DNA of 64,000 bases. Origin: Spirosoma foliorum. GTDB lineage: Bacteria; Bacteroidota; Bacteroidia; Cytophagales; Spirosomataceae. A program made the position numbers and the translations under genes. Position 1 is the first letter of the stretch, and the number at the start of each line of letters is the position of its first letter. The notes beneath the pieces were generated by a model that was given only the letters and a program-made list of their open reading frames with translations, did not search any database and had not been told where the DNA came from. Shown here one piece after another: positions 1 to 64,000 of the stretch. The stretch lies in NCBI RefSeq assembly GCF_014117325.1, contig NZ_CP059732.1:5531001-5595000 (forward strand). The letters run 5' to 3'.

Positions 1-1592
1 GAGGCCGTTCCCTGATCCTGATTCAGCACACGTAGCATATCATTGACACTAGTGGCCTGAAAGAATTCGTTTCGGGCTTTCAGCAGCAAATCGCCATCGT
101 TTTTATTGATCTGAAAGGTCGCACTTGCGCCAAAATTGCGTCCTTTCTTTTTGAATTTCAGCCGATATAGCAGCGTATTGGCCATTGCGAACTGATTTGC
201 CGATGAATTATTCGTCGACTGACTATAGGTAGTCGGAATTTCAGAACTATTGGCTACACTCTGGAAGACCCGTTGCTGACTTTGCAGATTGCTACTATTG
301 ATACCAAACCGGCTATTACTAATTATCAGCAACGTTTGCATGGAATCGAGTTGCTTTTCTAAACGGAAGCTGACTCGGTGGTTCGTTGTCAGGTTAGCCT
401 GGCTGCTGGTATCTGTTTTCCGCAAATTGGTTGACCCAGGCAGGTAGCTTTTATTTTCCCGAAGCGCATCCAGATCTAACCGGGTCTGGTTGAAATAGTA
501 GCTCGTACTCAGCTTGGTTTTTTTGGTGTCGTAGTTGTAGTTAAGCCCCCCTGCCGCGTTTTTGGTAAAGCCCCGCCCATTGCCCCCGCTAATTGGAATG
601 GTCAGGCTTTCATTGTCATCACCAAAGTAAAGAAAGCGATTAGAGCCACTGAATCCAAAGTCAGCATTATCGTTCCAGTTAAACGAATTGCTTCCGCGAA
701 AGTCCTGATAATCATTAAAGGAAATCCCTTGCTGGTTTGTATTATTCCCTAGCAATAAAGCTGAAAATTGTTGTTTACTGTCAAATTTGTTGTAGCTCCC
801 TTTTCCTTCAAAACGGGTCGATACGTTATTCGAAGCGGGGCCTGCTCCGGCAGTTACTTTGCCAAAACCTCCCTTTTTAAATTCGTCCTTGAGTTGCAGG
901 TTGACAGTCTTTTCTTTTTTACCATCGTCAACGCCCGTCATTTTCGCCTGCTCGGTTTTGTCGTTAAAAACCTGCACTTTAGTGATCGCTTCGGCCTGAA
1001 GGTTTTTGGTAGCCAGTTTCGGATCGTCGCCGAAAAAGCTTTTTCCATCAACCGTCACCTTCTTTACTTCCTGCCCCTGCGCCCGAATATTCCCATCCTG
1101 ATCAATCTGAACACCAGGCAGTTTACGTAGCAAATCCTCAACTGTCGAACCGGGCGGCACCTTAAACGAACTGGCATTATACTCAATCGTATCGCCTTTA
1201 ATGGTCAACGGGGCTTTTGCTGTTCTGACTACCACTTCCATCAACTCTCGGGTGATGGGTTTCATCTTCAAAAGGCCTAAATCCATGACAGGCTCCCCCG
1301 TCGATTTAATCGACTGGTTGTAGGGAATATACTCGACAAAGGAGATCTTCAGAATATAGCTTCCTGCCTTTAAATTCTTAAACGAGAATGCACCATTTTC
1401 ATTGGCGCGGGTGAAATTGATCATCGCCGAATCTTTGGCACTAAGCAGCATGACAGTTGCCGATGGCAAGGGAGCTGATGCCGTATCGACAGCACGGCCC
1501 TGAAGTGTAAAGCGGGTGGTGGCAGCAGGGCTTTGGGCATAGAGCGCAGCCGTGAGCAGACATAGTACGGCCAGCAGGGAAAAGTTTCTCAT
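1..1592 (-). CDS. TonB-dependent receptor / outer membrane beta-barrel protein, partial (C-terminus beyond window)
   Basis: The reading frame starts at the ATG complementary to 1590-1592 and runs off the left edge with about 530 codons visible. Residues 1-20 form a signal peptide ending in LYAQ. Residues about 26-105 look like a carboxypeptidase-regulatory-like fold (FTLQGRAVDT...GAFSFKNLKAGSY). A plug-like domain follows at about 120-235 (STVEDLLRKLPGVQID, VTVDGKSFFGDD), and then barrel sequence rich in alternating aromatic and Asn/Ser residues. This order is typical of the Bacteroidetes TonB-dependent outer-membrane family often named 'outer membrane beta-barrel protein'. No SusD partner lies upstream on this strand, so a polysaccharide role is not supported; the substrate is unknown. 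It is a single gene with respect to pabB (238-bp gap). Confidence 0.85.
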   Translation of the reverse strand, partial: MRNFSLLAVLCLLTAALYAQSPAATTRFTLQGRAVDTASAPLPSATVMLLSAKDSAMINFTRANENGAFSFKNLKAGSYILKISFVEYIPYNQSIKSTGEPVMDLGLLKMKPITRELMEVVVRTAKAPLTIKGDTIEYNASSFKVPPGSTVEDLLRKLPGVQIDQDGNIRAQGQEVKKVTVDGKSFFGDDPKLATKNLQAEAITKVQVFNDKTEQAKMTGVDDGKKEKTVNLQLKDEFKKGGFGKVTAGAGPASNNVSTRFEGKGSYNKFDSKQQFSALLLGNNTNQQGISFNDYQDFRGSNSFNWNDNADFGFSGSNRFLYFGDDNESLTIPISGGNGRGFTKNAAGGLNYNYDTKKTKLSTSYYFNQTRLDLDALRENKSYLPGSTNLRKTDTSSQANLTTNHRVSFRLEKQLDSMQTLLIISNSRFGINSSNLQSQQRVFQSVANSSEIPTTYSQSTNNSSANQFAMANTLLYRLKFKKKGRNFGASATFQINKNDGDLLLKARNEFFQATSVNDMLRVLNQDQGTA

Positions 1593-1829
1593 GGATAGTA
1601 GATATAAGCTAGTAGGATACTGAAAGCAAAGCTAAACGGATAAGCTTGCGATGTTTAATCGGTTAACGTTTTTTAACTATATTTATAGTAGTTAATTTAG
1701 TTAACGGTCATTTTGCCCATTAATGAGTACTTAATACGGCAAAACGTTGCAAGGCTTATCCTTTAAGAGGAGAAAAAGGCGACAATTCCACAAAAAAAGT
1801 TTAAGAGTTAGGAAATATTGTTTCCCGAA

Positions 1830-3185
1830 CTAGAAACTACCCTCTAATACAGTACGAATGGCACGTGCTTTTAACAGGCACTCTTCCCATTCCTGCTTTG
1901 GGTCGGCGTCGTACGTAATGGCGCTTCCAACGGAAAATGAAGCGTACTGACGTTGGGCATTATAGAGTAGCGTTCGAATAACCACGCTAAAATCAAAATC
2001 GCCATCAGGCGTGATGAAGCCTACGGTCCCCGAGTATACCCCTCTTCTACTGACCTCCAGTTCATCAATCAGCTCCATAGCCCGGATTTTTGGAGCACCT
2101 GTCATGCTGCCCATTGGAAAGGCATTCTGAATTGCATCGGCCCAGGAAACATCCTCTCGCAACGTGGCCGATACGGTTGAAATCATCTGATAAACTTGCT
2201 GAAAGCCGTAAATACCAAACAGCTCATTTATCTGCACCGAGCCGGTTTGGGCACTTCGGGCAAGGTCATTCCGTACCAGATCGACAATCATCAGGTTTTC
2301 GGCTCGCTCCTTTTCGGAGTTCAGGAGCTGCGCCCGAAGCATCGAATCCTCTTCGGGTGTTGCTCCCCGGCGGATGGTTCCTTTAATCGGTTGCGACAGT
2401 ATAGTATTACCTTCTTTTTTCAGAAACCGCTCCGGCGATGCACCTATTATATATTGATCACCAATTTTCAAAAAACTTGAAAACGGCATTGGCGACCGCT
2501 CATTCAGAGCCATGTAGGTGTCCAGCGGCTCCAGATCAATGTTTTCCGCAAAGAACTCAATGCAGTAACTCAACTCATATACGTCGCCCGCCAGAATGTG
2601 TTGCTGAATCCGCCGAACGTTGGCTAGATATTCTTGGTGGGAGACACGGCATTGGACGCGTTTACCCTCACCCCCGGCCCCTCTCCCATTTTGGGAGAGG
2701 GTAGCAAGGCTTGCCGTTTCCCCCCCCTCTCCCAAAATGGGAGAGGGGCCGGGGGTGAGGGTAATCATACGGGCAACAGCTTCCAAATCCCCCTCGCCCC
2801 GAATCACTACGCTATCCTTTTCAAAATCAATAATCCACTCGGGCTCTACAAAATAAGCATCAGGCAATTCCAGTCGATTGGGGTTACGGCTGCTTAATGC
2901 TTCAAGTTGATTTTTGAGATCGTAGCCCAGATAGCCCACTAAAAAGGAAGGCCGTTCGCGATGGGCAGCAGCCAACTCCTGAATGGTCGCCAAATCCGAA
3001 AACGGAATGACCCGTTTCTGACCGACAAACAGTCGGTTTGGAAACGGGTCATTGGGGTAAGCAATGTTATTATTATTCAAAAATGCAACAAAGCCGCCTT
3101 CATGTGCCTGCTGGCTCATAGCCCACGTCAACGCCTGCCACTGAATTGACAGCGTATCGGTAGCAGATACATGCAGCACATTCAT
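1830..3185 (-). CDS. pabB: Aminodeoxychorismate synthase component I with in-frame palindromic insertion
   Basis: The 451-residue protein has the chorismate-binding fold: GASPERFL, then SQPIKGT near residue 265, ERAENLMIVDLVRNDLAR, GSMTGAPKIRAMELID and GVYSGTVGFI. The Lys in PIKGT is the PabB signature; anthranilate synthase TrpE has Ala there, so this is assigned to 4-amino-4-deoxychorismate synthesis for folate. The glutamine amidotransferase partner PabA and the lyase PabC are not in the window. Residues about 141-175 (LTPGPSPILGEG...RGAGGEG) are encoded by a palindromic DNA element and do not resemble the family; they sit in the linker just before the conserved QEYLANVRRIQQHI segment. The reading frame stays open through it. 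The gene starts 3 bp after the stop of the NYN gene, so both are probably co-transcribed. Confidence 0.9.
   Translation of the reverse strand: MNVLHVSATDTLSIQWQALTWAMSQQAHEGGFVAFLNNNNIAYPNDPFPNRLFVGQKRVIPFSDLATIQELAAAHRERPSFLVGYLGYDLKNQLEALSSRNPNRLELPDAYFVEPEWIIDFEKDSVVIRGEGDLEAVARMITLTPGPSPILGEGGETASLATLSQNGRGAGGEGKRVQCRVSHQEYLANVRRIQQHILAGDVYELSYCIEFFAENIDLEPLDTYMALNERSPMPFSSFLKIGDQYIIGASPERFLKKEGNTILSQPIKGTIRRGATPEEDSMLRAQLLNSEKERAENLMIVDLVRNDLARSAQTGSVQINELFGIYGFQQVYQMISTVSATLREDVSWADAIQNAFPMGSMTGAPKIRAMELIDELEVSRRGVYSGTVGFITPDGDFDFSVVIRTLLYNAQRQYASFSVGSAITYDADPKQEWEECLLKARAIRTVLEGSF
2662..2764. repeat. Palindromic element inserted in frame within pabB
   Basis: Two perfect 40-bp inverted arms (2662-2701 and 2725-2764) flank a 23-bp loop. 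Each arm holds a smaller palindrome (CTCTCCCA / TGGGAGAG), so the structure is nested. It encodes Pro/Gly/Ser-rich peptides in several frames of both strands without stops (TPGPSPILGEG is one of them), which explains how it can sit inside a gene. Similar GGAGAGGGGCCGGGGGTGAGG-type sequences are known to be widely scattered in some bacterial genomes; that comparison is from memory, not a search. Confidence 0.9.
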
Positions 3186-3188
3186 TCT

Positions 3189-4217
3189 TTAAGATCGCAA
3201 TAGCCGGACGTCGACGGCAATATCTTTACCTTCAGCGTTTTGACCAATCGTAAATTCAATTTCGTCGTCTATCTGCAATTCATTGAAATCGGTATCAATC
3301 AGACTAGTATAATGGAAAAACAGATTGTTAGGCGGATAATTCACGAAACCATAACCCGTTTTCAGACTGCGAATTGTACTTATTTTTCGTCCTTCGGGGT
3401 CATCATCAACCAAATTCAGGCCATCGGCAAGATTATAATTTGGCTCATCTAACGACGAATAGGCCGTTTCATACTCATCACCTGCCGAAAGTCCGTTCGT
3501 AAATCCGTTCCCGTAGCTACTGCCATTGGCAGCGATCGCCGTAAAAGTTGGGCGAGCGGTTTGCTGCTTTACAAACAGGTTCTGAATAACCATATCGTTA
3601 CGGCGGCTTCGGTCGTCAATTAGCCCGTGCATACCTACTGGATACGATACTTCTTCCAGCAAATCCTGCGACGTGCGCGTAACCTGTTTTTCGCCCTGCT
3701 CATTCAGGAATTCAAAATCCCAGCTAAGCACCATAATGCGGGAGCCTAGCGTGTTCAGTTTACGAATCAGCGGAACATAGTCACCATCAGACGTAATGAG
3801 TACCACCACATCGAATTTCTTGTATTGAGCTAGCTCGAACGCTTCAAGAGCCAACCAAACATCAATTCCTTTTTCCTGCCGATAGCCCTGATACGTTTTT
3901 ACGGGCAGGTAGTGGGTAACCACTCCTTCCGACATCAGGATATCATCAAACAGCCGATCGTAAAATAGCTGATTACCACGTTGATTCGCTTCATGTGCAT
4001 TGAGACGCCCACGAAAATAATGAGCATCTACAATTTGGCACAGACGCTCGTTGACGCCTTCTTCTTCGGCTACCTGCCGACGAATGAATGCGTGTAAACC
4101 CGAAATGCTTATACGGCTACGACGTTCGTGAGAATAATTATAGTAGTTGCTTACGTGTAAAAAATAGTTACCGTCATAGAAAACCCCAATCCGGGTTAAT
4201 CTGGATGCTGCTAGCAT
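3189..4217 (-). CDS. NYN domain (PIN-like) protein with C-terminal cold-shock-like domain
   Basis: The N-terminal ~175 residues match the NYN/LabA (DUF88) PIN-like nuclease fold: RIGVFYDGNYFL with an early Asp, EKGIDVWLALEAFELA, and VVLITSDGDYVPLI with the clustered acidic residues expected to bind a metal ion. A linker of about 90 residues rich in Gly, Asn and Tyr leads to a C-terminal segment (about 281-342: SLKTGYGFVNYPPNNLFFHY, then DDEIEFTI) that resembles a cold-shock RNA-binding domain. The combination suggests an RNA-directed nuclease or RNA-binding protein, but no target is evident. The ATG at 4217 is followed directly by the conserved strand, so it is accepted. pabB follows after 3 bp. 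Confidence 0.8.
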   Translation of the reverse strand: MLAASRLTRIGVFYDGNYFLHVSNYYNYSHERRSRISISGLHAFIRRQVAEEEGVNERLCQIVDAHYFRGRLNAHEANQRGNQLFYDRLFDDILMSEGVVTHYLPVKTYQGYRQEKGIDVWLALEAFELAQYKKFDVVVLITSDGDYVPLIRKLNTLGSRIMVLSWDFEFLNEQGEKQVTRTSQDLLEEVSYPVGMHGLIDDRSRRNDMVIQNLFVKQQTARPTFTAIAANGSSYGNGFTNGLSAGDEYETAYSSLDEPNYNLADGLNLVDDDPEGRKISTIRSLKTGYGFVNYPPNNLFFHYTSLIDTDFNELQIDDEIEFTIGQNAEGKDIAVDVRLLRS

Positions 4218-4585
4218 GCTATACCTTAGAGTTTATAATTGTAGATTTTTAAGATAATACATTATTTTCCTTTTCTAATTGGGGTTGACTGGTGGTATAT
4301 GGATTGTATAAATACGAAGAAAATCAACTTATAAAATTCTATTTTATTCGTATGAACTAAAGGCAATGTAAGTCAATAACAAGTTTTTCGCGAGGCCGAC
4401 TATCTGTTGGCAATACTGTTAAGTAATATAGGTAATAAGCTTTCCCTAAGCCTATAAGGCAATGTAAAATCCAGGAAATTGGGGGAGATCCGGTTATACT
4501 AGTTATAAAACTATTCTGCAAACATAACACTTTTTCGTATCCATTGCACTCTGACTGTATCTTTGTAGGCTTATTCCTGCACGCT
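4218..4585. other. Divergent intergenic region between the NYN gene and hisB
   Basis: This AT-rich stretch of about 370 bp contains no credible gene or RNA. The only recognisable signal is a -7 box for hisB at 4558-4565. No strong inverted repeat is visible. Confidence 0.5.
4558..4565 (+). promoter_or_regulatory. Bacteroidetes-type -7 box upstream of hisB
   Basis: TATCTTTG matches the TAnnTTTG consensus of the primary sigma factor of Bacteroidetes. It would place the transcription start near 4572, which favours translation from the ATG at 4586 over the in-frame ATG at 4544 that lies upstream of the box. The -33 element is weak (TTCG around 4534). Confidence 0.5.
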
Positions 4586-5734
4586 ATGCAAAAAATTCTG
4601 TTTATCGACCGCGACGGTACGCTTATTATTGAACCACAACCCGATCAGCAGGTCGATTCGCTACTTAAGCTCGACTATATTCCAAAGGCAATTTCAGCCA
4701 TGCGAATGATTGCTGAAGATACCGATTATCAATTAGTGATGGTCACCAATCAGGATGGGCTTGGTACCGATTCGTTTCCCGAAGATACGTTCTGGCCAGC
4801 GCATAACAAGATGATGTCCACCTTTGCCGGTGAAAATATTCATTTCTCAGCGGTACACATCGACCGTCATTTCCCACGCGATAATTCGACGACCCGTAAG
4901 CCCGGTACGGGCATGTTGACGGAGTACTTTTCCGATAAGTATGATCTCGCCAATAGCTACGTTATTGGTGATCGACTGACCGATGTACAATTGGCGGTAA
5001 ATCTGGGCGCAAAAGCTATTTTATTCCTTCCGCCAGATGGTCTCGCAGATGTACAAACCGCCGATGTTTCTGGCCTGACAGAAACGATGCAACATGCAAT
5101 CGCCCTGAAAACGGACGACTGGGATCAGATATACGAGTTTCTTCGATTGCCTGCCCGAACGGCCACCGTGGAACGAAATACCAAAGAAACTCAAATTCGG
5201 GTTGACCTAAACCTCGATGGACGTGGTCAGGCCACTATTCATACCGGTCTGGGTTTCTTCGACCATATGCTCGATCAAGTCGCCAAACATTCGGGTGCCG
5301 ATCTGACCATTCAGGTCAATGGGGATTTGCATATCGATGAACACCATACGATTGAAGATACAGCCCTGGCGTTGGGAGAAGCTTATCGGCGTGCGCTTGG
5401 CGACAAACGGGGTATTAGTCGCTACGGTTTCCTGCTGCCGATGGATGAAGCGTTGGCACAAGTTGGCATCGATTTTTCAGGTCGCCCCTGGCTCGTTTGG
5501 GATGCTGATTTCCGGCGCGAAAAAATTGGTGATATGCCAACCGAAATGTTCTTCCATTTCTTCAAGTCATTCTCAGATACGGCTCTTTGCAACCTGAACA
5601 TTAAGGTCGAAGGTGATAATGAGCACCATAAAATTGAAGCCATTTTCAAAGCCTTCGCGAAAGCCATTAAAATGGCCGTTCGGCGCGATATTAAAGAATT
5701 GGACAACCTACCAAGTACGAAGGGGGTTCTGTAA
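4586..5734 (+). CDS. hisB: Bifunctional histidinol-phosphatase / imidazoleglycerol-phosphate dehydratase
   Basis: The 382-residue protein has an N-terminal HAD phosphatase (FIDRDGT with the nucleophile Asp, [21 protein letters not shown]) and a C-terminal IGPD domain from about residue 190 ([44 protein letters not shown]) carrying the His-rich manganese sites. It catalyses two steps of histidine biosynthesis. No other his gene is adjacent. The zinc-binding cysteines that E. coli HisB has before the RKP motif are absent: the aligned segment is [15 protein letters not shown]. The start at 4586 ([11 protein letters not shown]) is chosen because family members begin a few residues before the HAD motif and because the -7 box lies just upstream. 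Confidence 0.92.
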
Positions 5735-5735
5735 T

Positions 5736-5830
5736 AAGTTTTCGGTTTACGGTATTCAGTTTACGATGGCTGATGTAAGAATGGCTTTCGTTTCAGCCAC
5801 CGTAAACTGAATACCGTAAACCGAAAACTT
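5736..5830. terminator. Long inverted repeat directly after hisB
   Basis: Perfect 30-bp arms (5736-5765 and 5801-5830) enclose a 35-bp loop that itself pairs through TGGCTGA/TCAGCCA. The left arm starts one base after the hisB stop. Both arms repeat the words GTTTACGGT and CAGTTTACG. A transcript would fold into a very stable hairpin; there is no clear U-tract, so termination is inferred. Confidence 0.75.
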
Positions 5831-5843
5831 CAAACTAATTAAT

Positions 5844-5851
5844 TACTTTTG
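5844..5851 (+). promoter_or_regulatory. -7 box upstream of the 33-residue ORF
   Basis: TACTTTTG matches TAnnTTTG and lies 25 bp before the ATG at 5877. The -33 region is not recognisable. Confidence 0.4.
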
Positions 5852-5876
5852 CATCTGAATTCAACTGAATACCGAC

Positions 5877-5978
5877 ATGGATTTATCAACTCCTTTGACA
5901 CTTCTGTTCTACGCCGTACTGTTGACCGCTTCGTTTATAACAGGCCGGTGGTTAGAAAAGAATGACCGAAAGTATTAA
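5877..5978 (+). CDS. Small membrane protein, 33 residues
   Basis: A short frame encodes MDLSTPLTLLFYAVLLTAS... with one hydrophobic segment (about residues 6-22) and a charged tail (GRWLEKNDRKY) before TAA. It has a -7 box 25 bp upstream and sits between two long inverted repeats, as the full-size genes here do. No function is recognised; a single-pass inner-membrane peptide with the charged end in the cytoplasm is the likely topology. Confidence 0.55.
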   Translation: MDLSTPLTLLFYAVLLTASFITGRWLEKNDRKY

Positions 5979-5990
5979 AAGTAGCGAACA

Positions 5991-6055
5991 GCCTTTAGTC
6001 CATAGTCAACAGTAATCATTGCTTATTGACCATTGATTAAAGGCTGTTGACTATG
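5991..6055. repeat. Inverted repeat between the 33-residue ORF and the acyltransferase
   Basis: CATAGTCAACAG (6001-6012) is the exact complement of 6044-6055, and GCCTTTA at 5991 is complemented by TAAAGGC at 6039-6045. The arms are composed of shuffled short words rather than one collinear palindrome. Confidence 0.55.
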
Positions 6056-6062
6056 AATTACT

Positions 6063-6629
6063 ATGCTCGGTGCTATTACCCGTTGGTTGTTTAAAATTGC
6101 TGGATGGCGGGTGGTTGGCTCCGTTCCGACCTTACCGAAAGCGATTTGGGTCGTAGCTCCCCATTCTACCAACTGGGATTTCCTTCTCGGCCTGGGTATT
6201 CGTCCTACCATTCACGTTTGGATTGAGTACCTCGCCAAAAGTTCACTATTTACGTGGTACGCAGGCTGGCTATTCCGGGCATTGGGTGGCAGACCTGTCT
6301 ATCGAGATAAATCGCACAATTTAGTGGATGCGATGGTTGACGTGCTTAATTCAACTGAGCGACTCCATATCTGTATTGCCCCCGAAGGCACCCGTAGCAA
6401 CGTTTCGAAGCTAAAAACTGGTTTCTACTACATCGCCCTTAAAGCGGGCGTCCCTCTAATTCCAGTCGGCTTCGACTGGCCCCGTAAACTCATACTTCTA
6501 GGTGATCCAATTTACGTTACGGGCAACTACGCAACCGACATGGTGCCTTTTTACGAGTTTTTCTCTCAGGTTCAGGGAGTCAAGAAAGACTGGTTGAAGC
6601 ATTGGGAAGAAACGGGGGTAATTGAATAG
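6063..6629 (+). CDS. PlsC-family 1-acyl-glycerol-3-phosphate acyltransferase
   Basis: The 188-residue protein shows the acyltransferase HX4D motif as HSTNWD (about residues 34-39), GGRPVYRD near 77-84 and the substrate-binding APEGTRS near 110. A hydrophobic segment (FTWYAGWLFRAL) suggests membrane association. It probably transfers a fatty acyl group to lysophosphatidic acid or a related lysolipid at the inner membrane. It is shorter than classical PlsC (about 240 residues) but the motifs are complete. The start at 6063 follows the inverted repeat at 5991-6055 by 7 bp. The gene ends in a bidirectional terminator shared with nspC. Confidence 0.85.
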   Translation: MLGAITRWLFKIAGWRVVGSVPTLPKAIWVVAPHSTNWDFLLGLGIRPTIHVWIEYLAKSSLFTWYAGWLFRALGGRPVYRDKSHNLVDAMVDVLNSTERLHICIAPEGTRSNVSKLKTGFYYIALKAGVPLIPVGFDWPRKLILLGDPIYVTGNYATDMVPFYEFFSQVQGVKKDWLKHWEETGVIE

Positions 6630-6670
6630 AGTGTGTGAAGTCAGGTTTGAGAACCTGACTTCACACACTC
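6629..6670. terminator. Bidirectional terminator between acyltransferase gene and nspC
   Basis: Perfect 19-bp arms (6629-6647, 6652-6670) with a 4-nt loop. The left arm begins on the last base of the plus-strand stop codon and the right arm ends 4 bp before the nspC stop, so it serves both convergent genes. Confidence 0.85.
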
Positions 6671-6674
6671 TAAA

Positions 6675-7829
6675 CTAGCTCAATCGGTCTTTAAAGCTTT
6701 CGTAGCCGTACGTTTTGATCAGCTGAAAGGTTTCGTTTTCTTTCCAGATACCAATTGCGGGTAAATTCACACCGTTGAAGGTTGTGGTTTTCACCATAGT
6801 GTAGTGAATCATATCGTCGAACACCAGTTTATTGCCAATTTCGAGCGGGGCATCAAATGAGTAATCGCCCATAAAATCGCCGGCAAGACAGGTCATCCCT
6901 CCCAAACGGTAGGTCGGTTTACCCGCAACGGGCTCGTGGTAGGAGTTGATAATCCGGGGTTTGTAGGGCATTTCGAGCGTATCGGGCATGTGAGCCGCAA
7001 ACGACGTATCCAGAATGGCTACGTCAATCCCTTGGCTATTCACAACATCCAAAACGCTCGATACCAGAACGCCCGTTTGCCAGGCAATGGCCGAACCCGG
7101 TTCCAGAATAACATCTACCTTATATTTCTGCCGGAAGGCTGACAGCAAGCCAATCAGGTGATTGGTGTCATAACCTTCCCGAGTCATTAAATGCCCTCCA
7201 CCGAAATTAACCCATTTAGCCTGATGAAGTAGATCGCCAAAGCGAGCTTCGAGGGCTTCGAGCGTTCGCTCCAGGGTAAATGAGTCATTTTCGCAGAGCG
7301 TGTGAAAATGAATGCCTTCCAGACCCTCAGGTAATTGATCGGGCAATTGGTCACGCGTAGCGCCTAATCGGGAACCTGGAACGCAGGGGTTGTACATTTC
7401 CGTGGCAACTTCTGAGTACTGCGGATTTACCCGAATACCACAGGAAACTGGTTTTCCGGCAACCCGATCTTTAAACCGCTCCCATTGGCTCCACGAATTG
7501 AACGTCAGGTGACTGCTCCGTTCGACCACTTCATCAAACTCATCGTCGCGATAGGCCGGTATATACGCATGCGCTTGCACGCCCATATACTCGTTCACCA
7601 ATTTGATTTCGTTGAGCGAACTGGCGGTGGCACCACTTAGGTATTCGCGCACCAATGGAAAAGCACTGTACATCGAAAACCCTTTCAGTGCCAGAATAAT
7701 AGTCACACCAGCGGCCTTCTGTACCGAATCGATCAACGTAAGGTTTCGGCGTAATTTGGCTTCTTCCAGAATAAAGCAGGGCGACGGAATAGCGGGTTCG
7801 TCGAGGTGCTGCAGCAAGGTTGTAGTCAT
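6675..7829 (-). CDS. nspC: Carboxynorspermidine decarboxylase
   Basis: The 384-residue protein is a fold-III PLP enzyme: the PLP lysine is K49 in ILALKGFS, and HTLCEND and WVNFGGGHLM are family motifs. It decarboxylates carboxyspermidine or carboxynorspermidine to spermidine or norspermidine. The enzyme that makes its substrate, carboxynorspermidine dehydrogenase, is encoded on the same strand at 10131-11345; three unrelated genes lie between. The N-terminus (MTTTLLQHLDEPAIPSPCF) has the length expected for the family, so the ATG at 7829 is kept. Confidence 0.92.
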   Translation of the reverse strand: MTTTLLQHLDEPAIPSPCFILEEAKLRRNLTLIDSVQKAAGVTIILALKGFSMYSAFPLVREYLSGATASSLNEIKLVNEYMGVQAHAYIPAYRDDEFDEVVERSSHLTFNSWSQWERFKDRVAGKPVSCGIRVNPQYSEVATEMYNPCVPGSRLGATRDQLPDQLPEGLEGIHFHTLCENDSFTLERTLEALEARFGDLLHQAKWVNFGGGHLMTREGYDTNHLIGLLSAFRQKYKVDVILEPGSAIAWQTGVLVSSVLDVVNSQGIDVAILDTSFAAHMPDTLEMPYKPRIINSYHEPVAGKPTYRLGGMTCLAGDFMGDYSFDAPLEIGNKLVFDDMIHYTMVKTTTFNGVNLPAIGIWKENETFQLIKTYGYESFKDRLS

Positions 7830-7846
7830 GCCGCAAAGGTAGGAAA

Positions 7847-8296
7847 CTAATGGCCTTTACGTTTAGGAAAATCAGTGCCGAATGCAATAGGCAGATTGTA
7901 TTTAACGCGTATTAACCGTCCTGATTGACTCCCAGGAATCCAGCAGGGCATAGCCTTAACAACCCGCATCGCTTCTTCGTCGCACCCATAGCCAAGACCT
8001 TTCAAAACAATGATATCGGTTAGGCTTCCGTCTATCTCTACAACAAACGACACAAAAACACGCCCTTTAATTTTTGCTTCTTGGGCTTCTGCCGGATAGT
8101 TAATAGTTACTTTCAGATAGTTTATTAAGGCGTTTATACCACCTGGAAATTCGGGCTGCGTTTCGACAATCGTATAGACGTTTACATCACGCTGTTGTGT
8201 TGTTTGCGCGAAACTGGCAACCGACAGTACTAATAAACCGACACTTAGCGCATACGTGCGACTCAGTATTAGCGAGTAAACAGTAGAAAAAATCAT
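7847..8296 (-). CDS. Secreted TonB C-terminal-domain protein (short paralogue)
   Basis: The 149-residue product has a hydrophobic N-terminus ending in VASFAQ, which reads as a cleavable signal peptide, and then a TonB C-terminal domain (YPAEAQEAKIKGRVFVSFVV, DGSLTDIIVLKGLGYGCDEEAMRVV). It lacks the Pro-rich spacer and the stable anchor of a working energy transducer. The domain is closely similar to that of the neighbouring TonB at 8361-9191, so it looks like a tandem duplicate that lost its front half. The ATG at 8296 is chosen over 8380 because the latter would overlap the upstream gene and precede the signal peptide. It lies 17 bp before nspC. Confidence 0.8.
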   Translation of the reverse strand: MIFSTVYSLILSRTYALSVGLLVLSVASFAQTTQQRDVNVYTIVETQPEFPGGINALINYLKVTINYPAEAQEAKIKGRVFVSFVVEIDGSLTDIIVLKGLGYGCDEEAMRVVKAMPCWIPGSQSGRLIRVKYNLPIAFGTDFPKRKGH

Positions 8297-8360
8297 GTGT
8301 ATGCGGATAGAAACGGAGCCGCTTATTGGATGTACAATTTTTCGTTTTTTTACAACTGCA

Positions 8361-9191
8361 TCATTCCAGCGTAAAGGCAATCGGTAAATTATACTTTACC
8401 CGAACCGCCCGCCCCGACTGTTTACCGGGTTTCCAGTGGGGCATCTTGTTCATCACCCGAAGGGCTTCTTCATCGCAGCCGAAACCAATTCCTTTCAATA
8501 TCTGGATATCGGTTAAGCTTCCATCCGTATTGACAATAAAGCTGACAAAAACCCGCCCCGACACACCTGCCGAAGCAGCCTGGCGTGGATAATTCAGGTT
8601 TTTACCCAGGAAGTTTATCAGCGCACTCATACCACCGGGATATTCGGGTTGCTGCTCAACCGTTACAAATGGGGCTTCGGTTTTGGATTCTACTTCAACG
8701 GCTTTTTCCTGTACCGTGGCAACCGTTGCTTCTGGTGCCGCAATCACGTCAATATCGCCAGTTCCCTCGGCGGTTACGGGTCCAGAAGTAGCATCTTTAA
8801 GTTCCTCAACGGTTGCGGGTGGATTCTCTTCGACCACATCAGCGTCAGGTAGCACATCTAGTGGTAAATTTCGTACGGTCTTAACTGCTGGTTGCTTTTC
8901 AGCAGGTGGAACTTCGATCGGCTTTTCGGCCGGTTGTTCTTTTATCGTTTCAAGCGTCACCTGGGTCATGATCTCCTTGTTGGCGATGGTTTCTTTAGGC
9001 CAAAATCGATCATAGAGTGTAGGGAGAGCAACTCCCAACAAGAATAAACCGACACCCAGCCCCACTGCACGGCTAAGTGTCGGTCGATAATGTTGGCGCA
9101 GGTCGAAGGCACCGTAGGCCCGATTACGAGCCTGAAAAATAATGTCGTCGTAAGTCAGCGCGACATCTGTAGAAGCATTGGCGTGAAGCAT
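8361..9191 (-). CDS. Energy transducer TonB
   Basis: The 276-residue protein begins with the Bacteroidetes-type cytoplasmic motif TYDDIIFQARNRAYGAFDLR, followed by one membrane segment (about 43-61), a Pro/Glu/Val-rich periplasmic spacer (about 80-165), and a TonB C-terminal domain (about 185-276: PEYPGGMSALINFL, GRVFVSFIVNTDGSLTD, ALRVMNKMPHWKPGKQ). It would couple proton motive force, through ExbB/ExbD encoded elsewhere, to outer-membrane receptors. A truncated paralogue follows 64 bp downstream. Confidence 0.9.
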   Translation of the reverse strand: MLHANASTDVALTYDDIIFQARNRAYGAFDLRQHYRPTLSRAVGLGVGLFLLGVALPTLYDRFWPKETIANKEIMTQVTLETIKEQPAEKPIEVPPAEKQPAVKTVRNLPLDVLPDADVVEENPPATVEELKDATSGPVTAEGTGDIDVIAAPEATVATVQEKAVEVESKTEAPFVTVEQQPEYPGGMSALINFLGKNLNYPRQAASAGVSGRVFVSFIVNTDGSLTDIQILKGIGFGCDEEALRVMNKMPHWKPGKQSGRAVRVKYNLPIAFTLE

Positions 9192-9249
9192 AGCGTTTGA
9201 TCGTTTATACCGCTTGGATGCTCGCTCCAGTTATTTTCCACAAATGGCT

Positions 9250-10026
9250 TTATAAGCTATCGTACTTTTTGACAAGCAAAACGGCCTCATTTTCGGATTT
9301 ACCACTCAGGCTTTCCTGTTTGGCATAGGCCTTCAACTCATCGGCATGATCGCCCAGGCTTTCAATGATCGACTTGTCGGAAAGCTTCACTTTCGTCAAT
9401 GTTTGATCGGGTTTGAGCACATAGTAGGAATTAACATCCCGGAACTCATCGTACCGTTCGCCATTAGCGTAGGGATTTTTATAATCGGCCTGCTTAAAGG
9501 ATTTTGCCACTCGTTTTAGCAAGGCCGATTTGCCTTGATAAAGCACCAGAAAATACCCAGCTTTCAGCGCATCGTCGTTGGTTTTAGCCTCTGGTATATG
9601 GCGAAAAACGTAGAATTGACCATCCGCATTCTTAAGCTGAAACGATTTTACCTGATCGACATTCACGATAATAGAATCGTTACCGGCCCAGGTCCGAAGT
9701 AAAATCAGATGCTGACGATAGGCATCAAATTTAATGGGGACCTCTTTGTAATTCTGCCCGGCCGCCATCTCAATCTGACCTTTATTCCAGGCGGGGAGAA
9801 AATACGGCGTACCTCGTAATCCTTCGTAACGATGATCCATTGTATTCACCATCGTGTAGGGACCGGCGCCAACAATTTGGCTGGTCGACTGGTACGTTTC
9901 ATAGCCATTACGCTGCGCATTGGGGTTATATTGCTGAGTTGGCTTAGCTTTCGTGGTATCGCTTTTTTGAGCGAAAACACTTGACATAAACAAACTCGCC
10001 AGAAGGGTCAGGAATAGAAGCTTCAT
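9250..10026 (-). CDS. Secreted protein of unknown function
   Basis: The 258-residue product starts with a signal peptide (MKLLFLTLLASLFMSSVFAQ) at the ATG complementary to 10024-10026; the longer frame from 10092 adds only unlikely residues. The mature part is hydrophilic, with a central section (VPIKFDAYRQHLILLR) that looks like beta strands and a C-terminus rich in Lys and Glu. No known domain or catalytic motif is recognised. It lies between tonB and the carboxynorspermidine dehydrogenase gene on the same strand. Confidence 0.7.
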   Translation of the reverse strand: MKLLFLTLLASLFMSSVFAQKSDTTKAKPTQQYNPNAQRNGYETYQSTSQIVGAGPYTMVNTMDHRYEGLRGTPYFLPAWNKGQIEMAAGQNYKEVPIKFDAYRQHLILLRTWAGNDSIIVNVDQVKSFQLKNADGQFYVFRHIPEAKTNDDALKAGYFLVLYQGKSALLKRVAKSFKQADYKNPYANGERYDEFRDVNSYYVLKPDQTLTKVKLSDKSIIESLGDHADELKAYAKQESLSGKSENEAVLLVKKYDSL

Positions 10027-10077
10027 AGTCGTGTTGTTTAAAGTAGGGCGGCAAATGACAGTTAGGTTACTAAATAA

Positions 10078-10112
10078 CGAAAATACCGCCATGATCTATA
10101 GCGGTATTTTCG
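10078..10112 (-). terminator. Hairpin downstream of carboxynorspermidine dehydrogenase gene
   Basis: 12-bp arms (10078-10089, 10101-10112: CGAAAATACCGC and complement) with an 11-nt loop lie 18 bp beyond the stop of the minus-strand gene. The T-rich arm gives a plausible intrinsic terminator. Confidence 0.6.
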
Positions 10113-10130
10113 TTAATCAATAAATTTTAA

Positions 10131-11345
10131 TCAGGCCGGATATTCGTGAGGCAGCGGAATGTTCACCCGTTCGTTGACAGGCAATCCCTGTTTGTTCATT
10201 TGTTCGATAAATGGATCGGGGTCTAGCTCCTCGCAGTTCCAGACACCGGGCTGCATCCATACACCTGTGAGCATAAGCATGGCGCCAATCATTGCTGGCA
10301 CGCCTGTTGTGTAACTAACCGCCTGCCCACGCACTTCACGATATGTTTCGGCATGATCGCAGTTATTCCAGATAAAATACGTCCGATCTTCGCCGTCTTT
10401 CACGCCTTTAATCTGGCAGCCGATGCTGGTTTGGCCCGTATAGTTTTCGCCCAGTGAGTCGGGAGCTGGCAATACCGCTTTCAGGAACTCCAGCGGCACA
10501 ATATCCATTCCATTAAACTTCACCGAATCAATTCGGGTCATGCCTACGTTTTGCAATACCTCCAGATGCGTCAGATACGCCTGGCCAAAGGTCATCCAGA
10601 ACCGGGCACGTTTCAGCGTTGGGAAGTTTTTCACCAACGACTCCAGCTCTTCGTGATAAAGTACATAGGATTCACGAGCGCCAATGGCCGGGTACTCGAT
10701 GGGTTTATGAATGCTCATGGCCGGAATCTCGACCCACTCGCCATTTTCCCAGTACCGACCAGGCTGGGTGATTTCCCGGATGTTAATTTCCGGGTTAAAA
10801 TTCGTAGCAAACGCTTTGCCGTGATTCCCCGCATTACAATCGACGATGTCCAGATAATCCATCCGATCGAAATGATGTTTGGCCGCATAAGCCGTAAACA
10901 CCTGAGTAGCGCCAGGGTCAAATCCACAGCCTAACAGGGCCATTAAACCAGCCTGCTCAAACCGCTCTTTGTAGGCCCACTGCCAGCTATATTCAAACTT
11001 AGCAACGTCTTTCGGTTCGTAATTAGCCGTGTCCATATAATGAACACCCGCTTCCAGGCAGGCATCCATAATCGGAAGATCCTGATAAGGTAACGCTACG
11101 TTGATAACCAGCACCGGATTAAATGACCGAATCAATGCAACTGTTTCGGCCACAACATCGGCATCAACCTTCGCCGTTTGAATGGTTACGCCGTGCATTT
11201 CCTGAATTTCGGCCGCAATACGGTCGCACTTTGCTTGGGTGCGGCTGGCCAGCATAATCGTTGTAAAGACCTGGCTGTTCATCGCACATTTATGCGCTAC
11301 AACGCTGCCAACGCCACCGGCTCCGATAATGAGCACTTTTGCCAT
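10131..11345 (-). CDS. Carboxynorspermidine dehydrogenase (saccharopine dehydrogenase family)
   Basis: The 404-residue protein begins with a Rossmann NAD(P)-binding motif (VLIIGAGGVGSVVAHKC) and contains FNPVLVINVALPYQDLPIMDAC and MALLGCGFDPGATQVF, typical of the carboxynorspermidine synthase branch of the saccharopine dehydrogenase family. It condenses a diamine with aspartate semialdehyde and reduces the product, giving the substrate of NspC encoded at 6675-7829. Together they form the alternative spermidine route that does not use decarboxylated S-adenosylmethionine. Saccharopine dehydrogenase proper is the main alternative reading, made less likely by nspC nearby. Confidence 0.85.
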   Translation of the reverse strand: MAKVLIIGAGGVGSVVAHKCAMNSQVFTTIMLASRTQAKCDRIAAEIQEMHGVTIQTAKVDADVVAETVALIRSFNPVLVINVALPYQDLPIMDACLEAGVHYMDTANYEPKDVAKFEYSWQWAYKERFEQAGLMALLGCGFDPGATQVFTAYAAKHHFDRMDYLDIVDCNAGNHGKAFATNFNPEINIREITQPGRYWENGEWVEIPAMSIHKPIEYPAIGARESYVLYHEELESLVKNFPTLKRARFWMTFGQAYLTHLEVLQNVGMTRIDSVKFNGMDIVPLEFLKAVLPAPDSLGENYTGQTSIGCQIKGVKDGEDRTYFIWNNCDHAETYREVRGQAVSYTTGVPAMIGAMLMLTGVWMQPGVWNCEELDPDPFIEQMNKQGLPVNERVNIPLPHEYPA

Positions 11346-11434
11346 CTATCTGAATTTAGTAGTTGTGTATTTTCTTTCGGCGACAAAGATAGGGAAAGTC
11401 AATAAGTCGATATGTAATGAAGTTGTTAACAGAA

Positions 11435-11504
11435 TTTCGCTTAGAGCCGCGCCACGGTTAGTTATAGCGGAGCAATTGAACCACGGCACGGCTTTAAGCG
11501 AAAG
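11435..11504. repeat. Dispersed ~70-bp palindromic repeat, copy A
   Basis: Imperfect arms TTTCGCTTAGAGCCG and CGGCTTTAAGCGAAA bracket a core containing GCCACGGTTA and AATTGAACC. The reverse complement of 14591-14660 aligns with it along its whole length, including the loop, and 42971-43048 is a decayed third copy. Confidence 0.75.
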
Positions 11505-11589
11505 TCTTAGCTGGATAAAGCTCTTAAATAAGCGGTGTGTTCTAAAATAATGACCAGAAAATAATGGTATTTTATCAACAAACAGTTAG

Positions 11590-11597
11590 TATATTTG
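11590..11597 (+). promoter_or_regulatory. -7 box upstream of the WapI-like gene
   Basis: TATATTTG matches TAnnTTTG, 38 bp before the ATG at 11636. No clear -33 box is seen. Confidence 0.4.
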
Positions 11598-11635
11598 TTA
11601 AGTAGACATATACTCGATCCTCAATAAATACCGTT

Positions 11636-12076
11636 ATGAAATTTGTATCTTCTTCAGGCTCTGCTAACTCATTTGAACTCGCGATTTTAGGTTATAGTAA
11701 GGCTACCAAAACCTGGAGGGACCGCAATCGGTTACAATGCCGATTTTCGACCTTATGGGGGCAACAGTCCGATACACAATCCGCCCCTCTGCAAACCTGG
11801 GAAATCAAACGTCTATTGGTTGGACTACGCTCGCTCTGGAACAAAGCAACTAACCATGTAACCCTGACTTTCTCGGAGCCAGGTCTGAGTATGGAAGCCA
11901 AAGCCCTCTCCGACGACAAGTATTGCCTACAAATTCAGCTTGATCATTCACTGGCACCCTCCTGGCATAATTACCCAGACTTCCCCATGGAGATGGATAT
12001 CCATTTAAACCGAAATCAGCTTCAGGAAGCGATACAAGAGTTGTCAGGCCAAATGGATACGTTTCCCGAAAGATAA
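11636..12076 (+). CDS. Small cytoplasmic protein, WapI-like immunity fold suspected
   Basis: The 146-residue protein has no signal peptide or membrane segment. The arrangement FELAILGYSK near the N-terminus, TWEIKRLLVGL in the middle and FSEPGLSMEA afterwards resembles the pattern of WapI-type immunity proteins (small beta-rich proteins that neutralise contact-dependent toxins). The resemblance is from recall of the family pattern and is weak. No toxin gene is adjacent, so if it is an immunity protein it is an orphan. A -7 box lies upstream and a hairpin terminator downstream (12128-12158). Confidence 0.6.
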   Translation: MKFVSSSGSANSFELAILGYSKATKTWRDRNRLQCRFSTLWGQQSDTQSAPLQTWEIKRLLVGLRSLWNKATNHVTLTFSEPGLSMEAKALSDDKYCLQIQLDHSLAPSWHNYPDFPMEMDIHLNRNQLQEAIQELSGQMDTFPER

Positions 12077-12127
12077 ATTCTAGCCTTATCTGGACCAGCA
12101 ATAAATTGGGTGTATTGTACTTAACTG

Positions 12128-12158
12128 AGAAGGCTAAGTATAGTGCGCCTTCTTTATT
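12128..12158 (+). terminator. Intrinsic terminator after the WapI-like gene
   Basis: AGAAGGC (12128-12134) pairs with GCCTTCT (12147-12153) and is followed by TTATTAT. Confidence 0.6.
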
Positions 12159-12485
12159 ATTTGTCTACAAGACTAAAAGATAACATCGGATTAACTATCT
12201 AAAAATCAGTCGTTTATTATGAAAAAATTTCATAATATTACTGAATTGTTTCCAGTCAGCCTACGGCTAAACCTCCATTAAGGGCATATTTTCAGACAGG
12301 TTACCACGTACTTAGTAAATCATTTTCACGATTATTATTATTATTTCGCAATATTATTTTTTGACAACATCAGTGGTAATAACCATATTTGTAGCTACAG
12401 TAGATTTGTAGATTAGGGAAATTTACTGGACCACCTACAAAATAGATCACTGAATCCTCTTTTAAACAAAAAACGACCCAATTGT
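12159..12485. other. AT-rich upstream region of the TetR gene
   Basis: No gene is seen in this 327-bp stretch. It contains a probable promoter for the TetR gene at 12360-12391 and a long 5' leader of about 90 bp. Confidence 0.5.
12360..12391 (+). promoter_or_regulatory. Probable promoter of the TetR gene
   Basis: TTTG at 12360-12363, a 20-bp spacer and CATATTTG at 12384-12391 approximate the Bacteroidetes TTTG / TAnnTTTG pair; the first base of the -7 box deviates. Confidence 0.35.
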
Positions 12486-13127
12486 ATGAAAGTCGTCAAG
12501 CGAAGAAATCGCCAGATGACCATGGAACGGATTCTACGTGCCATGGGTGAAGTAATGGCCGAGCGAGGCACCGAAAAAGCAGGCATCAATGCCGTTGCCG
12601 AGCGCGCCGGAGTGAATAAAGTACTTATTTACCGCTACTTCGGTGGCTGGAACGGCTTGCTGGAAGCTTATGTGCATCGCGGATTCTTCCTGTCGATGTT
12701 TAACGACAAATTCCTGGATTCGGTGCCGGACAATCTGGCCCCCGAAGCACGCAGCAAAGCCTGGTCGGAGTATACCATCCAGTTCATGCGCGAGTTCCGT
12801 AGCCGGAAGTCTTCGCAGGAGTTGATCCGTTGGGAAATGTCGAATGGCGAAACCGAACTGGCTCGTCGTCTGGCCGATTTTCGGGATCAGTCCTACAAAT
12901 CGATGGTTAGTAAACTAGCCCCCTATTCTGATTTCGATCCGATTGCTATCACCAGTCTGATGGTAGCTGCGGTTACGCACCTGGTCCTGACCAGCAATCA
13001 ACGCGATCATATCGGCGACATCGACCTTCGCTCCGATTCTGGTTGGGAACGTCTGGAAACAGCTATCCGTCGAATTTACTCTAGTTTGAATATTGCCCTT
13101 GAGCGTGAAAACGCTAAAGTAGCCTAA
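12486..13127 (+). CDS. TetR/AcrR family transcriptional regulator
   Basis: The 213-residue protein has an N-terminal TetR DNA-binding domain: TMERILRAMGEVMAERGTEKAG followed by the helix-turn-helix GINAVAERAGVNKVLIYRYF (about residues 34-53). The alpha-helical ligand-binding part is not family specific. The neighbouring genes (an orphan WapI-like gene and convergent aminopeptidase P) do not point to a regulated target, so only autoregulation can be guessed. The start fits the -7 box about 95 bp upstream. Confidence 0.88.
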   Translation: MKVVKRRNRQMTMERILRAMGEVMAERGTEKAGINAVAERAGVNKVLIYRYFGGWNGLLEAYVHRGFFLSMFNDKFLDSVPDNLAPEARSKAWSEYTIQFMREFRSRKSSQELIRWEMSNGETELARRLADFRDQSYKSMVSKLAPYSDFDPIAITSLMVAAVTHLVLTSNQRDHIGDIDLRSDSGWERLETAIRRIYSSLNIALERENAKVA

Positions 13128-13130
13128 ACT

Positions 13131-13205
13131 AATGATGAATTATAAATGATGAATGATAGTATGCGTCAGCAACAATTTATCATTCATCATTTATAATTCA
13201 TCATT
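13131..13205. terminator. Inverted repeat between convergent TetR and pepP genes
   Basis: Perfect 28-bp arms (13131-13158, 13178-13205) with a 19-bp loop. The arms are built of repeated AATGATGAAT-like words. Each arm ends within 4 bp of a stop codon, so it can terminate both convergent genes. Confidence 0.8.
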
Positions 13206-13207
13206 CA

Positions 13208-14503
13208 TTACCTATTCATCAAGTCTTCTATAGCTTCGGCTTCGAGCGGAATATTGGCCATCAAATCAATATTACCCGACTCCGTAATCAGGATGTTGTT
13301 TTCCAGGCGAATCCCTAGTTTCTCTTCACGGATATAAATACCGGGTTCAACGGTGAAAACCATACCCGGCTCCATTCGCCGATATTTGTTGCCAACATCG
13401 TGCACATCAAGCCCCAGAAAATGCGACGTGCCGTGCATGAAATACTTTTTGTATAAAGGCGCGTCAGGGTCCTGCTTCGCAACCTCATCACGATCTAGCA
13501 GCCCTAATCCAATTAGTTCGCCTTCCATTACCTTACCCACTTCCCGGTGATATTCGTCCCAAAGATTACCAGGGCGGAGCATCTGTGTGGCTTCTTTCAT
13601 CACCCGTAAAACAGCATCATAAACAGCGCGCTGACGTGCCGTAAATCGACCATTGACGGGTACAGAGCGGGTCATATCGGCATTGTAGTTCGCGTACTCA
13701 GCGCCAATATCCAACAGAATCACATCACCATCCTGACATTGCTGGCTATTGTCAATATAATGCAATACACAGGCGTTGGCTCCCGAAGCAATAATAGGAC
13801 TATAGGCTGAGCCCCGCGAGCGGTTCTTCAGGTATTCGTGCATCATTTCGGCCTCGATTTCATACTCCCAAACGCCGGGTTTAATGAACCCAAGCAACCG
13901 ATGGAACATCTTGTCGGTAATATCGATAGCAGTCTGAATAAGGGGAATTTCCTGAGGTTGTTTAATGGCTCGCAGGTAGTGCATCAATGGTGCAAGTCGC
14001 TCCAGATGATGCAGTGGATATTTCTGCCGAAACTCATCGATAAACCGGGCATCGCGCGTCTGAACCTGTACACCAGCACGGGTGTGTTCATTGGTATTCA
14101 GATAGATATGCTCGGCTTCGAAAACCATCAGCGTAAAAATCTGCTCGAACTGGTGCGTCCAGTAAATCTGCTTCTGCGGAATTCCCGTTACCTGCTCGGC
14201 TTCGGCCTTCGTCAGTTTATGCCCTTCCCAAATTTCGATAAGCTCGCTGGTTTCGCGCAGGAACAAGACCTCACGAAATTTCGGATCGGGATGCTCCGGA
14301 AATAACACCAGACATGTTTCTTCCTGATCAACGCCAGTGAGGTAGAACAGGTCATTATTTTGCCGAAAAGTCATTGTGCCATCGGCATTGGTAGGCATAA
14401 TATCATTGGCATTCACAACAACCAATGATTTAGGTTTCAGCAGATTAGTAAGTCGCTGGCGGTTGTGTACGAAAAGTTGGCTGTCGATGGGTAAATAACG
14501 CAT
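13208..14503 (-). CDS. pepP: Xaa-Pro aminopeptidase (aminopeptidase P, M24B)
   Basis: The 431-residue protein has an aminopeptidase P N-terminal domain (about 1-135) and a pita-bread metallopeptidase domain. The five metal ligands are recognisable: the Asp in LLDIGAEY, the Asp in NADMTRS, the His in GTSHFLGLDVHD, and the Glu residues in TVEPGIY and RLENNIL. It removes N-terminal residues preceding proline in the cytoplasm. The ATG at 14503 (MRYLPIDSQLF) is preferred over 14554, because the extra residues MSFFAKLIRKPAS... are not expected in the family. Confidence 0.92.
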   Translation of the reverse strand: MRYLPIDSQLFVHNRQRLTNLLKPKSLVVVNANDIMPTNADGTMTFRQNNDLFYLTGVDQEETCLVLFPEHPDPKFREVLFLRETSELIEIWEGHKLTKAEAEQVTGIPQKQIYWTHQFEQIFTLMVFEAEHIYLNTNEHTRAGVQVQTRDARFIDEFRQKYPLHHLERLAPLMHYLRAIKQPQEIPLIQTAIDITDKMFHRLLGFIKPGVWEYEIEAEMMHEYLKNRSRGSAYSPIIASGANACVLHYIDNSQQCQDGDVILLDIGAEYANYNADMTRSVPVNGRFTARQRAVYDAVLRVMKEATQMLRPGNLWDEYHREVGKVMEGELIGLGLLDRDEVAKQDPDAPLYKKYFMHGTSHFLGLDVHDVGNKYRRMEPGMVFTVEPGIYIREEKLGIRLENNILITESGNIDLMANIPLEAEAIEDLMNR

Positions 14504-14590
14504 ACGGTAAACCGTTGAGGCTGGTTTTCTGATTAATTTTGCAAAGAAACTCAAAACCCAGAATAGTTTCTGTGTGTTTTCTAGTTTAGA

Positions 14591-14660
14591 CTTTCGCTGT
14601 GAGCCGTTTCAGGGTTCAATTACCCCGCCTAGATAACCGTGGCACGGCTCACAGCGAAAG
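14591..14660. repeat. Dispersed ~70-bp palindromic repeat, copy B
   Basis: 17-bp perfect terminal arms (CTTTCGCTGTGAGCCGT at 14591-14607, complement at 14644-14660) enclose a loop whose reverse complement contains GCCACGGTTAT and AATTGAACCC, matching copy A at 11435-11504. It lies between the divergent pepP and subtilase genes. Confidence 0.78.
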
Positions 14661-14688
14661 CCCAATTTGTTTTCTACCTAAACGACTC

Positions 14689-16224
14689 ATGACACTTCGC
14701 CACACAGTATTCTTATGCCTGTTGACTTCGCTGCTACAGGCCCAGCCCAACGCAGCGCCTAAGTACTGGGTGTTACTTCGCGATAAAGATCAAACGTCCG
14801 CGCCGGCTTTGTCGCAGCAATCGATCACGCAGCGACAGCAACAGAACCTTGCTCTGGACGAGACGGATAAGCCTATTTCGACGGCTTATCTGCATCAATT
14901 CAAACAAGCGGGCGTACGTCCCCTTTGTCAGTCTCGCTGGCTCAACGCCGTGTCAGCCTATTTAACGACCGAACAACAGGCGCGGGTTCTTGCCATGCCG
15001 TTTGTGAAAGGCATACAGGCCATTGATCCGGCTATTGTCATTACGTCTTTAGATTTACCGGCCAATCTTCAAATGGCGCCGGTCATGACCCAAATTCAGG
15101 CCCCCGATTTTGCGAATGCAGGACTAACGGGCCGGTTTGTAAACATTGGTGTGATCGACGCCGGTTTCTTTGGGGCCGACTCAGCCAATGCACTCAAGCA
15201 TATTTTTGCGCGTGATGGCGTTAAGCGGGTGCGCGATTACGTAAATGAGAAGAAAACCCACGATAATCTGTTTCGCACGCTCGAGACCATGTCCGATTTT
15301 CATGGGACCGAAGTGCTGGCCGCTATTGCCGGTAGCGATCCTTCTGAAAACATTCAGTTTGGGTTGGCCACCGATGCTACTTTTTATCTGGCCCGAACCG
15401 ATCAGGGCAACCGCGAATACCGGGGCGAGGAAGACAATTGGGTAGCCGCTATGGAGTGGATGGACAGTCTTGGAGTTCGGTTGATCAATACTTCGCTGGG
15501 TTATGCGAAAGGTATGAGTAACCCGAAAGAAAATTATGAGCCCAGCCAAATGGACGGGCATACGAGTCTCATTAGTCGGGCTGCTCAAATTGCTGCCGAC
15601 AAAAAAGGGATTCTGATCATTGTATCGGCGGGTAATGAAGGCGACGATCGATCATGGCGAATCATCAGTACCCCAGCCGATGCGCAGGGCGTATTGGCCA
15701 TTGGTGCTACCAACTCCAGACTCTGGAACCGGATTGGTTACAGCAGTATTGGTCCCGAAAATCTACCTTATCTAAAACCCAACGTTTCTTGTTTTTCGCT
15801 GTACGGGACTTCGCTCTCGGCGCCCGTTATTACTGGTTTTGCCGCCTGTATCATGCAGGCCAATCCTAAACTAACGAATAAACAAGTGATGGAGATTATC
15901 GAGAAATCGTCGCATTTATATCCCTACGGAAATAATTATGTTGGCTACGGCGTGCCACAGGCATCGCGGGCGCTGGCTTTACTTCGTAATCAGGATATAC
16001 CATCAAACGTTCGGTCGGTGAAAGCGAATGGCAAATCGTTCACAATTCCCGTCGAAACAACCGAACAAATTGTATCGGTATTTCATAAGAAAAGCGCAAC
16101 CCACGTTTTGCAGCAGGAAGCAGCTAAGGTTGTCAATGGTAAGTTAACCCTCCGCCGGGCAGCTGACGAAAAACAAACGACCATCGATTTGAAACGGGAA
16201 GTGATTGAAGTGGTTTGGGAGTAA
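14689..16224 (+). CDS. Secreted subtilisin-like serine protease (S8 family)
   Basis: The 511-residue protein starts with a signal peptide (MTLRHTVFLCLLTSLLQAQ). The S8 catalytic triad is visible in order: Asp in IGVIDAGFFG, His in FHGTEVLAAIAG, and Ser in YGTSLSAPVITG, with the oxyanion Asn in VSAGNEGDD. An N-terminal prodomain-like segment of about 120 residues precedes the catalytic domain, and about 90 beta-rich residues follow it. It is therefore an exported, probably active protease. The upstream in-frame ATG at 14599 lies inside repeat copy B and before the signal peptide, so 14689 is preferred. Confidence 0.9.
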   Translation: MTLRHTVFLCLLTSLLQAQPNAAPKYWVLLRDKDQTSAPALSQQSITQRQQQNLALDETDKPISTAYLHQFKQAGVRPLCQSRWLNAVSAYLTTEQQARVLAMPFVKGIQAIDPAIVITSLDLPANLQMAPVMTQIQAPDFANAGLTGRFVNIGVIDAGFFGADSANALKHIFARDGVKRVRDYVNEKKTHDNLFRTLETMSDFHGTEVLAAIAGSDPSENIQFGLATDATFYLARTDQGNREYRGEEDNWVAAMEWMDSLGVRLINTSLGYAKGMSNPKENYEPSQMDGHTSLISRAAQIAADKKGILIIVSAGNEGDDRSWRIISTPADAQGVLAIGATNSRLWNRIGYSSIGPENLPYLKPNVSCFSLYGTSLSAPVITGFAACIMQANPKLTNKQVMEIIEKSSHLYPYGNNYVGYGVPQASRALALLRNQDIPSNVRSVKANGKSFTIPVETTEQIVSVFHKKSATHVLQQEAAKVVNGKLTLRRAADEKQTTIDLKREVIEVVWE

Positions 16225-16298
16225 TTTTTTTCGACAGGATTAACAGGATTGATAGGATTTTTAAATTCATGTAGTCTTGTTAATCCTGTCGAAAAAAA
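16225..16298. terminator. Inverted repeat with ACAGGATT units after the subtilase gene
   Basis: 20-bp perfect arms (16225-16244, 16279-16298). The left side contains three tandem 9-bp units of the type CAGGATTaa / CAGGATTga / TAGGATTtt. It begins right after the stop codon. A related palindrome is at 60410-60488. Confidence 0.78.
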
Positions 16299-16398
16299 CC
16301 TTGCCCTGTATGAAGAAAAATTAATTTTCGTTTCAGATCGACCTTAACCTGTGGCTATAGCTTTGCTTCCATAATCAACAGTAAACAACAAATTGACT

Positions 16399-17229
16399 AT
16401 GGAAACCAACGCTAAATTAATCGCACTTACGTTACTGACAGCTACGCTGGCCTCGCCTTTTGCAAAAGCCCAACAAGCAGCAGACCCAGGAAATCCTCCT
16501 GCCGATGTAGCCATTAATGCCCCTCGCCCTGACTTTCCGGAACACCAGCAGCCAGACGGCCCTGGCCCTCGACATGGTAAGCATCGGGGTGGACCTGGTG
16601 GGCCAGGCAATCCACGAGGCCCTCAAGGGCTTCAAGGATTTCAGGGTGGGCATCTTCAGGGGCTTACTTCGTTGACCACTGTTTCGGGCACGGTTGGCCA
16701 ATGGATTGGCAACGACGATGCCATTCTGGATGGCTTTACACTTAACGCCGGTTCGGGAACGGCTACTACGGTGAAATTCCCTCCCCATTTAGGCCAGCAA
16801 GTGCAGAAGGCGATCAAAACGGGTAGTAACGTAAGCGTTTCCGGTTATTCGATGAACGGCCCTAACGGCGAAAACGTATTCAGAATGAACAGCCTGACGG
16901 CCGGAAAAACAACGGTTTTTGATACCCCGCCCACTCGTCCGGCAACCGCCCCCGAAACACCAGCATTAGCTACTGCTACCGGAAAAATTGCTGACTATCG
17001 ACTTGATCGTGGCGGGCGTGTAAATGGCTTGGTGCTGGACGACAAAACAATTGTCAGCATTCCACCACACGTAGCTTATCAGCTCACCGATCTGGCCAAA
17101 AAAGGGAGCACCATCACCGTTCAGGGTTATCCCAAAAGCTTACGCGAAGGGCAGGTACAGTTAGAAAAAATGAACATTCTCCGGGCGTCGGTACTAACGA
17201 TCAACGGACAGCAATATTTAGTTCGCTAA
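16399..17229 (+). CDS. Secreted protein with Gly/Pro-rich segment and two repeated beta domains
   Basis: The 276-residue protein begins METNAKLIALTLLTATLAS and has a signal peptide ending near FAKAQ. The mature part opens with a Gly/Pro/His-rich collagen-like section (about 45-88) and then two copies of a domain of about 60 residues: VSGTVGQWIGNDDAILDGF...PPHLGQQVQ...VSVSGY and ATGKIADYRLDRGGRVNGL...PPHVAYQL...ITVQGY. The shared PPHxxxQ and VxGY points show an internal duplication resembling an OB-type fold. No function is recognised. It stands 97 bp upstream of a two-component system on the same strand and may be its target or sensor accessory. ATG 16399 is used rather than the TTG two codons before. 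Confidence 0.75.
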   Translation: METNAKLIALTLLTATLASPFAKAQQAADPGNPPADVAINAPRPDFPEHQQPDGPGPRHGKHRGGPGGPGNPRGPQGLQGFQGGHLQGLTSLTTVSGTVGQWIGNDDAILDGFTLNAGSGTATTVKFPPHLGQQVQKAIKTGSNVSVSGYSMNGPNGENVFRMNSLTAGKTTVFDTPPTRPATAPETPALATATGKIADYRLDRGGRVNGLVLDDKTIVSIPPHVAYQLTDLAKKGSTITVQGYPKSLREGQVQLEKMNILRASVLTINGQQYLVR

Positions 17230-17236
17230 CTTAATG

Positions 17237-17313
17237 GCGAAAGAGTGAATGAGCGAAATAGCGAAACAAACTAGTATGGTCATTTTCGCTCTTTCACTCA
17301 TTCATTCTTTCGC
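17237..17313. repeat. Inverted repeat between the secreted protein and the response regulator
   Basis: 30-bp arms (17237-17266, 17284-17313) with three mismatches, built from GCGAAAGAGTGAATGA-like units. The left arm starts 7 bp after the stop codon and the right arm ends 12 bp before the GTG start of the regulator, so it may attenuate read-through. Confidence 0.7.
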
Positions 17314-17325
17314 TCTTTTATTCTC

Positions 17326-17997
17326 GTGAAAATCCTGGTTATCGAAGATGAGCGTAAACTGGCCCGATTTATCAAGCAGGGCTTGGAACAACATGGCCAC
17401 GTTGCCGATCTGACGCATTCGGGTTCAGAAGGTCTGGATTTTCTGGCGGGTGGGCTTTACGATCTGGTTCTGCTTGATCTGATGCTACCCGGTCAGACTG
17501 GTTTCGAGGTTTTACAAAACCTTCGAACATTCGGGATATCGGTTCCTGTCATTATTTTGTCGGCGCTCAGCGATTCGGATAAAGTGGTGCATGGACTAGA
17601 CCTCGGCGCTGTTGATTACATGCGCAAGCCTTTTGATTTCAACGAACTTTTGGCGCGCATCCGAGTCTTACAACGCCGAACCACTACCAGCGACAATGTT
17701 GTGTTGCGCGTAGCCGATGTGGAAATGCGACTGGTTTCGCACGAGGTACTCAAAAACGGCACAACACTTGACCTTACCAATCGAGAGTTCTCTTTATTGG
17801 AATTACTTATGCGTCGGGCAGGACAGTTAGTTACCAAAAATGAAATTGCCGAAAAAGTCTGGTCCGTCGATTTCGATATGGGCAGCAATGTAATTGAAGT
17901 CCATATTTACCAGCTCCGCAAAAAGCTGGATTCTCTTGGCAGAACGGGTCTGATTGAAACGCTGATTGGCCGAGGTTATCGATTCAAAACAACATGA
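17326..17997 (+). CDS. OmpR-family response regulator
   Basis: The 223-residue protein starts with GTG (17326) giving MKILVIEDERKLARFI, the correct beginning of a receiver domain. The phosphoacceptor is D51 (LVLLDLMLPG), and the conserved Lys is in YMRKPFD. The C-terminal winged helix (about 126-222: LTNREFSLLELLMRRAG, VIEVHIYQLRKKLD) binds DNA. Its stop overlaps the histidine kinase start by 4 bp (ATGA), so the pair is translationally coupled. The likely target includes the secreted gene upstream, but that is inference. Confidence 0.92.
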   Translation: MKILVIEDERKLARFIKQGLEQHGHVADLTHSGSEGLDFLAGGLYDLVLLDLMLPGQTGFEVLQNLRTFGISVPVIILSALSDSDKVVHGLDLGAVDYMRKPFDFNELLARIRVLQRRTTTSDNVVLRVADVEMRLVSHEVLKNGTTLDLTNREFSLLELLMRRAGQLVTKNEIAEKVWSVDFDMGSNVIEVHIYQLRKKLDSLGRTGLIETLIGRGYRFKTT

Positions 17998-19322
17998 GTT
18001 TACGCAGCCGCATTGTTCTGGCCGTTACGGCCGTGTTTGCGGCAGTCAGTCTGCTGTCAGGCTGGATGATGCTCAATCGGGCCGAGCGTAGTTTGCAAAC
18101 CGCTTTCGACCGGGCCGCCCGAACCAGAGCCGAATGGCTTCTCTCGCTTGTTAGCGTAGATCCCGTTGTTCTTCCTTTACCCACAGATCGGGAGCTAGTG
18201 CGGATTGTTTATCGCACCTACGGGCATGCTCGCGAGCTTTTTCGAAGCCCTGGTTTTCCGGGTAGTCCTCACAGAGGCAGGCATCGGCTCCCCAGATATG
18301 ATTCCTATCGGGAGTTAACCGTACAAACATCTTCAGATCAGCTATCGGAGGGACAAATTCTACTAACGCTTGTGGTGCCTGACGCCAGTTTGCGGCAAGA
18401 TATTCATCAGCTTCGGTGGTTGTTTGGTTTGGGCTGGCTAGTTAGTTTGGTCCTGGCTTTTGCCGCTGGTTATGGTGCCGCAGGCTGGTTATTACGACCA
18501 ATACAAGCCATTATTAATCAAGCCAATACAATCAGTAAAGCCGGCAATAGTAGTCAACTTACATTGCCCAAAACGCGCGATGAGATTTATCAGCTGACCG
18601 ACACACTGAACCGAATGTTGGCCAGGATTCGGGAGAATGTGGATTTGCAGCAAAATTTCTTTGGAGCAGCCGCCCACGAGTTACGTACGCCTTTGACCGT
18701 CATGAAAACCGGACTGGAAGTAACGATAGCGAATGATCGTGCCGATGCCAGTATCAAACCATTTTTGACCAGTCAATTAGATGAGGTAAGCCGATTAGCG
18801 CGCTTAATCGATGAGTTTTTAACCCTTAGCCGACCCGATGAAGCGGCTCAACCATTGAATTTAACCGAAATCAGCGTACCCGTTTTAATTCGTCGTTGCC
18901 TTGCTCAATTAGCAACCGTAGCTGAAGATTATGACGTAACCACACGGGTTGATGTAGACGAATCGAGTAAGGAAACTATTCTTACCGATGCGGTTAAGCT
19001 CCAGCATATTCTTCTAAATCTAGTCGAAAATGCCATTAAGTACGCCGTTCCGAACAGTACCGTCCTGATTAATCTACACTACACGGATGGCTGGAAAATC
19101 CAGGTACAAAACCAGACTGCTCGCGAAAACGGCCCCATAATCGATTTAATGCAGCCCTTTTTCCAGGCCGACCCCTTCAAAGAAGGGCACGGTTTAGGGC
19201 TTTGGATCAGTCATCGGTTAACAACACTACTACACGGAGAATTACATCTCGACTGGCAGGCGTTTACCTTCACCAGTGAACTATCCTTGCCCTCATCGCC
19301 TACGAGTATTGGTCCAATTTAG
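17994..19322 (+). CDS. Sensor histidine kinase partner of the OmpR regulator
   Basis: The 442-residue protein has a membrane segment at 9-27, a periplasmic sensor of about 115 residues rich in Arg, His and Pro, a second membrane segment at about 144-168, a HAMP linker, the phosphoacceptor H228 in AAAHELRTPLTVMK, the N box LLNLVENAIKYA and a G box GHGLGLWIS. This is the architecture of CusS/QseC-like kinases. The sensed signal is unknown. It overlaps the regulator gene by 4 bp and is followed by a bidirectional terminator. Confidence 0.92.
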   Translation: MSLRSRIVLAVTAVFAAVSLLSGWMMLNRAERSLQTAFDRAARTRAEWLLSLVSVDPVVLPLPTDRELVRIVYRTYGHARELFRSPGFPGSPHRGRHRLPRYDSYRELTVQTSSDQLSEGQILLTLVVPDASLRQDIHQLRWLFGLGWLVSLVLAFAAGYGAAGWLLRPIQAIINQANTISKAGNSSQLTLPKTRDEIYQLTDTLNRMLARIRENVDLQQNFFGAAAHELRTPLTVMKTGLEVTIANDRADASIKPFLTSQLDEVSRLARLIDEFLTLSRPDEAAQPLNLTEISVPVLIRRCLAQLATVAEDYDVTTRVDVDESSKETILTDAVKLQHILLNLVENAIKYAVPNSTVLINLHYTDGWKIQVQNQTARENGPIIDLMQPFFQADPFKEGHGLGLWISHRLTTLLHGELHLDWQAFTFTSELSLPSSPTSIGPI

Positions 19323-19329
19323 ATTCTAG

Positions 19330-19369
19330 AGATTCTTGGGTTCGCCCGCACGGACGAACCCAAGAATCT
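19330..19369. terminator. Hairpin after the histidine kinase gene
   Basis: 15-bp perfect arms (19330-19344, 19355-19369: AGATTCTTGGGTTCG and complement) with a 10-nt loop, 7 bp after the stop codon. Confidence 0.75.
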
Positions 19370-19431
19370 ACGTTGGTAAAGCACTAGTTACTATCAATCA
19401 ACGGATCGAATGAGCGATAAGATTTGGCTAT

Positions 19432-20397
19432 TTACAGATATTGGCCTTTGCTCAGATAATTCGTTACATAATCGGCAATTCCATCTTCAAGCGAGTGAAA
19501 ATGTTTTTCGTAGCCTATTGAACGAAGCTTAGACATATTGGCCTGCGTAAAATACTGATACTTGTCGCGGATATCGGCGGGCGTATCGATGAAGTCAATT
19601 TCAGGCTCCAGACCAAGCGCATAAAACGTATTCTTAGCCAGATCGAGGAAGGTGCGTGCTTTGCCGCTACCGAGGTTATAGATGCCCGAATTGCGCCGGT
19701 GATGCATGAGGAACGAGCAAACCTCAACCACATCTTTCACATAAACGAAATCACGCATCTGTTCGCCGTCGGCAAAATCTGGATTATGTGATCGGAACAA
19801 CTTCATTTGCCCCGACTTTTTAATCTGGTGATAGGTGTGAAAAATCACGGATGCCATCCGCCCCTTATGGTACTCATTAGGACCGTATACATTGAAGAAT
19901 TTCAGGCCCGCCCAGAAGAAAGGTTTACGTTCCTGTTCGAGTACCCAAATATCAAACTCGTTCTTCGAATCGCCGTAGGGATTTAGCGGTTTCAGCTGAG
20001 GAATCAGCGATTCATTGTCGTCGTAGCCTAATTCGCCAAGACCGTACGTTGCAGCTGAAGAGGCATACACCAGTGGAATTTGATAGTCGATGCAGCGATT
20101 CCAGATTTGTTTGGAGTATTCGACGTTCAGGTGCTCAAAAATCTGGCGATCAAACTCGGTTGTATCGGTACGTGCGCCAATGTGGAAAATAAATTCGACT
20201 TCCTGATAATTCTGGTCGAGCCAATCAAAAAAATCCTCTCGATCAACTCGCTCCTGAATGCGTTTTCCAGCCAGATTAGCCTCTTTTTCGGGGTATGAGA
20301 AATCATCTACTGCAATAATGAAATTGAAGTTTTCCTGATTCAATTTGCTGATCAAACAGCTTCCGATAAAACCGGCGGCTCCCGTAACAATAATCAT
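19432..20397 (-). CDS. rfaD: ADP-L-glycero-D-manno-heptose-6-epimerase
   Basis: The 321-residue short-chain dehydrogenase shows the NAD(P) motif GAAGFIGS at its N-terminus, FHIGARTDTTEFD, the catalytic YGDSKNEFD (YxxxK) and FNVYGPNEYHKGRMASV, which is characteristic of heptose epimerases (also called HldD). It makes the ADP-L-glycero-D-manno-heptose used in the lipopolysaccharide inner core, which fits lpxB nearby. It is a single gene on the minus strand, divergent from queD. Confidence 0.92.
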   Translation of the reverse strand: MIIVTGAAGFIGSCLISKLNQENFNFIIAVDDFSYPEKEANLAGKRIQERVDREDFFDWLDQNYQEVEFIFHIGARTDTTEFDRQIFEHLNVEYSKQIWNRCIDYQIPLVYASSAATYGLGELGYDDNESLIPQLKPLNPYGDSKNEFDIWVLEQERKPFFWAGLKFFNVYGPNEYHKGRMASVIFHTYHQIKKSGQMKLFRSHNPDFADGEQMRDFVYVKDVVEVCSFLMHHRRNSGIYNLGSGKARTFLDLAKNTFYALGLEPEIDFIDTPADIRDKYQYFTQANMSKLRSIGYEKHFHSLEDGIADYVTNYLSKGQYL

Positions 20398-20580
20398 AAA
20401 GTGGTGGCGGTAAACGTGTTCGTCGTGATAATAAGGTAGGTATCAGTGCGAATGAAGGAAAAACGCCCGTAAAGATACATGTTTTCTATTGGAGAATGGA
20501 ATAGCAGATTTAGTGATTAAATTGTACTTTTCAAATACAGCAAAATTCTCGCTGTCTGGTGCATCTGCTGATGCGGACAC

Positions 20581-20611
20581 TTTTATACCGGCCAAACAGT
20601 TCGTACCTTTG
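20581..20611 (+). promoter_or_regulatory. Promoter of queD
   Basis: TTTT at 20581-20584, a 19-bp spacer and TACCTTTG at 20604-20611 match the Bacteroidetes promoter layout; the ATG of queD follows 53 bp downstream. Confidence 0.55.
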
Positions 20612-20664
20612 CACCCAATTTTCAAATCGGCGTTTCTGGCAACCGCCCCATCTAAACCAGAAAA

Positions 20665-21081
20665 ATGGTCTATATTAACAGAATTGAGCACTTTAACGCA
20701 GCCCACCGGCTCTATAATCCAAACTGGTCGGAAGAGCGAAACAAAGAGGTTTTTGGTCCCTGTGCCAATATAAATTGGCATGGACATAACTTCGAATTAA
20801 TTGTAACCGTCAAAGGCGAACCTGACCCGGATACAGGCTTTGTGATTGATCTAAAATTATTGGGAGACATCATTCGGCGGGAAGTTATTGAGAAAGTTGA
20901 CCACAAGAACCTGAATCTTGATGTCGATTTTATGCAGGGCAAAATGGCCAGCTGCGAAATCTTCATCATGGAAATCTGGAAAATTCTGGAGCGTGCGCTG
21001 GCAAACGTTACCGAAGCGCACCTGCATCAGCTCCGGCTCTACGAAACGCCAAAAAACTTTGTCGATTATTTTGGCGAATAA
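20665..21081 (+). CDS. queD: 6-carboxytetrahydropterin synthase (QueD/PTPS family)
   Basis: The 138-residue protein carries the zinc ligands H14 (FNAAHRL), H39 and H41 (NWHGHNF) and the catalytic C33 in GPCANINWHGH. The C-terminal LYETPKNFVDYF holds the substrate-binding Glu. It converts dihydroneopterin triphosphate to 6-carboxytetrahydropterin in queuosine synthesis; a pterin synthase role is the alternative. Other que genes are not nearby. The start is fixed by the family (VYINRIEHFNAAHRL) and by the promoter upstream. Confidence 0.9.
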   Translation: MVYINRIEHFNAAHRLYNPNWSEERNKEVFGPCANINWHGHNFELIVTVKGEPDPDTGFVIDLKLLGDIIRREVIEKVDHKNLNLDVDFMQGKMASCEIFIMEIWKILERALANVTEAHLHQLRLYETPKNFVDYFGE

Positions 21082-21087
21082 GTTTTT

Positions 21088-21166
21088 ATGTATGATGTAT
21101 TATATAGGATATATGATATGTGGTCAGTAATCCTACATAATACACCCTATATAATAGATCATACAT
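21088..21166. repeat. AT-rich inverted repeat between queD and lpxB
   Basis: 21-bp arms (21088-21108, 21146-21166) with one mismatch. It begins 6 bp after the queD stop and ends 6 bp before the lpxB start, so it may separate the two transcripts or shape the lpxB leader. Confidence 0.7.
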
Positions 21167-21172
21167 CTTTAC

Positions 21173-22294
21173 ATGAACTATTACCTCATTGCCGGCGAAC
21201 GTTCTGGCGACCTTCACGGTGCCAATTTAATACGGGCCATTCATCACCACGATTCCTCTGCACAGTTTCGGGCTTATGGTGGTGAACAAATGGAAGCCGC
21301 TGGAGCAGTGCTCGTGCGTCATTACCGCGAGATGGCGTTTATGGGATTTCTGGAAGTTGCCAAAAACCTCGGCACCATCCGCCGGATCATGCGCGAATGC
21401 CAGGCAGATCTATTAGCTCATCGACCCGACGCCTTAATTCTTATCGACTATGCGGGATTTAATCTTCGAATGGCTCGATTCGCGAAGAAGCATGGTATTC
21501 GGGTGTTTTATTACATCTCCCCCAAAGTCTGGGCCTGGAATCAGCGTCGCGCCTTGAAGATTAAAGCAACCGTCGACAAGCTGTTTACCATTCTGCCGTT
21601 CGAGACTGAATTCTTTGCCAAGTACGATTATAAAGTTGACTACGTTGGTAACCCGTTGCTCGACGCGCTAGCCGAATTCCAGCCAGATCCAGCCTTTCGG
21701 TCAACAAACGACTTAGGCAACGAGCCAATCATTGCGTTATTACCCGGTAGCCGCCATCAGGAAATCACGTCAATTCTGCCCGTAATGCTTCAAGTTACCC
21801 GCCAGTTCCCAGACTATCAATTCGTTGTTGGCACGGTGAGTAATCTTCCTAAAGAACTCTACGCCAATTTATTGGCCAGTTACCCCAGTGTGAAACGCGT
21901 TGAGGATGCCGCCTATGATCTGCTCCATGTATCGACGGCCGCACTCGTTACTTCCGGAACGGCTACTCTCGAAACGGCCCTTCTGAACATCCCGCAGGTA
22001 GTTTGTTACAAAACAACCGGCATTAGCTATGCCATTGCCAAACGACTCATTGCAGTACCCTTTATCTCGCTCGTAAACCTGATTGCCGATCGCGAAGTCG
22101 TGAAAGAGCTGATTCAAAACGATCTTACGCCGGAGCGCACGACAACAGAACTGCGCGCTATTTTACCGGGCAATTCTGGTCGGGACGTTCAGTTGGCTGG
22201 CTATGCTGATGTCCAGCAAAAAATGGGCGAACCGGGCGCATCTGAACGAGCGGGCCAGCTAATGGTAGCCGATTTGCAGAAGTTAGCTTCATAA
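21173..22294 (+). CDS. lpxB: Lipid-A-disaccharide synthase
   Basis: The 373-residue protein starts YYLIAGERSGDLHGANL, the LpxB signature, and includes MAFMGFLEV, DYAGFNLRMA, YISPKVWAWNQRR, YVGNPLLD, LLPGSRHQEI and SGTATLETAL, as in glycosyltransferase family 19. It joins UDP-2,3-diacylglucosamine and lipid X into the lipid A disaccharide at the inner membrane. The N-terminal ATG at 21173 is directly before the signature, so the start is secure. A strong terminator follows. Confidence 0.95.
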   Translation: MNYYLIAGERSGDLHGANLIRAIHHHDSSAQFRAYGGEQMEAAGAVLVRHYREMAFMGFLEVAKNLGTIRRIMRECQADLLAHRPDALILIDYAGFNLRMARFAKKHGIRVFYYISPKVWAWNQRRALKIKATVDKLFTILPFETEFFAKYDYKVDYVGNPLLDALAEFQPDPAFRSTNDLGNEPIIALLPGSRHQEITSILPVMLQVTRQFPDYQFVVGTVSNLPKELYANLLASYPSVKRVEDAAYDLLHVSTAALVTSGTATLETALLNIPQVVCYKTTGISYAIAKRLIAVPFISLVNLIADREVVKELIQNDLTPERTTTELRAILPGNSGRDVQLAGYADVQQKMGEPGASERAGQLMVADLQKLAS

Positions 22295-22328
22295 AAAAAC
22301 CTGCACGCCATGTGGCTCGCAGGTTTTT
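22295..22328 (+). terminator. Intrinsic terminator of lpxB
   Basis: AAAAACCTGC (22295-22304) pairs with GCAGGTTTTT (22319-22328); the U-rich arm directly follows the stem. It may also stop the convergent UDP-xylose synthase transcript. Confidence 0.8.
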
Positions 22329-22405
22329 ATTAGACAGCTAAAGGTGTACTGCCAAGGCAGTTACTGAAGTAAAATTATGAATTTTTTTAGTAACTACAAT
22401 AGCGA

Positions 22406-23386
22406 TTACTGCTTCACAAACTCGCGGTGATAGGCAGCCTTATAGAGTTCTTCTTCGGGCAAACTCTTAAAATAATCGTAGGTCACTTTTAACCCTTCCG
22501 CTCGGGAAACTTTAGGCTCCCAGCCCAAAATAGCCTTTGCTTTTGTAATATCGGGCTGCCGTTGCTTCGGATCATCGGTAGGCAAGTCTTTGAAAATCAA
22601 CTGCTGGGTTGTTCCCGTAAGCTTGATAATCTCTTCACCAAACTCCTTAATTGTAATTTCCGACGGGTTACCAATATTAACGGGGTAGGCATAGTCGCTG
22701 AGTAGCAATCGGTAAATACCTTCTACCAGATCATCTACGTAACAGAACGAACGAGTCTGACTTCCGTCACCAAAAACGGTCAGGTCTTCACCGCGCAATG
22801 CCTGACCAATAAAGGCGGGCAATACCCGACCATCGTTCAGGCGCATGCGAGGACCATACGTATTAAAAATACGAACGATACGTGTTTCCAGACCGTGGTA
22901 GGTGTGGTACGCCATCGTAATGGCTTCCTGAAACCGCTTCGCTTCATCATATACACCCCGAGGACCTACCGGATTCACATTACCCCAATATTCTTCGGGC
23001 TGTGGGTGAACATTTGGGTCTCCGTATATTTCTGAAGTAGACGCAATCAGAACGCGGGCACCCTTTACTCTTGCTAAACCAAGACAGTTGTGAATACCCA
23101 ACGAACCTACTTTCAGCGTCGGAATTGGAATTTTGAGGTAATCAATCGGGCTGGCGGGCGAGGCAAAATGCAGGATGTAATCCAATTCGCCCGGCACGTG
23201 GATGTATTTAGATACATCGTGGTGATAGAACTCAAAATTTGGCAGATGGAAGAGGTGCTCAATATTACGGATATCGCCCGTAATAAGATTATCCATTGCC
23301 ATCACATGGTAGCCCTCCTTGATAAACCGATCGCAGAGGTGCGATCCCAAAAATCCGGCTCCGCCAGTAATTAGTACACGCTTCAT
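22406..23386 (-). CDS. UDP-glucuronate decarboxylase (UDP-xylose synthase, SDR family)
   Basis: The 326-residue protein has [15 protein letters not shown] at the N-terminus, [31 protein letters not shown], the catalytic YDEAKRF (YxxxK), IFNTYGPRM and [12 protein letters not shown]. These are hallmarks of UDP-glucuronate decarboxylase (UXS), which makes UDP-xylose for surface glycans. It lies 56 bp downstream of ugd, which makes UDP-glucuronate, so the two genes form a two-step operon. Confidence 0.92.
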
Positions 23387-23442
23387 TTAACAGAAAAGGT
23401 TTGTAGTTTGTAGGTAGCCATTGCTCGATCCTACAAACAGAT

Positions 23443-24774
23443 TTAAATTTTTTGCTCTACTGGAGCCAGAACAGTTTCGCGGCCGACCGAATAATAGGTA
23501 TAGTTCTGTTCTCGCATCTGGTCGAGTTCGTATACATTACGGCCGTCGAAAATTAGTTTATTTTTCAATAATAAATTCATTTTGTCGAAATCAGGCGTGC
23601 GGAAGAGCGGCCATTCGGTAATGACTACCAGCGCATCAGCATCGTCCAAAGCAGCATACTGCGTGTGCGCGTAGGTAATGGCATTACCAATTTGCTCCCG
23701 TACATTATCCATGGCTTCTGGGTCATAAACGGTCACTTTTGCGCCGGCATCAAGCAGCGCCTGGATATTATCCAGCGCGGGCGCTTCACGAATATCGTCG
23801 GTATAAGGCTTAAAGGCCAGCCCCCAAACGGCAATTGTTTTACCAGTTAAATCTCCACCAAAGTGGCCCAGAATCTGTGGCAGCAACTTCGTTTTTTGCA
23901 GATAATTCACTTCCATGACAGATTTCAACACTTTGAAATCATAATCGAAGTCTTTGGCTGTTTTAGCCAACGCCTGTACGTCTTTCGGGAAACAACTTCC
24001 GCCATAACCAATACCGGCAAACAGGAACCGCTTACCAATCCGGCTATCGGTACCGATACCCCGACGAATATCGTCGACGTTGGCACCTGCCCGTTCGCAC
24101 AGGTTGGCGATTTCGTTCATAAACGTGATTTTCGTGGCCAGGAATGCATTGGCAGCATATTTGGTCATTTCAGCCGAACGCTCGTCCATGAAAATAACGG
24201 GGTTACCCTGACGTACCAGCGGTGCATAAAGCCGATTCATAACGGCTTTTGCGCGATCAGATTTCGTTCCGATGACAACACGGTCCGGCTTCATAAAGTC
24301 TTCGACAGCTACCCCTTCCCGCAAAAATTCAGGGTTCGATACGACATCGAAATCAACCTTGGCATTGTCGGCAATGTGTGCATGCACTTTTTCGGCTGTA
24401 CCAACAGGTACTGTACTTTTATCGACAATAACTGCATACTGACTCAGAATTGGGCCAAGATCGCTGGCTACTTTCAGAATATATTTCAAATCGGCCGAGC
24501 CATCTTCACCGGGAGGAGTTGGTAAGGCCAGGAAGATTACTTCCGCTCCTTTAATACCTTCTTCCAGATTTGTGGTAAACGATAGCCGTCCTTCCTCAAC
24601 GTTCCGATGAAATAAGGTTTCCAAACCGGGTTCGTAGATGGGGACTATTCCATTATTTAGTTTTTCAACTTTACGTACATCAATATCAACACACGTAACC
24701 TGATTACCCGTTTCGGCAAAGCATGTTCCAGTAACTAAGCCCACGTATCCGGTTCCAACAACTGCTAGTTTCAT
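23443..24774 (-). CDS. ugd: UDP-glucose 6-dehydrogenase
   Basis: The 443-residue protein has the NAD-binding GTGYVGLVTGTCFAETG, the substrate loop NPEFLREGVAVEDF, and the catalytic Cys261 in GGSCFPKD, followed by the C-terminal domain (FKPYTDDIREAPAL). It oxidises UDP-glucose to UDP-glucuronate. The downstream UDP-xylose synthase gene uses this product. A -7 box for the minus strand (TATTTTTG) is at 24838-24845, about 64 bp before the ATG. Confidence 0.94.
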   Translation of the reverse strand: MKLAVVGTGYVGLVTGTCFAETGNQVTCVDIDVRKVEKLNNGIVPIYEPGLETLFHRNVEEGRLSFTTNLEEGIKGAEVIFLALPTPPGEDGSADLKYILKVASDLGPILSQYAVIVDKSTVPVGTAEKVHAHIADNAKVDFDVVSNPEFLREGVAVEDFMKPDRVVIGTKSDRAKAVMNRLYAPLVRQGNPVIFMDERSAEMTKYAANAFLATKITFMNEIANLCERAGANVDDIRRGIGTDSRIGKRFLFAGIGYGGSCFPKDVQALAKTAKDFDYDFKVLKSVMEVNYLQKTKLLPQILGHFGGDLTGKTIAVWGLAFKPYTDDIREAPALDNIQALLDAGAKVTVYDPEAMDNVREQIGNAITYAHTQYAALDDADALVVITEWPLFRTPDFDKMNLLLKNKLIFDGRNVYELDQMREQNYTYYSVGRETVLAPVEQKI

Positions 24775-25141
24775 ATAGTTATATCATCTAAAATTTCTAT
24801 AGTAATTTATACAGACTAGTTTGCCTGCCTGATGTCACAAAAATAGGAGTTTTTTTATACCAGCCTATAATTCGTACCTAATTGTGATGTAATGATTGAT
24901 TAAGCGGCCAGCTGAGAATCGTGTCTTTCAAAAATTAGCTTAAAGTGTAAATCTGACACCATTGAACAACAGAGAGCAATTACAAGTTACTCTATTTCAT
25001 CCAATAACTGCCTGTTCTATGCGTGTAAGTCTATTTCAGAGCGAAATGGTATAATTACTAAGGGCAGCAAAAAAAAGATTGGAGTTAAACCAGAATTTAT
25101 TGAAATTACTATTCACACACGGTAGCAGACAGCTAATTTTT
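24775..25141. other. Divergent intergenic region between ugd and acyl-CoA dehydrogenase
   Basis: The 367-bp region contains no credible gene, tRNA or strong inverted repeat. Its only recognised signal is the minus-strand -7 box at 24838-24845. Confidence 0.5.
24838..24845 (-). promoter_or_regulatory. -7 box of ugd
   Basis: On the minus strand this reads TATTTTTG (TAnnTTTG). The -33 element is not recognised. Confidence 0.4.
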
Positions 25142-26284
25142 ATGACAAACGAAATTGTAGAAAATCAAGAATTAATAGCTCAGTCAGTGCGCGATTTAAG
25201 TGAACGGCTTATCCGTCCAAATGTCCGCCAATGGGACGAAGATCAGCACTTTCCTGCTGAACTGTTTCGCCAGTTAGGCGAGCAGGGACTGATGGGCATG
25301 CTTGTTCCTACGACTTATAATGGAACGGGCCTTGGCTATCGTGAATATGTAACGGCTATTGTCGAACTGGCTCGTGTCGATGGGTCAGTTGGCTTGTCGA
25401 TGGCTGCACACAACTCACTCTGTACCAACCACATATTACTGTTTGGCAACGAACAACAGAAGCAAGACTATCTGCCCCGATTAGCAACCGGTGAATGGTT
25501 GGGTGCCTGGGGGCTAACCGAACCCAACACAGGCTCCGATGCTGGAAACATGCGCACAACAGCGGTCCGAGATGAATCGGGGGATTGGGTGTTGAACGGG
25601 TCAAAAAACTTTATTACGCACGGGAAAAGCAGTAATATAGCCGTAGTAATTGCGCGTACAGGCGAACCGAATAAACCACATAACGCAACGGCTTTCATTA
25701 TTGAGCGGGGCACACCTGGCTTTTCAGGCGGTCGGAAAGAAGATAAATTAGGGATGCGCGCGTCGGAAACGGCGGAAATGCTATTTCAGGATTGCCGAAT
25801 TCCAGATAGTCAACGACTCGGTGCTGTTGGCGATGGTTTTGTACAGTCGCTGAAGGTTCTTGATGGCGGCCGGATTTCGATAGCAGCCCTAAGTCTGGGC
25901 ATTGCCTATGGTGCTTATGATGCAGCCCTCGCCTATGCTCAGGAGCGTGAACAGTTCGGCCAGCCGATTGCTAATTTTCAGGGAATCAGCTTTAAACTCG
26001 CCGATATGGCTACTGAAATTGAAGCCGCCAAGCTCCTGACGTATCAGGCTGCCGACCTAAAAGATGCTGGCAAATCGGTTACGAAAGAGTCGGCAATGGC
26101 GAAATTGTTTGCGTCGGAAACAGCCGTACGCGTGGCTAATGAAGCAGTTCAGATTTTTGGAGGCTATGGCTATATTAAGGATTTTCCCGTAGAGAAGTTT
26201 TACCGAGACGCCAAGCTCTGTACAATCGGAGAAGGCACCAGCGAAATTCAGAAGCTGGTAATTTCAAGGCAGATATTGAAGTAA
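25142..26284 (+). CDS. Acyl-CoA dehydrogenase
   Basis: The 380-residue FAD enzyme has the family motifs in order: AWGLTEPNTGSDAGNM (FAD and substrate contact), VLNGSKNFITHG, DRLG-like loop replaced by QRLGAVGDGF, ALSLGIAYGAYDAALAYA, QIFGGYGYIKDFPVEKFYRD and the catalytic Glu in IGEGTSEIQKLVI. It introduces the trans-2 double bond in fatty acyl-CoA oxidation, most like the short-chain group. No electron-transfer flavoprotein or hydratase is adjacent. ATG 25142 (MTNEIVENQE) is chosen over the TTG at 25079. Confidence 0.93.
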   Translation: MTNEIVENQELIAQSVRDLSERLIRPNVRQWDEDQHFPAELFRQLGEQGLMGMLVPTTYNGTGLGYREYVTAIVELARVDGSVGLSMAAHNSLCTNHILLFGNEQQKQDYLPRLATGEWLGAWGLTEPNTGSDAGNMRTTAVRDESGDWVLNGSKNFITHGKSSNIAVVIARTGEPNKPHNATAFIIERGTPGFSGGRKEDKLGMRASETAEMLFQDCRIPDSQRLGAVGDGFVQSLKVLDGGRISIAALSLGIAYGAYDAALAYAQEREQFGQPIANFQGISFKLADMATEIEAAKLLTYQAADLKDAGKSVTKESAMAKLFASETAVRVANEAVQIFGGYGYIKDFPVEKFYRDAKLCTIGEGTSEIQKLVISRQILK

Positions 26285-26372
26285 AGGGAGCAAAAGAAGA
26301 AGGGGACGAAAGAGAAAAAGGACTGCATTTAGTGCCCTTTTTCCCTTTCGTCCCCTTTCTCCTTTGCTCCCT
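26285..26372. terminator. Inverted repeat between convergent acyl-CoA dehydrogenase and GlsB genes
   Basis: About 37-bp purine-rich/pyrimidine-rich arms (26285-26321, 26335-26372) with about five mismatches. The left arm starts on the base after the stop codon; the right arm ends 4 bp before the other gene's stop. Polypurine strands add to the stem's unusual character. Confidence 0.75.
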
Positions 26373-26376
26373 CTTT

Positions 26377-26619
26377 TTACACCGTACTGCTACGTCCTTT
26401 AATCAAGGCTGCAATACCAAGAATAATAACTGCACCTACAAAGGCGGTAAGAATCTGATCCAGAACACTACCACCACTGCCAAATATTAAGCCGCCAACA
26501 AACCCACCGGCAATACCGAGCAGGATTTCAGCGAACAGCGAAAACGAAAACCGTTTGAATACGAGGTCGGCCAGCCAACCGGCTACGGCACCTACCAAAA
26601 TTGATATTAAGAGTCCCAT
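26377..26619 (-). CDS. GlsB/YeaQ/YmgE family small membrane protein
   Basis: The 80-residue protein consists of Gly-rich hydrophobic segments: MGLLISILVGAVAGWLADLV, a second helix ILLGIAGGFVGGLIFG, and a third near IVILGIAALI. This is the transglycosylase-associated/GlsB stress family, found in the inner membrane; its molecular role is unclear. It is a single gene 69 bp downstream of pgeF on the same strand. Confidence 0.88.
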   Translation of the reverse strand: MGLLISILVGAVAGWLADLVFKRFSFSLFAEILLGIAGGFVGGLIFGSGGSVLDQILTAFVGAVIILGIAALIKGRSSTV

Positions 26620-26688
26620 AATTATTTAATTATTAAGCGTTGAGTGATTAGTAAAAACAGTTATATAACCGGGACTCATCTATTTTGT

Positions 26689-27453
26689 TCAATTTGCTAA
26701 GCCAATCACAGCTAACATCCGTCCGGTTTGCCCGTGTTCGGCACGGTGTGAAAAGAAGTCGCTGTTATTCAGTACCGTCGAAAAAGGAGAAACGCCAATC
26801 TGTTCGACAGGAATGCCAAAGCCAGTGAGTTGATTGGCATTGGCTCGTTTTAAATCAATGTACCCTTTGCCTGTTTCAGCATCAACCCGTTTCAGTTCTG
26901 ACTCAAACTGTTCGGCTACCTCCGCTCCCACCTCAAACGAGCATTCATCAATGCACGTCCCGATGTACGCATAACAGTGTTCGGCAGAGGTTCCAAATTG
27001 TTGCTTCATTTGGTCAAGCGTTTTCGTTACAATGCTGCCAACGGTTCCGCGCCAACCCGCATGGATAGCCGCAACCGCCCGATGTTTCGAATCATAAATC
27101 AAAATCGGCACACAATCGGCAACGGTTACGCCAATCAACAAGCCGGGTTTATCTGTAATCAACGCATCGTACCCCTCGAAACGCCCAGCCTCAACAGTGT
27201 ACAAAATCTTCATCCCATGCACCTGATACGATGAAGCAAATGCGTGTGCTGGCGCACCAATCGCAGTAAAGAAACGGCGACGGTTCTCATCGACATTGGA
27301 CTGACTATCGTCTGTATTGATGCCTAAGTTAAGCGACGAAAAAGGAGCCGGACTAACTCCCCCGTGCCGGGTACTCTCGGCCGCAATGAGGCCTGGAAAT
27401 GGATCGAAAATGGCAGGACTTATATGGAGCGATGCAACGGTAAGCTCAGTCAT
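26689..27453 (-). CDS. pgeF: Peptidoglycan editing factor PgeF (laccase-domain protein)
   Basis: The 254-residue protein shows the multicopper-like PgeF pattern: ESTRHGGVS, LNLGINTDD, GVTVADCVPILIYD with the conserved Cys, and AAIHAGWRGTVG with the conserved His. In E. coli PgeF (YfiH) removes L-Ser wrongly built into peptidoglycan precursors; purine nucleoside phosphorylase activity is also reported for the family. The ATG at 27453 (MTELTVASLHISP) is favoured over 27489. rluD, a frequent neighbour, is not present. Confidence 0.9.
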   Translation of the reverse strand: MTELTVASLHISPAIFDPFPGLIAAESTRHGGVSPAPFSSLNLGINTDDSQSNVDENRRRFFTAIGAPAHAFASSYQVHGMKILYTVEAGRFEGYDALITDKPGLLIGVTVADCVPILIYDSKHRAVAAIHAGWRGTVGSIVTKTLDQMKQQFGTSAEHCYAYIGTCIDECSFEVGAEVAEQFESELKRVDAETGKGYIDLKRANANQLTGFGIPVEQIGVSPFSTVLNNSDFFSHRAEHGQTGRMLAVIGLAN

Positions 27454-27659
27454 CGTAATGCAGGAAATTGGCTCACCAAAGTTAACCATTATTACACGCT
27501 AATAAGCAGAACTGCCGCTCCTGTACTTTTTGCCACAGTTCAACCTAACCATTCCCTCAACCATCCTTGCTTTCTCACCATTCATCCCGTTATCCAACCA
27601 TTCCAGTAGTTTGCAATGCATAGTACCAGCTATAGCCTATACCTTTGACTCAACAAATC

Positions 27660-27715
27660 GGGAACAACCCCGCTAAACAGTAAGCAACAACCCTAAATAG
27701 TAGACAACAACCCTT
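27660..27715 (+). repeat. Three imperfect direct repeats before the 27732 gene
   Basis: ACAACCC occurs at about 27664, 27686 and 27707, each followed by TAAA/TTTAAA-like sequence, giving a period of about 21-22 bp, that is two helical turns. They lie between a -7 box (TACCTTTG at 27640-27647) and the start codon, in the 5' leader, so a protein or RNA-binding site is possible. Confidence 0.45.
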
Positions 27716-27731
27716 TAAACACATAACCAAC

Positions 27732-28130
27732 ATGAAAACGCTCATTAAATCAATCGCATTTGTTCTTACGCTCGGTATCGCTTCGTCAACAGTATCGTTG
27801 GCCGATGTTAATCCAGGTACACGTTCTGCAACGGCAGTAGCTTACAAAACAGGTATTTACTCAACGCCTTATGGCCAACTCAACATTGCCCTCGACAAAG
27901 AAAAAGGTGGGGCAGTTGATGTTCGCTTAAAAGGAACCGATGGCAAAGTGCTCTACAGCGAGCATGTCGGTAAAAACGAGCGCAACTACCGGGTGCGTCT
28001 TAATATGACCGAGTTGGCCGACGGCGTATATCAGGTAGAAGTGACCAATGGGGTAGAAACCACCATCCAGAACGTGACGATCTCAACCTCTCAGCCAATT
28101 ACCGCTAGCCGTACAGTTTCGATAAACTAG
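27732..28130 (+). CDS. Small secreted protein, 132 residues
   Basis: It has a signal peptide (about 1-25, ending SLADV). The mature part looks like one immunoglobulin-type beta sandwich: VDVRLKGTDGKVLYSEHVGK and LADGVYQVEVTNG resemble the C-terminal sorting or adhesion domains of Bacteroidetes secreted proteins, but here the domain stands alone. No function is recognised. It has its own promoter and a strong terminator, so it is a single-gene unit. Confidence 0.75.
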   Translation: MKTLIKSIAFVLTLGIASSTVSLADVNPGTRSATAVAYKTGIYSTPYGQLNIALDKEKGGAVDVRLKGTDGKVLYSEHVGKNERNYRVRLNMTELADGVYQVEVTNGVETTIQNVTISTSQPITASRTVSIN

Positions 28131-28152
28131 ATTTCATCATTCACTACCAATT

Positions 28153-28187
28153 AAAACCCTTGCTCAGCCAGACTGAGCGAGGGTTTT
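28153..28187 (+). terminator. Intrinsic terminator after the 132-residue secreted protein
   Basis: AAAACCCTTGCTCAG (28153-28167) pairs with CTGAGCGAGGGTTTT (28173-28187) with one G-T pair, closing on a 5-nt loop and ending in TTTT. Confidence 0.85.
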
Positions 28188-28315
28188 CTATGTTTAGGGA
28201 GGAAAATTCAGTCTGTCAATTGAGTTGAGATATTTATTCTATATTCAAGAAATTTTTGACCTTCATCGTGAAAACAATACACGATGGAAACTGCTTGCTA
28301 AGAAAGTATTTCAGA

Positions 28316-29980
28316 ATGCCACTCATGCTCAGTAATCAGCCCTTATCATCTACCCTTGCCTGGCCCGCTATTGCCTCCGACACAACTTTCTGGACAACGT
28401 TGGCGCAAACCTTGTTGCCACCCTATGTAAATACGTGTCGCTGGTTTGCCGGGAAGGCCCGTCAGCAGACTGGTTTTTCGATCCAGACAATTCACTCCCT
28501 CACGCTGCCTGATGGTGATCTGGCGTTCCTGCTAATTCTGGAGGCCAGCTATGCCGATGGTGTTCCAGAAAGCTACCTTCTACCGGTTTCATTGCTAAAC
28601 AAAACAGCCGCAGCAGCGCTGGCCGACGTACCCGAAAAAGGACGTATTGGCGACGTAACGATCGCTGGACAAACGGCCCTATTGATCGATGCGATTTACG
28701 ACGAGCGATTCCGACAGGTCTTATTTACAGCGATTTATCAGAATCAATCGTTTGCCCAGGCTAACGGCCAACTGACTTTTCACCGGGGCAAAGGCCTGGA
28801 AGAAGGCGACGACAACTTACCCTCGCGGGTACTGCCCGTCGATTCGAGCAACTCGGCTATGACATTCGGCGATAAATACTTCCTGAAACTCTACCGGAAA
28901 CTCTTCGAGGAAACAAACCCCGAGGTAGACATGGTGGCCTTTTTGACCGATGAGAGCAACTTTACGCACATTCCGGCTTTCGGTGGTAGCATTGTCTGGA
29001 AACGCCCCGCTAGTCCCGATGTAACGCTGGGCATGGTGCAACGCATGGTGCCTAACGATAAAGATTCCTGGATGCAGACTGGCGACTATCTGAATGATTT
29101 CCTGTACGGCGTTCCGCAACGCATGTTTGCCATTCGGGAAGATGTGTTTGATAAAGTTGAATTGCTGGGTAAGCGAACAGGCGAAATGCATTGTGCGCTG
29201 TACAAACCCGACCGCGACGACGTACCAACCGATCCCGCTTTTGCTCCCGAACCGTTTACCGACGAGTATCGCAGCTTCTTGATCAAACGTTTTGAAGACC
29301 TACTCGAACGACGCTATGCGCTACTGATTGACAATTACACCAAACTCGATCCGCTGGCGCAGCGTTTGGCCTGGGTGTTTATGGAAGCCAAAGAAATGAT
29401 CGAAACATTCATTGCCGATTTCCGAACCCGCCCACTCGACTCACTTCGTATTCGAATTCACGGCGATTATCACCTTGGTCAAGTACTGGCAACAGCCACC
29501 GATTTCGTAGTGATCGATTTCGAAGGGGAACCCGAAAGCACCATTACCGAACGCAAGATCAAGCACTCGCCCCTCAAGGATGTGGCGGGTATGATTCGGT
29601 CGTATCATTATGCGGTATCCGCTAAACTGTTCAACTCAACCGAAACCGATAACCTCGATCCTGATCATTTGCAGCGGGTATCCGATCGCTGGTTTTATTT
29701 GATTCGGGACACATTTCTGGACGCCTATCTGGATGTGTTTGGAGCACCGCACCCACTCTTTAAAAACAACAGCGAAATCAACTTTTTACTCCTGATTTAC
29801 CTGCTCGAAAAAGCGGTGTATGAATTGGGGTATGAAATCAGCTACCGGCCAGCCTGGGTAAAAATTCCACTTAAAGGCATCATCGATGTTGTTCGCGAAA
29901 TCGAAAAAATTCGCCTGAGTGATGGAAACTCTGTACCCGACGTACCGATGTTACAAACGGGCTTGTTGCAAGTAAAATAG
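28316..29980 (+). CDS. mak: Maltokinase (trehalose synthase-associated kinase)
   Basis: The 554-residue protein has an N-terminal cap (CRWFAGKARQQ is the maltokinase signature) and an aminoglycoside-phosphotransferase-like kinase domain with FGDKYFLKLYRKL (ATP Lys) and catalytic HGDYHLGQVL at H382-D384, then VVIDFEGEP with the metal Asp. It phosphorylates maltose to maltose-1-phosphate, the donor for GlgE. glgB follows in the same direction, but treS and glgE, its usual neighbours, are not in the window. ATG 28316 (MPLMLSNQP) is preferred over the TTG at 28256, which would add an untypical leader; ATG 28325 is an alternative. Confidence 0.9.
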   Translation: MPLMLSNQPLSSTLAWPAIASDTTFWTTLAQTLLPPYVNTCRWFAGKARQQTGFSIQTIHSLTLPDGDLAFLLILEASYADGVPESYLLPVSLLNKTAAAALADVPEKGRIGDVTIAGQTALLIDAIYDERFRQVLFTAIYQNQSFAQANGQLTFHRGKGLEEGDDNLPSRVLPVDSSNSAMTFGDKYFLKLYRKLFEETNPEVDMVAFLTDESNFTHIPAFGGSIVWKRPASPDVTLGMVQRMVPNDKDSWMQTGDYLNDFLYGVPQRMFAIREDVFDKVELLGKRTGEMHCALYKPDRDDVPTDPAFAPEPFTDEYRSFLIKRFEDLLERRYALLIDNYTKLDPLAQRLAWVFMEAKEMIETFIADFRTRPLDSLRIRIHGDYHLGQVLATATDFVVIDFEGEPESTITERKIKHSPLKDVAGMIRSYHYAVSAKLFNSTETDNLDPDHLQRVSDRWFYLIRDTFLDAYLDVFGAPHPLFKNNSEINFLLLIYLLEKAVYELGYEISYRPAWVKIPLKGIIDVVREIEKIRLSDGNSVPDVPMLQTGLLQVK

Positions 29981-30030
29981 GGACGTGTCCGTTATAAAAC
30001 CGTCAGGAACATCATTTTAGCAAAAAACGT

Positions 30031-30038
30031 TACATTTG
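30031..30038 (+). promoter_or_regulatory. -7 box of the 66-residue/DUF6169 cassette
   Basis: TACATTTG matches TAnnTTTG 21 bp before the ATG at 30059, so the cassette can be transcribed separately from mak. Confidence 0.45.
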
Positions 30039-30058
30039 GCATATAGACAGGAAACGCC

Positions 30059-30259
30059 ATGAATACTGAAACGCTTACTCCCGACGAACAGGCCCGTGCA
30101 CAATACCGGCTGGAATTCGCCCGCGCCTGGATGGCCCGGAAGCGACAGGAGCAGCAGGAAATGATTGAGGAAGCGAAAACTGACCCAATGATTATAGCTG
30201 CATTTGACGAACTAAAACGACGCAATATTGAACGTGGAACAACCATTATCGAGTTATAA
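30059..30259 (+). CDS. Small charged helical protein, 66 residues
   Basis: The protein is rich in Arg, Glu and Gln (ARAWMARKRQEQQEMIEEAK, then IAAFDELKRRNIERG) and should be mostly alpha-helical, perhaps a coiled coil. It has no signal or membrane segment. Its 3' end overlaps the next gene by up to 32 bp in another frame, so the two are translationally coupled. No family is recognised; its size, charge and coupling are compatible with an antitoxin or a small adaptor, which is only inference. Confidence 0.7.
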   Translation: MNTETLTPDEQARAQYRLEFARAWMARKRQEQQEMIEEAKTDPMIIAAFDELKRRNIERGTTIIEL

Positions 30260-30734
30260 TTTTACGTTTATTGGTGGCCCAAAATCAATTTACATTTTTG
30301 AAACTCGATTTGGTGCAGAGTACGAAATAAAATTCAAGCCCAGTGGCTATTTAGTTGATAATCCAGCCTTTGAAGATTTTGCCTTTGAAATGGTTATCGT
30401 ACTGACTGCAAATCCATATACCCCCAGGCTACCGCCGGTTGATGCACTTATGTCGGCGACGATTCGAGCAATCGTTGCCGATTTTTTTAAGACTCATGAA
30501 CGGGTAGTCATTTACATCTGCGACGACTCCGACTCTAAAGCTGATTCTTGCCGGAAGCTGTTCGACCGTTGGTTCGGGCGATATAAAAAAGAAATATTTG
30601 TCAAACTTAACGTACCACTTGGCGTCGACGAAGATGGTATGGCTTATTCGGTTGAGCTAATATCCCGGTTTGACAATCCGCACTTCATGGCTATTTACGA
30701 GTCGTTCAAACGAACTGTCTCCGGCGAAAAATAA
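30228..30734 (+). CDS. DUF6169 family protein
   Basis: The 168-residue protein matches, from recall, the DUF6169 pattern: YNFTFIGGPKSIYIFETRFG at the start, AFEMVIVLTAN, IVADFFKTHERVVIYICDDSDS and CRKLFDRWFG. The function of the family is unknown. Start choice is unsettled: TTG at 30228 or GTG at 30234 both lie inside the upstream gene, with no ATG near the conserved start. That implies translational coupling to the 66-residue protein. No membrane or signal segment is seen. It ends 84 bp before glgB. Confidence 0.8.
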   Translation: MNVEQPLSSYNFTFIGGPKSIYIFETRFGAEYEIKFKPSGYLVDNPAFEDFAFEMVIVLTANPYTPRLPPVDALMSATIRAIVADFFKTHERVVIYICDDSDSKADSCRKLFDRWFGRYKKEIFVKLNVPLGVDEDGMAYSVELISRFDNPHFMAIYESFKRTVSGEK

Positions 30735-30817
30735 TAGCCTCGTTAACCGTCCCGCTTTTTTTTTTAACTTTCCGACTCCGATTACGTTCTACAATGAGCG
30801 TATTACCCTTTTAACCT

Positions 30818-32833
30818 ATGGCAAAACGAAAACCGACTACGCCCCCGGCACAAGCCGACTCGTCGATACAACCCACCTTACCTGAACCAGCTATTAGCCA
30901 GGCAGCTCCGGCCGAAGTGCCAGCACAGAACGACGGCCCTTATTCTCGATTTACCGATTTCGATATTCATTTGTTTCGGGCCGGAAAGCACCAGCGGCTT
31001 TACGAAAAATTTGGCTCGCATACCGTCGAATACAATGGTGTTGTAGGGACCTACTTCGCCGTATGGGCTCCTTCGGCACGTTATGTGGCTGTTATTGGTA
31101 ATTTCAATGGCTGGGATAAAGGCAGTCATCCCTTAAATGTTCGATGGGATTCGTCAGGCATTTGGGAGGGATTCATTCCCCATATTGGCCGGGGCGAAAC
31201 CTATAAATATTTTATTGTTCACGAAAGTGGCCGTGAACTGGAAAAAGGCGATCCATACGCCCATTGGTGGGAAGTTCCGCCCAAAACCGCTTCGGTCGTT
31301 TGGGATACCTACTACGAATGGAACGACCAGGATTGGATGGCTAATCGTCATGCTAAAAATTCGCTCAACGCGCCTATTTCAGTGTATGAGATGCACATGG
31401 CCTCCTGGCGACGTGATCCAGGTAACCCTGAGCGAGAGTTGAGCTATGGCGAAATTGCCGACGCGCTGGTGCCATACTTACAGGATATGGGCTTTACGCA
31501 CGTTGAGTTCATGCCGGTAATGCAATACCCTTATGCTCCTTCGTGGGGGTACCAGATTACAGGTTATTTTGCGCCGAGTAGCCGATTTGGTACACCGCAG
31601 GAGTTTATGCAACTCGTTGATCGGCTGCACCAGGCAGGCATTGGCGTGCTGTTGGACTGGGTTCCCTCCCACTTCCCAGGTGATGCCCACGGCTTATACG
31701 AGTTCGATGGCTCGCATTTGTACGAACATCCCGACATGCGGAAAGGCTATCATCCCGACTGGAAAAGCTACGTTTTCAACTACGGTCGACCTGAGGTTCG
31801 TTCGTTTTTGTTGAGTAACGCCCTGTTCTGGCTCGATCGTTGCCATGCTGATGGACTCCGCGTTGATGCAGTTGCGTCGATGCTCTATCTGGATTACTCC
31901 CGAAATGCGGGCGAATGGGAGCCTAATATTTTTGGTGGTCGAGAGAACCTGGATACGATCTCGCTGTTCAAGGAAATTAACGAAGCCATTTACAAAGAAT
32001 ACCCAGATACCCAGACGATTGCCGAAGAATCGACCGCCTTCCCCGGTGTATCGAGACCCGTTTATACGGGAGGCTTAGGCTTTGGCATGAAATGGATGAT
32101 GGGGTGGATGAATGACACTCTTCGGTATTTCGAGCGCGATCCAGCTTTCCGCAAGTTCCACCAGGACGAACTAACCTTCAGTACGATTTATGCCTTTACC
32201 GAAAACTTCATGCTGCCTCTTTCGCACGATGAAGTGGTATATGGTAAACAATCGCTGGTGGGTAAAATGCCGGGCGATGAGTGGCAACGCTTTGCTAACC
32301 TGAGGTTATTGTTTGCGTATATGTTTACGCACTCAGGCACCAAACTGCTGTTTATGGGCGGTGAATTTGGACAAACGTCTGAGTGGAAATTCGACAACAG
32401 TCTCGACTGGCATTTGCTGAATTACGGTCCGCACAAAGGCATGGCGGCTTGTGTAAAAGCCCTCAATAACCTCTATAAATCCGAACCGGCCTTATACGAA
32501 CGGAATTTCACGGCAGACGGCTTTGAATGGATTGATACGACAGACCGTGAAAATACGGTTGTTACGTATTGCCGCAAAGGCAACAATCCCGACGACTTCT
32601 TACTGATTATCCTGAATATGACCCCGATCCCACGAACCAATTATCGTATTGGTGTGCCTTTGGCCGGGACTTATAAGGAAGTCTTTAACAGCGATGCAAC
32701 CGATTTTTATGGAAGTGGAGTGGGCAATACGTCACCGCTTGCCAGCGAAGGAGAAACGTGGCACGGTCGTCCTCAATCGCTTCAGATTAATGTGCCTCCA
32801 TTAGGCGCGGTCGTTCTGAAGTTAATTAATTAG
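30818..32833 (+). CDS. glgB: 1,4-alpha-glucan branching enzyme
   Basis: The 671-residue enzyme opens with about 40 Pro/Ala-rich residues not usual in the family, then a CBM48 domain (about 60-165: GTYFAVWAPSARYVAVIGNFNGW), a GH13 barrel with the nucleophile D350 (GLRVDAVASM), the acid/base E403 (IAEESTAFPG), and LSHDEVVYGK, and a C-terminal beta domain. It makes alpha-1,6 branches in glycogen or the GlgE glucan. mak upstream on the same strand fits this pathway. An inverted repeat overlaps the stop codon. Confidence 0.95.
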   Translation: MAKRKPTTPPAQADSSIQPTLPEPAISQAAPAEVPAQNDGPYSRFTDFDIHLFRAGKHQRLYEKFGSHTVEYNGVVGTYFAVWAPSARYVAVIGNFNGWDKGSHPLNVRWDSSGIWEGFIPHIGRGETYKYFIVHESGRELEKGDPYAHWWEVPPKTASVVWDTYYEWNDQDWMANRHAKNSLNAPISVYEMHMASWRRDPGNPERELSYGEIADALVPYLQDMGFTHVEFMPVMQYPYAPSWGYQITGYFAPSSRFGTPQEFMQLVDRLHQAGIGVLLDWVPSHFPGDAHGLYEFDGSHLYEHPDMRKGYHPDWKSYVFNYGRPEVRSFLLSNALFWLDRCHADGLRVDAVASMLYLDYSRNAGEWEPNIFGGRENLDTISLFKEINEAIYKEYPDTQTIAEESTAFPGVSRPVYTGGLGFGMKWMMGWMNDTLRYFERDPAFRKFHQDELTFSTIYAFTENFMLPLSHDEVVYGKQSLVGKMPGDEWQRFANLRLLFAYMFTHSGTKLLFMGGEFGQTSEWKFDNSLDWHLLNYGPHKGMAACVKALNNLYKSEPALYERNFTADGFEWIDTTDRENTVVTYCRKGNNPDDFLLIILNMTPIPRTNYRIGVPLAGTYKEVFNSDATDFYGSGVGNTSPLASEGETWHGRPQSLQINVPPLGAVVLKLIN

Positions 32834-32917
32834 TGATTGAGTGATTGAGTGATTGAGTGAATAAAGCTAACGCGTGGTAATCACTCAATCACTCAATCAT
32901 TCAATCACTAATTAATT
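32824..32917. terminator. Inverted repeat with 7/8-bp units overlapping both convergent stop codons
   Basis: 37-bp arms (32824-32860, 32881-32917) with one mismatch and a 20-bp loop. The arms contain tandem GATTGAGT-type units with a period of 7-8 bp. The left arm includes the glgB stop and the right arm touches the stop of the alpha-E gene, so the palindrome extends into both coding ends. Confidence 0.85.
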
Positions 32918-33878
32918 AAACCTCTATCGGTTTCAGATCGAAATAGGTTTCGAAAACAGCTACAGCCGCGTCGTTGGTGCGGGTCTGAAAATTATCAAGG
33001 TATTGATGCAGACCTGCTTTAAAGATGTCAGCTGTTTCAGTGAATTCAATCTCCGTGCGAAGTTTGGAAAGTGTTCGTTCGGCTGAATTCCCAAATCCTC
33101 CCGTAATGTTGTTGCCAGAAATCTCATAAAGCGACAACTCAGCCTGCCGGATACAATGGGCAACCGCACGCGGAAACATCTTGTCCAGAATCAGGAATTC
33201 CACAATGCTGGCGGGCGTCAGCGAACGATACTGCTGGCGGTGCATATTATACGCACTAACTGACTTCAACACAGCCGACCAAATCATCAGATCGATGGTT
33301 GACCCTACCAATTCTACTTCAGGAAGCAGGGTAAAATATTTCACATCCAGAAAGCGCGATGTTTTATCAGCACGTTCCAGAAAACGACCTAATCGTCCAA
33401 AATGCCAGGCTTCGTTGCGCGTAATGGTCGCATCGATAATGCCGTAAAAAAGCTGGATGCTGTTTCGAATTTCTGTGAAAAAATTTTGCGTCTGAATTTC
33501 ACCCCATTGCTGCTTCGGCGAAGTGTCGCGCACCATTAGGTAAAATTGATTCAGGTGCTCCCACATCTCTTTCGAAATCACTTCGCGAATGGTCCGGGCA
33601 TTCTCCCGCGCGTAGCTCAAACACGACACAATCGAGTTCGGATTCCGCTTATCGAAGGTCATAAACTGAATCACATTTTCCCGGGTAGGGAGCTTGTAGA
33701 ACTCTTTAAAGAGGTCATTATCAGCCGTTGCAATCAACAAGGGTTCCCACTGCTGATCAACATTGGGCGGTAAATCGAGGGCCAGATTAAAATTCACACT
33801 CATGAAACGGGCATAATTTTCAGCCCGCTCAATGTAGCGATGCATCCAGTAAACAGAATTGGCAACGCGGCTCAGCAT
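32916..33878 (-). CDS. Alpha-E domain protein (DUF403)
   Basis: The 320-residue, mostly helical protein begins MLSRVANSVYWMHRYIERAENYARF, the signature of the alpha-E domain, and contains NAFxxSIQLFYG-like RNSIQLFYGIIDATITRNEAWHFGRLGRFLERADKTSRFLD. In other genomes it accompanies a circularly permuted ATP-grasp protein and a transglutaminase-like protease, suggesting a peptide-ligation system. Neither partner is in the window. The ATG at 33878 is chosen because the longer frame to 33980 adds a hydrophobic leader absent from the family. Confidence 0.88.
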   Translation of the reverse strand: MLSRVANSVYWMHRYIERAENYARFMSVNFNLALDLPPNVDQQWEPLLIATADNDLFKEFYKLPTRENVIQFMTFDKRNPNSIVSCLSYARENARTIREVISKEMWEHLNQFYLMVRDTSPKQQWGEIQTQNFFTEIRNSIQLFYGIIDATITRNEAWHFGRLGRFLERADKTSRFLDVKYFTLLPEVELVGSTIDLMIWSAVLKSVSAYNMHRQQYRSLTPASIVEFLILDKMFPRAVAHCIRQAELSLYEISGNNITGGFGNSAERTLSKLRTEIEFTETADIFKAGLHQYLDNFQTRTNDAAVAVFETYFDLKPIEV

Positions 33879-34077
33879 AACGTATAAAGTTGGGATAAAA
33901 CGGTGGATGACCAACAAAAATAGGGATTTGTGCTGGTTCAACAAGACAATAAAACCAATTATAACCTGTTCACAAAACAATCGTCTATTTAAAAGTCTCT
34001 CATAGTTTTCGGCATATACCAGTTAGAACGGCTAACAAAATCAATCAAAAGCTAAGCACGCGGTTAGAAAACCAGGC

Positions 34078-34108
34078 TTTATTCCTTATAGTGTGAAGTA
34101 TATCTTTA
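34078..34108 (+). promoter_or_regulatory. Possible promoter of the NIPSNAP gene
   Basis: TTTA, a 19-bp spacer, and TATCTTTA (34101-34108) approximate the Bacteroidetes promoter; the last base of the -7 box deviates. Confidence 0.35.
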
Positions 34109-34128
34109 CTCCCAAGTTACGCAACTAT

Positions 34129-34929
34129 ATGACCTGTAAATTGTATTCACTACTCACTCTTGGTCTGCTCCTGAGTACGGCCACTTTTGCTATGCCTAAG
34201 CCGAGTCCAGCTAAGTCGGAACAGTCTGGTACTGCCCCAAGTACTAAATTCTATGAAGTTCGAATCTATCATCCAACGCCGGGTAAATATGCCGAAATTG
34301 TGGATCGATTCCGGCAGTATACGACAAAGATTTTCGAGAAACACGGCATGGAAAATATCGGTTACTGGACTCCTACCGATACAACCAACAAAGAGTTAAT
34401 CTACATTCTGGCTTACCCCAGCCGGGAAGCTCGTGATGCGTCCTGGAAGGCGTTTGGCAGCGACCCCGAGTGGAAAGCAGTTGTGGCCAAAACAGAAGCT
34501 AACGGCAAACTGGTTGATCATGTCGATCAGATTTTCATGACCGAGTCAGACATTTCGCCCAAAATTAAAGTAGGTCAGAAATCGCCCGCCCGCACCTTCG
34601 AGCTGCGTACCTATACGCCTACTCCCGGCAAACTGGATAACTTGCTGGCGCGTTTCCGTGATCATACCATCAAGCTATTTAGCAAACATGGCATGACGCA
34701 CATTGGCTACTGGATCACACAGGAAAAAGACCCCAATGCACAGCCTAAACTGGTTTACATTCTGGCTCACCCCAGCGAAGCTGAAGGCAAAGCGCATTTC
34801 GAAGAATTCCGCAAAGATCCGAAGTGGGTTGCCGTCAAAGAAGAATCGGAAAAAAATGCAGGCGGATCGCTAACAACCAAAGTAGAGTCGGTCTATATGG
34901 TACCAACGGATTACTCGCCTATTAAATAA
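34129..34929 (+). CDS. Secreted protein with two NIPSNAP domains
   Basis: The 266-residue protein starts with a signal peptide (MTCKLYSLLTLGLLLSTATFA). Two NIPSNAP (ferredoxin-like) domains follow: one with KFYEVRIYHPTPGKYAEI...KHGMENIGYW and one with RTFELRTYTPTPGKLDNL...KHGMTHIGYW, showing an internal duplication. The catalytic role of bacterial NIPSNAPs is not established. It is followed after 54 bp by an oxidoreductase gene on the same strand, likely co-transcribed. ATG 34129 is chosen over GTG 34093 because it starts the signal peptide. Confidence 0.85.
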   Translation: MTCKLYSLLTLGLLLSTATFAMPKPSPAKSEQSGTAPSTKFYEVRIYHPTPGKYAEIVDRFRQYTTKIFEKHGMENIGYWTPTDTTNKELIYILAYPSREARDASWKAFGSDPEWKAVVAKTEANGKLVDHVDQIFMTESDISPKIKVGQKSPARTFELRTYTPTPGKLDNLLARFRDHTIKLFSKHGMTHIGYWITQEKDPNAQPKLVYILAHPSEAEGKAHFEEFRKDPKWVAVKEESEKNAGGSLTTKVESVYMVPTDYSPIK

Positions 34930-34983
34930 CTCCGGCAAACAACCTCTTTCATCAATCGGTTTCTGACGTAAACAACCAACGTT

Positions 34984-36372
34984 ATGAAACCGATTGATCG
35001 TTTAGTGACCACGCTCGTTGATAATGCCGGGCTGGGCACTTTATCGCGCCAGGATTTTCTTCAGTTCACGGGCCGTAGTCTGGCCGTTGGCGCATTAGGC
35101 AGCACGTTAGCTGCCTGCGACAAGAAATCCGAAGCTACAAATGCTTCTTCAACCGCTAGCACACCCAGCGGCTCTGTCCCCAAACTTCCGGCCGTCTCTC
35201 CACCTGCCGATGTTCCTTCCGATCCCAGTAAACCCATTGAACTCGAACAGATAAAAGCGAAAACTGAGCAGCAGGAAGGCCCTACCCCCACGCCAATGGC
35301 CGCAGACAAGCGTATTGGCTATGCGCTAGTTGGTCTCGGCCACCTTACGCTCAACCAGATTCTGCCCGCTTTCGGAGCTTGCACCAAATCAAAAGTAGTG
35401 GCCCTGGTGAGTGGGAATCCCGAAAAAATGCAGAAAGTAGCGACCCAGTACGGTGTCAAAAAAGAGAGCTGTTATAGCTATGCCGACTACGATAAACTGC
35501 GCGATAACAAGGAAGTTCAGGCCATTTATATTGTATTACCCAACGGCATGCATGCCGAGTATACGATTCGGGGAGCACAGGCGGGTAAGCATATTTTATG
35601 CGAAAAGCCGATGGCCAACTCGGTAGCGGAATGCCAGGCAATGATCGACGCCTGCAAAAAGGCGGACCGTAAGCTCATGATTGCGTACCGGATTCAATAT
35701 GAGCCGCACAACAAAATGGTGCGCGATATGGTCCAGAAAGAACAGTTTGGCAAGGTGAAAAGCATCATTGCCAACAACGGTCAAAACTCTGATAATCCTA
35801 AGCACTGGCGCTTCAATAAAGCCTTGGCCGGAGGTGGCTCCCTTCCCGACGTGGGTCTATATTGCCTGAATACGATTCGGTTTGTGCTGGCAGAGGAACC
35901 TACGGAAGTTATGGGATACGTACACAGTACGCCCAACGATCCACGTTTCAAGGAAGTTGAAGAACAGGTAAACTGGCTCATGAAATTTCCAAGTGGTGTC
36001 CAGGCCAGTTGCGGTACCAGCTATGGTCATCACGATGATAAGAGTTACCGGGTACTTGCCGATACAGGCTGGATTAAGATGGACCCGGCTTTTCCGTATA
36101 CGGGCCTAAAGCTGGAAACGAGTCAGGCACAGGGTACAGAAAACCAGATTATCCAGCACAACATCTCCGACAAAGACCACTTCGCTACCGAAATCGATCA
36201 CTTTTCGGCATGTTTGCTTGACAATAAAACGCCTTTTACACCCGGCGAAGAAGGGCTTCAGGATCAGAAAATCATGGAAGCCATTTACCAATCAGCCCGC
36301 GAAGGCAAGCCCGTGAAATTAGAGACGATAACGAAGAAAGATGCGTTTAGAGGACCAGAACCAACTGCCTAA
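34984..36372 (+). CDS. Gfo/Idh/MocA family oxidoreductase, lipoprotein-like export signal
   Basis: The 462-residue protein starts with a leader SRQDFLQFTGRSLAVGAL ending in the lipobox LAAC, so it seems exported and lipidated; the leader resembles a Tat signal without the twin Arg. A linker rich in Pro, Ser and Lys (about 50-105) precedes the Rossmann domain (IGYALVGLGHLTL) and the conserved ILCEKPMAN with its catalytic Lys, plus GGGSLPDVGLYCLN. The family oxidises or reduces sugars with bound NAD(P). The substrate is unknown. The stop codon overlaps a 40-bp inverted repeat arm. Confidence 0.88.
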   Translation: MKPIDRLVTTLVDNAGLGTLSRQDFLQFTGRSLAVGALGSTLAACDKKSEATNASSTASTPSGSVPKLPAVSPPADVPSDPSKPIELEQIKAKTEQQEGPTPTPMAADKRIGYALVGLGHLTLNQILPAFGACTKSKVVALVSGNPEKMQKVATQYGVKKESCYSYADYDKLRDNKEVQAIYIVLPNGMHAEYTIRGAQAGKHILCEKPMANSVAECQAMIDACKKADRKLMIAYRIQYEPHNKMVRDMVQKEQFGKVKSIIANNGQNSDNPKHWRFNKALAGGGSLPDVGLYCLNTIRFVLAEEPTEVMGYVHSTPNDPRFKEVEEQVNWLMKFPSGVQASCGTSYGHHDDKSYRVLADTGWIKMDPAFPYTGLKLETSQAQGTENQIIQHNISDKDHFATEIDHFSACLLDNKTPFTPGEEGLQDQKIMEAIYQSAREGKPVKLETITKKDAFRGPEPTA

Positions 36373-36479
36373 ACCGGGATTTTTATGATTTGACTGACCG
36401 ACTTTGATTTTATTATTTCTATTCGGCAAGGCCGAAAACAAAATCAAAGTCGGTCAGTCAAATCATAAAAATCCCGGTT
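36372..36479. terminator. Perfect 40-bp inverted repeat between convergent genes
   Basis: Arms 36372-36411 and 36440-36479 are exact complements across 40 bp, with a 28-bp loop that contains a further small hairpin (TTCGGC...GCCGAA). The arm starts on the last base of the oxidoreductase stop and ends 8 bp before the ompA-like stop. The arm has an approximate 7-bp period (ATGATTT, GACTGAC, CGACTTT). Confidence 0.9.
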
Positions 36480-36487
36480 CAGAAATA

Positions 36488-37684
36488 TTAGATGACCACA
36501 AACTCCACTCGTCTATTCTTTTTCCGGTTTTCCTCGTTGTTGTTGGGCGCAATCGCATCAATAGGGCCACGGCCAACGGCTTTTAGACGAGTTTTCGAGA
36601 TTCCTTTATTCACCAGATAATCAACAACCGCCTGACAACGATCACACGAAAGTTTTACGTTTAGGTCGAAATCGCCCTGATTATCGGTATGACCACGAAT
36701 TTCGATTTGCATGGACGGATTTTCCAGTAATACAACTGCCAATTGGTCGAGTTCGGGTGCTGATTCCGGGCGCAGTACAGGAGAGCTTTGGTCGAAGTAA
36801 ATATTCTTAAGCGGGATGGCTTTCCCCTTTTCAAGTGTTCCGAATGGCTTTTTCGTAACGACTGGCATCGGTAGGCTGCTGGGCAGAGTTGGTCCCCTGA
36901 ACGCTGGTTTTGCAGCCGGGGTTCCTACATAGGTCGTCTTCGCCGATTTAACAACCGCTTCGGGGAGTGCTTGGGTCTGGTTGATATCGGGCGTTTTTTT
37001 AGGCGTTAACATCACGCGCGCTTCACTCTGTACACTATCTAGTTTGATAGATTTTGTAAAATCGCCATAGCCATTAGCAGAACTGGTCAACTGGTAGATT
37101 CCCCTACCTGGTAAGTCCGTTTTAACCAGACCAGTGGCTGAATCGGGTGTTAGCAAAAGCGTTGTCTTACCAGCTTTGCCTGAGATTGTGAAACGGGCAT
37201 CCGATATCAGTTTATTCGTCCGGCTATCAACCGCCCAAACGGTTAGTTTGATAGTCGCTGGGTCTAACTGAGCATCAAATTCGTAACGATTACCTGCCGA
37301 CGATAGGGCAATCGTCATACTTCGAAAAACGGTTGTATACCCCTCACCACTTACCTCAATAGCCAACACATCGGCCCCAGTAAACACGCGTTCCAACTGC
37401 CCGTTTACCAGCGAAAACTGCTGCGTTTTGCCCGTTGCTCTGGAAGTTATTTTGGCGATAGCCGATGTCAGAGGTTTACTAATGTCGACCGCAAAGGCCT
37501 TGATCGTCAAAACACTAGGCTTGACATTTCGTCCAGAGTCAGCCGGGATAGCCATCACCGGCCTAACATTGGGTGACGCTTTGATACGTGAATAATCGAC
37601 TTCTCTCCTTTGGCCCATACAAAGTCCCGCAAACAGTAAATAAACTACTGTAACCAAAACTATCTTGCTGTTTAGGAGGGACAT
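36488..37684 (-). CDS. OmpA family protein
   Basis: The 398-residue protein has a signal peptide (about 1-25, ending CMGQ), a long N-terminal half with beta-sandwich-like repeats (about 55-240; carboxypeptidase-regulatory-like), and a C-terminal OmpA peptidoglycan-binding domain (about 285-398: IYFDQSSPVLRPES, IEIRGHTDNQGD, LSCDRCQAVVDYLVNKGI, NRRVEFVV). It should tie the outer membrane to the cell wall. It is preceded on the same strand by the 203-residue secreted protein gene, 38 bp away. Confidence 0.9.
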   Translation of the reverse strand: MSLLNSKIVLVTVVYLLFAGLCMGQRREVDYSRIKASPNVRPVMAIPADSGRNVKPSVLTIKAFAVDISKPLTSAIAKITSRATGKTQQFSLVNGQLERVFTGADVLAIEVSGEGYTTVFRSMTIALSSAGNRYEFDAQLDPATIKLTVWAVDSRTNKLISDARFTISGKAGKTTLLLTPDSATGLVKTDLPGRGIYQLTSSANGYGDFTKSIKLDSVQSEARVMLTPKKTPDINQTQALPEAVVKSAKTTYVGTPAAKPAFRGPTLPSSLPMPVVTKKPFGTLEKGKAIPLKNIYFDQSSPVLRPESAPELDQLAVVLLENPSMQIEIRGHTDNQGDFDLNVKLSCDRCQAVVDYLVNKGISKTRLKAVGRGPIDAIAPNNNEENRKKNRRVEFVVI

Positions 37685-37722
37685 CCGTTGACGGTTTAAT
37701 TACTTACAACTCCTCTTTTAGC

Positions 37723-38334
37723 TTAATGATGAGCTGTCGTTGATGCAGGCGGATTGATCATAATGTGGGCCCGGTGTGTGCCAGGGTCCATAATCCAGGG
37801 CATGCCCGGTGCTTCGGGTTTTAGAGGTAGGCCCGTACTTTCGGCGGTAGCGTAGGGAATGTATACCACATAACGCAGGTATCCATCTTTTACTTCGCCA
37901 GTTGTTGCATCATAGTCTCCTTCCTTTGCGGTGTAGGAAAATAGAGTCGATGGGTGCGTTGGCATCATCAATTTCTTATCCTTAACCTCCTGCTCACGCA
38001 TAGCCAGGATTTCCGCAGGCTTTTTACCATCTTTTTTCAACACCCTTCCTCGTTCCATAAACGGGTCCAGATCGCGGTGGTAACAGGATACGCTTAAACC
38101 TTTCTGCGCGGGATCATCGGCCAGACAAACTAATTCATTCGTACCTTTCCGCAGTACAACAAACTCGTTTTTAGGCGAATATCCGTACACAGTGGCTCCA
38201 TCTCGTTTATCAGCTGGTGCGGCCAGAACGGCGGCTTTAATTTGACTATCGGGCGCTGGGATCATAGGCGCCTGCGCTAATGCAGCCGTTACTGTTCCTT
38301 GTAAAGCAATGAGGGTAAGGAGGCTAGTTTTCAT
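37723..38334 (-). CDS. Secreted protein of unknown function, 203 residues
   Basis: A signal peptide (MKTSLLTLIALQGTVTAALAQ) precedes a hydrophilic mature part with ATVYGYSPKNEFVVLRKGTNELVCLADDP, two Cys residues at about 71 and 81, and a C-terminus containing PGMPWIMDPGTHRAHIMI. No family is recognised. It lies 38 bp upstream of the OmpA-family gene on the same strand, so they may share a transcript. A REP-like palindrome lies 20 bp upstream of its start. Confidence 0.7.
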   Translation of the reverse strand: MKTSLLTLIALQGTVTAALAQAPMIPAPDSQIKAAVLAAPADKRDGATVYGYSPKNEFVVLRKGTNELVCLADDPAQKGLSVSCYHRDLDPFMERGRVLKKDGKKPAEILAMREQEVKDKKLMMPTHPSTLFSYTAKEGDYDATTGEVKDGYLRYVVYIPYATAESTGLPLKPEAPGMPWIMDPGTHRAHIMINPPASTTAHH

Positions 38335-38353
38335 GATTAATGGTTTTAGGATT

Positions 38354-38478
38354 GATGGCGCGAGGCTCCAGCCTTGTGCCTATTATTCATCGGCCTCTGG
38401 CCGATATGCAAGACGAATTTTATCCAATCGGCCAGAGGCCGATGAATAGTAGACACGAGGCTGGAGCCTCGCGCCATC
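38354..38478. repeat. REP-like palindrome adjacent to the RAYT gene
   Basis: 52-bp arms (38354-38405, 38427-38478) with three mismatches and a 21-bp loop. Its sub-palindromes CGGCCTCTGGCCG and GCGAGGCTCCAGCC repeat across the arm. It lies 16 bp beyond the transposase stop; a diverged, split copy lies on the other side of the transposase. Confidence 0.9.
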
Positions 38479-38494
38479 ATCATGCTATCCCCGA

Positions 38495-39025
38495 TCAGTA
38501 AGGACTTAAATGCAAAGTAGTATCTGGATTTGCACTACTGTAAATATAATTCTGTGGCTCGTTGACCAAGCCTGCTTTTACTGGATTTTGATGAATATAA
38601 TCAATTTTCTCATCGATCCAGCGATTCGATTCTAAGCCGATAGGATGATTACCATGTTGCCACACCTGAAATTCGGAGTTACTGACTCTGGGCTTGGCAA
38701 AGTACCGAAATAAATACAGTAGCCAATCTCGACGACTCTCTTCAGGATGATCCTGAATCAACTGCACTAATTGTTTCGCGGTATAACTCTTAAAGTCACG
38801 CATAATCGGCCCCACTTCACCTGATTCAGCGTCACAAATCATGTGGATATGGCTTGGCATTATACAAAACGCATAGATTCGCAGCCCCTTTCGAGTGATA
38901 CATATATTCAGATTTCGGACAATTTCGTCGCAATATTCTTTCCGGGTAAACACATCAATCCAGCCAACAATAGTAAGCGTTACAAAGAACAGACCGTCTT
39001 TGTAGAACCTGTATTTCTCTGACAT
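38495..39025 (-). mobile_element. REP-associated tyrosine transposase (RAYT, Y1/HUH family)
   Basis: The 176-residue protein has the HUH pair in MPSHIHMICD, and the RAYT hallmark DYIHQNPVKAGLV with the nucleophilic Tyr. RAYTs are single-copy relatives of the IS200/IS605 transposase thought to have spread REP palindromes; they do not move as ordinary insertion sequences. Here palindromic repeats lie at both sides (38354-38478 and 39040-39342), consistent with this role. The frame is intact, so it may be active. Confidence 0.92.
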
Positions 39026-39039
39026 AAAATTAGGAAATT

Positions 39040-39342
39040 ATGGCGCGGGGCTCTGGCCTCGTCCCTATTATTAGTCGGCTTCTGGCCGAACAAATAAACG
39101 AATAATCCCCATACATATACTAATACTACCCTCCGGCCAGATTGAGTTTTACTAAATAAACGCGGTTTATTTTTTAATCTCACCGGGTTAAAACCCGGCG
39201 CAAAAACATAGAATGAATGAACTGCACCAGGTTAAAACCCGGTGAGATTGAAAAGAACATAGAAAAGTATTTTCCTCGATTAATTAGTGAAAATAAATGA
39301 GGCCGGTGAATAATAGACACGAGGCTAGAGCCTATCGCCATC
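39040..39342. repeat. Diverged REP-like palindrome split by about 210 bp
   Basis: The left arm at 39040-39083 (ATGGCGCGGGGCTCTGGCC...) and right arm at 39299-39342 (complement of ATGGCGATAGGCTCTAGCC...) correspond to the arms of 38354-38478, with about nine mismatches. The interior holds another palindrome (39176-39249), so the element appears to have been interrupted by a second repeat. Confidence 0.7.
39176..39249. repeat. Double CACCGGGTTAAAACCCGG palindrome
   Basis: Two near-identical 20-bp palindromes (39181-39200 and 39225-39244) are enclosed by an outer AATCTCACCGGGTT / AACCCGGTGAGATT pair, giving a hairpin with a hairpin in each arm. Confidence 0.75.
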
Positions 39343-39345
39343 AGC

Positions 39346-41196
39346 TTACTGATACCCCCGCGCCTGTAAGCCAAACAGTTCGGCATAGCGGCCATCTTTC
39401 TCCAATAGTTCATAGTGGCTACCGATTTCGAGCAAGGTACCATTTTCCAGAACCAGAATCCGATCCGCCATGCGAACCGTGCTGAATCGGTGCGAAATAA
39501 TGACCGACGATTTACCTTCGGTCAGTTGGGCGAAACGCTGAAAAACTTCGTACTCCGCGCGGGCATCGAGAGCGGCTGTGGGTTCGTCAAGAATAATGAG
39601 CTGGGCGTCGCGCATATATGCCCGACCAAGCGCCACTTTCTGCCATTCTCCTCCTGAAAGCTCAACGCCTTTCCCAAACGAGCGTCCCAGTTGCTGGTCG
39701 TAGCCCCCAGCCAACTTGGCAATTACGGTATCGGCCAGACTCCGTTGCGCCGACGTTTCGATACGGGGCTGGTTAGTTCGTTGATCAATATCACCCACTG
39801 CAATATTGACGCCGGCCGACATTTTAAACCGTGTATAGTCCTGAAAGATGACGCCGATGTTACGACGGAGTTCCATTAGGTCGTACTCGCGCAGGTCGTA
39901 ACCATCCAGCAAAATTCGCCCTTCGGCAGGGTCATAAAGTCGGGCGAGTAGCTTGACAAGTGTGGTTTTGCCAGCACCATTCTCCCCTACTAATGCCAGT
40001 TTTTCCCCTGCCTGAAGCGTAAATGACAAATTACGCAATGCCCACCTCTCAGAGTTTGTGTACTTAAATCCAACATTCTCAAAAACAAACCCTTCACGGA
40101 TTGGATTGGGGAAAGCGCGTACCGTTTTCGGCGAGTGAATCAGCGGTTTGATTGCGAAATAATCGAACAGATCCTGCAAATAAATCGCTTCCTGCGTCAG
40201 GCTGCTAAACTGAAGTAGAATTCCCTCCAGCGATCCTCGTACCTGCCGAAATGACCCAGCCAGAAAGGTTAGATCGCCCAGCGAGATTTGCCCACTAACC
40301 GCTCGCATCACGATCCAGACATAGGCACCATAATAACCCGCTGTACCGAGTGCCGTTAGTAATGTTCCCCAGCTAGCGCGGCTAATGGTCAATGCCCGAT
40401 TCTTCAAATAATACTCCCAGGATAATGACCGGAAGCGATCAATCAGAAAGCTGGAGAGACCAAAGATTTTAACTTCTTTGGCCGTTTCGTCACTGGCTCC
40501 AATGTACCGCAGGTAATCAAGTTCACGTCGTTCGGGTGTCCAGGAGCGGGAGAGCGAATAACTTCGTTGATTAAAGTAATTATCGCCAATAAACGAGGGA
40601 GTTACAGCCACCAAAATCAGTAGCAACAGCCAGGGGTTATACACAGCCAGACCAGCCGCCAGAAAACCTACTGAAATCAATTCCTGCACCTGGCCAAATA
40701 CGCCAGAAAGCAGGACCGTGCGGCCCGTTGTCTGACGTCGAGCGCGTTCGAGTTTATCGTAAAACGTAGCATCTTCAAACTGCTCCAGATCGAGTGTGGC
40801 CGCGTGCTCCATGAGCCGAATGGAAATCTGATTAGCAAACAAATCGCCCAGTAAGCTATCCAATAGCGATACCGCCCGTCCCAATGCGTTTGACAGGATA
40901 GCCAGTCCAAATTCGATCCCAACCAGCCACCATAAGTAATGTGTATCTTCCGTATGCGCCTGCCGTGACAGTAAAACGACCTGATCAATAATCAGTTTGC
41001 CAATATAAAGGGTAGCGGCTGGAATAGCGGCCCGAATAAGCCGCAAAGCAGCGTTACCGAGGAATAAGGCAGGCGATACTTCCCAGACTAACTTGAAAAA
41101 TGCGGGCAGATTACCCAAAGCTGCGAAGCGTTCGCGCCAGCTTACTTGTTCCTTAGAATCAGCGGGTTTAGGCCGTGGAATTTCAGACTTTGCCAT
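39346..41196 (-). CDS. ABC transporter, fused permease and ATPase (exporter type)
   Basis: The 616-residue protein has a six-helix ABC membrane domain (about 30-330) and a nucleotide-binding domain with Walker A GENGAGKTTLVKLL, Q-loop VIFQDYTRF, signature LSGGEWQKVALGRAYM, Walker B LIILDEPTAAL and H-loop VIISHRFS. It is a half-transporter that would work as a homodimer. The substrate (lipid, peptide or drug) cannot be told from sequence. It is a single gene with no partner nearby. Confidence 0.92.
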   Translation of the reverse strand: MAKSEIPRPKPADSKEQVSWRERFAALGNLPAFFKLVWEVSPALFLGNAALRLIRAAIPAATLYIGKLIIDQVVLLSRQAHTEDTHYLWWLVGIEFGLAILSNALGRAVSLLDSLLGDLFANQISIRLMEHAATLDLEQFEDATFYDKLERARRQTTGRTVLLSGVFGQVQELISVGFLAAGLAVYNPWLLLLILVAVTPSFIGDNYFNQRSYSLSRSWTPERRELDYLRYIGASDETAKEVKIFGLSSFLIDRFRSLSWEYYLKNRALTISRASWGTLLTALGTAGYYGAYVWIVMRAVSGQISLGDLTFLAGSFRQVRGSLEGILLQFSSLTQEAIYLQDLFDYFAIKPLIHSPKTVRAFPNPIREGFVFENVGFKYTNSERWALRNLSFTLQAGEKLALVGENGAGKTTLVKLLARLYDPAEGRILLDGYDLREYDLMELRRNIGVIFQDYTRFKMSAGVNIAVGDIDQRTNQPRIETSAQRSLADTVIAKLAGGYDQQLGRSFGKGVELSGGEWQKVALGRAYMRDAQLIILDEPTAALDARAEYEVFQRFAQLTEGKSSVIISHRFSTVRMADRILVLENGTLLEIGSHYELLEKDGRYAELFGLQARGYQ

Positions 41197-41431
41197 ATCT
41201 AAAAAGACAAGGCTTGTCAGGGATTAGTTCATAAATAGCAGCTTGTCAATATAGCCTTACAAACTCTGTTTTCGATCTAGCAGCTTATTTATGTTCAGTA
41301 TCACAGAGCTATTTTTTATACACAAACATAAGCCGAAAGGTTACTTTAAACACAAATCCTTGTCTAAGCAATAATCTAATCAAGTAGCTCACCGGCTTGC
41401 ACTTAATTACCCTACACTTGTTAAATTCTTT

Positions 41432-42892
41432 ATGAACATTAAGATTACCGCACTTTCAATAGCTGTGCTATTGACCCTTTTTGTTGTATCCTGCAAAAAA
41501 AACAACGATCCAGAACCCAACCTGCCGCCTGCTGCTTTCACCGTCATACCCAAATTAGCCGCTTCTGGCACCGATGTAGTGCTAACCTGGACAAAAACCA
41601 AAGATCCCAACGGAGACCCCGTCACCTATGCCGTAGTTTACAAGGACACACTGGCTAAGAATCTCACCGATACTACTTATACAATTAAGAATGCGGGTTA
41701 TGGAGCTTCAGTAGTGGGAAGTGTTGTGGCTTCCGATAATCAAAAAGCGTCGACTGTATCTTCTTTCAGCATTACTACTGGTGCAAATCCGTATGTAGCG
41801 ATTCCTGATGTCAATTTTGAAAAGGCGCTGATTACGCTGAAAATTGATGACGTACAGGATGGGAATCTTCTGCCGTCTAGTGCTCAGAAAGTTACTAGCC
41901 TAAATGTAGCTGGAGCGAGTATCAAGAATTTACAAGGCATTGAAGCCTTTGTGAATTTGAAAACCTTGATTTGCTACAGTAACAATATTTCAACTCTAGA
42001 TGTCAGTAAAAACACAGCACTAACGAGTCTGGATTGTTCCTTAAACAACTTAACCAATTTAGATGTGAGTAAGAATACGGCTCTAACAAGTCTGAACTGT
42101 AATTACAACAGCATAAATGCTCTCGACGTCGGTACAAATATCAGCTTAAACGCACTCGCCTGCTATCACAATAACATATCAAGCCTAGACATTAGTAAAC
42201 AGCCAGCTTTACTCAACTTAAACTGCTCTGTTAATAAACTAGCGGTTTTGGATGTAACCAAAAACACAGCTTTAACAAGACTAGATGCTTCTTATAATCA
42301 ATTGACAGCGCTTGATATTAATAAGAATACGGATTTAACCTATCTGGATTGCTCTAATAACAGTATAGCAACTCTAGATTTAAGTAAATCTACCCTACTA
42401 AAAACATTGTATTGCGGAAACAATAAGTTAATATCTCTGGACACTAAAAATATAGCCTTATCTTACTTATACTGTCAAAGCAACAGTCTAACTAGTTTGG
42501 ATGTTAGCAAAAGCACATATTTGCTCGACTTGTATTGTTACGGAAATAGCCTAACAACGCTGGATATCAGTAAAAACACAGCACTACAAGCATTGTATTG
42601 CTATAATAATAAGCTCACTACACTAGATGTAAGTAAGAATGTAGGCTTAGGAAAATTGTATTGCTACAATAACAGCCTATCTACTTTGGATGTGAATAAA
42701 AACACTGCACTTTATTGGTTTAATTGCTCTACTAATAGCTTAACAGCATTAGATATAAGCACCAATTTGGCTCTTGAGTATCTGGATTGTTCGTCAAATA
42801 ATAAAATTCAGACCATTTGCGTAGCAAGTCTTGCTAAAGTATCTACTAATTGGACTAAAGACGTAACCGCAACCTATAAGGTATGTAAGTAG
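41432..42892 (+). CDS. Surface lipoprotein with fibronectin-like domain and ~14 leucine-rich repeats
   Basis: The 486-residue protein has a lipoprotein signal with C21 (VVSCKKNNDPE). The acidic residues just after the Cys resemble the lipoprotein export signal that sends Bacteroidetes lipoproteins to the cell surface. Residues about 30-120 form a fibronectin-type-III-like domain (LPPAAFTVIP...DGDPVTYAVVYKD). From about 125 comes a cap (AIPDVNFEKALITLKID) and then about 14 leucine-rich repeats of 20-21 residues (TALTSLDCSLNNLTNLDVSKN-like), ending with a conserved TICVASL...TYKVCK tail. It is the first of three tandem paralogues and looks more AT-rich than its neighbours. Binding or adhesion is inferred from the fold. 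Confidence 0.85.
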   Translation: MNIKITALSIAVLLTLFVVSCKKNNDPEPNLPPAAFTVIPKLAASGTDVVLTWTKTKDPNGDPVTYAVVYKDTLAKNLTDTTYTIKNAGYGASVVGSVVASDNQKASTVSSFSITTGANPYVAIPDVNFEKALITLKIDDVQDGNLLPSSAQKVTSLNVAGASIKNLQGIEAFVNLKTLICYSNNISTLDVSKNTALTSLDCSLNNLTNLDVSKNTALTSLNCNYNSINALDVGTNISLNALACYHNNISSLDISKQPALLNLNCSVNKLAVLDVTKNTALTRLDASYNQLTALDINKNTDLTYLDCSNNSIATLDLSKSTLLKTLYCGNNKLISLDTKNIALSYLYCQSNSLTSLDVSKSTYLLDLYCYGNSLTTLDISKNTALQALYCYNNKLTTLDVSKNVGLGKLYCYNNSLSTLDVNKNTALYWFNCSTNSLTALDISTNLALEYLDCSSNNKIQTICVASLAKVSTNWTKDVTATYKVCK

Positions 42893-42922
42893 CGTAAAAT
42901 CATTAACATAATCAGTCAAAAC

Positions 42923-42957
42923 AAGGCTCGTATTTCGGTAAATACGGGCCTTATTTT
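42923..42957 (+). terminator. Intrinsic terminator after the first LRR lipoprotein gene
   Basis: AAGGCTCGTATTT (42923-42935) pairs with AAATACGGGCCTT (42940-42952) and is followed by ATTTTT. Confidence 0.85.
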
Positions 42958-42970
42958 TAGAGTTACCCAA

Positions 42971-43048
42971 TTGCCTATAGCCAATGCTACGCCACGATTA
43001 GTTGTGGCATTCCCTAGAACCATGACACGGCAGAGGTCTAAGCAAAAG
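42971..43048. repeat. Dispersed ~70-bp repeat, copy C (decayed)
   Basis: GCCACGATTAGTTGTGGC and GAACCATGACACGGC align with copy A at 11435-11504 across the core; the terminal arms have largely lost their pairing. Confidence 0.5.
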
Positions 43049-43173
43049 CCCTATCAAAAACTATATCAAACTAACAGCCTAGTCACTTTTAGCGTTTTTT
43101 TCGTCTAAGGCCTATATCTGGTGTACTTGTAAATAGATGTTGTTACGCCAATCCGCACACTTGTTAGGTTTTT

Positions 43174-44496
43174 ATGAATACACGGCTTCTTTTGATCAGC
43201 TTGCTTGGTCTATTAATTTTATTCGTTACTGACTGTAAAAAAAACGATGATCCCAACGATCCCAATTTTGCAATAGCGATTCCCGACCCAGCCTTTGAAC
43301 AGGCCTTGATCGACCTGAAAATAGATACTAAAAAAGACGGGAAGGTACTCTTCTCCAGCACGCAAAGAGTAACCAGTCTGAATCTGTATAACAAAGGAAT
43401 AAGCAGCTTGCAGGGGCTGGAAAGCTTTGTCTATATAACCAGCCTGGATTGTTCGCAGAATAATCTGGTCTATCTGGATGTGCATACCAATACCGCACTA
43501 AAAACGCTGGAGTGCAATGGGAATAAACTGATAGACCTGGACGTCAGTAAATTGACAATGCTCAATCGGTTGGGTTGCAGTGAAAACAAGTTGACCAGTC
43601 TGGATGTCAGCAAGAATACGCAACTCACTCATTTAGCCTGCTCGGCCAACAACCTAACCGGCCTGGATATTAGCCGAAATACATCGCTAACACTTGTACA
43701 TGGAAATGCCAATAAATTCACCAGTCTGGATTTAAAGAAGAATCTCTCGCTGAGCATTTTAGCCTGCGCGGATAATAACTTAACTGGCCTCGATATCCAG
43801 GCGAATACCCGGCTGGTTTATTTAGACTGCAAAAATGCAAACCTCACCAGTTTGGATGTAACCAAGAATGAGCTCTTAACTGAACTCTATTGTTCTGGCA
43901 ACAACCTGAGCACTCTGGACATCAGCAAGAATAAAATCCTGACCGATTTAACCTGTTCGGCCACCAATCTAACCCGACTGGATATTACCCGAAATACGAT
44001 CCTGGCAAACTTGTATTGCGATAACAATCAACTGACTGCTTTAGATATCAGTAAAAATACCCGATTGCTCATTCTGGATTGCAAAAACAATCAGTTAGAC
44101 AGTCTGAATTCGAGCAGGAACACCATGCTGACTCAATTATTTTGCTCGAAAAATAAGTTGAAGATACTGAATATCAGCAGTAATAAAGAGCTTCTTAGCC
44201 TGAATGGTGGCGACAATAAGCTGGATAGTCTTAATGTCAGTAAGAATCTAAAGCTGACGAGTTTGTATTGTTCCAGCAACAAAATCACGAATCTGGATGT
44301 CAGCAAGAATACCGCGTTAACCGAACTGTATTGCGCTAACACAAACCTGACCAACCTCGACCTAAAAAACAATCCACTGTTACAATGGATGTCGTGTAAC
44401 AACAATACGATTCAATTTATCTGTGTAGCTGACCTCGGCAACGTAAAACCTACCTGGCTCAAAGATGAGTCAGCTACGTATCGGGTTTGCCAGTAA
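43174..44496 (+). CDS. Surface lipoprotein with ~16 leucine-rich repeats, no fibronectin domain
   Basis: The 440-residue paralogue has C21 in VTDCKKNDDPND. The fibronectin-like domain of its neighbours is missing, and the cap (AIPDPAFEQALIDLKID) follows the signal directly. About 16 repeats of 21 residues follow (TQLTHLACSANNLTGLDISRN-like), then the common tail TYRVCQ. The upstream regions of this gene and 41432 share ACACTTGTTA, perhaps a common promoter element. The next paralogue starts 34 bp after its stop. Confidence 0.85.
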   Translation: MNTRLLLISLLGLLILFVTDCKKNDDPNDPNFAIAIPDPAFEQALIDLKIDTKKDGKVLFSSTQRVTSLNLYNKGISSLQGLESFVYITSLDCSQNNLVYLDVHTNTALKTLECNGNKLIDLDVSKLTMLNRLGCSENKLTSLDVSKNTQLTHLACSANNLTGLDISRNTSLTLVHGNANKFTSLDLKKNLSLSILACADNNLTGLDIQANTRLVYLDCKNANLTSLDVTKNELLTELYCSGNNLSTLDISKNKILTDLTCSATNLTRLDITRNTILANLYCDNNQLTALDISKNTRLLILDCKNNQLDSLNSSRNTMLTQLFCSKNKLKILNISSNKELLSLNGGDNKLDSLNVSKNLKLTSLYCSSNKITNLDVSKNTALTELYCANTNLTNLDLKNNPLLQWMSCNNNTIQFICVADLGNVKPTWLKDESATYRVCQ

Positions 44497-44530
44497 TATC
44501 AACTTTCTACCACACACCTGTTATCGGCCT

Positions 44531-45550
44531 ATGTCTACCCGAATTCTCCTGTTTACGCTGGCGATCTTACTGAGTTTAGTTGTCCTATCCTGCAAAAAAA
44601 GTGATGACCCAGAACCTAATCTCCCACCGGCAGCCTTTACCGTAACACCTAAACCAACGATTATTGGTAACGACGTACTATTGACCTGGACCAAGGCCAA
44701 AGACCCTAACGGCGATCGGGTTACCTATATGGTAGTATATAAGGATACGTTAGCTCAAAACCTCTCCGATACTACCTACACGATTCGTAATGTGGGGTAT
44801 AACATCACAGTAGCTGGCAATGTGATTGCCCGAGACAGCAAAAAAGCTACGACAGTAGCATCGTTCAGCTTGGCCATCGGCGTCGAACCCTACGTAGCGA
44901 TACCGGATACAAACTTTGAGAAGGCACTCATTGACCTAAAAATCGATTCGGTACGAGATGGGCTACTGCGTGGAACCGACGCTCAAAAAGTAATCAATCT
45001 GCCGCTTGCCAATAAAAACATAAGTCGCTTGCAGGGTATTGAGGCTTTTATCAGCTTAAAAACGCTCGATTGCTCGGCCAACAACCTAAGCAGTCTGGAC
45101 GTGAGCCAAAATACTGCTCTGAATAAATTGTATTGCAACGCCAATAAATTGACCCGTCTGGATGTAACCAAGAATGTCGCGCTCAACGAATTGGATTGTT
45201 CTGCGAATAGTCTGACAAGTCTGGATGTGAGCCAAAGTACAGCACTCACCCTATTGGGTTGCACTAAAAACAACCTGACTTCCCTAAACATCAGCACCAA
45301 TACCAAACTAGCCAAATTGTACTGTACCAATAACCGCTTAACCAGTCTGGATATCAGCAAGAACAAAGCCTTAACCGTGTTGTGGTGCTTCTCCAACACC
45401 CTAACCGAGCTAGACTTACGAGCCAATTCACTGTTACAGGTGTTGCAATGCTTCGGCAATAAAATCCAGACCATTTGCGTAGCCGACCTCACCAAAGTAG
45501 CAACCGATTGGCAGAAAGATACATCGACTACGTATCAGGTTTGTAAGTAA
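44531..45550 (+). CDS. Surface lipoprotein with fibronectin-like domain and ~7 leucine-rich repeats
   Basis: The 339-residue third paralogue (ATG 44531, not 44465, which precedes the signal peptide and overlaps the upstream gene) has C21 in VLSCKKSDDPEPN, a fibronectin-like domain nearly the same as in 41432 (LPPAAFTVTPK, DPNGDRVTYMVVYKD), the cap AIPDTNFEKALIDLKID, about seven repeats and the tail TICVADL...TYQVCK. The short gap suggests co-transcription with the second paralogue. Confidence 0.85.
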   Translation: MSTRILLFTLAILLSLVVLSCKKSDDPEPNLPPAAFTVTPKPTIIGNDVLLTWTKAKDPNGDRVTYMVVYKDTLAQNLSDTTYTIRNVGYNITVAGNVIARDSKKATTVASFSLAIGVEPYVAIPDTNFEKALIDLKIDSVRDGLLRGTDAQKVINLPLANKNISRLQGIEAFISLKTLDCSANNLSSLDVSQNTALNKLYCNANKLTRLDVTKNVALNELDCSANSLTSLDVSQSTALTLLGCTKNNLTSLNISTNTKLAKLYCTNNRLTSLDISKNKALTVLWCFSNTLTELDLRANSLLQVLQCFGNKIQTICVADLTKVATDWQKDTSTTYQVCK

Positions 45551-45578
45551 TCAACTAGTAAGATTTGTTTAGGAGAGA

Positions 45579-45616
45579 ACAGACCCGTCTGAACAAAATT
45601 GGCGGGTCTGTTTTTA
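45579..45616 (+). terminator. Intrinsic terminator after the LRR lipoprotein cluster
   Basis: ACAGACCCG (45579-45587) pairs with CGGGTCTGT (45603-45611), followed by TTTTA. Confidence 0.85.
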
Positions 45617-45700
45617 GGGTGAAGTCTAGCTATTAAATAAATCTCCTTTAGTCAGCAGGATACGTAGCCCTTTCCAAGACAAAGTAGGTAGTATTGGCAA

Positions 45701-47851
45701 ATGATTACTAAATCAGCCAGGCTAGTGAAATCCATTGTCCAACTCCTTGTACTACTTTTAGCGCTTATTCTGGTGTGCTCCCACATTTCTTATGGGCAAC
45801 CATTCGTTCAGGAAGTTGCGACCTCCTACACAGTTGAAAACGGACTTCCTAAGGGAAGAGTAACAGCGATATCACTGATAAACAATGCCCCTCTGGCTTT
45901 CAGCAATAACGATATATACGAGCTGTCTGGACATACCTGGCGGTCAAAAACAGGCCATATGCCAGCCAAATCAGCAACTGGATTGACTCAAATCGAGGGA
46001 GTAAAAATCCTTTCTTCGGCTACGTATCAAAACCGGTTGATCGTAGGCACCGCCAAGGGGTTATATCGTCTGACGGGAAAAAAAATCGAGCGAATGATGC
46101 CCTCAAACGAAACATACAATTGGCCCTTACGCCATGTTTCGGTGGTATTAGTCGATTCCAGAAACCGCTTGTGGTTCAGTGCCGAGGAAGGGGTAGGCTA
46201 TCTGGATGGAGCACACTGGCACCTGTTTACAGGCAAAGAAGGGCTACCCTACAATCAGTTCACCTGTGGAGCCGCTGCACCAAATGGGGTAGTCTGGTTT
46301 GGCACCACCAAAGGGGCAATCAAGGTCGAAAACGATTTTTTTAGCTATCGGTTTAGCCAACGCTGGCTTCCAGACGACGTTGTTAACGGCATCGCTGTCG
46401 CCAAAGACGGAACAGCCTGGTTTGCCACGAACAATGGCGTAGGTCAGATTAAACCCACGCTTATAACCCTGGAACAGAAAGCCGATTATTTCACCCAGCA
46501 AGTTGAGCAACGACACAACCGCATGGGTTTCATAGCCCAAAGTCATCTAAAAAAACAGTTTGCTATTGAGAGTTGGGAACACACTATTTCAGACAATGAC
46601 GGTATGTACACCGCCATGTACGGTGCAGCCCAAGCCTTCCGCTATGCAGCAACGGGAAATCCACAAGCCAAAGCACTCGCAGATCGATGTTTCAAATCCT
46701 GCAAATGGCTGGTGGACATTTCCCACGAACCGGGTTTCCCCGCCAAGGTAATTATTCCGATCGACTGGCCTGAGCCTGTCAACGAGCAGTATGGACACGA
46801 ATACAATAAACAGCATCAGCAATCCGATCCGATGTGGAAAGACATTTACCCCCGATTTCCCACAAGCAAAGACGGAAAATTTAGGTGGAAATGCGATACA
46901 AGTTCGGATGAGCTGGCTGGGCATTTTTTCTTTTACGGAATTTATTATGACCTGGTAGCCAAAACCGACGAAGAGAAAAAAGCCGTGCAGAATGTGGTTC
47001 GTTCCATAGCCGATCACCTGATTCGCCACGGATACAAACTGGTTGACCATGACGGAAAAGTGACCCGATGGGGTGACTTTTCACCGGACTATTTCAATTC
47101 GGTTTATGGATATGATCAGCGTGGACTAAACTCTATGATGATGCTATCGTTTCTTAATGTTGCCAGGCACGTAACCGGTGACAATAGGTATGAGCTTGAA
47201 GCAGACAAACTACGAAAGCAGTACAATTACCATATTTCCGCCCTTCACCCAAAAGAATATTTCCCCCCAGAAAATGTAGTTCCCTGGGACAATAATCTTT
47301 GCCTGATGAGTCTCTACGGGTTGATTAACTATGAAACTGACCCATCGTTGTTACTCATGTACCGCCAGGCGCTGGAAACCGCCTGGTTACATATCAGTAA
47401 GCAAAAAAATGCCTTTTGGGATGCCATTTATCAATCATTGGCCAATAAGTTTACCCGTCTGGCCGATCAGAAGTACTTTGAAGGCAAAAACCTCTTTCCC
47501 GAAAACCACCTGTATGCTCCTTCTGTAGTCCAACGCTGCTACAAAGCAGCAAACAACCCAACCTTTATTCTTGAAAATCTTCAGAAAATCCCGCTGGATT
47601 TAATTGGTTATACCATGGACAATACCCACCGGTTAGATGTTGTTTTTGACCCTACTCCTGGGCAAGATCCCACCAAAGGTTGGCGTACCGATGGCTATGC
47701 CCTGCCAATCGATGAGCGTGGACACGTAAGGCAGGATCGTGACGGGTTTGCCCTCAGGTTATCAGAAGGAGACGGAAACGATGAACATGAAGGGACGTTT
47801 TTCCTCTTACCCTATTACATGTCTGTCTATCATAAACTCATTCAGCCCTAA
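45701..47851 (+). CDS. Two-component-type beta-propeller fused to an alpha/alpha-toroid domain
   Basis: The 716-residue protein has a signal peptide (about 10-33, ending SYGQ). Residues about 40-245 contain reg_prop repeats such as VLVDSRNRLWFSAEEGVGYLD and VAKDGTAWFATNNGVGQI, as in the sensor half of hybrid two-component regulators. At about residue 250 the sequence changes to an all-helical domain (LEQKADYFTQQVEQRHNRMG, DNDGMYTAMYGAAQAFRYA, VTRWGDFSPDYFN) that looks like a glycoside-hydrolase-type alpha/alpha toroid. It has no kinase, DNA-binding or membrane domain. It seems a secreted carbohydrate-active or carbohydrate-binding protein made by fusion. The frame is uninterrupted across the junction. 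Confidence 0.75.
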   Translation: MITKSARLVKSIVQLLVLLLALILVCSHISYGQPFVQEVATSYTVENGLPKGRVTAISLINNAPLAFSNNDIYELSGHTWRSKTGHMPAKSATGLTQIEGVKILSSATYQNRLIVGTAKGLYRLTGKKIERMMPSNETYNWPLRHVSVVLVDSRNRLWFSAEEGVGYLDGAHWHLFTGKEGLPYNQFTCGAAAPNGVVWFGTTKGAIKVENDFFSYRFSQRWLPDDVVNGIAVAKDGTAWFATNNGVGQIKPTLITLEQKADYFTQQVEQRHNRMGFIAQSHLKKQFAIESWEHTISDNDGMYTAMYGAAQAFRYAATGNPQAKALADRCFKSCKWLVDISHEPGFPAKVIIPIDWPEPVNEQYGHEYNKQHQQSDPMWKDIYPRFPTSKDGKFRWKCDTSSDELAGHFFFYGIYYDLVAKTDEEKKAVQNVVRSIADHLIRHGYKLVDHDGKVTRWGDFSPDYFNSVYGYDQRGLNSMMMLSFLNVARHVTGDNRYELEADKLRKQYNYHISALHPKEYFPPENVVPWDNNLCLMSLYGLINYETDPSLLLMYRQALETAWLHISKQKNAFWDAIYQSLANKFTRLADQKYFEGKNLFPENHLYAPSVVQRCYKAANNPTFILENLQKIPLDLIGYTMDNTHRLDVVFDPTPGQDPTKGWRTDGYALPIDERGHVRQDRDGFALRLSEGDGNDEHEGTFFLLPYYMSVYHKLIQP

Positions 47852-47864
47852 GACGCCAGACTAA

Positions 47865-48251
47865 ATTCTTGACTCTCATACCATTCATTTAATTAATTGC
47901 CCCATATCAAAAACGTCCTTAACGGCCAGTGATATTGACAAAGTCCTCGCCGTGAAAACATTACTTGACCGTAATCCGTTGGATACCTATTCGCTTCTGC
48001 AACTGGCCCGCTTTGTCGGGTTGAATGATTACAAACTCAAGAAAGGATTTCGGGAAGTAGTAGGCCATACCGTATTCGGTTATCTAAACGATCTTCGTAT
48101 GCAGTACGCTCACCAGTTAGTATGTGATAGTAGCTTTACGATTGGTGACGTAGCGACCAAACTTGGCTACAGCGAAACGCACCACTTCTCGTCGGCTTTC
48201 AAACGAAAATTTGGTTATTTACCAAGCCAGCTAGCCAACAAAAGCAGATAA
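47865..48251 (+). pseudogene. 5'-truncated AraC-family regulator
   Basis: A typical AraC DNA-binding domain is visible: SLLQLARFVGLNDYKLKKGFREVVGHTVFGYL and TIGDVATKLGYSETHHFSSAFKRKFGYLP. The homology to full-length regulators continues upstream of the only start (GTG 47952) as LTASDIDKVLAV, but the frame ends at a stop at 47862-47864 and no ATG precedes it. It thus lacks the N-terminal sensor half. It may still be translated from the GTG as a 99-residue DNA-binding protein. Confidence 0.7.
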
Positions 48252-48291
48252 TTTTCTAACTTCTTCCGATTACACATCAATACGATTTTAT

Positions 48292-49596
48292 ATGCCATTG
48301 CTCGTTTCACGGTTAATTTTTTGCCTGCTTCCACTTCTTACCTTTAGTTCAATTGCCCAAGATGCTACTCATTTAGCTGCTGAACCAGGGGGAATCTCGT
48401 TCTTTAAAGGCTCCTGGACCGAAGTACTGGCCGAAGCCAAACGCCAGAACAAACCCGTGTATGTGGACATTTATACAACCTGGTGCCCTCCTTGCAAACG
48501 CATGGCCAAAGAAGCGTTTCCTAACCCCAAAGTAGGGGCAAAGTTCAACGTGCACTTTATCAATTACCAGCTCGATGCCGAGCGGGGCGAAGGTGTTCAA
48601 ATCGCCAAACAGTACGCTGTGGCAAGTTATCCAACGGCTTTGTATATCGATCCCAATGGAACGCTGGTCCACCGGGCGGTAGGCTATCCGGGCATCAACG
48701 GCATGATCGATCAGGCCGATCATATGCTGGCTTTATCTCAACTACGAACAACAGTTGCCAAGGGCGATCGTGATTATGTTGAGGGGAAACGTGATCCCGA
48801 TTTCCTCAAAAAATACCTGATTTCCCTTCAGGCACTTAATCGGCCTATCGACGATGTGCTCGACGCTTATCTGGATGCACTGCCCGAACCCGAACGGGCA
48901 ACCAATGAAACGATAGCCTATCTGGCGGAAAAATTACAATCGTCAACAACAAAGTCGTTTGATTTCCTGATTAAAAATCGACCTTCTATTCTCTCATCCG
49001 ACCCAGCGAAACGGAATCTGGCAACTCCCGTTTATCGTGCCTTGTACCGTGCGCTCTCCAACGACTTCAAACAGGCAGAACTCACTAACGACGAAGCACT
49101 ACTCGAAAAAGTCATTGTCAACAACGAACGAAATACGGTTTCCGGCAATCCATTTTTCGTTCGGCAGGAGGCTCAGAAACAGGAAGCAGCCAACGACTAC
49201 CGGTTGAAGTTTTTCAGGCAAACCAAAAACTTCGCAAAATATCGGGAGCTAGCGGGCCCAATTGCGCAAAACCAATTGATGAGCCAACCGCTGGATAGTT
49301 TGCGAAAATTAGATTCGACAACAGCCCTACGGGTAAAAACGATGATGGTTATTATACCTGACTCAATCCGGACTAAGATAGCAGCTATTGATCAGCCAGC
49401 CAACGATCGACTTATGTCGTGGAAAGTGTCGCATTCACTGCATGAAATTGCAGATACCTACCGTGAACTGGGAACGTCAGCGGCAGACTGGGAGCAAGCG
49501 TTAGCCTGGACCGAGCGATCTATAGCGCTGTATTCCGCTCCTGCGTATTTGGCGACGTATAAAGCGCTTCAGAAAAAACTTGGCCGTCACGATTGA
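48292..49596 (+). CDS. Secreted thioredoxin-fold protein
   Basis: The 434-residue protein has a signal peptide (about 1-22, ending SIAQ) and a thioredoxin domain (about 35-150) with the redox motif WCPPC at C65/C68, VASYPTALYIDPNG and the cis-Pro. The C-terminal 280 residues are helical (TPR-like) with no recognised family. It is likely periplasmic and involved in disulfide chemistry. The start fits the signal peptide. Confidence 0.85.
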   Translation: MPLLVSRLIFCLLPLLTFSSIAQDATHLAAEPGGISFFKGSWTEVLAEAKRQNKPVYVDIYTTWCPPCKRMAKEAFPNPKVGAKFNVHFINYQLDAERGEGVQIAKQYAVASYPTALYIDPNGTLVHRAVGYPGINGMIDQADHMLALSQLRTTVAKGDRDYVEGKRDPDFLKKYLISLQALNRPIDDVLDAYLDALPEPERATNETIAYLAEKLQSSTTKSFDFLIKNRPSILSSDPAKRNLATPVYRALYRALSNDFKQAELTNDEALLEKVIVNNERNTVSGNPFFVRQEAQKQEAANDYRLKFFRQTKNFAKYRELAGPIAQNQLMSQPLDSLRKLDSTTALRVKTMMVIIPDSIRTKIAAIDQPANDRLMSWKVSHSLHEIADTYRELGTSAADWEQALAWTERSIALYSAPAYLATYKALQKKLGRHD

Positions 49597-49668
49597 CCAT
49601 TTTAATCTCAGAGAGCGCAATGGATTGACGATTTAGAGAGAACTTACCTCCTTTAATTCGTTTATCGT

Positions 49669-50223
49669 ATGAACTCCAGCCGATTCACCAAATTCTTCGA
49701 GAAATTTGCTTCCAAAGCAACCCAGGCTACTGGCTCTTCCTCCGCTTTTTTGATAGCCTTGCTAACCATTATTATCTGGCTCGTTACCGGCCCCGTTTTT
49801 GGCTACTCCGACACCTGGCAATTGATCATCAATACGGGAACAACAATCGTCACCTTTCTAATGGTGTTCCTGATTCAGAAATCGCAGAACAAAGATTCGC
49901 TGGCGATGCAGATCAAACTGAATGAGCTTCTTGCCGTCAATCGAAAAGCGAGTAATCGGCTGTTGAATGTGGAAGACTTGACCGAACAGGAACTCCACGC
50001 TTTACACCGGTTCTTTGGCGAATTGGCTGCCAAGGCCAAAACTGAAGCCAGTCTGTCCGAATCACACTCGGTGGAAGAAGCCGAGGAAATCCATAACGAT
50101 AAAGTGGAAGTTCTGCATGAACGGCAGGCTGCTCGCAAGGCCGAAAAACGAGCGGTTAAGTCGCAGAAAGAAGCGGAGAAAAAGGCAACAGGTAAGACGC
50201 CACCAACCAATAAAAAGCCCTGA
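49669..50223 (+). CDS. Low-affinity iron permease family protein
   Basis: The 184-residue protein has two membrane segments (about 25-45 and 55-70: FLIALLTIIIWLVTGPVFG, GTTIVTFLMVFLIQKSQNKD) matching the bacterial low-affinity iron permease domain, then a highly charged helical tail rich in Lys, Glu and Ala (about 120-184). Iron transport by these small proteins is assumed from a yeast relative and not proven. It is a single gene. Confidence 0.8.
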   Translation: MNSSRFTKFFEKFASKATQATGSSSAFLIALLTIIIWLVTGPVFGYSDTWQLIINTGTTIVTFLMVFLIQKSQNKDSLAMQIKLNELLAVNRKASNRLLNVEDLTEQELHALHRFFGELAAKAKTEASLSESHSVEEAEEIHNDKVEVLHERQAARKAEKRAVKSQKEAEKKATGKTPPTNKKP

Positions 50224-50382
50224 TTTACGGCAGCCGTAGCGGTTAGCACACCAGTTTTCAGGCCTTTTTGGGTATAATGACAGATATATGATAATTTTAT
50301 CAGAAGTTATACACAAACAGTCCTGTTAAAAAACAGGTTTATTACTACCAGAGCTCATTTCGGCCTAGAGCTCATTTACTGT

Positions 50383-52410
50383 ATGAATCAGCCGCCCGCT
50401 GCTCCGTCAACCACACTTCAGCCCCATGAAGAAGCGTTATTGCGACGTTCTTATGATCAGTTACAAACAGCCCTCAGCATTGGTCTGATTGCGACCTGGT
50501 TTTGGGATATTGGAACTGATCAGGTATTTGGCGACCGAAATCTATTGCGGTTTTTTGGCGTAGATGAAACACAGGGACAGAATGGGCTCCCTCTAAGCAC
50601 ATTCACTAATACTATTCATCCCGACGATCAGGCGCGGGTTATTCTGCTTATTAATGAAGCCGTCCAGTTAGGCCATACGTATGAGGCAGAGTACCGAATT
50701 ACTTCTAAGTTTTCAGAAGATCGGTGGGTGCTTGCCCGTGGTCGATTGAGCTATAATGAGCAACATCAGCCGCTCACATTTTCGGGTGTACTGATTGACG
50801 TCACCGATCGAAAACGGGCCGGAATTCGGTCGCAGATGACCGAAACCAGCTTACGACTTGCCGTAGAATCGGCCCGAATTGGTACCTGGGAGTTTTATCC
50901 GCTTACTGGCGAATTGATCTGGTCAGATCGCTGTAAGGAGTTGTTTGGTCTGCCTGCTACGGCCGAGATCGACTACACTGTGTTTTTACAAGGCCTTCAT
51001 CCCGACGATCGCGCGTTAACCGACCAGGCGGTAAAAGACGTGCTGCAACCGGATAGCAACGGAATTTTTACGTGTGAGTACCGAACCCTGGGTATAGAGG
51101 ATGGTCAACTTCGCTGGATTCGTTCCAAAGGGCAGACATTTAAGAATAACCAGGGAGCTGTTGAGCGGTTTATTGGGACAGTGGTTGATATAACTTCCGA
51201 TAAAGAGAATGAGGTACATCTGCAACAACTGGTACACCAACAAACTCAGGATCTGGAGCGTCAGGCCCATCAACTACGCACGACGCTGGATGCATCAATC
51301 AACAGCATTATAGCCATGACGGCGATTCGGGATGAAACCGGCACAATTGTCGATTTCATGATGAATACCGCCAATGCAGCGGTTGTCCGAAGCAACGCCA
51401 TGCAGCCCGAAGAAATTATTGGGCGAACCTTGCTGACCGTATTTCCGGGCAACCGGGAAAATGGCTTTTTCGATCTCTATGTACGCGTTGTCGAAACGGG
51501 CGAACCGGGACAAAGCACGCAGTATTACCGTGATGAATTAGGGTTAGAAGGCTGGTTTGAAGTATCGGTCGTTCAGCAGGACGGCGATAGTGTGGTAGTT
51601 ACTTTTAACAATATTACTGAGCGAAAGAAAGTTGAGTTAGCTGCACAACAACAGGCCATTGACCTCAACAAAGCCAACGCTGAACTTAAACGCTCCAACG
51701 AAAGTCTACAACAGTTTGCGCACATAGCGTCGCACGATTTACAGGAGCCGCTTCGCCGGATTCAGGCCTTTAGCGACTTGCTGAAAGGGCAATTTGCCGA
51801 TAATCTTTCCGATGGCGAGCGAGACATGATCCGTCGAATTCAGCGTTCGGCCCATCGGATGCAAATGCTGGTTAAGGATCTACTTACTTATTCCAAGCTT
51901 AGTACCCAGCGCGAACCCTTCACAACGGTTGCCCTGAACGGTGTTCTTGAAGATGTGGTCAACGATCTGGAAATGAGTATTACGGAGAAAAAAGCGACTA
52001 TCGACATTGGCCCATTACCCAAAATTTCGGGGAGTTCGTCGCGGCTACGACAGCTTTTTCAGAATCTGATTGCCAACGCGTTAAAGTTTGCCTCGCCGGG
52101 CATATCACCCGTTATCAGCATTCATTCGCGCATGGTTCAACCCGACGAATTGCCTACGCAGGTACAAGGTTTACACCCTTATCCTTTCTGGCTTATTACC
52201 GTAACCGATAACGGTATTGGCTTCGATGAGCGGTATAAGGATCGAATTTTCAGTCCTTTTCAACGATTGCACGATCCGGCGACCTACAGTGGTACCGGTA
52301 TTGGATTAGCCATTTGCCAACGAGTTGTCGATAGTCATGGCGGGGCGATTGATGTAACAAGTCAACCCGGTGAAGGCTCTACCTTTAAGGTGTTCCTGCC
52401 AGTTCTTTAG
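50383..52410 (+). CDS. PAS-domain sensor histidine kinase, soluble
   Basis: The 675-residue protein has no membrane segment. It contains three PAS/PAC units at about 35-145, 165-280 and 300-415 (TGTWEFYPLTGELIWSD, MHPDDRA-like HPDDRALTDQ), a short coiled coil, then HisKA with the phosphoacceptor H451 in IASHDLQEPLRRI, and HATPase_c with NLIANALKFA, DNGIGFDERY and GTGIGLAICQRVVDSHGG. The DLQEP variant is typical of PAS kinases related to light or redox sensing. No response regulator is adjacent on this strand; the phytochrome operon lies on the other side. Confidence 0.9.
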   Translation: MNQPPAAPSTTLQPHEEALLRRSYDQLQTALSIGLIATWFWDIGTDQVFGDRNLLRFFGVDETQGQNGLPLSTFTNTIHPDDQARVILLINEAVQLGHTYEAEYRITSKFSEDRWVLARGRLSYNEQHQPLTFSGVLIDVTDRKRAGIRSQMTETSLRLAVESARIGTWEFYPLTGELIWSDRCKELFGLPATAEIDYTVFLQGLHPDDRALTDQAVKDVLQPDSNGIFTCEYRTLGIEDGQLRWIRSKGQTFKNNQGAVERFIGTVVDITSDKENEVHLQQLVHQQTQDLERQAHQLRTTLDASINSIIAMTAIRDETGTIVDFMMNTANAAVVRSNAMQPEEIIGRTLLTVFPGNRENGFFDLYVRVVETGEPGQSTQYYRDELGLEGWFEVSVVQQDGDSVVVTFNNITERKKVELAAQQQAIDLNKANAELKRSNESLQQFAHIASHDLQEPLRRIQAFSDLLKGQFADNLSDGERDMIRRIQRSAHRMQMLVKDLLTYSKLSTQREPFTTVALNGVLEDVVNDLEMSITEKKATIDIGPLPKISGSSSRLRQLFQNLIANALKFASPGISPVISIHSRMVQPDELPTQVQGLHPYPFWLITVTDNGIGFDERYKDRIFSPFQRLHDPATYSGTGIGLAICQRVVDSHGGAIDVTSQPGEGSTFKVFLPVL

Positions 52411-52828
52411 ATTGGTTAGAGATGCCTTGAAGTAGTTCGGCGAAGTTTTAAACTTCGTCAGAGTGTTATCCGGTCTCTGACCGGTATTTTAGCTGTATCC
52501 TCGGTGTGTGTCCTCACCTAGAGTATATAAACATTTCTGACATAGGCTAATCAGCCCTGTAAGGGCGACCTGTCAATAGGTATTCTCGCTTAGTAAGAGC
52601 CTGAAGCGCCGTAGGTGCGACCTAATTCTGTCCATATCGGTCGCACCTACGGCGCTTCAGGGTACGATTAGTTCTCTATTTACTATTAACAGGCCACTCC
52701 TAACGGAGTTTTGAACATGCTCAAAAAATGTGCTTATATTCTAGGTTAGGACACAGACCGAGGATACCAAGCAGAATTAGTTCAAATCAATAAACCAGGC
52801 TCAGCGCCCCTGATTTAACGCGAACTAC
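52411..52828. other. Convergent intergenic region, 418 bp, filled by a fold-back element
   Basis: No gene is found here. Small hairpins GAAGTTTTAAACTTC (about 52443-52457) and CCGGTCTCTGACCGG (52470-52484) precede a 273-bp fold-back element, listed separately. Confidence 0.6.
52495..52767. repeat. Fold-back (MITE-like) element with 273-bp imperfect palindrome
   Basis: Outer 20-bp arms (52495-52514, 52748-52767) have one mismatch, and the innermost 23-bp arms (52600-52622, 52639-52661) are perfect with a 16-bp loop; both share a centre near 52631. Between them the arms also align, with words such as CCTAGA, AGG..CCTGT and AATAG paired on both sides. It lies between the convergent PAS kinase and heme oxygenase genes. 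No frame of useful size is inside. Confidence 0.85.
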
Positions 52829-53410
52829 CTAAAGAACTGGCAACTGGCTACGTTGAAAAATAGTCTGATAATCGATAAAAGCCTGACCCGCAGCAGCCAC
52901 CACTTCATCGGCGTGGGCCTCTCCTTCGCGGGTTATGAATGCGCCAAAGTTCTTCCAGTTACTTCCGGTAGATGCCCCATATCCCTGATAAAATCGAGCG
53001 TGCGTGAGTAACGGCAGAATGGCGGGGTTTTTCTGTAACATTCTCCAGATTACCGTTCCGCCCAACATCGACCCTTCGCCAACATAAGCCGCACCCAGCA
53101 AGGAAACTGGTGACCAATCAGCAAATAACTCAGGCATAACCTGCGGCACTGCCTCATTCAGATTGGCCAAATCGTCCAGCAGCCAGGCTGTTTTCCGACG
53201 CGTATCTGGCTCATAGTCTTTGAAAAACTCAGGGTATTGATCAATTGCCGTTTCAAGCGCCTGATGAAATATGAAATGGGTTCGGAGCAGATGACTATAT
53301 TCCTCTACTGAAAGCGTTCCGTTTTGTAAGGCTTCGGTATAAAACTGTTGTTCAGTCTGTTCGTGTAGGGGACGGGTTTCGTTCCGTAAACGCTCTAATA
53401 AAGTGCTCAT
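52829..53410 (-). CDS. Biliverdin-producing heme oxygenase
   Basis: The 193-residue protein matches bacterial heme oxygenases of the BphO type: ETRPLHEQTEQ with the proximal heme ligand H16, FHQALETAI, and YVGEGSMLGGTVIWRML as the distal helix with Gly residues. It opens heme to biliverdin IX-alpha, the chromophore of the phytochrome encoded two genes upstream. It is the last gene of the bphP operon, 18 bp after the response regulator. Confidence 0.9.
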   Translation of the reverse strand: MSTLLERLRNETRPLHEQTEQQFYTEALQNGTLSVEEYSHLLRTHFIFHQALETAIDQYPEFFKDYEPDTRRKTAWLLDDLANLNEAVPQVMPELFADWSPVSLLGAAYVGEGSMLGGTVIWRMLQKNPAILPLLTHARFYQGYGASTGSNWKNFGAFITREGEAHADEVVAAAGQAFIDYQTIFQRSQLPVL

Positions 53411-53428
53411 TGAAGGTGTTGAGTAAAT

Positions 53429-53860
53429 CTACTTCGTATCGATTCGGGCATTGTTCTCAAGCCAGAAATCGCACAGTTTACTAAGTAAGGTTCCGGTAGC
53501 CTGATAACTACCTGGCTTCACGATATAGGCATTCACACCAGCTTCATACGCTGACTTTATATCGCGCGGGCTATCGGATGTGCTAAACGCAACGATGGGC
53601 ACAAACCGGGTTCGATCGATGGAGCGGGCCTGCTGTACAACTTCGACACCGCTCAGACCATCCAGATTCAAATCCAGCAACACCAGTTTAGGCAACGAAT
53701 GTGGCTGGTTTTTATAGCGCCCCTGGCCCGTCAGATAATCGACAGCTTCTGAGCCACTGTCCATAACAGTGTACGTAAACGGGCGATTCAGCTTCTGCAT
53801 CAGGCGACTGAATATGTCCGCATCGTTCGGATTATCTTCAATATATAATACGTCAACCAT
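53429..53860 (-). CDS. Single-domain response regulator (Rcp1-like)
   Basis: The 143-residue receiver has the acidic pair (LYIEDNPND), the phosphoacceptor D63 (LVLLDLNLDG), AFSTSDSPRD and the Lys in YIVKPG. It has no output domain and resembles the Rcp1 regulators of cyanobacterial phytochromes. Only 3 bp separate it from bphP, so it is the likely phosphate acceptor of that kinase. The downstream action of its signal is unknown. Confidence 0.92.
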   Translation of the reverse strand: MVDVLYIEDNPNDADIFSRLMQKLNRPFTYTVMDSGSEAVDYLTGQGRYKNQPHSLPKLVLLDLNLDGLSGVEVVQQARSIDRTRFVPIVAFSTSDSPRDIKSAYEAGVNAYIVKPGSYQATGTLLSKLCDFWLENNARIDTK

Positions 53861-53863
53861 GAG

Positions 53864-56104
53864 CTAGGCGTGTGTCGTCAGTGGAAATGCAACAGAAAAC
53901 GTGGTACCCCGATCTGGTTCACTATGAAACCAGATTTTGCCCTGATGCCGGTTAATGATCCGCTTCACAATAGCCAAACCAACGCCAGTGCCCTCAAACT
54001 GACGGGCATTTTCCAATCGCTTGAATAAATCAAACATCTTGCCAGCTTGCTTCATATCGAAGCCGATGCCGTTATCTTCTACCGAATAAATAACCTCATC
54101 GTCTGTTTGCCGACCATTTACCTGTATAACTGCTTTGGGAGTCAGTCTGGTATATTTTGCTGAATTCCCAATCAGGTTTGTAAATAATTGCAATACCATG
54201 GTTGGATCGGCCGAAATGGCTGGCGTCTCTCCAATGTCAATCTGTAAAGACCGATCTTTAGCTGTTACCATAATTTCCTCCCGGATGCCTTCCAGCAGTT
54301 GACGCATATCGACCTTTTCAGTGCTTAAATCGGTGCGTCCCATCCGCGAATAGTACAGAATATGCCGGATGAGGCTCCGCATTCGATCCGTTGAATCAAT
54401 GATTTTCTGAAACAGAGCCTGCGCATCGGGATTCAGTTCAGCTCCGTACTCTTCAAGCAGTATTTCGGAGTAGCAGCGAATCGACGATAAAGGGGTTCTT
54501 AAATCATGCGATACGGTGTAGCTAAAGGCATCCAGTTCTTCATAGGCTACTTGTAAACGCTGATTTAGCAGCCGGATTTCATTCGCCTGCCTTGTTACAA
54601 CCTGCAAAATATCTTCGCGCAACTTAACAACAGCCCCTATTTCGGCTTCGCTCCAGGGACTCGATGTATTGCGTACAATTTCGATCCAGGCGGCAAAACT
54701 CGTTCGGGGATTGATGCGCTGCTGCCCATCGGAGGTAACCGTAACGGGTTTATCGGGATTACCCGCCCAGGTAACTTCCTGAATCTGCTCAGGCTTAAAC
54801 CAGAATACATATTCTTTCAACTCCCGCGACAACTCAATCGCCAGCAAGCCAGCACCTACATCCCGAAAAGCTTCAGCCGGAGGATACAGATTCGGAAGTT
54901 GACTGGTTTCCAGAAATGTTTCGGTGTCGGTTGTGGGGAGCCAATCCGCCAAGGCCCGAATATCAGCTTCATCGGGCGTCTGCCCCAGTTGGTAAACTTT
55001 ATCATTGAACACTAAGGCAGCACCGGTTGCCTCGGTCATGTTCAGCACTGTTACGGGCGATTTGACTAGTGCCCGCACAACGTCGTCCGTAAAAATTAAC
55101 TGCTCGTGAAGCCGTTGCCCATTCTGGGTGTATTGCAGCAGGTTTGTCTTGTCTTCTTCATCTTTACGAAACTCTAAAGCTGCCGAGAGTAATTGGCTGA
55201 CAAACTTAGCCGCCTGCCGAGCCGGATAATCGACAAAATGGGGTGTTGTATTATGGCACGAAATCAGCCCCCACAATTCACCCCGATACATTAACGAAAT
55301 ACTCATGGATGCCTGCACACCCATGTTCCTCAGGTATTCAATATGAACCGGTGAAACAGCTCGGAGCACCGAATGCGTAAGATCGAGCGGGCGATCGCTG
55401 GGCCAATCTGAATCAGATAAAATTTTGGATGGCGTACTGGTTGCATCGGCAATCAATCGCACCAGATTGATTTTATATAATTCGCGGGCCTGCCGGGGAA
55501 TATCCGAAGCCGGGTAATGCAAGCCCAGGTAGGGTTCTAAGTCGTCGTCTTTTTCTTCGGCAATTACTTTACCATGCCAATCGGCGCCAAACCGATACAC
55601 CATGACCCGATCGAAACCAATAATCGTTTTTACACGCCGGGCCGTATTCTGAAGCAAGTCGACCAGGGTTCGGCTCGACTGCACTTCCGTTAGCGCCTGC
55701 GCCAGTAATTGCTGATTGATCAGCGCATTCCGTTCATCGCCACTGGGTTCCCATTCGAGCAGAATAAGCCCTAAATATTGGTGAATAATCAGATTCCAGA
55801 CTTGTCCATTCAGGGTTACCCGATTTGGATTCATGGTATCCCACGAATCATTCCGGCAACCTACATTCAAGAGTTCTACCAGTGTGTTTCCTGGCACACT
55901 TGTTTCCGCCAACAGTGCCTGTACAGGCTGCCCCAGCAACTGAGTCGGTGCAATGCCAACCAGCTCAGCGATATTGTCACTGACGTGTACAATGGTATAA
56001 GTATCGGGTTGAATAGCTACTAAATACCCATGCGACTGGATATGGCCGAGAATATGGATCGGCTCGCGCTCACAGTTTGTCAGATCAACAGGTAATGAAT
56101 TCAT
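53864..56104 (-). CDS. bphP: Bacteriophytochrome histidine kinase
   Basis: The 746-residue protein has the chromophore Cys at C11 (TNCEREPIHILGHIQ), a PAS domain (to about 110), a GAF domain with HYPASDIPRQARELY and SPVHIEYLRNMGVQASMS, a PHY domain with the tongue motif PRTSFAAW, then HisKA with H533 (VSHDLRTPLSSI) and HATPase_c (DNGIGFD, GTGVGLAIVKRI). It is a red/far-red light-switched kinase using biliverdin. The GAF segment reads CHNTTPHF where many bacteriophytochromes have CHH. It heads an operon with a response regulator and heme oxygenase. Confidence 0.94.
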   Translation of the reverse strand: MNSLPVDLTNCEREPIHILGHIQSHGYLVAIQPDTYTIVHVSDNIAELVGIAPTQLLGQPVQALLAETSVPGNTLVELLNVGCRNDSWDTMNPNRVTLNGQVWNLIIHQYLGLILLEWEPSGDERNALINQQLLAQALTEVQSSRTLVDLLQNTARRVKTIIGFDRVMVYRFGADWHGKVIAEEKDDDLEPYLGLHYPASDIPRQARELYKINLVRLIADATSTPSKILSDSDWPSDRPLDLTHSVLRAVSPVHIEYLRNMGVQASMSISLMYRGELWGLISCHNTTPHFVDYPARQAAKFVSQLLSAALEFRKDEEDKTNLLQYTQNGQRLHEQLIFTDDVVRALVKSPVTVLNMTEATGAALVFNDKVYQLGQTPDEADIRALADWLPTTDTETFLETSQLPNLYPPAEAFRDVGAGLLAIELSRELKEYVFWFKPEQIQEVTWAGNPDKPVTVTSDGQQRINPRTSFAAWIEIVRNTSSPWSEAEIGAVVKLREDILQVVTRQANEIRLLNQRLQVAYEELDAFSYTVSHDLRTPLSSIRCYSEILLEEYGAELNPDAQALFQKIIDSTDRMRSLIRHILYYSRMGRTDLSTEKVDMRQLLEGIREEIMVTAKDRSLQIDIGETPAISADPTMVLQLFTNLIGNSAKYTRLTPKAVIQVNGRQTDDEVIYSVEDNGIGFDMKQAGKMFDLFKRLENARQFEGTGVGLAIVKRIINRHQGKIWFHSEPDRGTTFSVAFPLTTHA

Positions 56105-56523
56105 TGAGTGCTTTCGGGTAGTTAACTACCAATAATAGCTGATATGGTCCAGTTAAGAGATCGGAGCAATAGCATGCAATATAAGCATACAGATGCCAGA
56201 TTCAACATACATATGATTAACTCCCTGGGACATCGGCTGTTCAGATAAATTTGACTAAAACAGTAAATGGGCGTTACCAAATGCATTTAGATACAGGCAT
56301 GGTTTACATGACTCTTTGGAACCTAAAGAATCTCTAGATTCACGGCTATTCATAGGTTTGCGTACTGAAGTTTAGAGTTATTTTTTTGTCATTCCGACGC
56401 AAGGAGGAATCTCAAAGTAGCTTATTAGTCAAGCTTGACCGGGCCGCCGGAGCGGATTCCTCCTTGCGTCGGAATGACAAAAAACTAGTTAATTAACAAT
56501 TTCGTCGAAAACGCTTTTTCGTT
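56105..56523. other. Divergent intergenic region between bphP and rbsK
   Basis: This 419-bp region holds no gene. It carries a palindrome at 56382-56484 and otherwise AT-rich sequence; no clear -7 box was recognised for either gene. Confidence 0.5.
56382..56484. repeat. GTCATTCCGACGCAAGG palindrome, copy 1
   Basis: Perfect 30-bp arms (56382-56411, 56455-56484) with a 43-bp loop, starting and ending in T/A runs. A relative is at 61361-61461. It lies in a divergent promoter region rather than after a gene. Confidence 0.85.
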
Positions 56524-57426
56524 ATGCCAAATCAGATTTTGGTGGTTGGTAGTTCAAATACCGATATGGTCGTGAAGACCCAAAAATTACCCGCACCGGG
56601 CGAAACCGTACTGGGCGGTACATTCCTGATGAATCCGGGTGGTAAGGGAGCCAATCAGGCAGTTGGTGCCGCCCGACTGGGTGGTCAGGTGACCTTTGTT
56701 GCCAAGGTTGGCAATGATATTTTTGGTCAACAGGCTGTGGCGGGTTTCCAACAGGAAGGCATCAACACTAGCTACATACTGACCGATACGGAACACCCAT
56801 CGGGCGTTGCACTGATTAATGTGGATGCTTCGGGCGAAAACTGTATCACGGTGGCTCCGGGTTCAAACGCCCATCTGCAAGCCAACGAAACCGACGCAGC
56901 CCTGCAAACAGCAAGCGCCGACGCCCTGGTCCTTCTCCAACTCGAAATTCCGCTTCCCACCGTCGAGCATGTGGTGAAGCAGGCTGCCCAACAAGGGTTG
57001 CGCGTTATTCTGAACCCTGCCCCTGCTCAGGAACTTCCAGCCGATTTATTTCAGCATCTTTTTTTAATCACGCCCAACGAAACCGAAGCCGAACTATTCA
57101 CGGGGGTTCGTGTAACAGACTTACCCACGGCTAAGCAAGCCGCTCAAAAACTCCATGAAATGGGCGTATCGAATGTTGTTATTACGCTTGGTTCAAAAGG
57201 GGCTTACTTCTCCACGGGTACTGAGGACCAGCTTATCGAGACGGCAACCGTCAAAGCCATTGACACGACAGCGGCAGGCGATTGCTTCAATGGCGCACTG
57301 ACCGTAGGGCTGGCCGAAGGGCAGTCGTTACCCGATGCAATCGCCTTTGCCTGCAAAGCCGCTTCGATTTCGGTTACGCGCATGGGTGCTCAAGCCTCTA
57401 TGCCTAAGCGGGAGGAAGTAGTGTAG
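56524..57426 (+). CDS. rbsK: Ribokinase
   Basis: The 300-residue PfkB-family kinase has VVGSSNTDMVV, MNPGGKGANQAVGAARLGG, the ATP/substrate motif DTTAAGDCFNGAL with catalytic D253, and HPSGVALI. It phosphorylates ribose to ribose-5-phosphate. The next gene on the strand is a secreted ADP-ribosylglycohydrolase-family protein, which may release ribose, so a ribose or ADP-ribose salvage role is inferred. No ribose transporter is near. Confidence 0.92.
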   Translation: MPNQILVVGSSNTDMVVKTQKLPAPGETVLGGTFLMNPGGKGANQAVGAARLGGQVTFVAKVGNDIFGQQAVAGFQQEGINTSYILTDTEHPSGVALINVDASGENCITVAPGSNAHLQANETDAALQTASADALVLLQLEIPLPTVEHVVKQAAQQGLRVILNPAPAQELPADLFQHLFLITPNETEAELFTGVRVTDLPTAKQAAQKLHEMGVSNVVITLGSKGAYFSTGTEDQLIETATVKAIDTTAAGDCFNGALTVGLAEGQSLPDAIAFACKAASISVTRMGAQASMPKREEVV

Positions 57427-57430
57427 TGAT

Positions 57431-57542
57431 GTGGTGTCGGGTTCTTCAACCCGACATTCGCAGGTTTCTCAAAACCTAATTAACTATAACACTCGGTTTT
57501 AAGAAACCTCGCTAGTGGCAGGTTTAAGAACCTGCCACCACG
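57431..57542. repeat. Compound palindrome with hairpins inside the arms, after rbsK
   Basis: The two ends (57431-57475 and about 57495-57542) align as complements with several mismatches, and each arm contains its own hairpin: GTCGGGTTCTTCAACCCGAC and GGCAGGTTTAAGAACCTGCC. The stem could therefore form a cruciform. It begins 5 bp after the rbsK stop. Confidence 0.7.
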
Positions 57543-57584
57543 AATGCCACTAATTAACCCCAACCCCCAAACCAAATCATTTCA

Positions 57585-59135
57585 ATGAAACTCCTTTCCC
57601 TCTCTATACTTACACTAGTCTTGTCAGCCACGATTCCCCCTGCCAAAACAGGAGCACCCGCTACTGTGACGCTTTCCAAAACCATGCTTCAGGATAAAAT
57701 AAAAGGCGGCTGGGCAGGTCAGGTTATCGGTTGCACGTTCGGTGGGCCGACCGAGTTTCGATTTACGGGCACGATGATCAACGCTTACCAGCCCATTCCG
57801 TGGTACGACGGCTATATCAAGAAAACCATGACCGACAACCCAGGCCTGTACGACGACCTGTATATGGACCTGACGTTCGTGGATGTTTTTGAGAAAAAGG
57901 GGCTTGACGCGCCCATTGCCGAACATGCCAATGCGTACGCAAAAGCTGATTACATGCTCTGGCACGCGAACCAGGCGGGTCGATATAATATTTTGAATGG
58001 GATGAAAGCGCCCGCTTCAGGGCACTGGCTCAACAATCCTCATGCCGATGACATTGATTTCCAGATCGAAGCGGATTTTTCGGGACTGATGGCTCCCGGC
58101 ATGCCCAACACAGCGGTGAAAATTGGTGATTCAATTGGCCACATCATGAACTATGGCGATGGCTGGTATGGTGGTGCGTACGTGGGTGCTATGTACTCGC
58201 TGGCGTTTGTCTCTAAAGATGTGAATTACATTGTGAAGGAGGCTTTAAAAACCATTCCCGCTCAGAGTACATTTTATCAATGTATTGCCGATGTCATTAA
58301 ATGGCACGATCAATTTCCGAACGACTGGAAACGCAACTGGTTCGAGATCGAACGAAAATGGTCCGACGACATTGGCTGTCCCGATGGCGTGTTTCACTCC
58401 TTTAACATCGACGCCAAAATAAACTCGGCCTATATTGTCCTGGGACTTCTGTACGGGGGCGGTGATTTCACGAAAACGATGGAAATCAGTACACGTGCCG
58501 GTCAGGATTCCGACTGTAATCCAGCTTCAGCCGGTGGCATTCTGGGCACTATGCTGGGCTACGATCACATTCCGGCCTATTGGAAACAGGGCTTGAAAGA
58601 AGCCGAAGATATTGACTTCAAATACACGACCATGTCGCTCAACGATGTGTATGCCATGAGCATGAAGCACGCCCTGCAAGTTGTGGAGCGGAACGGCGGC
58701 AAAATCAACGGAGATCAGGTTACGCTTGCCCTCCAAACACCCAAAGCCGTGCGATTGGAACAAGCCTTTACAGGGCATTATCCCGTGCTGGCGCGAGGGA
58801 TTCACAAAGAAATAGACGGCGAGTATAGCTTCGATTTCGATGGTACGGGCTTTGTTCTCAAAGGTGAAGCGAAGCCTAAATCGCGCAACGCATGGGATTA
58901 TAAAAGCGACTTCGCCTTCAACGTTGAGCTATACATTGATGGCCAGAAAATCGAAACGGCCAAACTACCCGTCGATTTTACCCACCGTCGGCATGAACTG
59001 TTCTGGCGTTACCAGCTTCCTAAAGGCAAACATAACGTACGCCTAAAGGTATTGAATCCGGATGCGGAACACATCGTGCGCATGGGTGAATTACTCGTTT
59101 ACAGCGATAAGCCAGTTCCCTCAAAGCTCCATTGA
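57585..59135 (+). CDS. Secreted ADP-ribosylglycohydrolase-family protein
   Basis: The 516-residue protein has a signal peptide (about 1-22). The ADP-ribosylglycohydrolase fold (about 30-380) is marked by KIKGGWAGQVIGCTFGG, the acidic LYDDLYMDLTF and the magnesium-binding TRAGQDSDCNPASAGG. A beta-rich C-terminal domain of about 130 residues (VRLEQAFTGHYPVLARG, then ELFWRYQLPKGKHNVRLKV) is extra. Family members remove ADP-ribose from proteins or act on ribosyl compounds; here the enzyme is exported. rbsK upstream supports a ribose-releasing role. Its stop lies inside a 25-bp palindrome arm. Confidence 0.85.
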   Translation: MKLLSLSILTLVLSATIPPAKTGAPATVTLSKTMLQDKIKGGWAGQVIGCTFGGPTEFRFTGTMINAYQPIPWYDGYIKKTMTDNPGLYDDLYMDLTFVDVFEKKGLDAPIAEHANAYAKADYMLWHANQAGRYNILNGMKAPASGHWLNNPHADDIDFQIEADFSGLMAPGMPNTAVKIGDSIGHIMNYGDGWYGGAYVGAMYSLAFVSKDVNYIVKEALKTIPAQSTFYQCIADVIKWHDQFPNDWKRNWFEIERKWSDDIGCPDGVFHSFNIDAKINSAYIVLGLLYGGGDFTKTMEISTRAGQDSDCNPASAGGILGTMLGYDHIPAYWKQGLKEAEDIDFKYTTMSLNDVYAMSMKHALQVVERNGGKINGDQVTLALQTPKAVRLEQAFTGHYPVLARGIHKEIDGEYSFDFDGTGFVLKGEAKPKSRNAWDYKSDFAFNVELYIDGQKIETAKLPVDFTHRRHELFWRYQLPKGKHNVRLKVLNPDAEHIVRMGELLVYSDKPVPSKLH

Positions 59136-59187
59136 TTGTTTGTTTTATATGCCATATCTCCAAGATATGGCATATAAAACAAACAAT
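59135..59187 (+). terminator. 25-bp perfect hairpin overlapping the stop codon
   Basis: Arms 59135-59159 and 59163-59187 pair perfectly across a 3-nt loop; the left arm starts on the last base of the upstream stop. The next gene starts 17 bp downstream, so it may also hold the leader of that gene. Confidence 0.85.
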
Positions 59188-59204
59188 ATACATTATGCCA
59201 CCTC

Positions 59205-60407
59205 ATGTCCCGCCATTGGTTCTTTTTTCTTCTGTTACTGACCCTGTCAGCTTCGGCCCAGAAACCGATTCCACCTTCGCTTCATGCCGATCCTGCCGGT
59301 GCCTTAACGACGTATCAGCAAAATCTGGCTAAGCTCCGACAGCACTATCCAAATCGTCGCGAACTGCCCGATCTGAAGTTTTTCCTTTTTGGCATGGGCG
59401 ATCGCTTAAAACTGATCTACCGAAAAGGGCGGCTGCTGAACGCACTAACGGGCAATATTGAAGAACAATGGCATGTGAAAGAGGAGATTATCGTCCCCTC
59501 CGAATATCTGGTGCAATTGACGCTGGCCGATGGGCAAACCATACAGATTCGCGAAGATGAAACGGGTGTGTGGCTCTTACAGACAGGCAAACGACCCAGG
59601 CTTATTCCTGGTACTCGCAGTCGATTGCTATTGCCCCACTTTGCCGATCATCCGTACGGGCCAATACTGCGGGTGCTGCATCAGGAAGTTCTTATCAATG
59701 TGATCAACGGGCGGCCGACTCCCAACTTTCTGGTCTATCTTAAACCCTGGTATCGTGATGCGGCATTAATGGCTATGGTGATGCGGGAGACCAATAATCT
59801 CTCGCTCATCAACGATTGGATCATGGCGATTCGTGATCCATTCGATCGCAACAATCACGGAATTCCGGAAACAGATAATCTGGGCGAAGTCTTATTTCTG
59901 ACCTCGTTAGTAGCCGATAAAAGTCATCCCGTGGTGCAGATGGTGCGGGATTCTGTCAGGAACTTTCAAAAGGACACGTACATCATCGGTAAAACGGACA
60001 ATGCCGAACACCCAGTTTTCCAGACCAATTGGCTCAAATATGGGTTAAAATCGCTTGGGCTGCCTGATCCGTATGTCCTTCCAAAACAATACGACAGTTA
60101 TGCTTCCCTCTGTTGGTGGAATTCGGCAACTGAGGCTGTCACTCCCACTAAATTCGACGAACGCTTAGCGGCCAATCGCCCTTATTTAGCCTGGGCCGAG
60201 GATCATTTCTATAACCAATCTGGCGTTTCCGAAAAACGAGCTATAGTTGGCAACCTTGATTATCCGCTGAGCTGGGAACAGCAATCTAGCTCAGCTCACT
60301 ATCCTGGCCTGACTGTATTGGATAAAGAATTTGTGAAGCAGAAACTGGCTTTTCCCCATGCCTGGCACGCAGCCGAGATGTTTCTGTTGTTATTGGACAG
60401 TAAATAA
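59205..60407 (+). CDS. Secreted protein of unknown function, 400 residues
   Basis: A signal peptide (about 2-18, ending SASAQ) precedes a mature part with an N-terminal beta region (FLFGMGDRLKLIYRKG, LTLADGQTIQIRED) and a mainly helical second half (PNFLVYLKPWYRDAALMAMVM, RDPFDRNNHGIPETDNLGEVL) that resembles an alpha/alpha toroid of polysaccharide-processing enzymes. No family is recognised. The upstream gene and the sulfatase nearby fit an extracellular saccharide context. Confidence 0.65.
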   Translation: MSRHWFFFLLLLTLSASAQKPIPPSLHADPAGALTTYQQNLAKLRQHYPNRRELPDLKFFLFGMGDRLKLIYRKGRLLNALTGNIEEQWHVKEEIIVPSEYLVQLTLADGQTIQIREDETGVWLLQTGKRPRLIPGTRSRLLLPHFADHPYGPILRVLHQEVLINVINGRPTPNFLVYLKPWYRDAALMAMVMRETNNLSLINDWIMAIRDPFDRNNHGIPETDNLGEVLFLTSLVADKSHPVVQMVRDSVRNFQKDTYIIGKTDNAEHPVFQTNWLKYGLKSLGLPDPYVLPKQYDSYASLCWWNSATEAVTPTKFDERLAANRPYLAWAEDHFYNQSGVSEKRAIVGNLDYPLSWEQQSSSAHYPGLTVLDKEFVKQKLAFPHAWHAAEMFLLLLDSK

Positions 60408-60409
60408 TT

Positions 60410-60488
60410 TTTTTGACAGGATTTACTGGATAAAACAGGATTTGTACGTTGGTTAAATCCTGTTTTATCCTGTAAATCCTGTCAAAAA
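60410..60488. terminator. ACAGGATT-type palindrome between convergent genes
   Basis: 34-bp arms (60410-60443, 60455-60488) with one mismatch and an 11-bp loop, containing ACAGGATTT, ACTGGATAA and ACAGGATTT units of 9-10 bp. It starts 3 bp after one stop and ends 9 bp before the other. It is related to 16225-16298. Confidence 0.85.
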
Positions 60489-60497
60489 GAAACCATT

Positions 60498-61100
60498 TTA
60501 TCGGTTGCCCGCAATCGTAAGACCCGCTTTTACGGTTAAGTACGAATTATCGGCTGTCATGGTCAGACCGGAGGTAGCGGTCTTAACACTGGTATCGCCA
60601 ACGAGGTTGTAGGCCGCTTCCAGATGCCAAATTTTATACTTAATGCCAAGTCTCCCCATTCCGCCCAGGTTAGCCGTGACGGGTAATGGATACGAAATGG
60701 AATTATAAATGGGCGTACTTTTTTCAGCATAATAAAGTCCGATCCCAGCTCCAATATAAGGTTTAAGCGCAGAGCCCGTATTGACCACGTAATTAGCGGT
60801 CAACACCCCTGACATAATCGATTTCGTTTGGGTTGGAAACGAAAGATTATTATCAAGGTATTCCGTGCGCTGAACAAATGCCTGCTCAAGCCGAAAACCG
60901 AGGTCAAGGTTTTTGATAAACTTATCGAGTTCGTATTGCGGCTCAAGGCTATAAACGAAGCCCGCTTTCGCGAAATCGGTTTTGGGTGCCCGGTATGTTG
61001 GATCTGAAAATCCGCCAGCAATAGTCACTTTAAATGGTTTCTTTTGGGCAAACCCGGCAAAGGAAATTTGTAAGAGAAAAAGTAAGAATAACTTACGCAT
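60498..61100 (-). CDS. Outer-membrane beta-barrel protein, about 200 residues
   Basis: A signal peptide (MRKLFLLFLLQISFAGFAQ, ATG at 61100) is followed by eight or so amphipathic beta strands, e.g. KPYIGAGIGLYYAEK and GMGRLGIKYKIWHLEAAYN, ending in a strand LTVKAGLTIAGNR. This is the small OmpX/OmpW-like beta-barrel type; function is not specific. The longer frame to 61157 is rejected because it precedes the signal. Confidence 0.8.
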   Translation of the reverse strand: MRKLFLLFLLQISFAGFAQKKPFKVTIAGGFSDPTYRAPKTDFAKAGFVYSLEPQYELDKFIKNLDLGFRLEQAFVQRTEYLDNNLSFPTQTKSIMSGVLTANYVVNTGSALKPYIGAGIGLYYAEKSTPIYNSISYPLPVTANLGGMGRLGIKYKIWHLEAAYNLVGDTSVKTATSGLTMTADNSYLTVKAGLTIAGNR

Positions 61101-61463
61101 AAGATGAAAATGGTTTTTTGTAGACAATTGATGGTAGGAGTACAAAACGTTCGTCATCGTTGTAAAGGACCCAACAACCGTTGTCTATAGTCTTTACACC
61201 CAAAAGCCTGTTTACGTTGCAAAAGAACGAGTGAAAAGCTTGAGCACTAAATTTCAACGCAATATTAACTTGTTTTCTATTGGTTACAGTAGCGCCCTGT
61301 ATTTCTAAATGCTTCTTTAATCCGTTCGGGAAACTATGAATCCGTTTACTATTGCCTTGGAGCGTTTTTTGTCATTCTGACGAAGGAAGAACCTTAATAT
61401 TTACTTACCTGCGAGTGAAGATGCGTTAAGATCCTTCCTTCGTCAGAATGACAAAAACGCTCC
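61101..61463. other. Intergenic region upstream of the barrel gene, 363 bp
   Basis: No gene is present. It contains the GTCATTC palindrome copy 2 at its sulfatase end and an AT-rich leader of the barrel gene. Confidence 0.5.
61361..61461. repeat. GTCATTCTGACGAAGG palindrome, copy 2
   Basis: Arms of about 34-35 bp (61361-61395, 61428-61461) pair with few mismatches and include TTTTTGTCATTCTGACG, related to copy 1 at 56382-56484 (GTCATTCCGACG). It ends 2 bp before the sulfatase stop. Confidence 0.85.
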
Positions 61464-62930
61464 TTATTTATCCCAGAAAATAATACCGTCGCGGGTTATC
61501 CAGGCATGCGTGGTCGACTCGTACTTGTCGATCTGATCGCCACCACCTTTCTGGCGAGGGTCATTTTCATCCTGCATCCATTTGTCTAAGCGCTTCCGCA
61601 ATGCGTTTTTAGTTTGCGCTAAGGCCGCATCCTTTACCTTGTTGTGCAGGTTGTACGGATCATCTTTCAGGACATATAATTCTTCTGCGGGGCGTTTTTC
61701 AAAACCCATGACAAACAGAGGCTTTATAGCAGGGTCGTTCCGGTGATCCATCATGTATATTTTGGTGGGGCCACCATCCACATCGCCAAAAATAGACGGC
61801 GTATTCGGAATGGTTTCATCGCCAGCGGGCATGCGATTGGGTCGGAAGTTACGGATGTACAGATACTCTTTGGTGCGGATAGCGCGCATGGGATAGCCTG
61901 CACCCGAATCCAACTCAGCACGGCACAGACAATGGCGCTCACGTTCCAGAAAAACTTCGGACCGATGAACTGTTTTTTGCCCATTCAATACGGGCAATAA
62001 ACTAATGCCATCAACGACAGGACGTTGTTTGATCCCACCCCAATCCAGAAAAGTAGGCATCAAATCGATCAGGTTGACAAACGAATCGTTGCGTTTCGGT
62101 TGGTTTAGCGGCTTAGAAAAACGGCTAATCAGGAGCGGCACTCGGGTTCCGTAATCATACAGATTTGCTTTGGCATGCGGAAACGGCATCCCGTTGTCAG
62201 AAGCCACCACAATGATGGTGTTCTCCAATTGGCCCGAAGTTTCCAGTTTCTTCAGTAAATCGCCAATCTCACGATCGAGCCGCTCTACTTCCGACAGATA
62301 ATCGGCGACGTCACCTCTAACTTCGGGCACGTCGGGCAGGAATTTAGGCAGGTGAATTTTTGACGGATCGATTCCGGCTTTCTTACCATTTCCCAAATCG
62401 AAAGGGCGGTGAGGATCGTTGGTACCAAACCAGAAAAAGAAAGGTTTTCCTTTGGGCAGCTTATCCAGAAATGGCCCGAATCCTAGCTTAGCCGAATCGC
62501 CCGCCGGATTTTGGGTATAACCCATTTTCATATAATCGCCCGGTGCCCAACCCTTCCGGTCAAACGCCACCGAATAGCCTTCTTTTTCGAGCAGTTGAAC
62601 GTAAGTGGGAATACTATAATCGAGTCGGCCACACAGGTTTACCCCTTCGCCGAGATTATGCGGGTATCGGCCTGTAAGCATAGCCGCCCGCGAAGGAGTA
62701 CAGGAAGGTGAAGCGCAATAGGCATTCGTAAAAACGGTGCCATGTTGGGCTAGTTTATCGAGGTTAGGTGTCTTGATTGTTTTATCGCCGTATATACTCG
62801 CATAGGGGTAGCTCCAGTCATCGGCCAGAATAAACAGGATGTTCGGTCGTACTGCGGTTTCTTTTTTGAACGAAAAAAGACTAAGTGCGAGCAGCGAGAG
62901 CAAACCCGTCAGGCAAAAGACATATTTCAT
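61464..62930 (-). CDS. Secreted sulfatase (S1 formylglycine-dependent)
   Basis: The 488-residue protein has a signal peptide (about 1-22) and the sulfatase signature C77-T-P-S-R81 in SPSCTPSRAAMLTGR, whose Cys is converted to formylglycine by a maturase encoded elsewhere. Metal ligands D37/D38 (LADDWSYP) and the pair in VASDNGMPF are present. It hydrolyses sulfate esters on a glycan or small molecule; the substrate cannot be named. SusC/D partners are not in the window. Confidence 0.92.
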   Translation of the reverse strand: MKYVFCLTGLLSLLALSLFSFKKETAVRPNILFILADDWSYPYASIYGDKTIKTPNLDKLAQHGTVFTNAYCASPSCTPSRAAMLTGRYPHNLGEGVNLCGRLDYSIPTYVQLLEKEGYSVAFDRKGWAPGDYMKMGYTQNPAGDSAKLGFGPFLDKLPKGKPFFFWFGTNDPHRPFDLGNGKKAGIDPSKIHLPKFLPDVPEVRGDVADYLSEVERLDREIGDLLKKLETSGQLENTIIVVASDNGMPFPHAKANLYDYGTRVPLLISRFSKPLNQPKRNDSFVNLIDLMPTFLDWGGIKQRPVVDGISLLPVLNGQKTVHRSEVFLERERHCLCRAELDSGAGYPMRAIRTKEYLYIRNFRPNRMPAGDETIPNTPSIFGDVDGGPTKIYMMDHRNDPAIKPLFVMGFEKRPAEELYVLKDDPYNLHNKVKDAALAQTKNALRKRLDKWMQDENDPRQKGGGDQIDKYESTTHAWITRDGIIFWDK

Positions 62931-63031
62931 AATCAGGCGATCGTTTCCTCAAAAATAGCCCGAAATATACGTACCTAAATCAAAATCTACATTCGTGAAC
63001 CCACCTGCTTATACGCCTATGCTCCCGAAAC

Positions 63032-64000
63032 TTACTTTTCGATTTCGAAAGCCAGCAAAACATTTCCGGGGAGTTCGCCAAAGAGGCCATAACCGGAATT
63101 GACGAATACCATCCCATCGGCCACAACCGGCGCCGACCCGTCAATTGATCCCCCTTTTCCTGCAATCCCATTCACGGCCTGATACTCCTTTACCGTATCG
63201 TAGTCCCACAAAACTTTACCATCCGTTGTCGAATAAGCACGGATATGGCCATCCAGTGCTCCAGCAAATACCAGTCCGGGAATGACCGTTGGCGCAGCCG
63301 AGTTGGCTTCAATGCAGCCTTTCTTGCCTTCGCAGGCTGGTGCGACCGTTTTCCAGATAATCTTTCCTGTTGTGGCATCCAGCGCAAACAGGCCCGGTTC
63401 CGGCTTGATCAGTGAATCGATTTTGGGGTTTATGCCAAACTTATTGTCGGCATTGGCGGCATACACGTATCTTCCATCCGTTGCCATGCCCCAGTGAATG
63501 CCCCCCAGCGCCCCACCTCGCCCAATCCGGGTTTGCCAAATGACTTTCCCGTTATCGGGAGATAGGCCGTAAACAATCCCGGCTTTTTGCCCAACCAACA
63601 GGATTTCTTTTCCTGATGGTAATTTGGTCAGGATAGGCGCCATACCGAAATCAAAATCAGGGCCTACTTTTTCGGGGCAGTTGGGGTTTCCAGGACAGGC
63701 CAGATTCCAGGTATCATCTTTGGTCGACTGAAACGACCAGACTAGCTTCCCGGTTTTCAGATTCAATGCCTGAATAGCATCGCTGGTCGTTGTAGCGGGA
63801 CTGGTGTAATTCTCACCCGTACCGAAATAAAGCAGGCCGCGCTTTGTGTCGATGGTGGGGCTGCTCCAGACAATCGCTCCCGATGGACCATAAAACGGTG
63901 CTCCATTCTTCTTTTTGCCTACTTCCTTCGCTTCCTCCGCAATGACCCGATGCCGCCAGATTTCTTTACCCGAACGAGCATCCAACGCGACAATTTCACC
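63032..64000 (-). CDS. PQQ-binding-like beta-propeller protein, partial (N-terminus beyond window)
   Basis: The visible 320 or so codons form propeller blades: GLLYFGTGENYT, KTGKLVWSFQS, VIWQTRIGRGGALGG, GKIIWKTVAP and KVLWDYDTV, each with the GxxxW blade closure. Cys pairs in LACPGNPNCPE and ACEGKKGCIE are as in polyvinyl-alcohol-dehydrogenase-like enzymes. The frame stays open to the right edge (reading GEIVALDARSGKEIW at the end), so the start and any cytochrome c domain are outside. It may be a periplasmic alcohol or sugar dehydrogenase. Confidence 0.85.
   Translation of the reverse strand, partial: GEIVALDARSGKEIWRHRVIAEEAKEVGKKKNGAPFYGPSGAIVWSSPTIDTKRGLLYFGTGENYTSPATTTSDAIQALNLKTGKLVWSFQSTKDDTWNLACPGNPNCPEKVGPDFDFGMAPILTKLPSGKEILLVGQKAGIVYGLSPDNGKVIWQTRIGRGGALGGIHWGMATDGRYVYAANADNKFGINPKIDSLIKPEPGLFALDATTGKIIWKTVAPACEGKKGCIEANSAAPTVIPGLVFAGALDGHIRAYSTTDGKVLWDYDTVKEYQAVNGIAGKGGSIDGSAPVVADGMVFVNSGYGLFGELPGNVLLAFEIEK

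Follow-up and report, generated by a model that had tools for sequence, protein, structure and literature searches.

The pabB gene of Spirosoma foliorum contains a long, perfect inverted repeat that leaves the reading frame open. This raises the questions of what the repeat is, how old it is at this site, and what placed it in the gene of a conserved enzyme. The window referred to below is the whole stretch of DNA that was analysed, 64,000 nucleotides of contig NZ_CP059732.1 (positions 5,531,001 to 5,595,000), and coordinates are those of the window.

An inverted pair of triplex motifs in pabB

A repeat search of the window located two perfect 40-bp inverted arms at 2662-2701 and 2725-2764, 100% complementary and with 23 nt between them. 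By sequence, both arms correspond to single units of the G/C-rich intrastrand triplex motif (TM), which Holder et al. (2015, PMC4666352) described in Escherichia coli as TMECO; an older name is PIT, and that paper draws a comparison with BoxC. The features are as follows.

1830..3185, minus strand: pabB, the host gene, aminodeoxychorismate synthase component I (451 aa), identified by ORF, Pfam and PDB relatives
2662..2764, no strand assigned: TM inverted dimer, in frame in pabB at about residues 141-175, identified by repeat search; open in 4/6 frames; lacking in 28/29 aligned relatives
2662..2701, minus strand: first 40-bp arm, holding one TM unit (2665-2701) with the minus strand as its G-rich strand; identical to the second arm as reverse complement
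2702..2724, no strand assigned: 23-bp spacer separating the arms, from the repeat search
2725..2764, plus strand: second 40-bp arm, holding a TM unit (2725-2761); 31/34 aligned bases are those of TMECO no. 1 (PMC4666352, Table 1)

The repeat search and the ORF agree with the first-pass annotation, which had described a 103-bp element with two 40-bp arms inside an open pabB, and we regard an in-frame TM dimer inside pabB as being as good as certain. Its statement that the element reads open in several frames of both strands was borne out as well, with two open frames per strand. A 23-base core of the arm occurred twice in the window, compared to a mean of 0.00 in 100 shuffles. The element strand folds at -97.5 kcal/mol (z = -12.1; 0/200 shuffles equal or better), and its GC content is 0.64 compared to 0.49 in the remaining pabB. 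An Rfam scan of the element gave 28 weak matches, all under the gathering score and mostly to microRNA hairpin models, as such models would fit a long hairpin.

In the protein, the insert lies between the Anth_synt_I_N (PF04715) and Chorismate_bind (PF00425, residues 183-439) domains, which places the extra residues in a linker, as had been claimed. Relatives of PabB in the PDB are 3h9m and 1k0e. An AlphaFold2 model built with 28 sequences has the insert as a coil between helices 134-143 and 183-198, with mean pLDDT of 43 (residues 151-160) and 37 (161-170). The model is of moderate quality (mean pLDDT 73.5), and these low values are not specific to the insert because stretches of the conserved domain (265-275, 290-342 and 359-365) also score under 50. 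The insert is probably translated as a flexible Pro/Gly/Ser-rich segment.

The unit at 2725-2761 reads stem CCCTCTCCC, loop, stem GGGAGAGGG, loop and third strand GGGGTGAGGG. It shares 28-31 of 34-36 aligned bases with the six TMECO sequences compared, out of 23 listed. A blastn search of E. coli matched 42% of the element at E 0.03 (best ten rows), and a coverage of at least 80% was reached in no genome. PMC4666352 counts 23 TMECO in E. coli K-12, five inverted pairs among them and every copy intergenic, and gives TM as present in more than 260 genomes. It reports triplex formation in vitro, not confirmed in vivo, and no transposase or integrase remnants and no mobile gene around the E. coli copies; the means of spread is left open. 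The intergenic setting does not hold for pabB and other copies found here within genes. We take this as a different setting and not a different motif, because the sequence defines the motif. No in-gene TM was seen in the literature searched.

The arm was also sought genome-wide, as the first-pass annotation had proposed. In the S. foliorum genome (G000) the core pattern matches 32 times, compared to 0 for a reversed control. TM copies other than the one in pabB lie partly inside genes and partly in intergenic DNA. TM was found in 20 of 36 genomes of the genus, S. foliorum included, and was lacking in 16. Counts were highest in G003 (84), G018 (59), G011 (35) and G000 (32), with at most 10 in each of the others. 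Beyond the genus, an exact 21-mer was present in at least 117 stretches of named genomes from many phyla; Bacteroidota, Chloroflexota, Planctomycetota, Proteobacteria, Acidobacteriota, Armatimonadota, Cyanobacteria and others are among the matches listed. Within the first 80 of these at least 117 loci, a matching stem followed the core in 77 of 84 readable matches, and an inverted partner lay within 170 bp in 22 of the 84. The same 21-mer was found in 98 stretches of viral contigs.

Some further features of the units were observed. A second short block, GACCCGTCGGACCG, recurs with variants in TM units, located between hairpin and third strand. It is present in one arm at two G018 loci (L252:1490-1530 and L238:1495-1530), in both arms in G003 pabB, and at L075 and L080; a related stretch lies in the PabB linker of G002. 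Across 73 dimers, the positions 3 and 4 bases beyond the core on the outer side show an excess of T (108 and 91 of 146), possibly a target preference. In G011 a related insert peptide, TPPQPLPVREG...GRGWGGV, has numerous additional occurrences among the matches listed, and may represent a second family of repeats in that genome.

DUF559 nuclease genes between inverted motifs

To see what accompanies TM, ORFs from cross-phylum loci were scanned with Pfam, and in three of the ten scanned a DUF559 gene lay directly beside TM. A profile made from these three detected 18 DUF559 copies in 589 loci examined, 16 of them within 206 bp of a TM. DUF559 was present in 11 of 117 genome loci selected by TM, the other loci having none. 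Ten of the 11 genes were within 250 bp of TM, compared to 2.8 expected from random placement in the same loci, and eight of the 11 had TM on both sides in inverted orientation. Since the first profile had been seeded from TM-adjacent copies, an independent profile was built from 18 DUF559 sequences chosen without TM, none of which had TM in the expected place. It recovered the same 11 genes, with 10 near TM (2.6 expected) and 8/11 flanked on both sides. TM units thus form the inverted ends of roughly 500-bp units that carry a gene for a DUF559 (Vsr-like) nuclease. One locus among the viral-contig stretches with the exact 21-mer also had DUF559.

Complete TM-DUF559-TM units are present in the genus in G002 (L689), G003 (L170) and twice in G018 (L238 and L252), with similar inner flanks. 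One G018 unit (G018a) and the G002 unit are at a shared locus, and the remaining loci differ. The spacing rule was tested on a G002 TM pair 508 bp apart, which had DUF559 inside (E 2.7e-46); by the same test, a 1,054-bp TM pair in G018 had none. In a Cytophagales MAG, leucyl-tRNA synthetase contains a whole TM-DUF559-TM unit in frame, with 167 residues at a point where its best solved relative has six. The ycjD gene of E. coli K-12, a DUF559 gene, is about 180 bp from TM at the place of TMECO 9, and none was detected on the opposite side. PMC1189080 counts YcjD-like proteins among the PD-(D/E)XK nucleases related to Vsr. The DUF559 columns E, D, E-x-D-G, H, D and R were invariant in 23 sequences, residues of the nuclease type, and the PDB entry 3hrl, 'Endonuclease-Like Protein', matches DUF559. 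No DUF559 was detected in the 64-kb window or in the S. foliorum loci examined, and the spacers of 32 mid-length dimers held no convincing remnant of it (best E 0.03). We found no literature linking DUF559 with TM or palindromic repeats, the DUF559 literature being judged mostly by titles.

The association was also examined in reverse, at DUF559 loci chosen without TM. For plasmids, 49 records with matches provided 17 loci. TM was within 300 bp in the expected orientation in 6/17, on both sides in four, and in distant windows (any TM) in 2/17. A reversed-pattern control matched at 5/17 on the left and 3/17 on the right, because TM is nearly mirror-symmetric. A looser TM pattern allowing 4 mismatches was dropped at these loci in favour of the stricter one, as the reversed control matched it about as often. 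For viral contigs, an alignment search provided 80 DUF559 loci, compared to 1 by single-sequence search; TM was present in 6/80, on both sides in three, and in distant windows in 3/80. Most DUF559 genes chosen without TM are not flanked by TM, and only part of the family is TM-linked. Three lone DUF559 genes on plasmids (L682, L683 and L684) interrupt the paa, suf and transhydrogenase clusters at points between genes, a position in keeping with a mobile gene, and have no TM in the expected place.

Relatives (G002, G003 and G018) carry a long form that shares these ends, and the TM/DUF559 element is probably mobile. We consider it rather probable that the pabB element, an inverted TM pair that entered the gene in an ancestor common to G000 and G003, is a TM-DUF559-TM mobile element in its short form, without the gene. 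A wider proposal, for which the arguments seem to us evenly balanced, is that DUF559 (Vsr-like PD-(D/E)XK) nucleases drive a new class of very small mobile element whose ends are the widespread bacterial TM (PIT, box C) repeats. Gene-less TM dimers, with a core open in two frames per strand, would then be its MITE-like offspring, and would repeatedly have extended conserved enzymes of several phyla by a peptide segment. The spread of TM is unexplained in the paper that described it, and a nuclease partner, if true, would make this question directly testable.

The alternative with the greatest weight is that TM is not moved by an enzyme of its own. It would arise and spread by hairpin replication accidents, template switching and recombination, and DUF559 would be a separate mobile gene that prefers TM pairs. 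This would account for the many TM copies and single units that have no gene at all, for the presence of DUF559 at so few TM-selected loci, for the DUF559 genes picked otherwise, most of which are without TM, and for the lack of transposase or integrase remnants near TM in E. coli reported in PMC4666352. However, the DUF559 genes of G002, G003 and (twice) G018, enclosed by inverted TM that have similar inner flanks, show the anatomy usual for the ends of an element, and the exact core recurs across phyla. We therefore regard an origin of TM without its own enzyme as unlikely, while giving it more weight than the alternatives below.

A dimer moved as a REPIN-like element by a RAYT/Y1 transposase appears improbable. 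Size, inverted-pair layout and hairpins are as in REPINs, and the S. foliorum genome has 10 Y1_Tnp matches. However, with Y1_Tnp sought in 8 of the 36 genus genomes, none of 33 match loci in six genomes had TM within 1.5 kb, and TM therefore does not flank the transposase gene as REPs do. The 10 loci of G009 and G027 are uninformative because neither genome has a TM match, and 23 loci are in four TM-bearing genomes. Tags were rare within 8 nt before and after 229 TM units (GTAG in 8 and 3, CGTC in 1 and 3). In the absence of a regular tag and of nearby TM, a RAYT/REPIN origin was set aside. The window itself has a Y1_Tnp (PF01797) match at 38693-38929 (E 8.6e-6), with no TM within 1.5 kb.

Copies within genes and the history of single sites

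In four genomes 152 distinct TM sites were collected. Of these, 28 fall inside ORFs that span 150 aa or more and extend at least 30 aa to either side of the site, some of these ORFs not being real genes. Among 14 inverted dimers judged by reading to be within genuine genes, 13 keep the frame, with no stops; this tally is biased toward in-frame copies because the selection began from open frames. A counter-search of the other 124 sites for out-of-frame halves of at least 110 codons gave one case, which reads as two neighbouring genes. Pfam domains were detected in all 12 host genes scanned (2 + 10), and hosts include ClpB, an alpha-amylase-family glucosidase, a GT9 transferase and adenine deaminase. 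The ClpB insertion is a single TM unit and no dimer. A PDB relative of the glucosidase (GH13) runs straight past the insertion point, and HemF of Chitinimonas taiwanensis has a single TM unit where the PDB relative continues without a break. The annotated CDS of a methyltransferase on a cyanobacterial plasmid covers a TM match. A plasmid match labelled pglZ (H4) was rejected, as it overlaps the gene by only 5 bp and is mostly intergenic. The in-frame TM copies show one way in which conserved enzymes gain new segments of protein.

The exception in frame bears on a further alternative, that the segment is removed or skipped in expression by RNA processing or ribosome bypass and that PabB is made without it. 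A methylmalonyl-CoA-mutase-like gene of G011 (L112/L430) has two TM dimers, and the second breaks the frame; the downstream half is in another frame, yet open and conserved, which together with the very stable hairpin of the element would suit skipping. The G018 copy (L107/L109) has TM at both places with the same shift; its frame is also broken at one or more points lying away from TM, so that it may be decayed or mis-sequenced. For this gene, dN/dS between the two genomes is about 0.06 on one stretch and 0.04 on another. Other species also have recurring TM-like or low-complexity inserts in its linker. Against skipping, 13/14 in-gene dimers keep the frame without stops, which skipping does not require, although their choice started from open frames, and the element has no Rfam match above the gathering score. 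We consider skipping highly improbable.

PabB or a relative was found in 36/36 genus genomes, and 30 of the 36 loci were aligned, S. foliorum and 29 relatives. The element is absent from 28 of the 29, and a comparable insert is present only in G003, at the same junctions. The alignment thus provided the insertion-free version that the first-pass annotation had proposed to look for, and its refuting case, orthologues that all carry the segment, was not found. G000 and G003 are sisters in the PabB tree (support 98/95), at 82% protein identity. The shared junctions indicate that the insertion is older than the split between G000 and G003. In G003 pabB, both arms have the same extra block and match each other at 59 of 67 bases rather than matching the G000 arms, and arms altered alike indicate that they have been homogenised. 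The insertion had been called either recent or kept alike by homogenised arms; the second part is favoured by the G003 arms, and the first is opposed by an insertion that predates the split. A conserved PabB domain, or an artefact of sequencing, is next to inconceivable as an explanation of the segment: G003 carries it too, but 28/29 aligned relatives lack it, the TM unit recurs at unrelated loci, and the insert is modelled as coil, a weak point as parts of the conserved domain also model poorly.

Homogenisation was also examined across 73 dimers, in which the two arms of one element had a mean similarity score of 28.5, compared to 25.3 with arms of other elements of the same genome group (0/2000 permutations), a signal of which subfamilies moving as units could give part. 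Several stages are visible in a loop of a TrmN6-like gene, aligned at 30 loci. G000 has the element, G003 a short scar and 25 loci a short loop. G022 has a decayed copy with a CATCCCC change in both arms, G034 has a dimer in another frame whose palindrome reaches about 10 bp into host sequence, and G019 has a longer loop of unclear origin. In the glucosidase, one dimer site is common to G011 and G034, with nine other aligned relatives lacking it. A single site in related species thus displays insertion, parallel arm change, decay and scar. At the DNA level neither a target duplication nor a clean empty site could be made out; at pabB, a duplication is not resolvable because the insertion-free linkers differ in length and sequence.

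Proposed course of events and comparison with known systems

In the course of events that we favour, an inverted TM pair would have entered the interdomain linker of pabB, in frame, in the ancestor of G000 and G003, and PabB would since have included the flexible segment. The long form would consist of TM, a DUF559 nuclease gene and TM, and the short form of the same ends without the gene; the nuclease would move the repeats in trans. Insertions may be tolerated because the core offers two open frames on each strand and its landing sites are loops and linkers. Hairpin-templated copying would keep both arms alike.

The TM described in E. coli and the TM found here have in common the three blocks CCCTCTCCC, GGGAGAGGG and GGGTGAGGG, a similar unit length and inverted pairs. 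In contrast to the E. coli copies, always intergenic and tied to no mobile gene, some pairs here are in frame in conserved genes, and some units flank DUF559, unlike in the description given in PMC4666352.

In-frame palindromic repeats are a known phenomenon, comprising RPE and REPs (PMC3733652). As described in that text, RPE are palindromic repeats in frame within genes likely to be functional. The element in pabB resembles them in being an in-frame palindromic insertion in genes, and differs in its host group; the likeness, drawn from the description of RPE, is one of behaviour. The parallel with Rickettsia elements made in the first-pass annotation accordingly stands for behaviour, while the element itself belongs to the cross-phylum TM motif. 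The GTAG/CGTC REPs and RAYT-linked REP dimers of the same text share with TM the short hairpin units, the inverted dimers and the location of some copies within genes. In contrast, TM has no regular GTAG/CGTC tag and, in the loci examined, no Y1 transposase nearby. MITEs are similar in that a short inverted-repeat form exists beside a longer, gene-bearing unit. They differ in that the partner of TM would be a PD-(D/E)XK/Vsr-like DUF559 nuclease rather than a known transposase, with no target duplication resolved.
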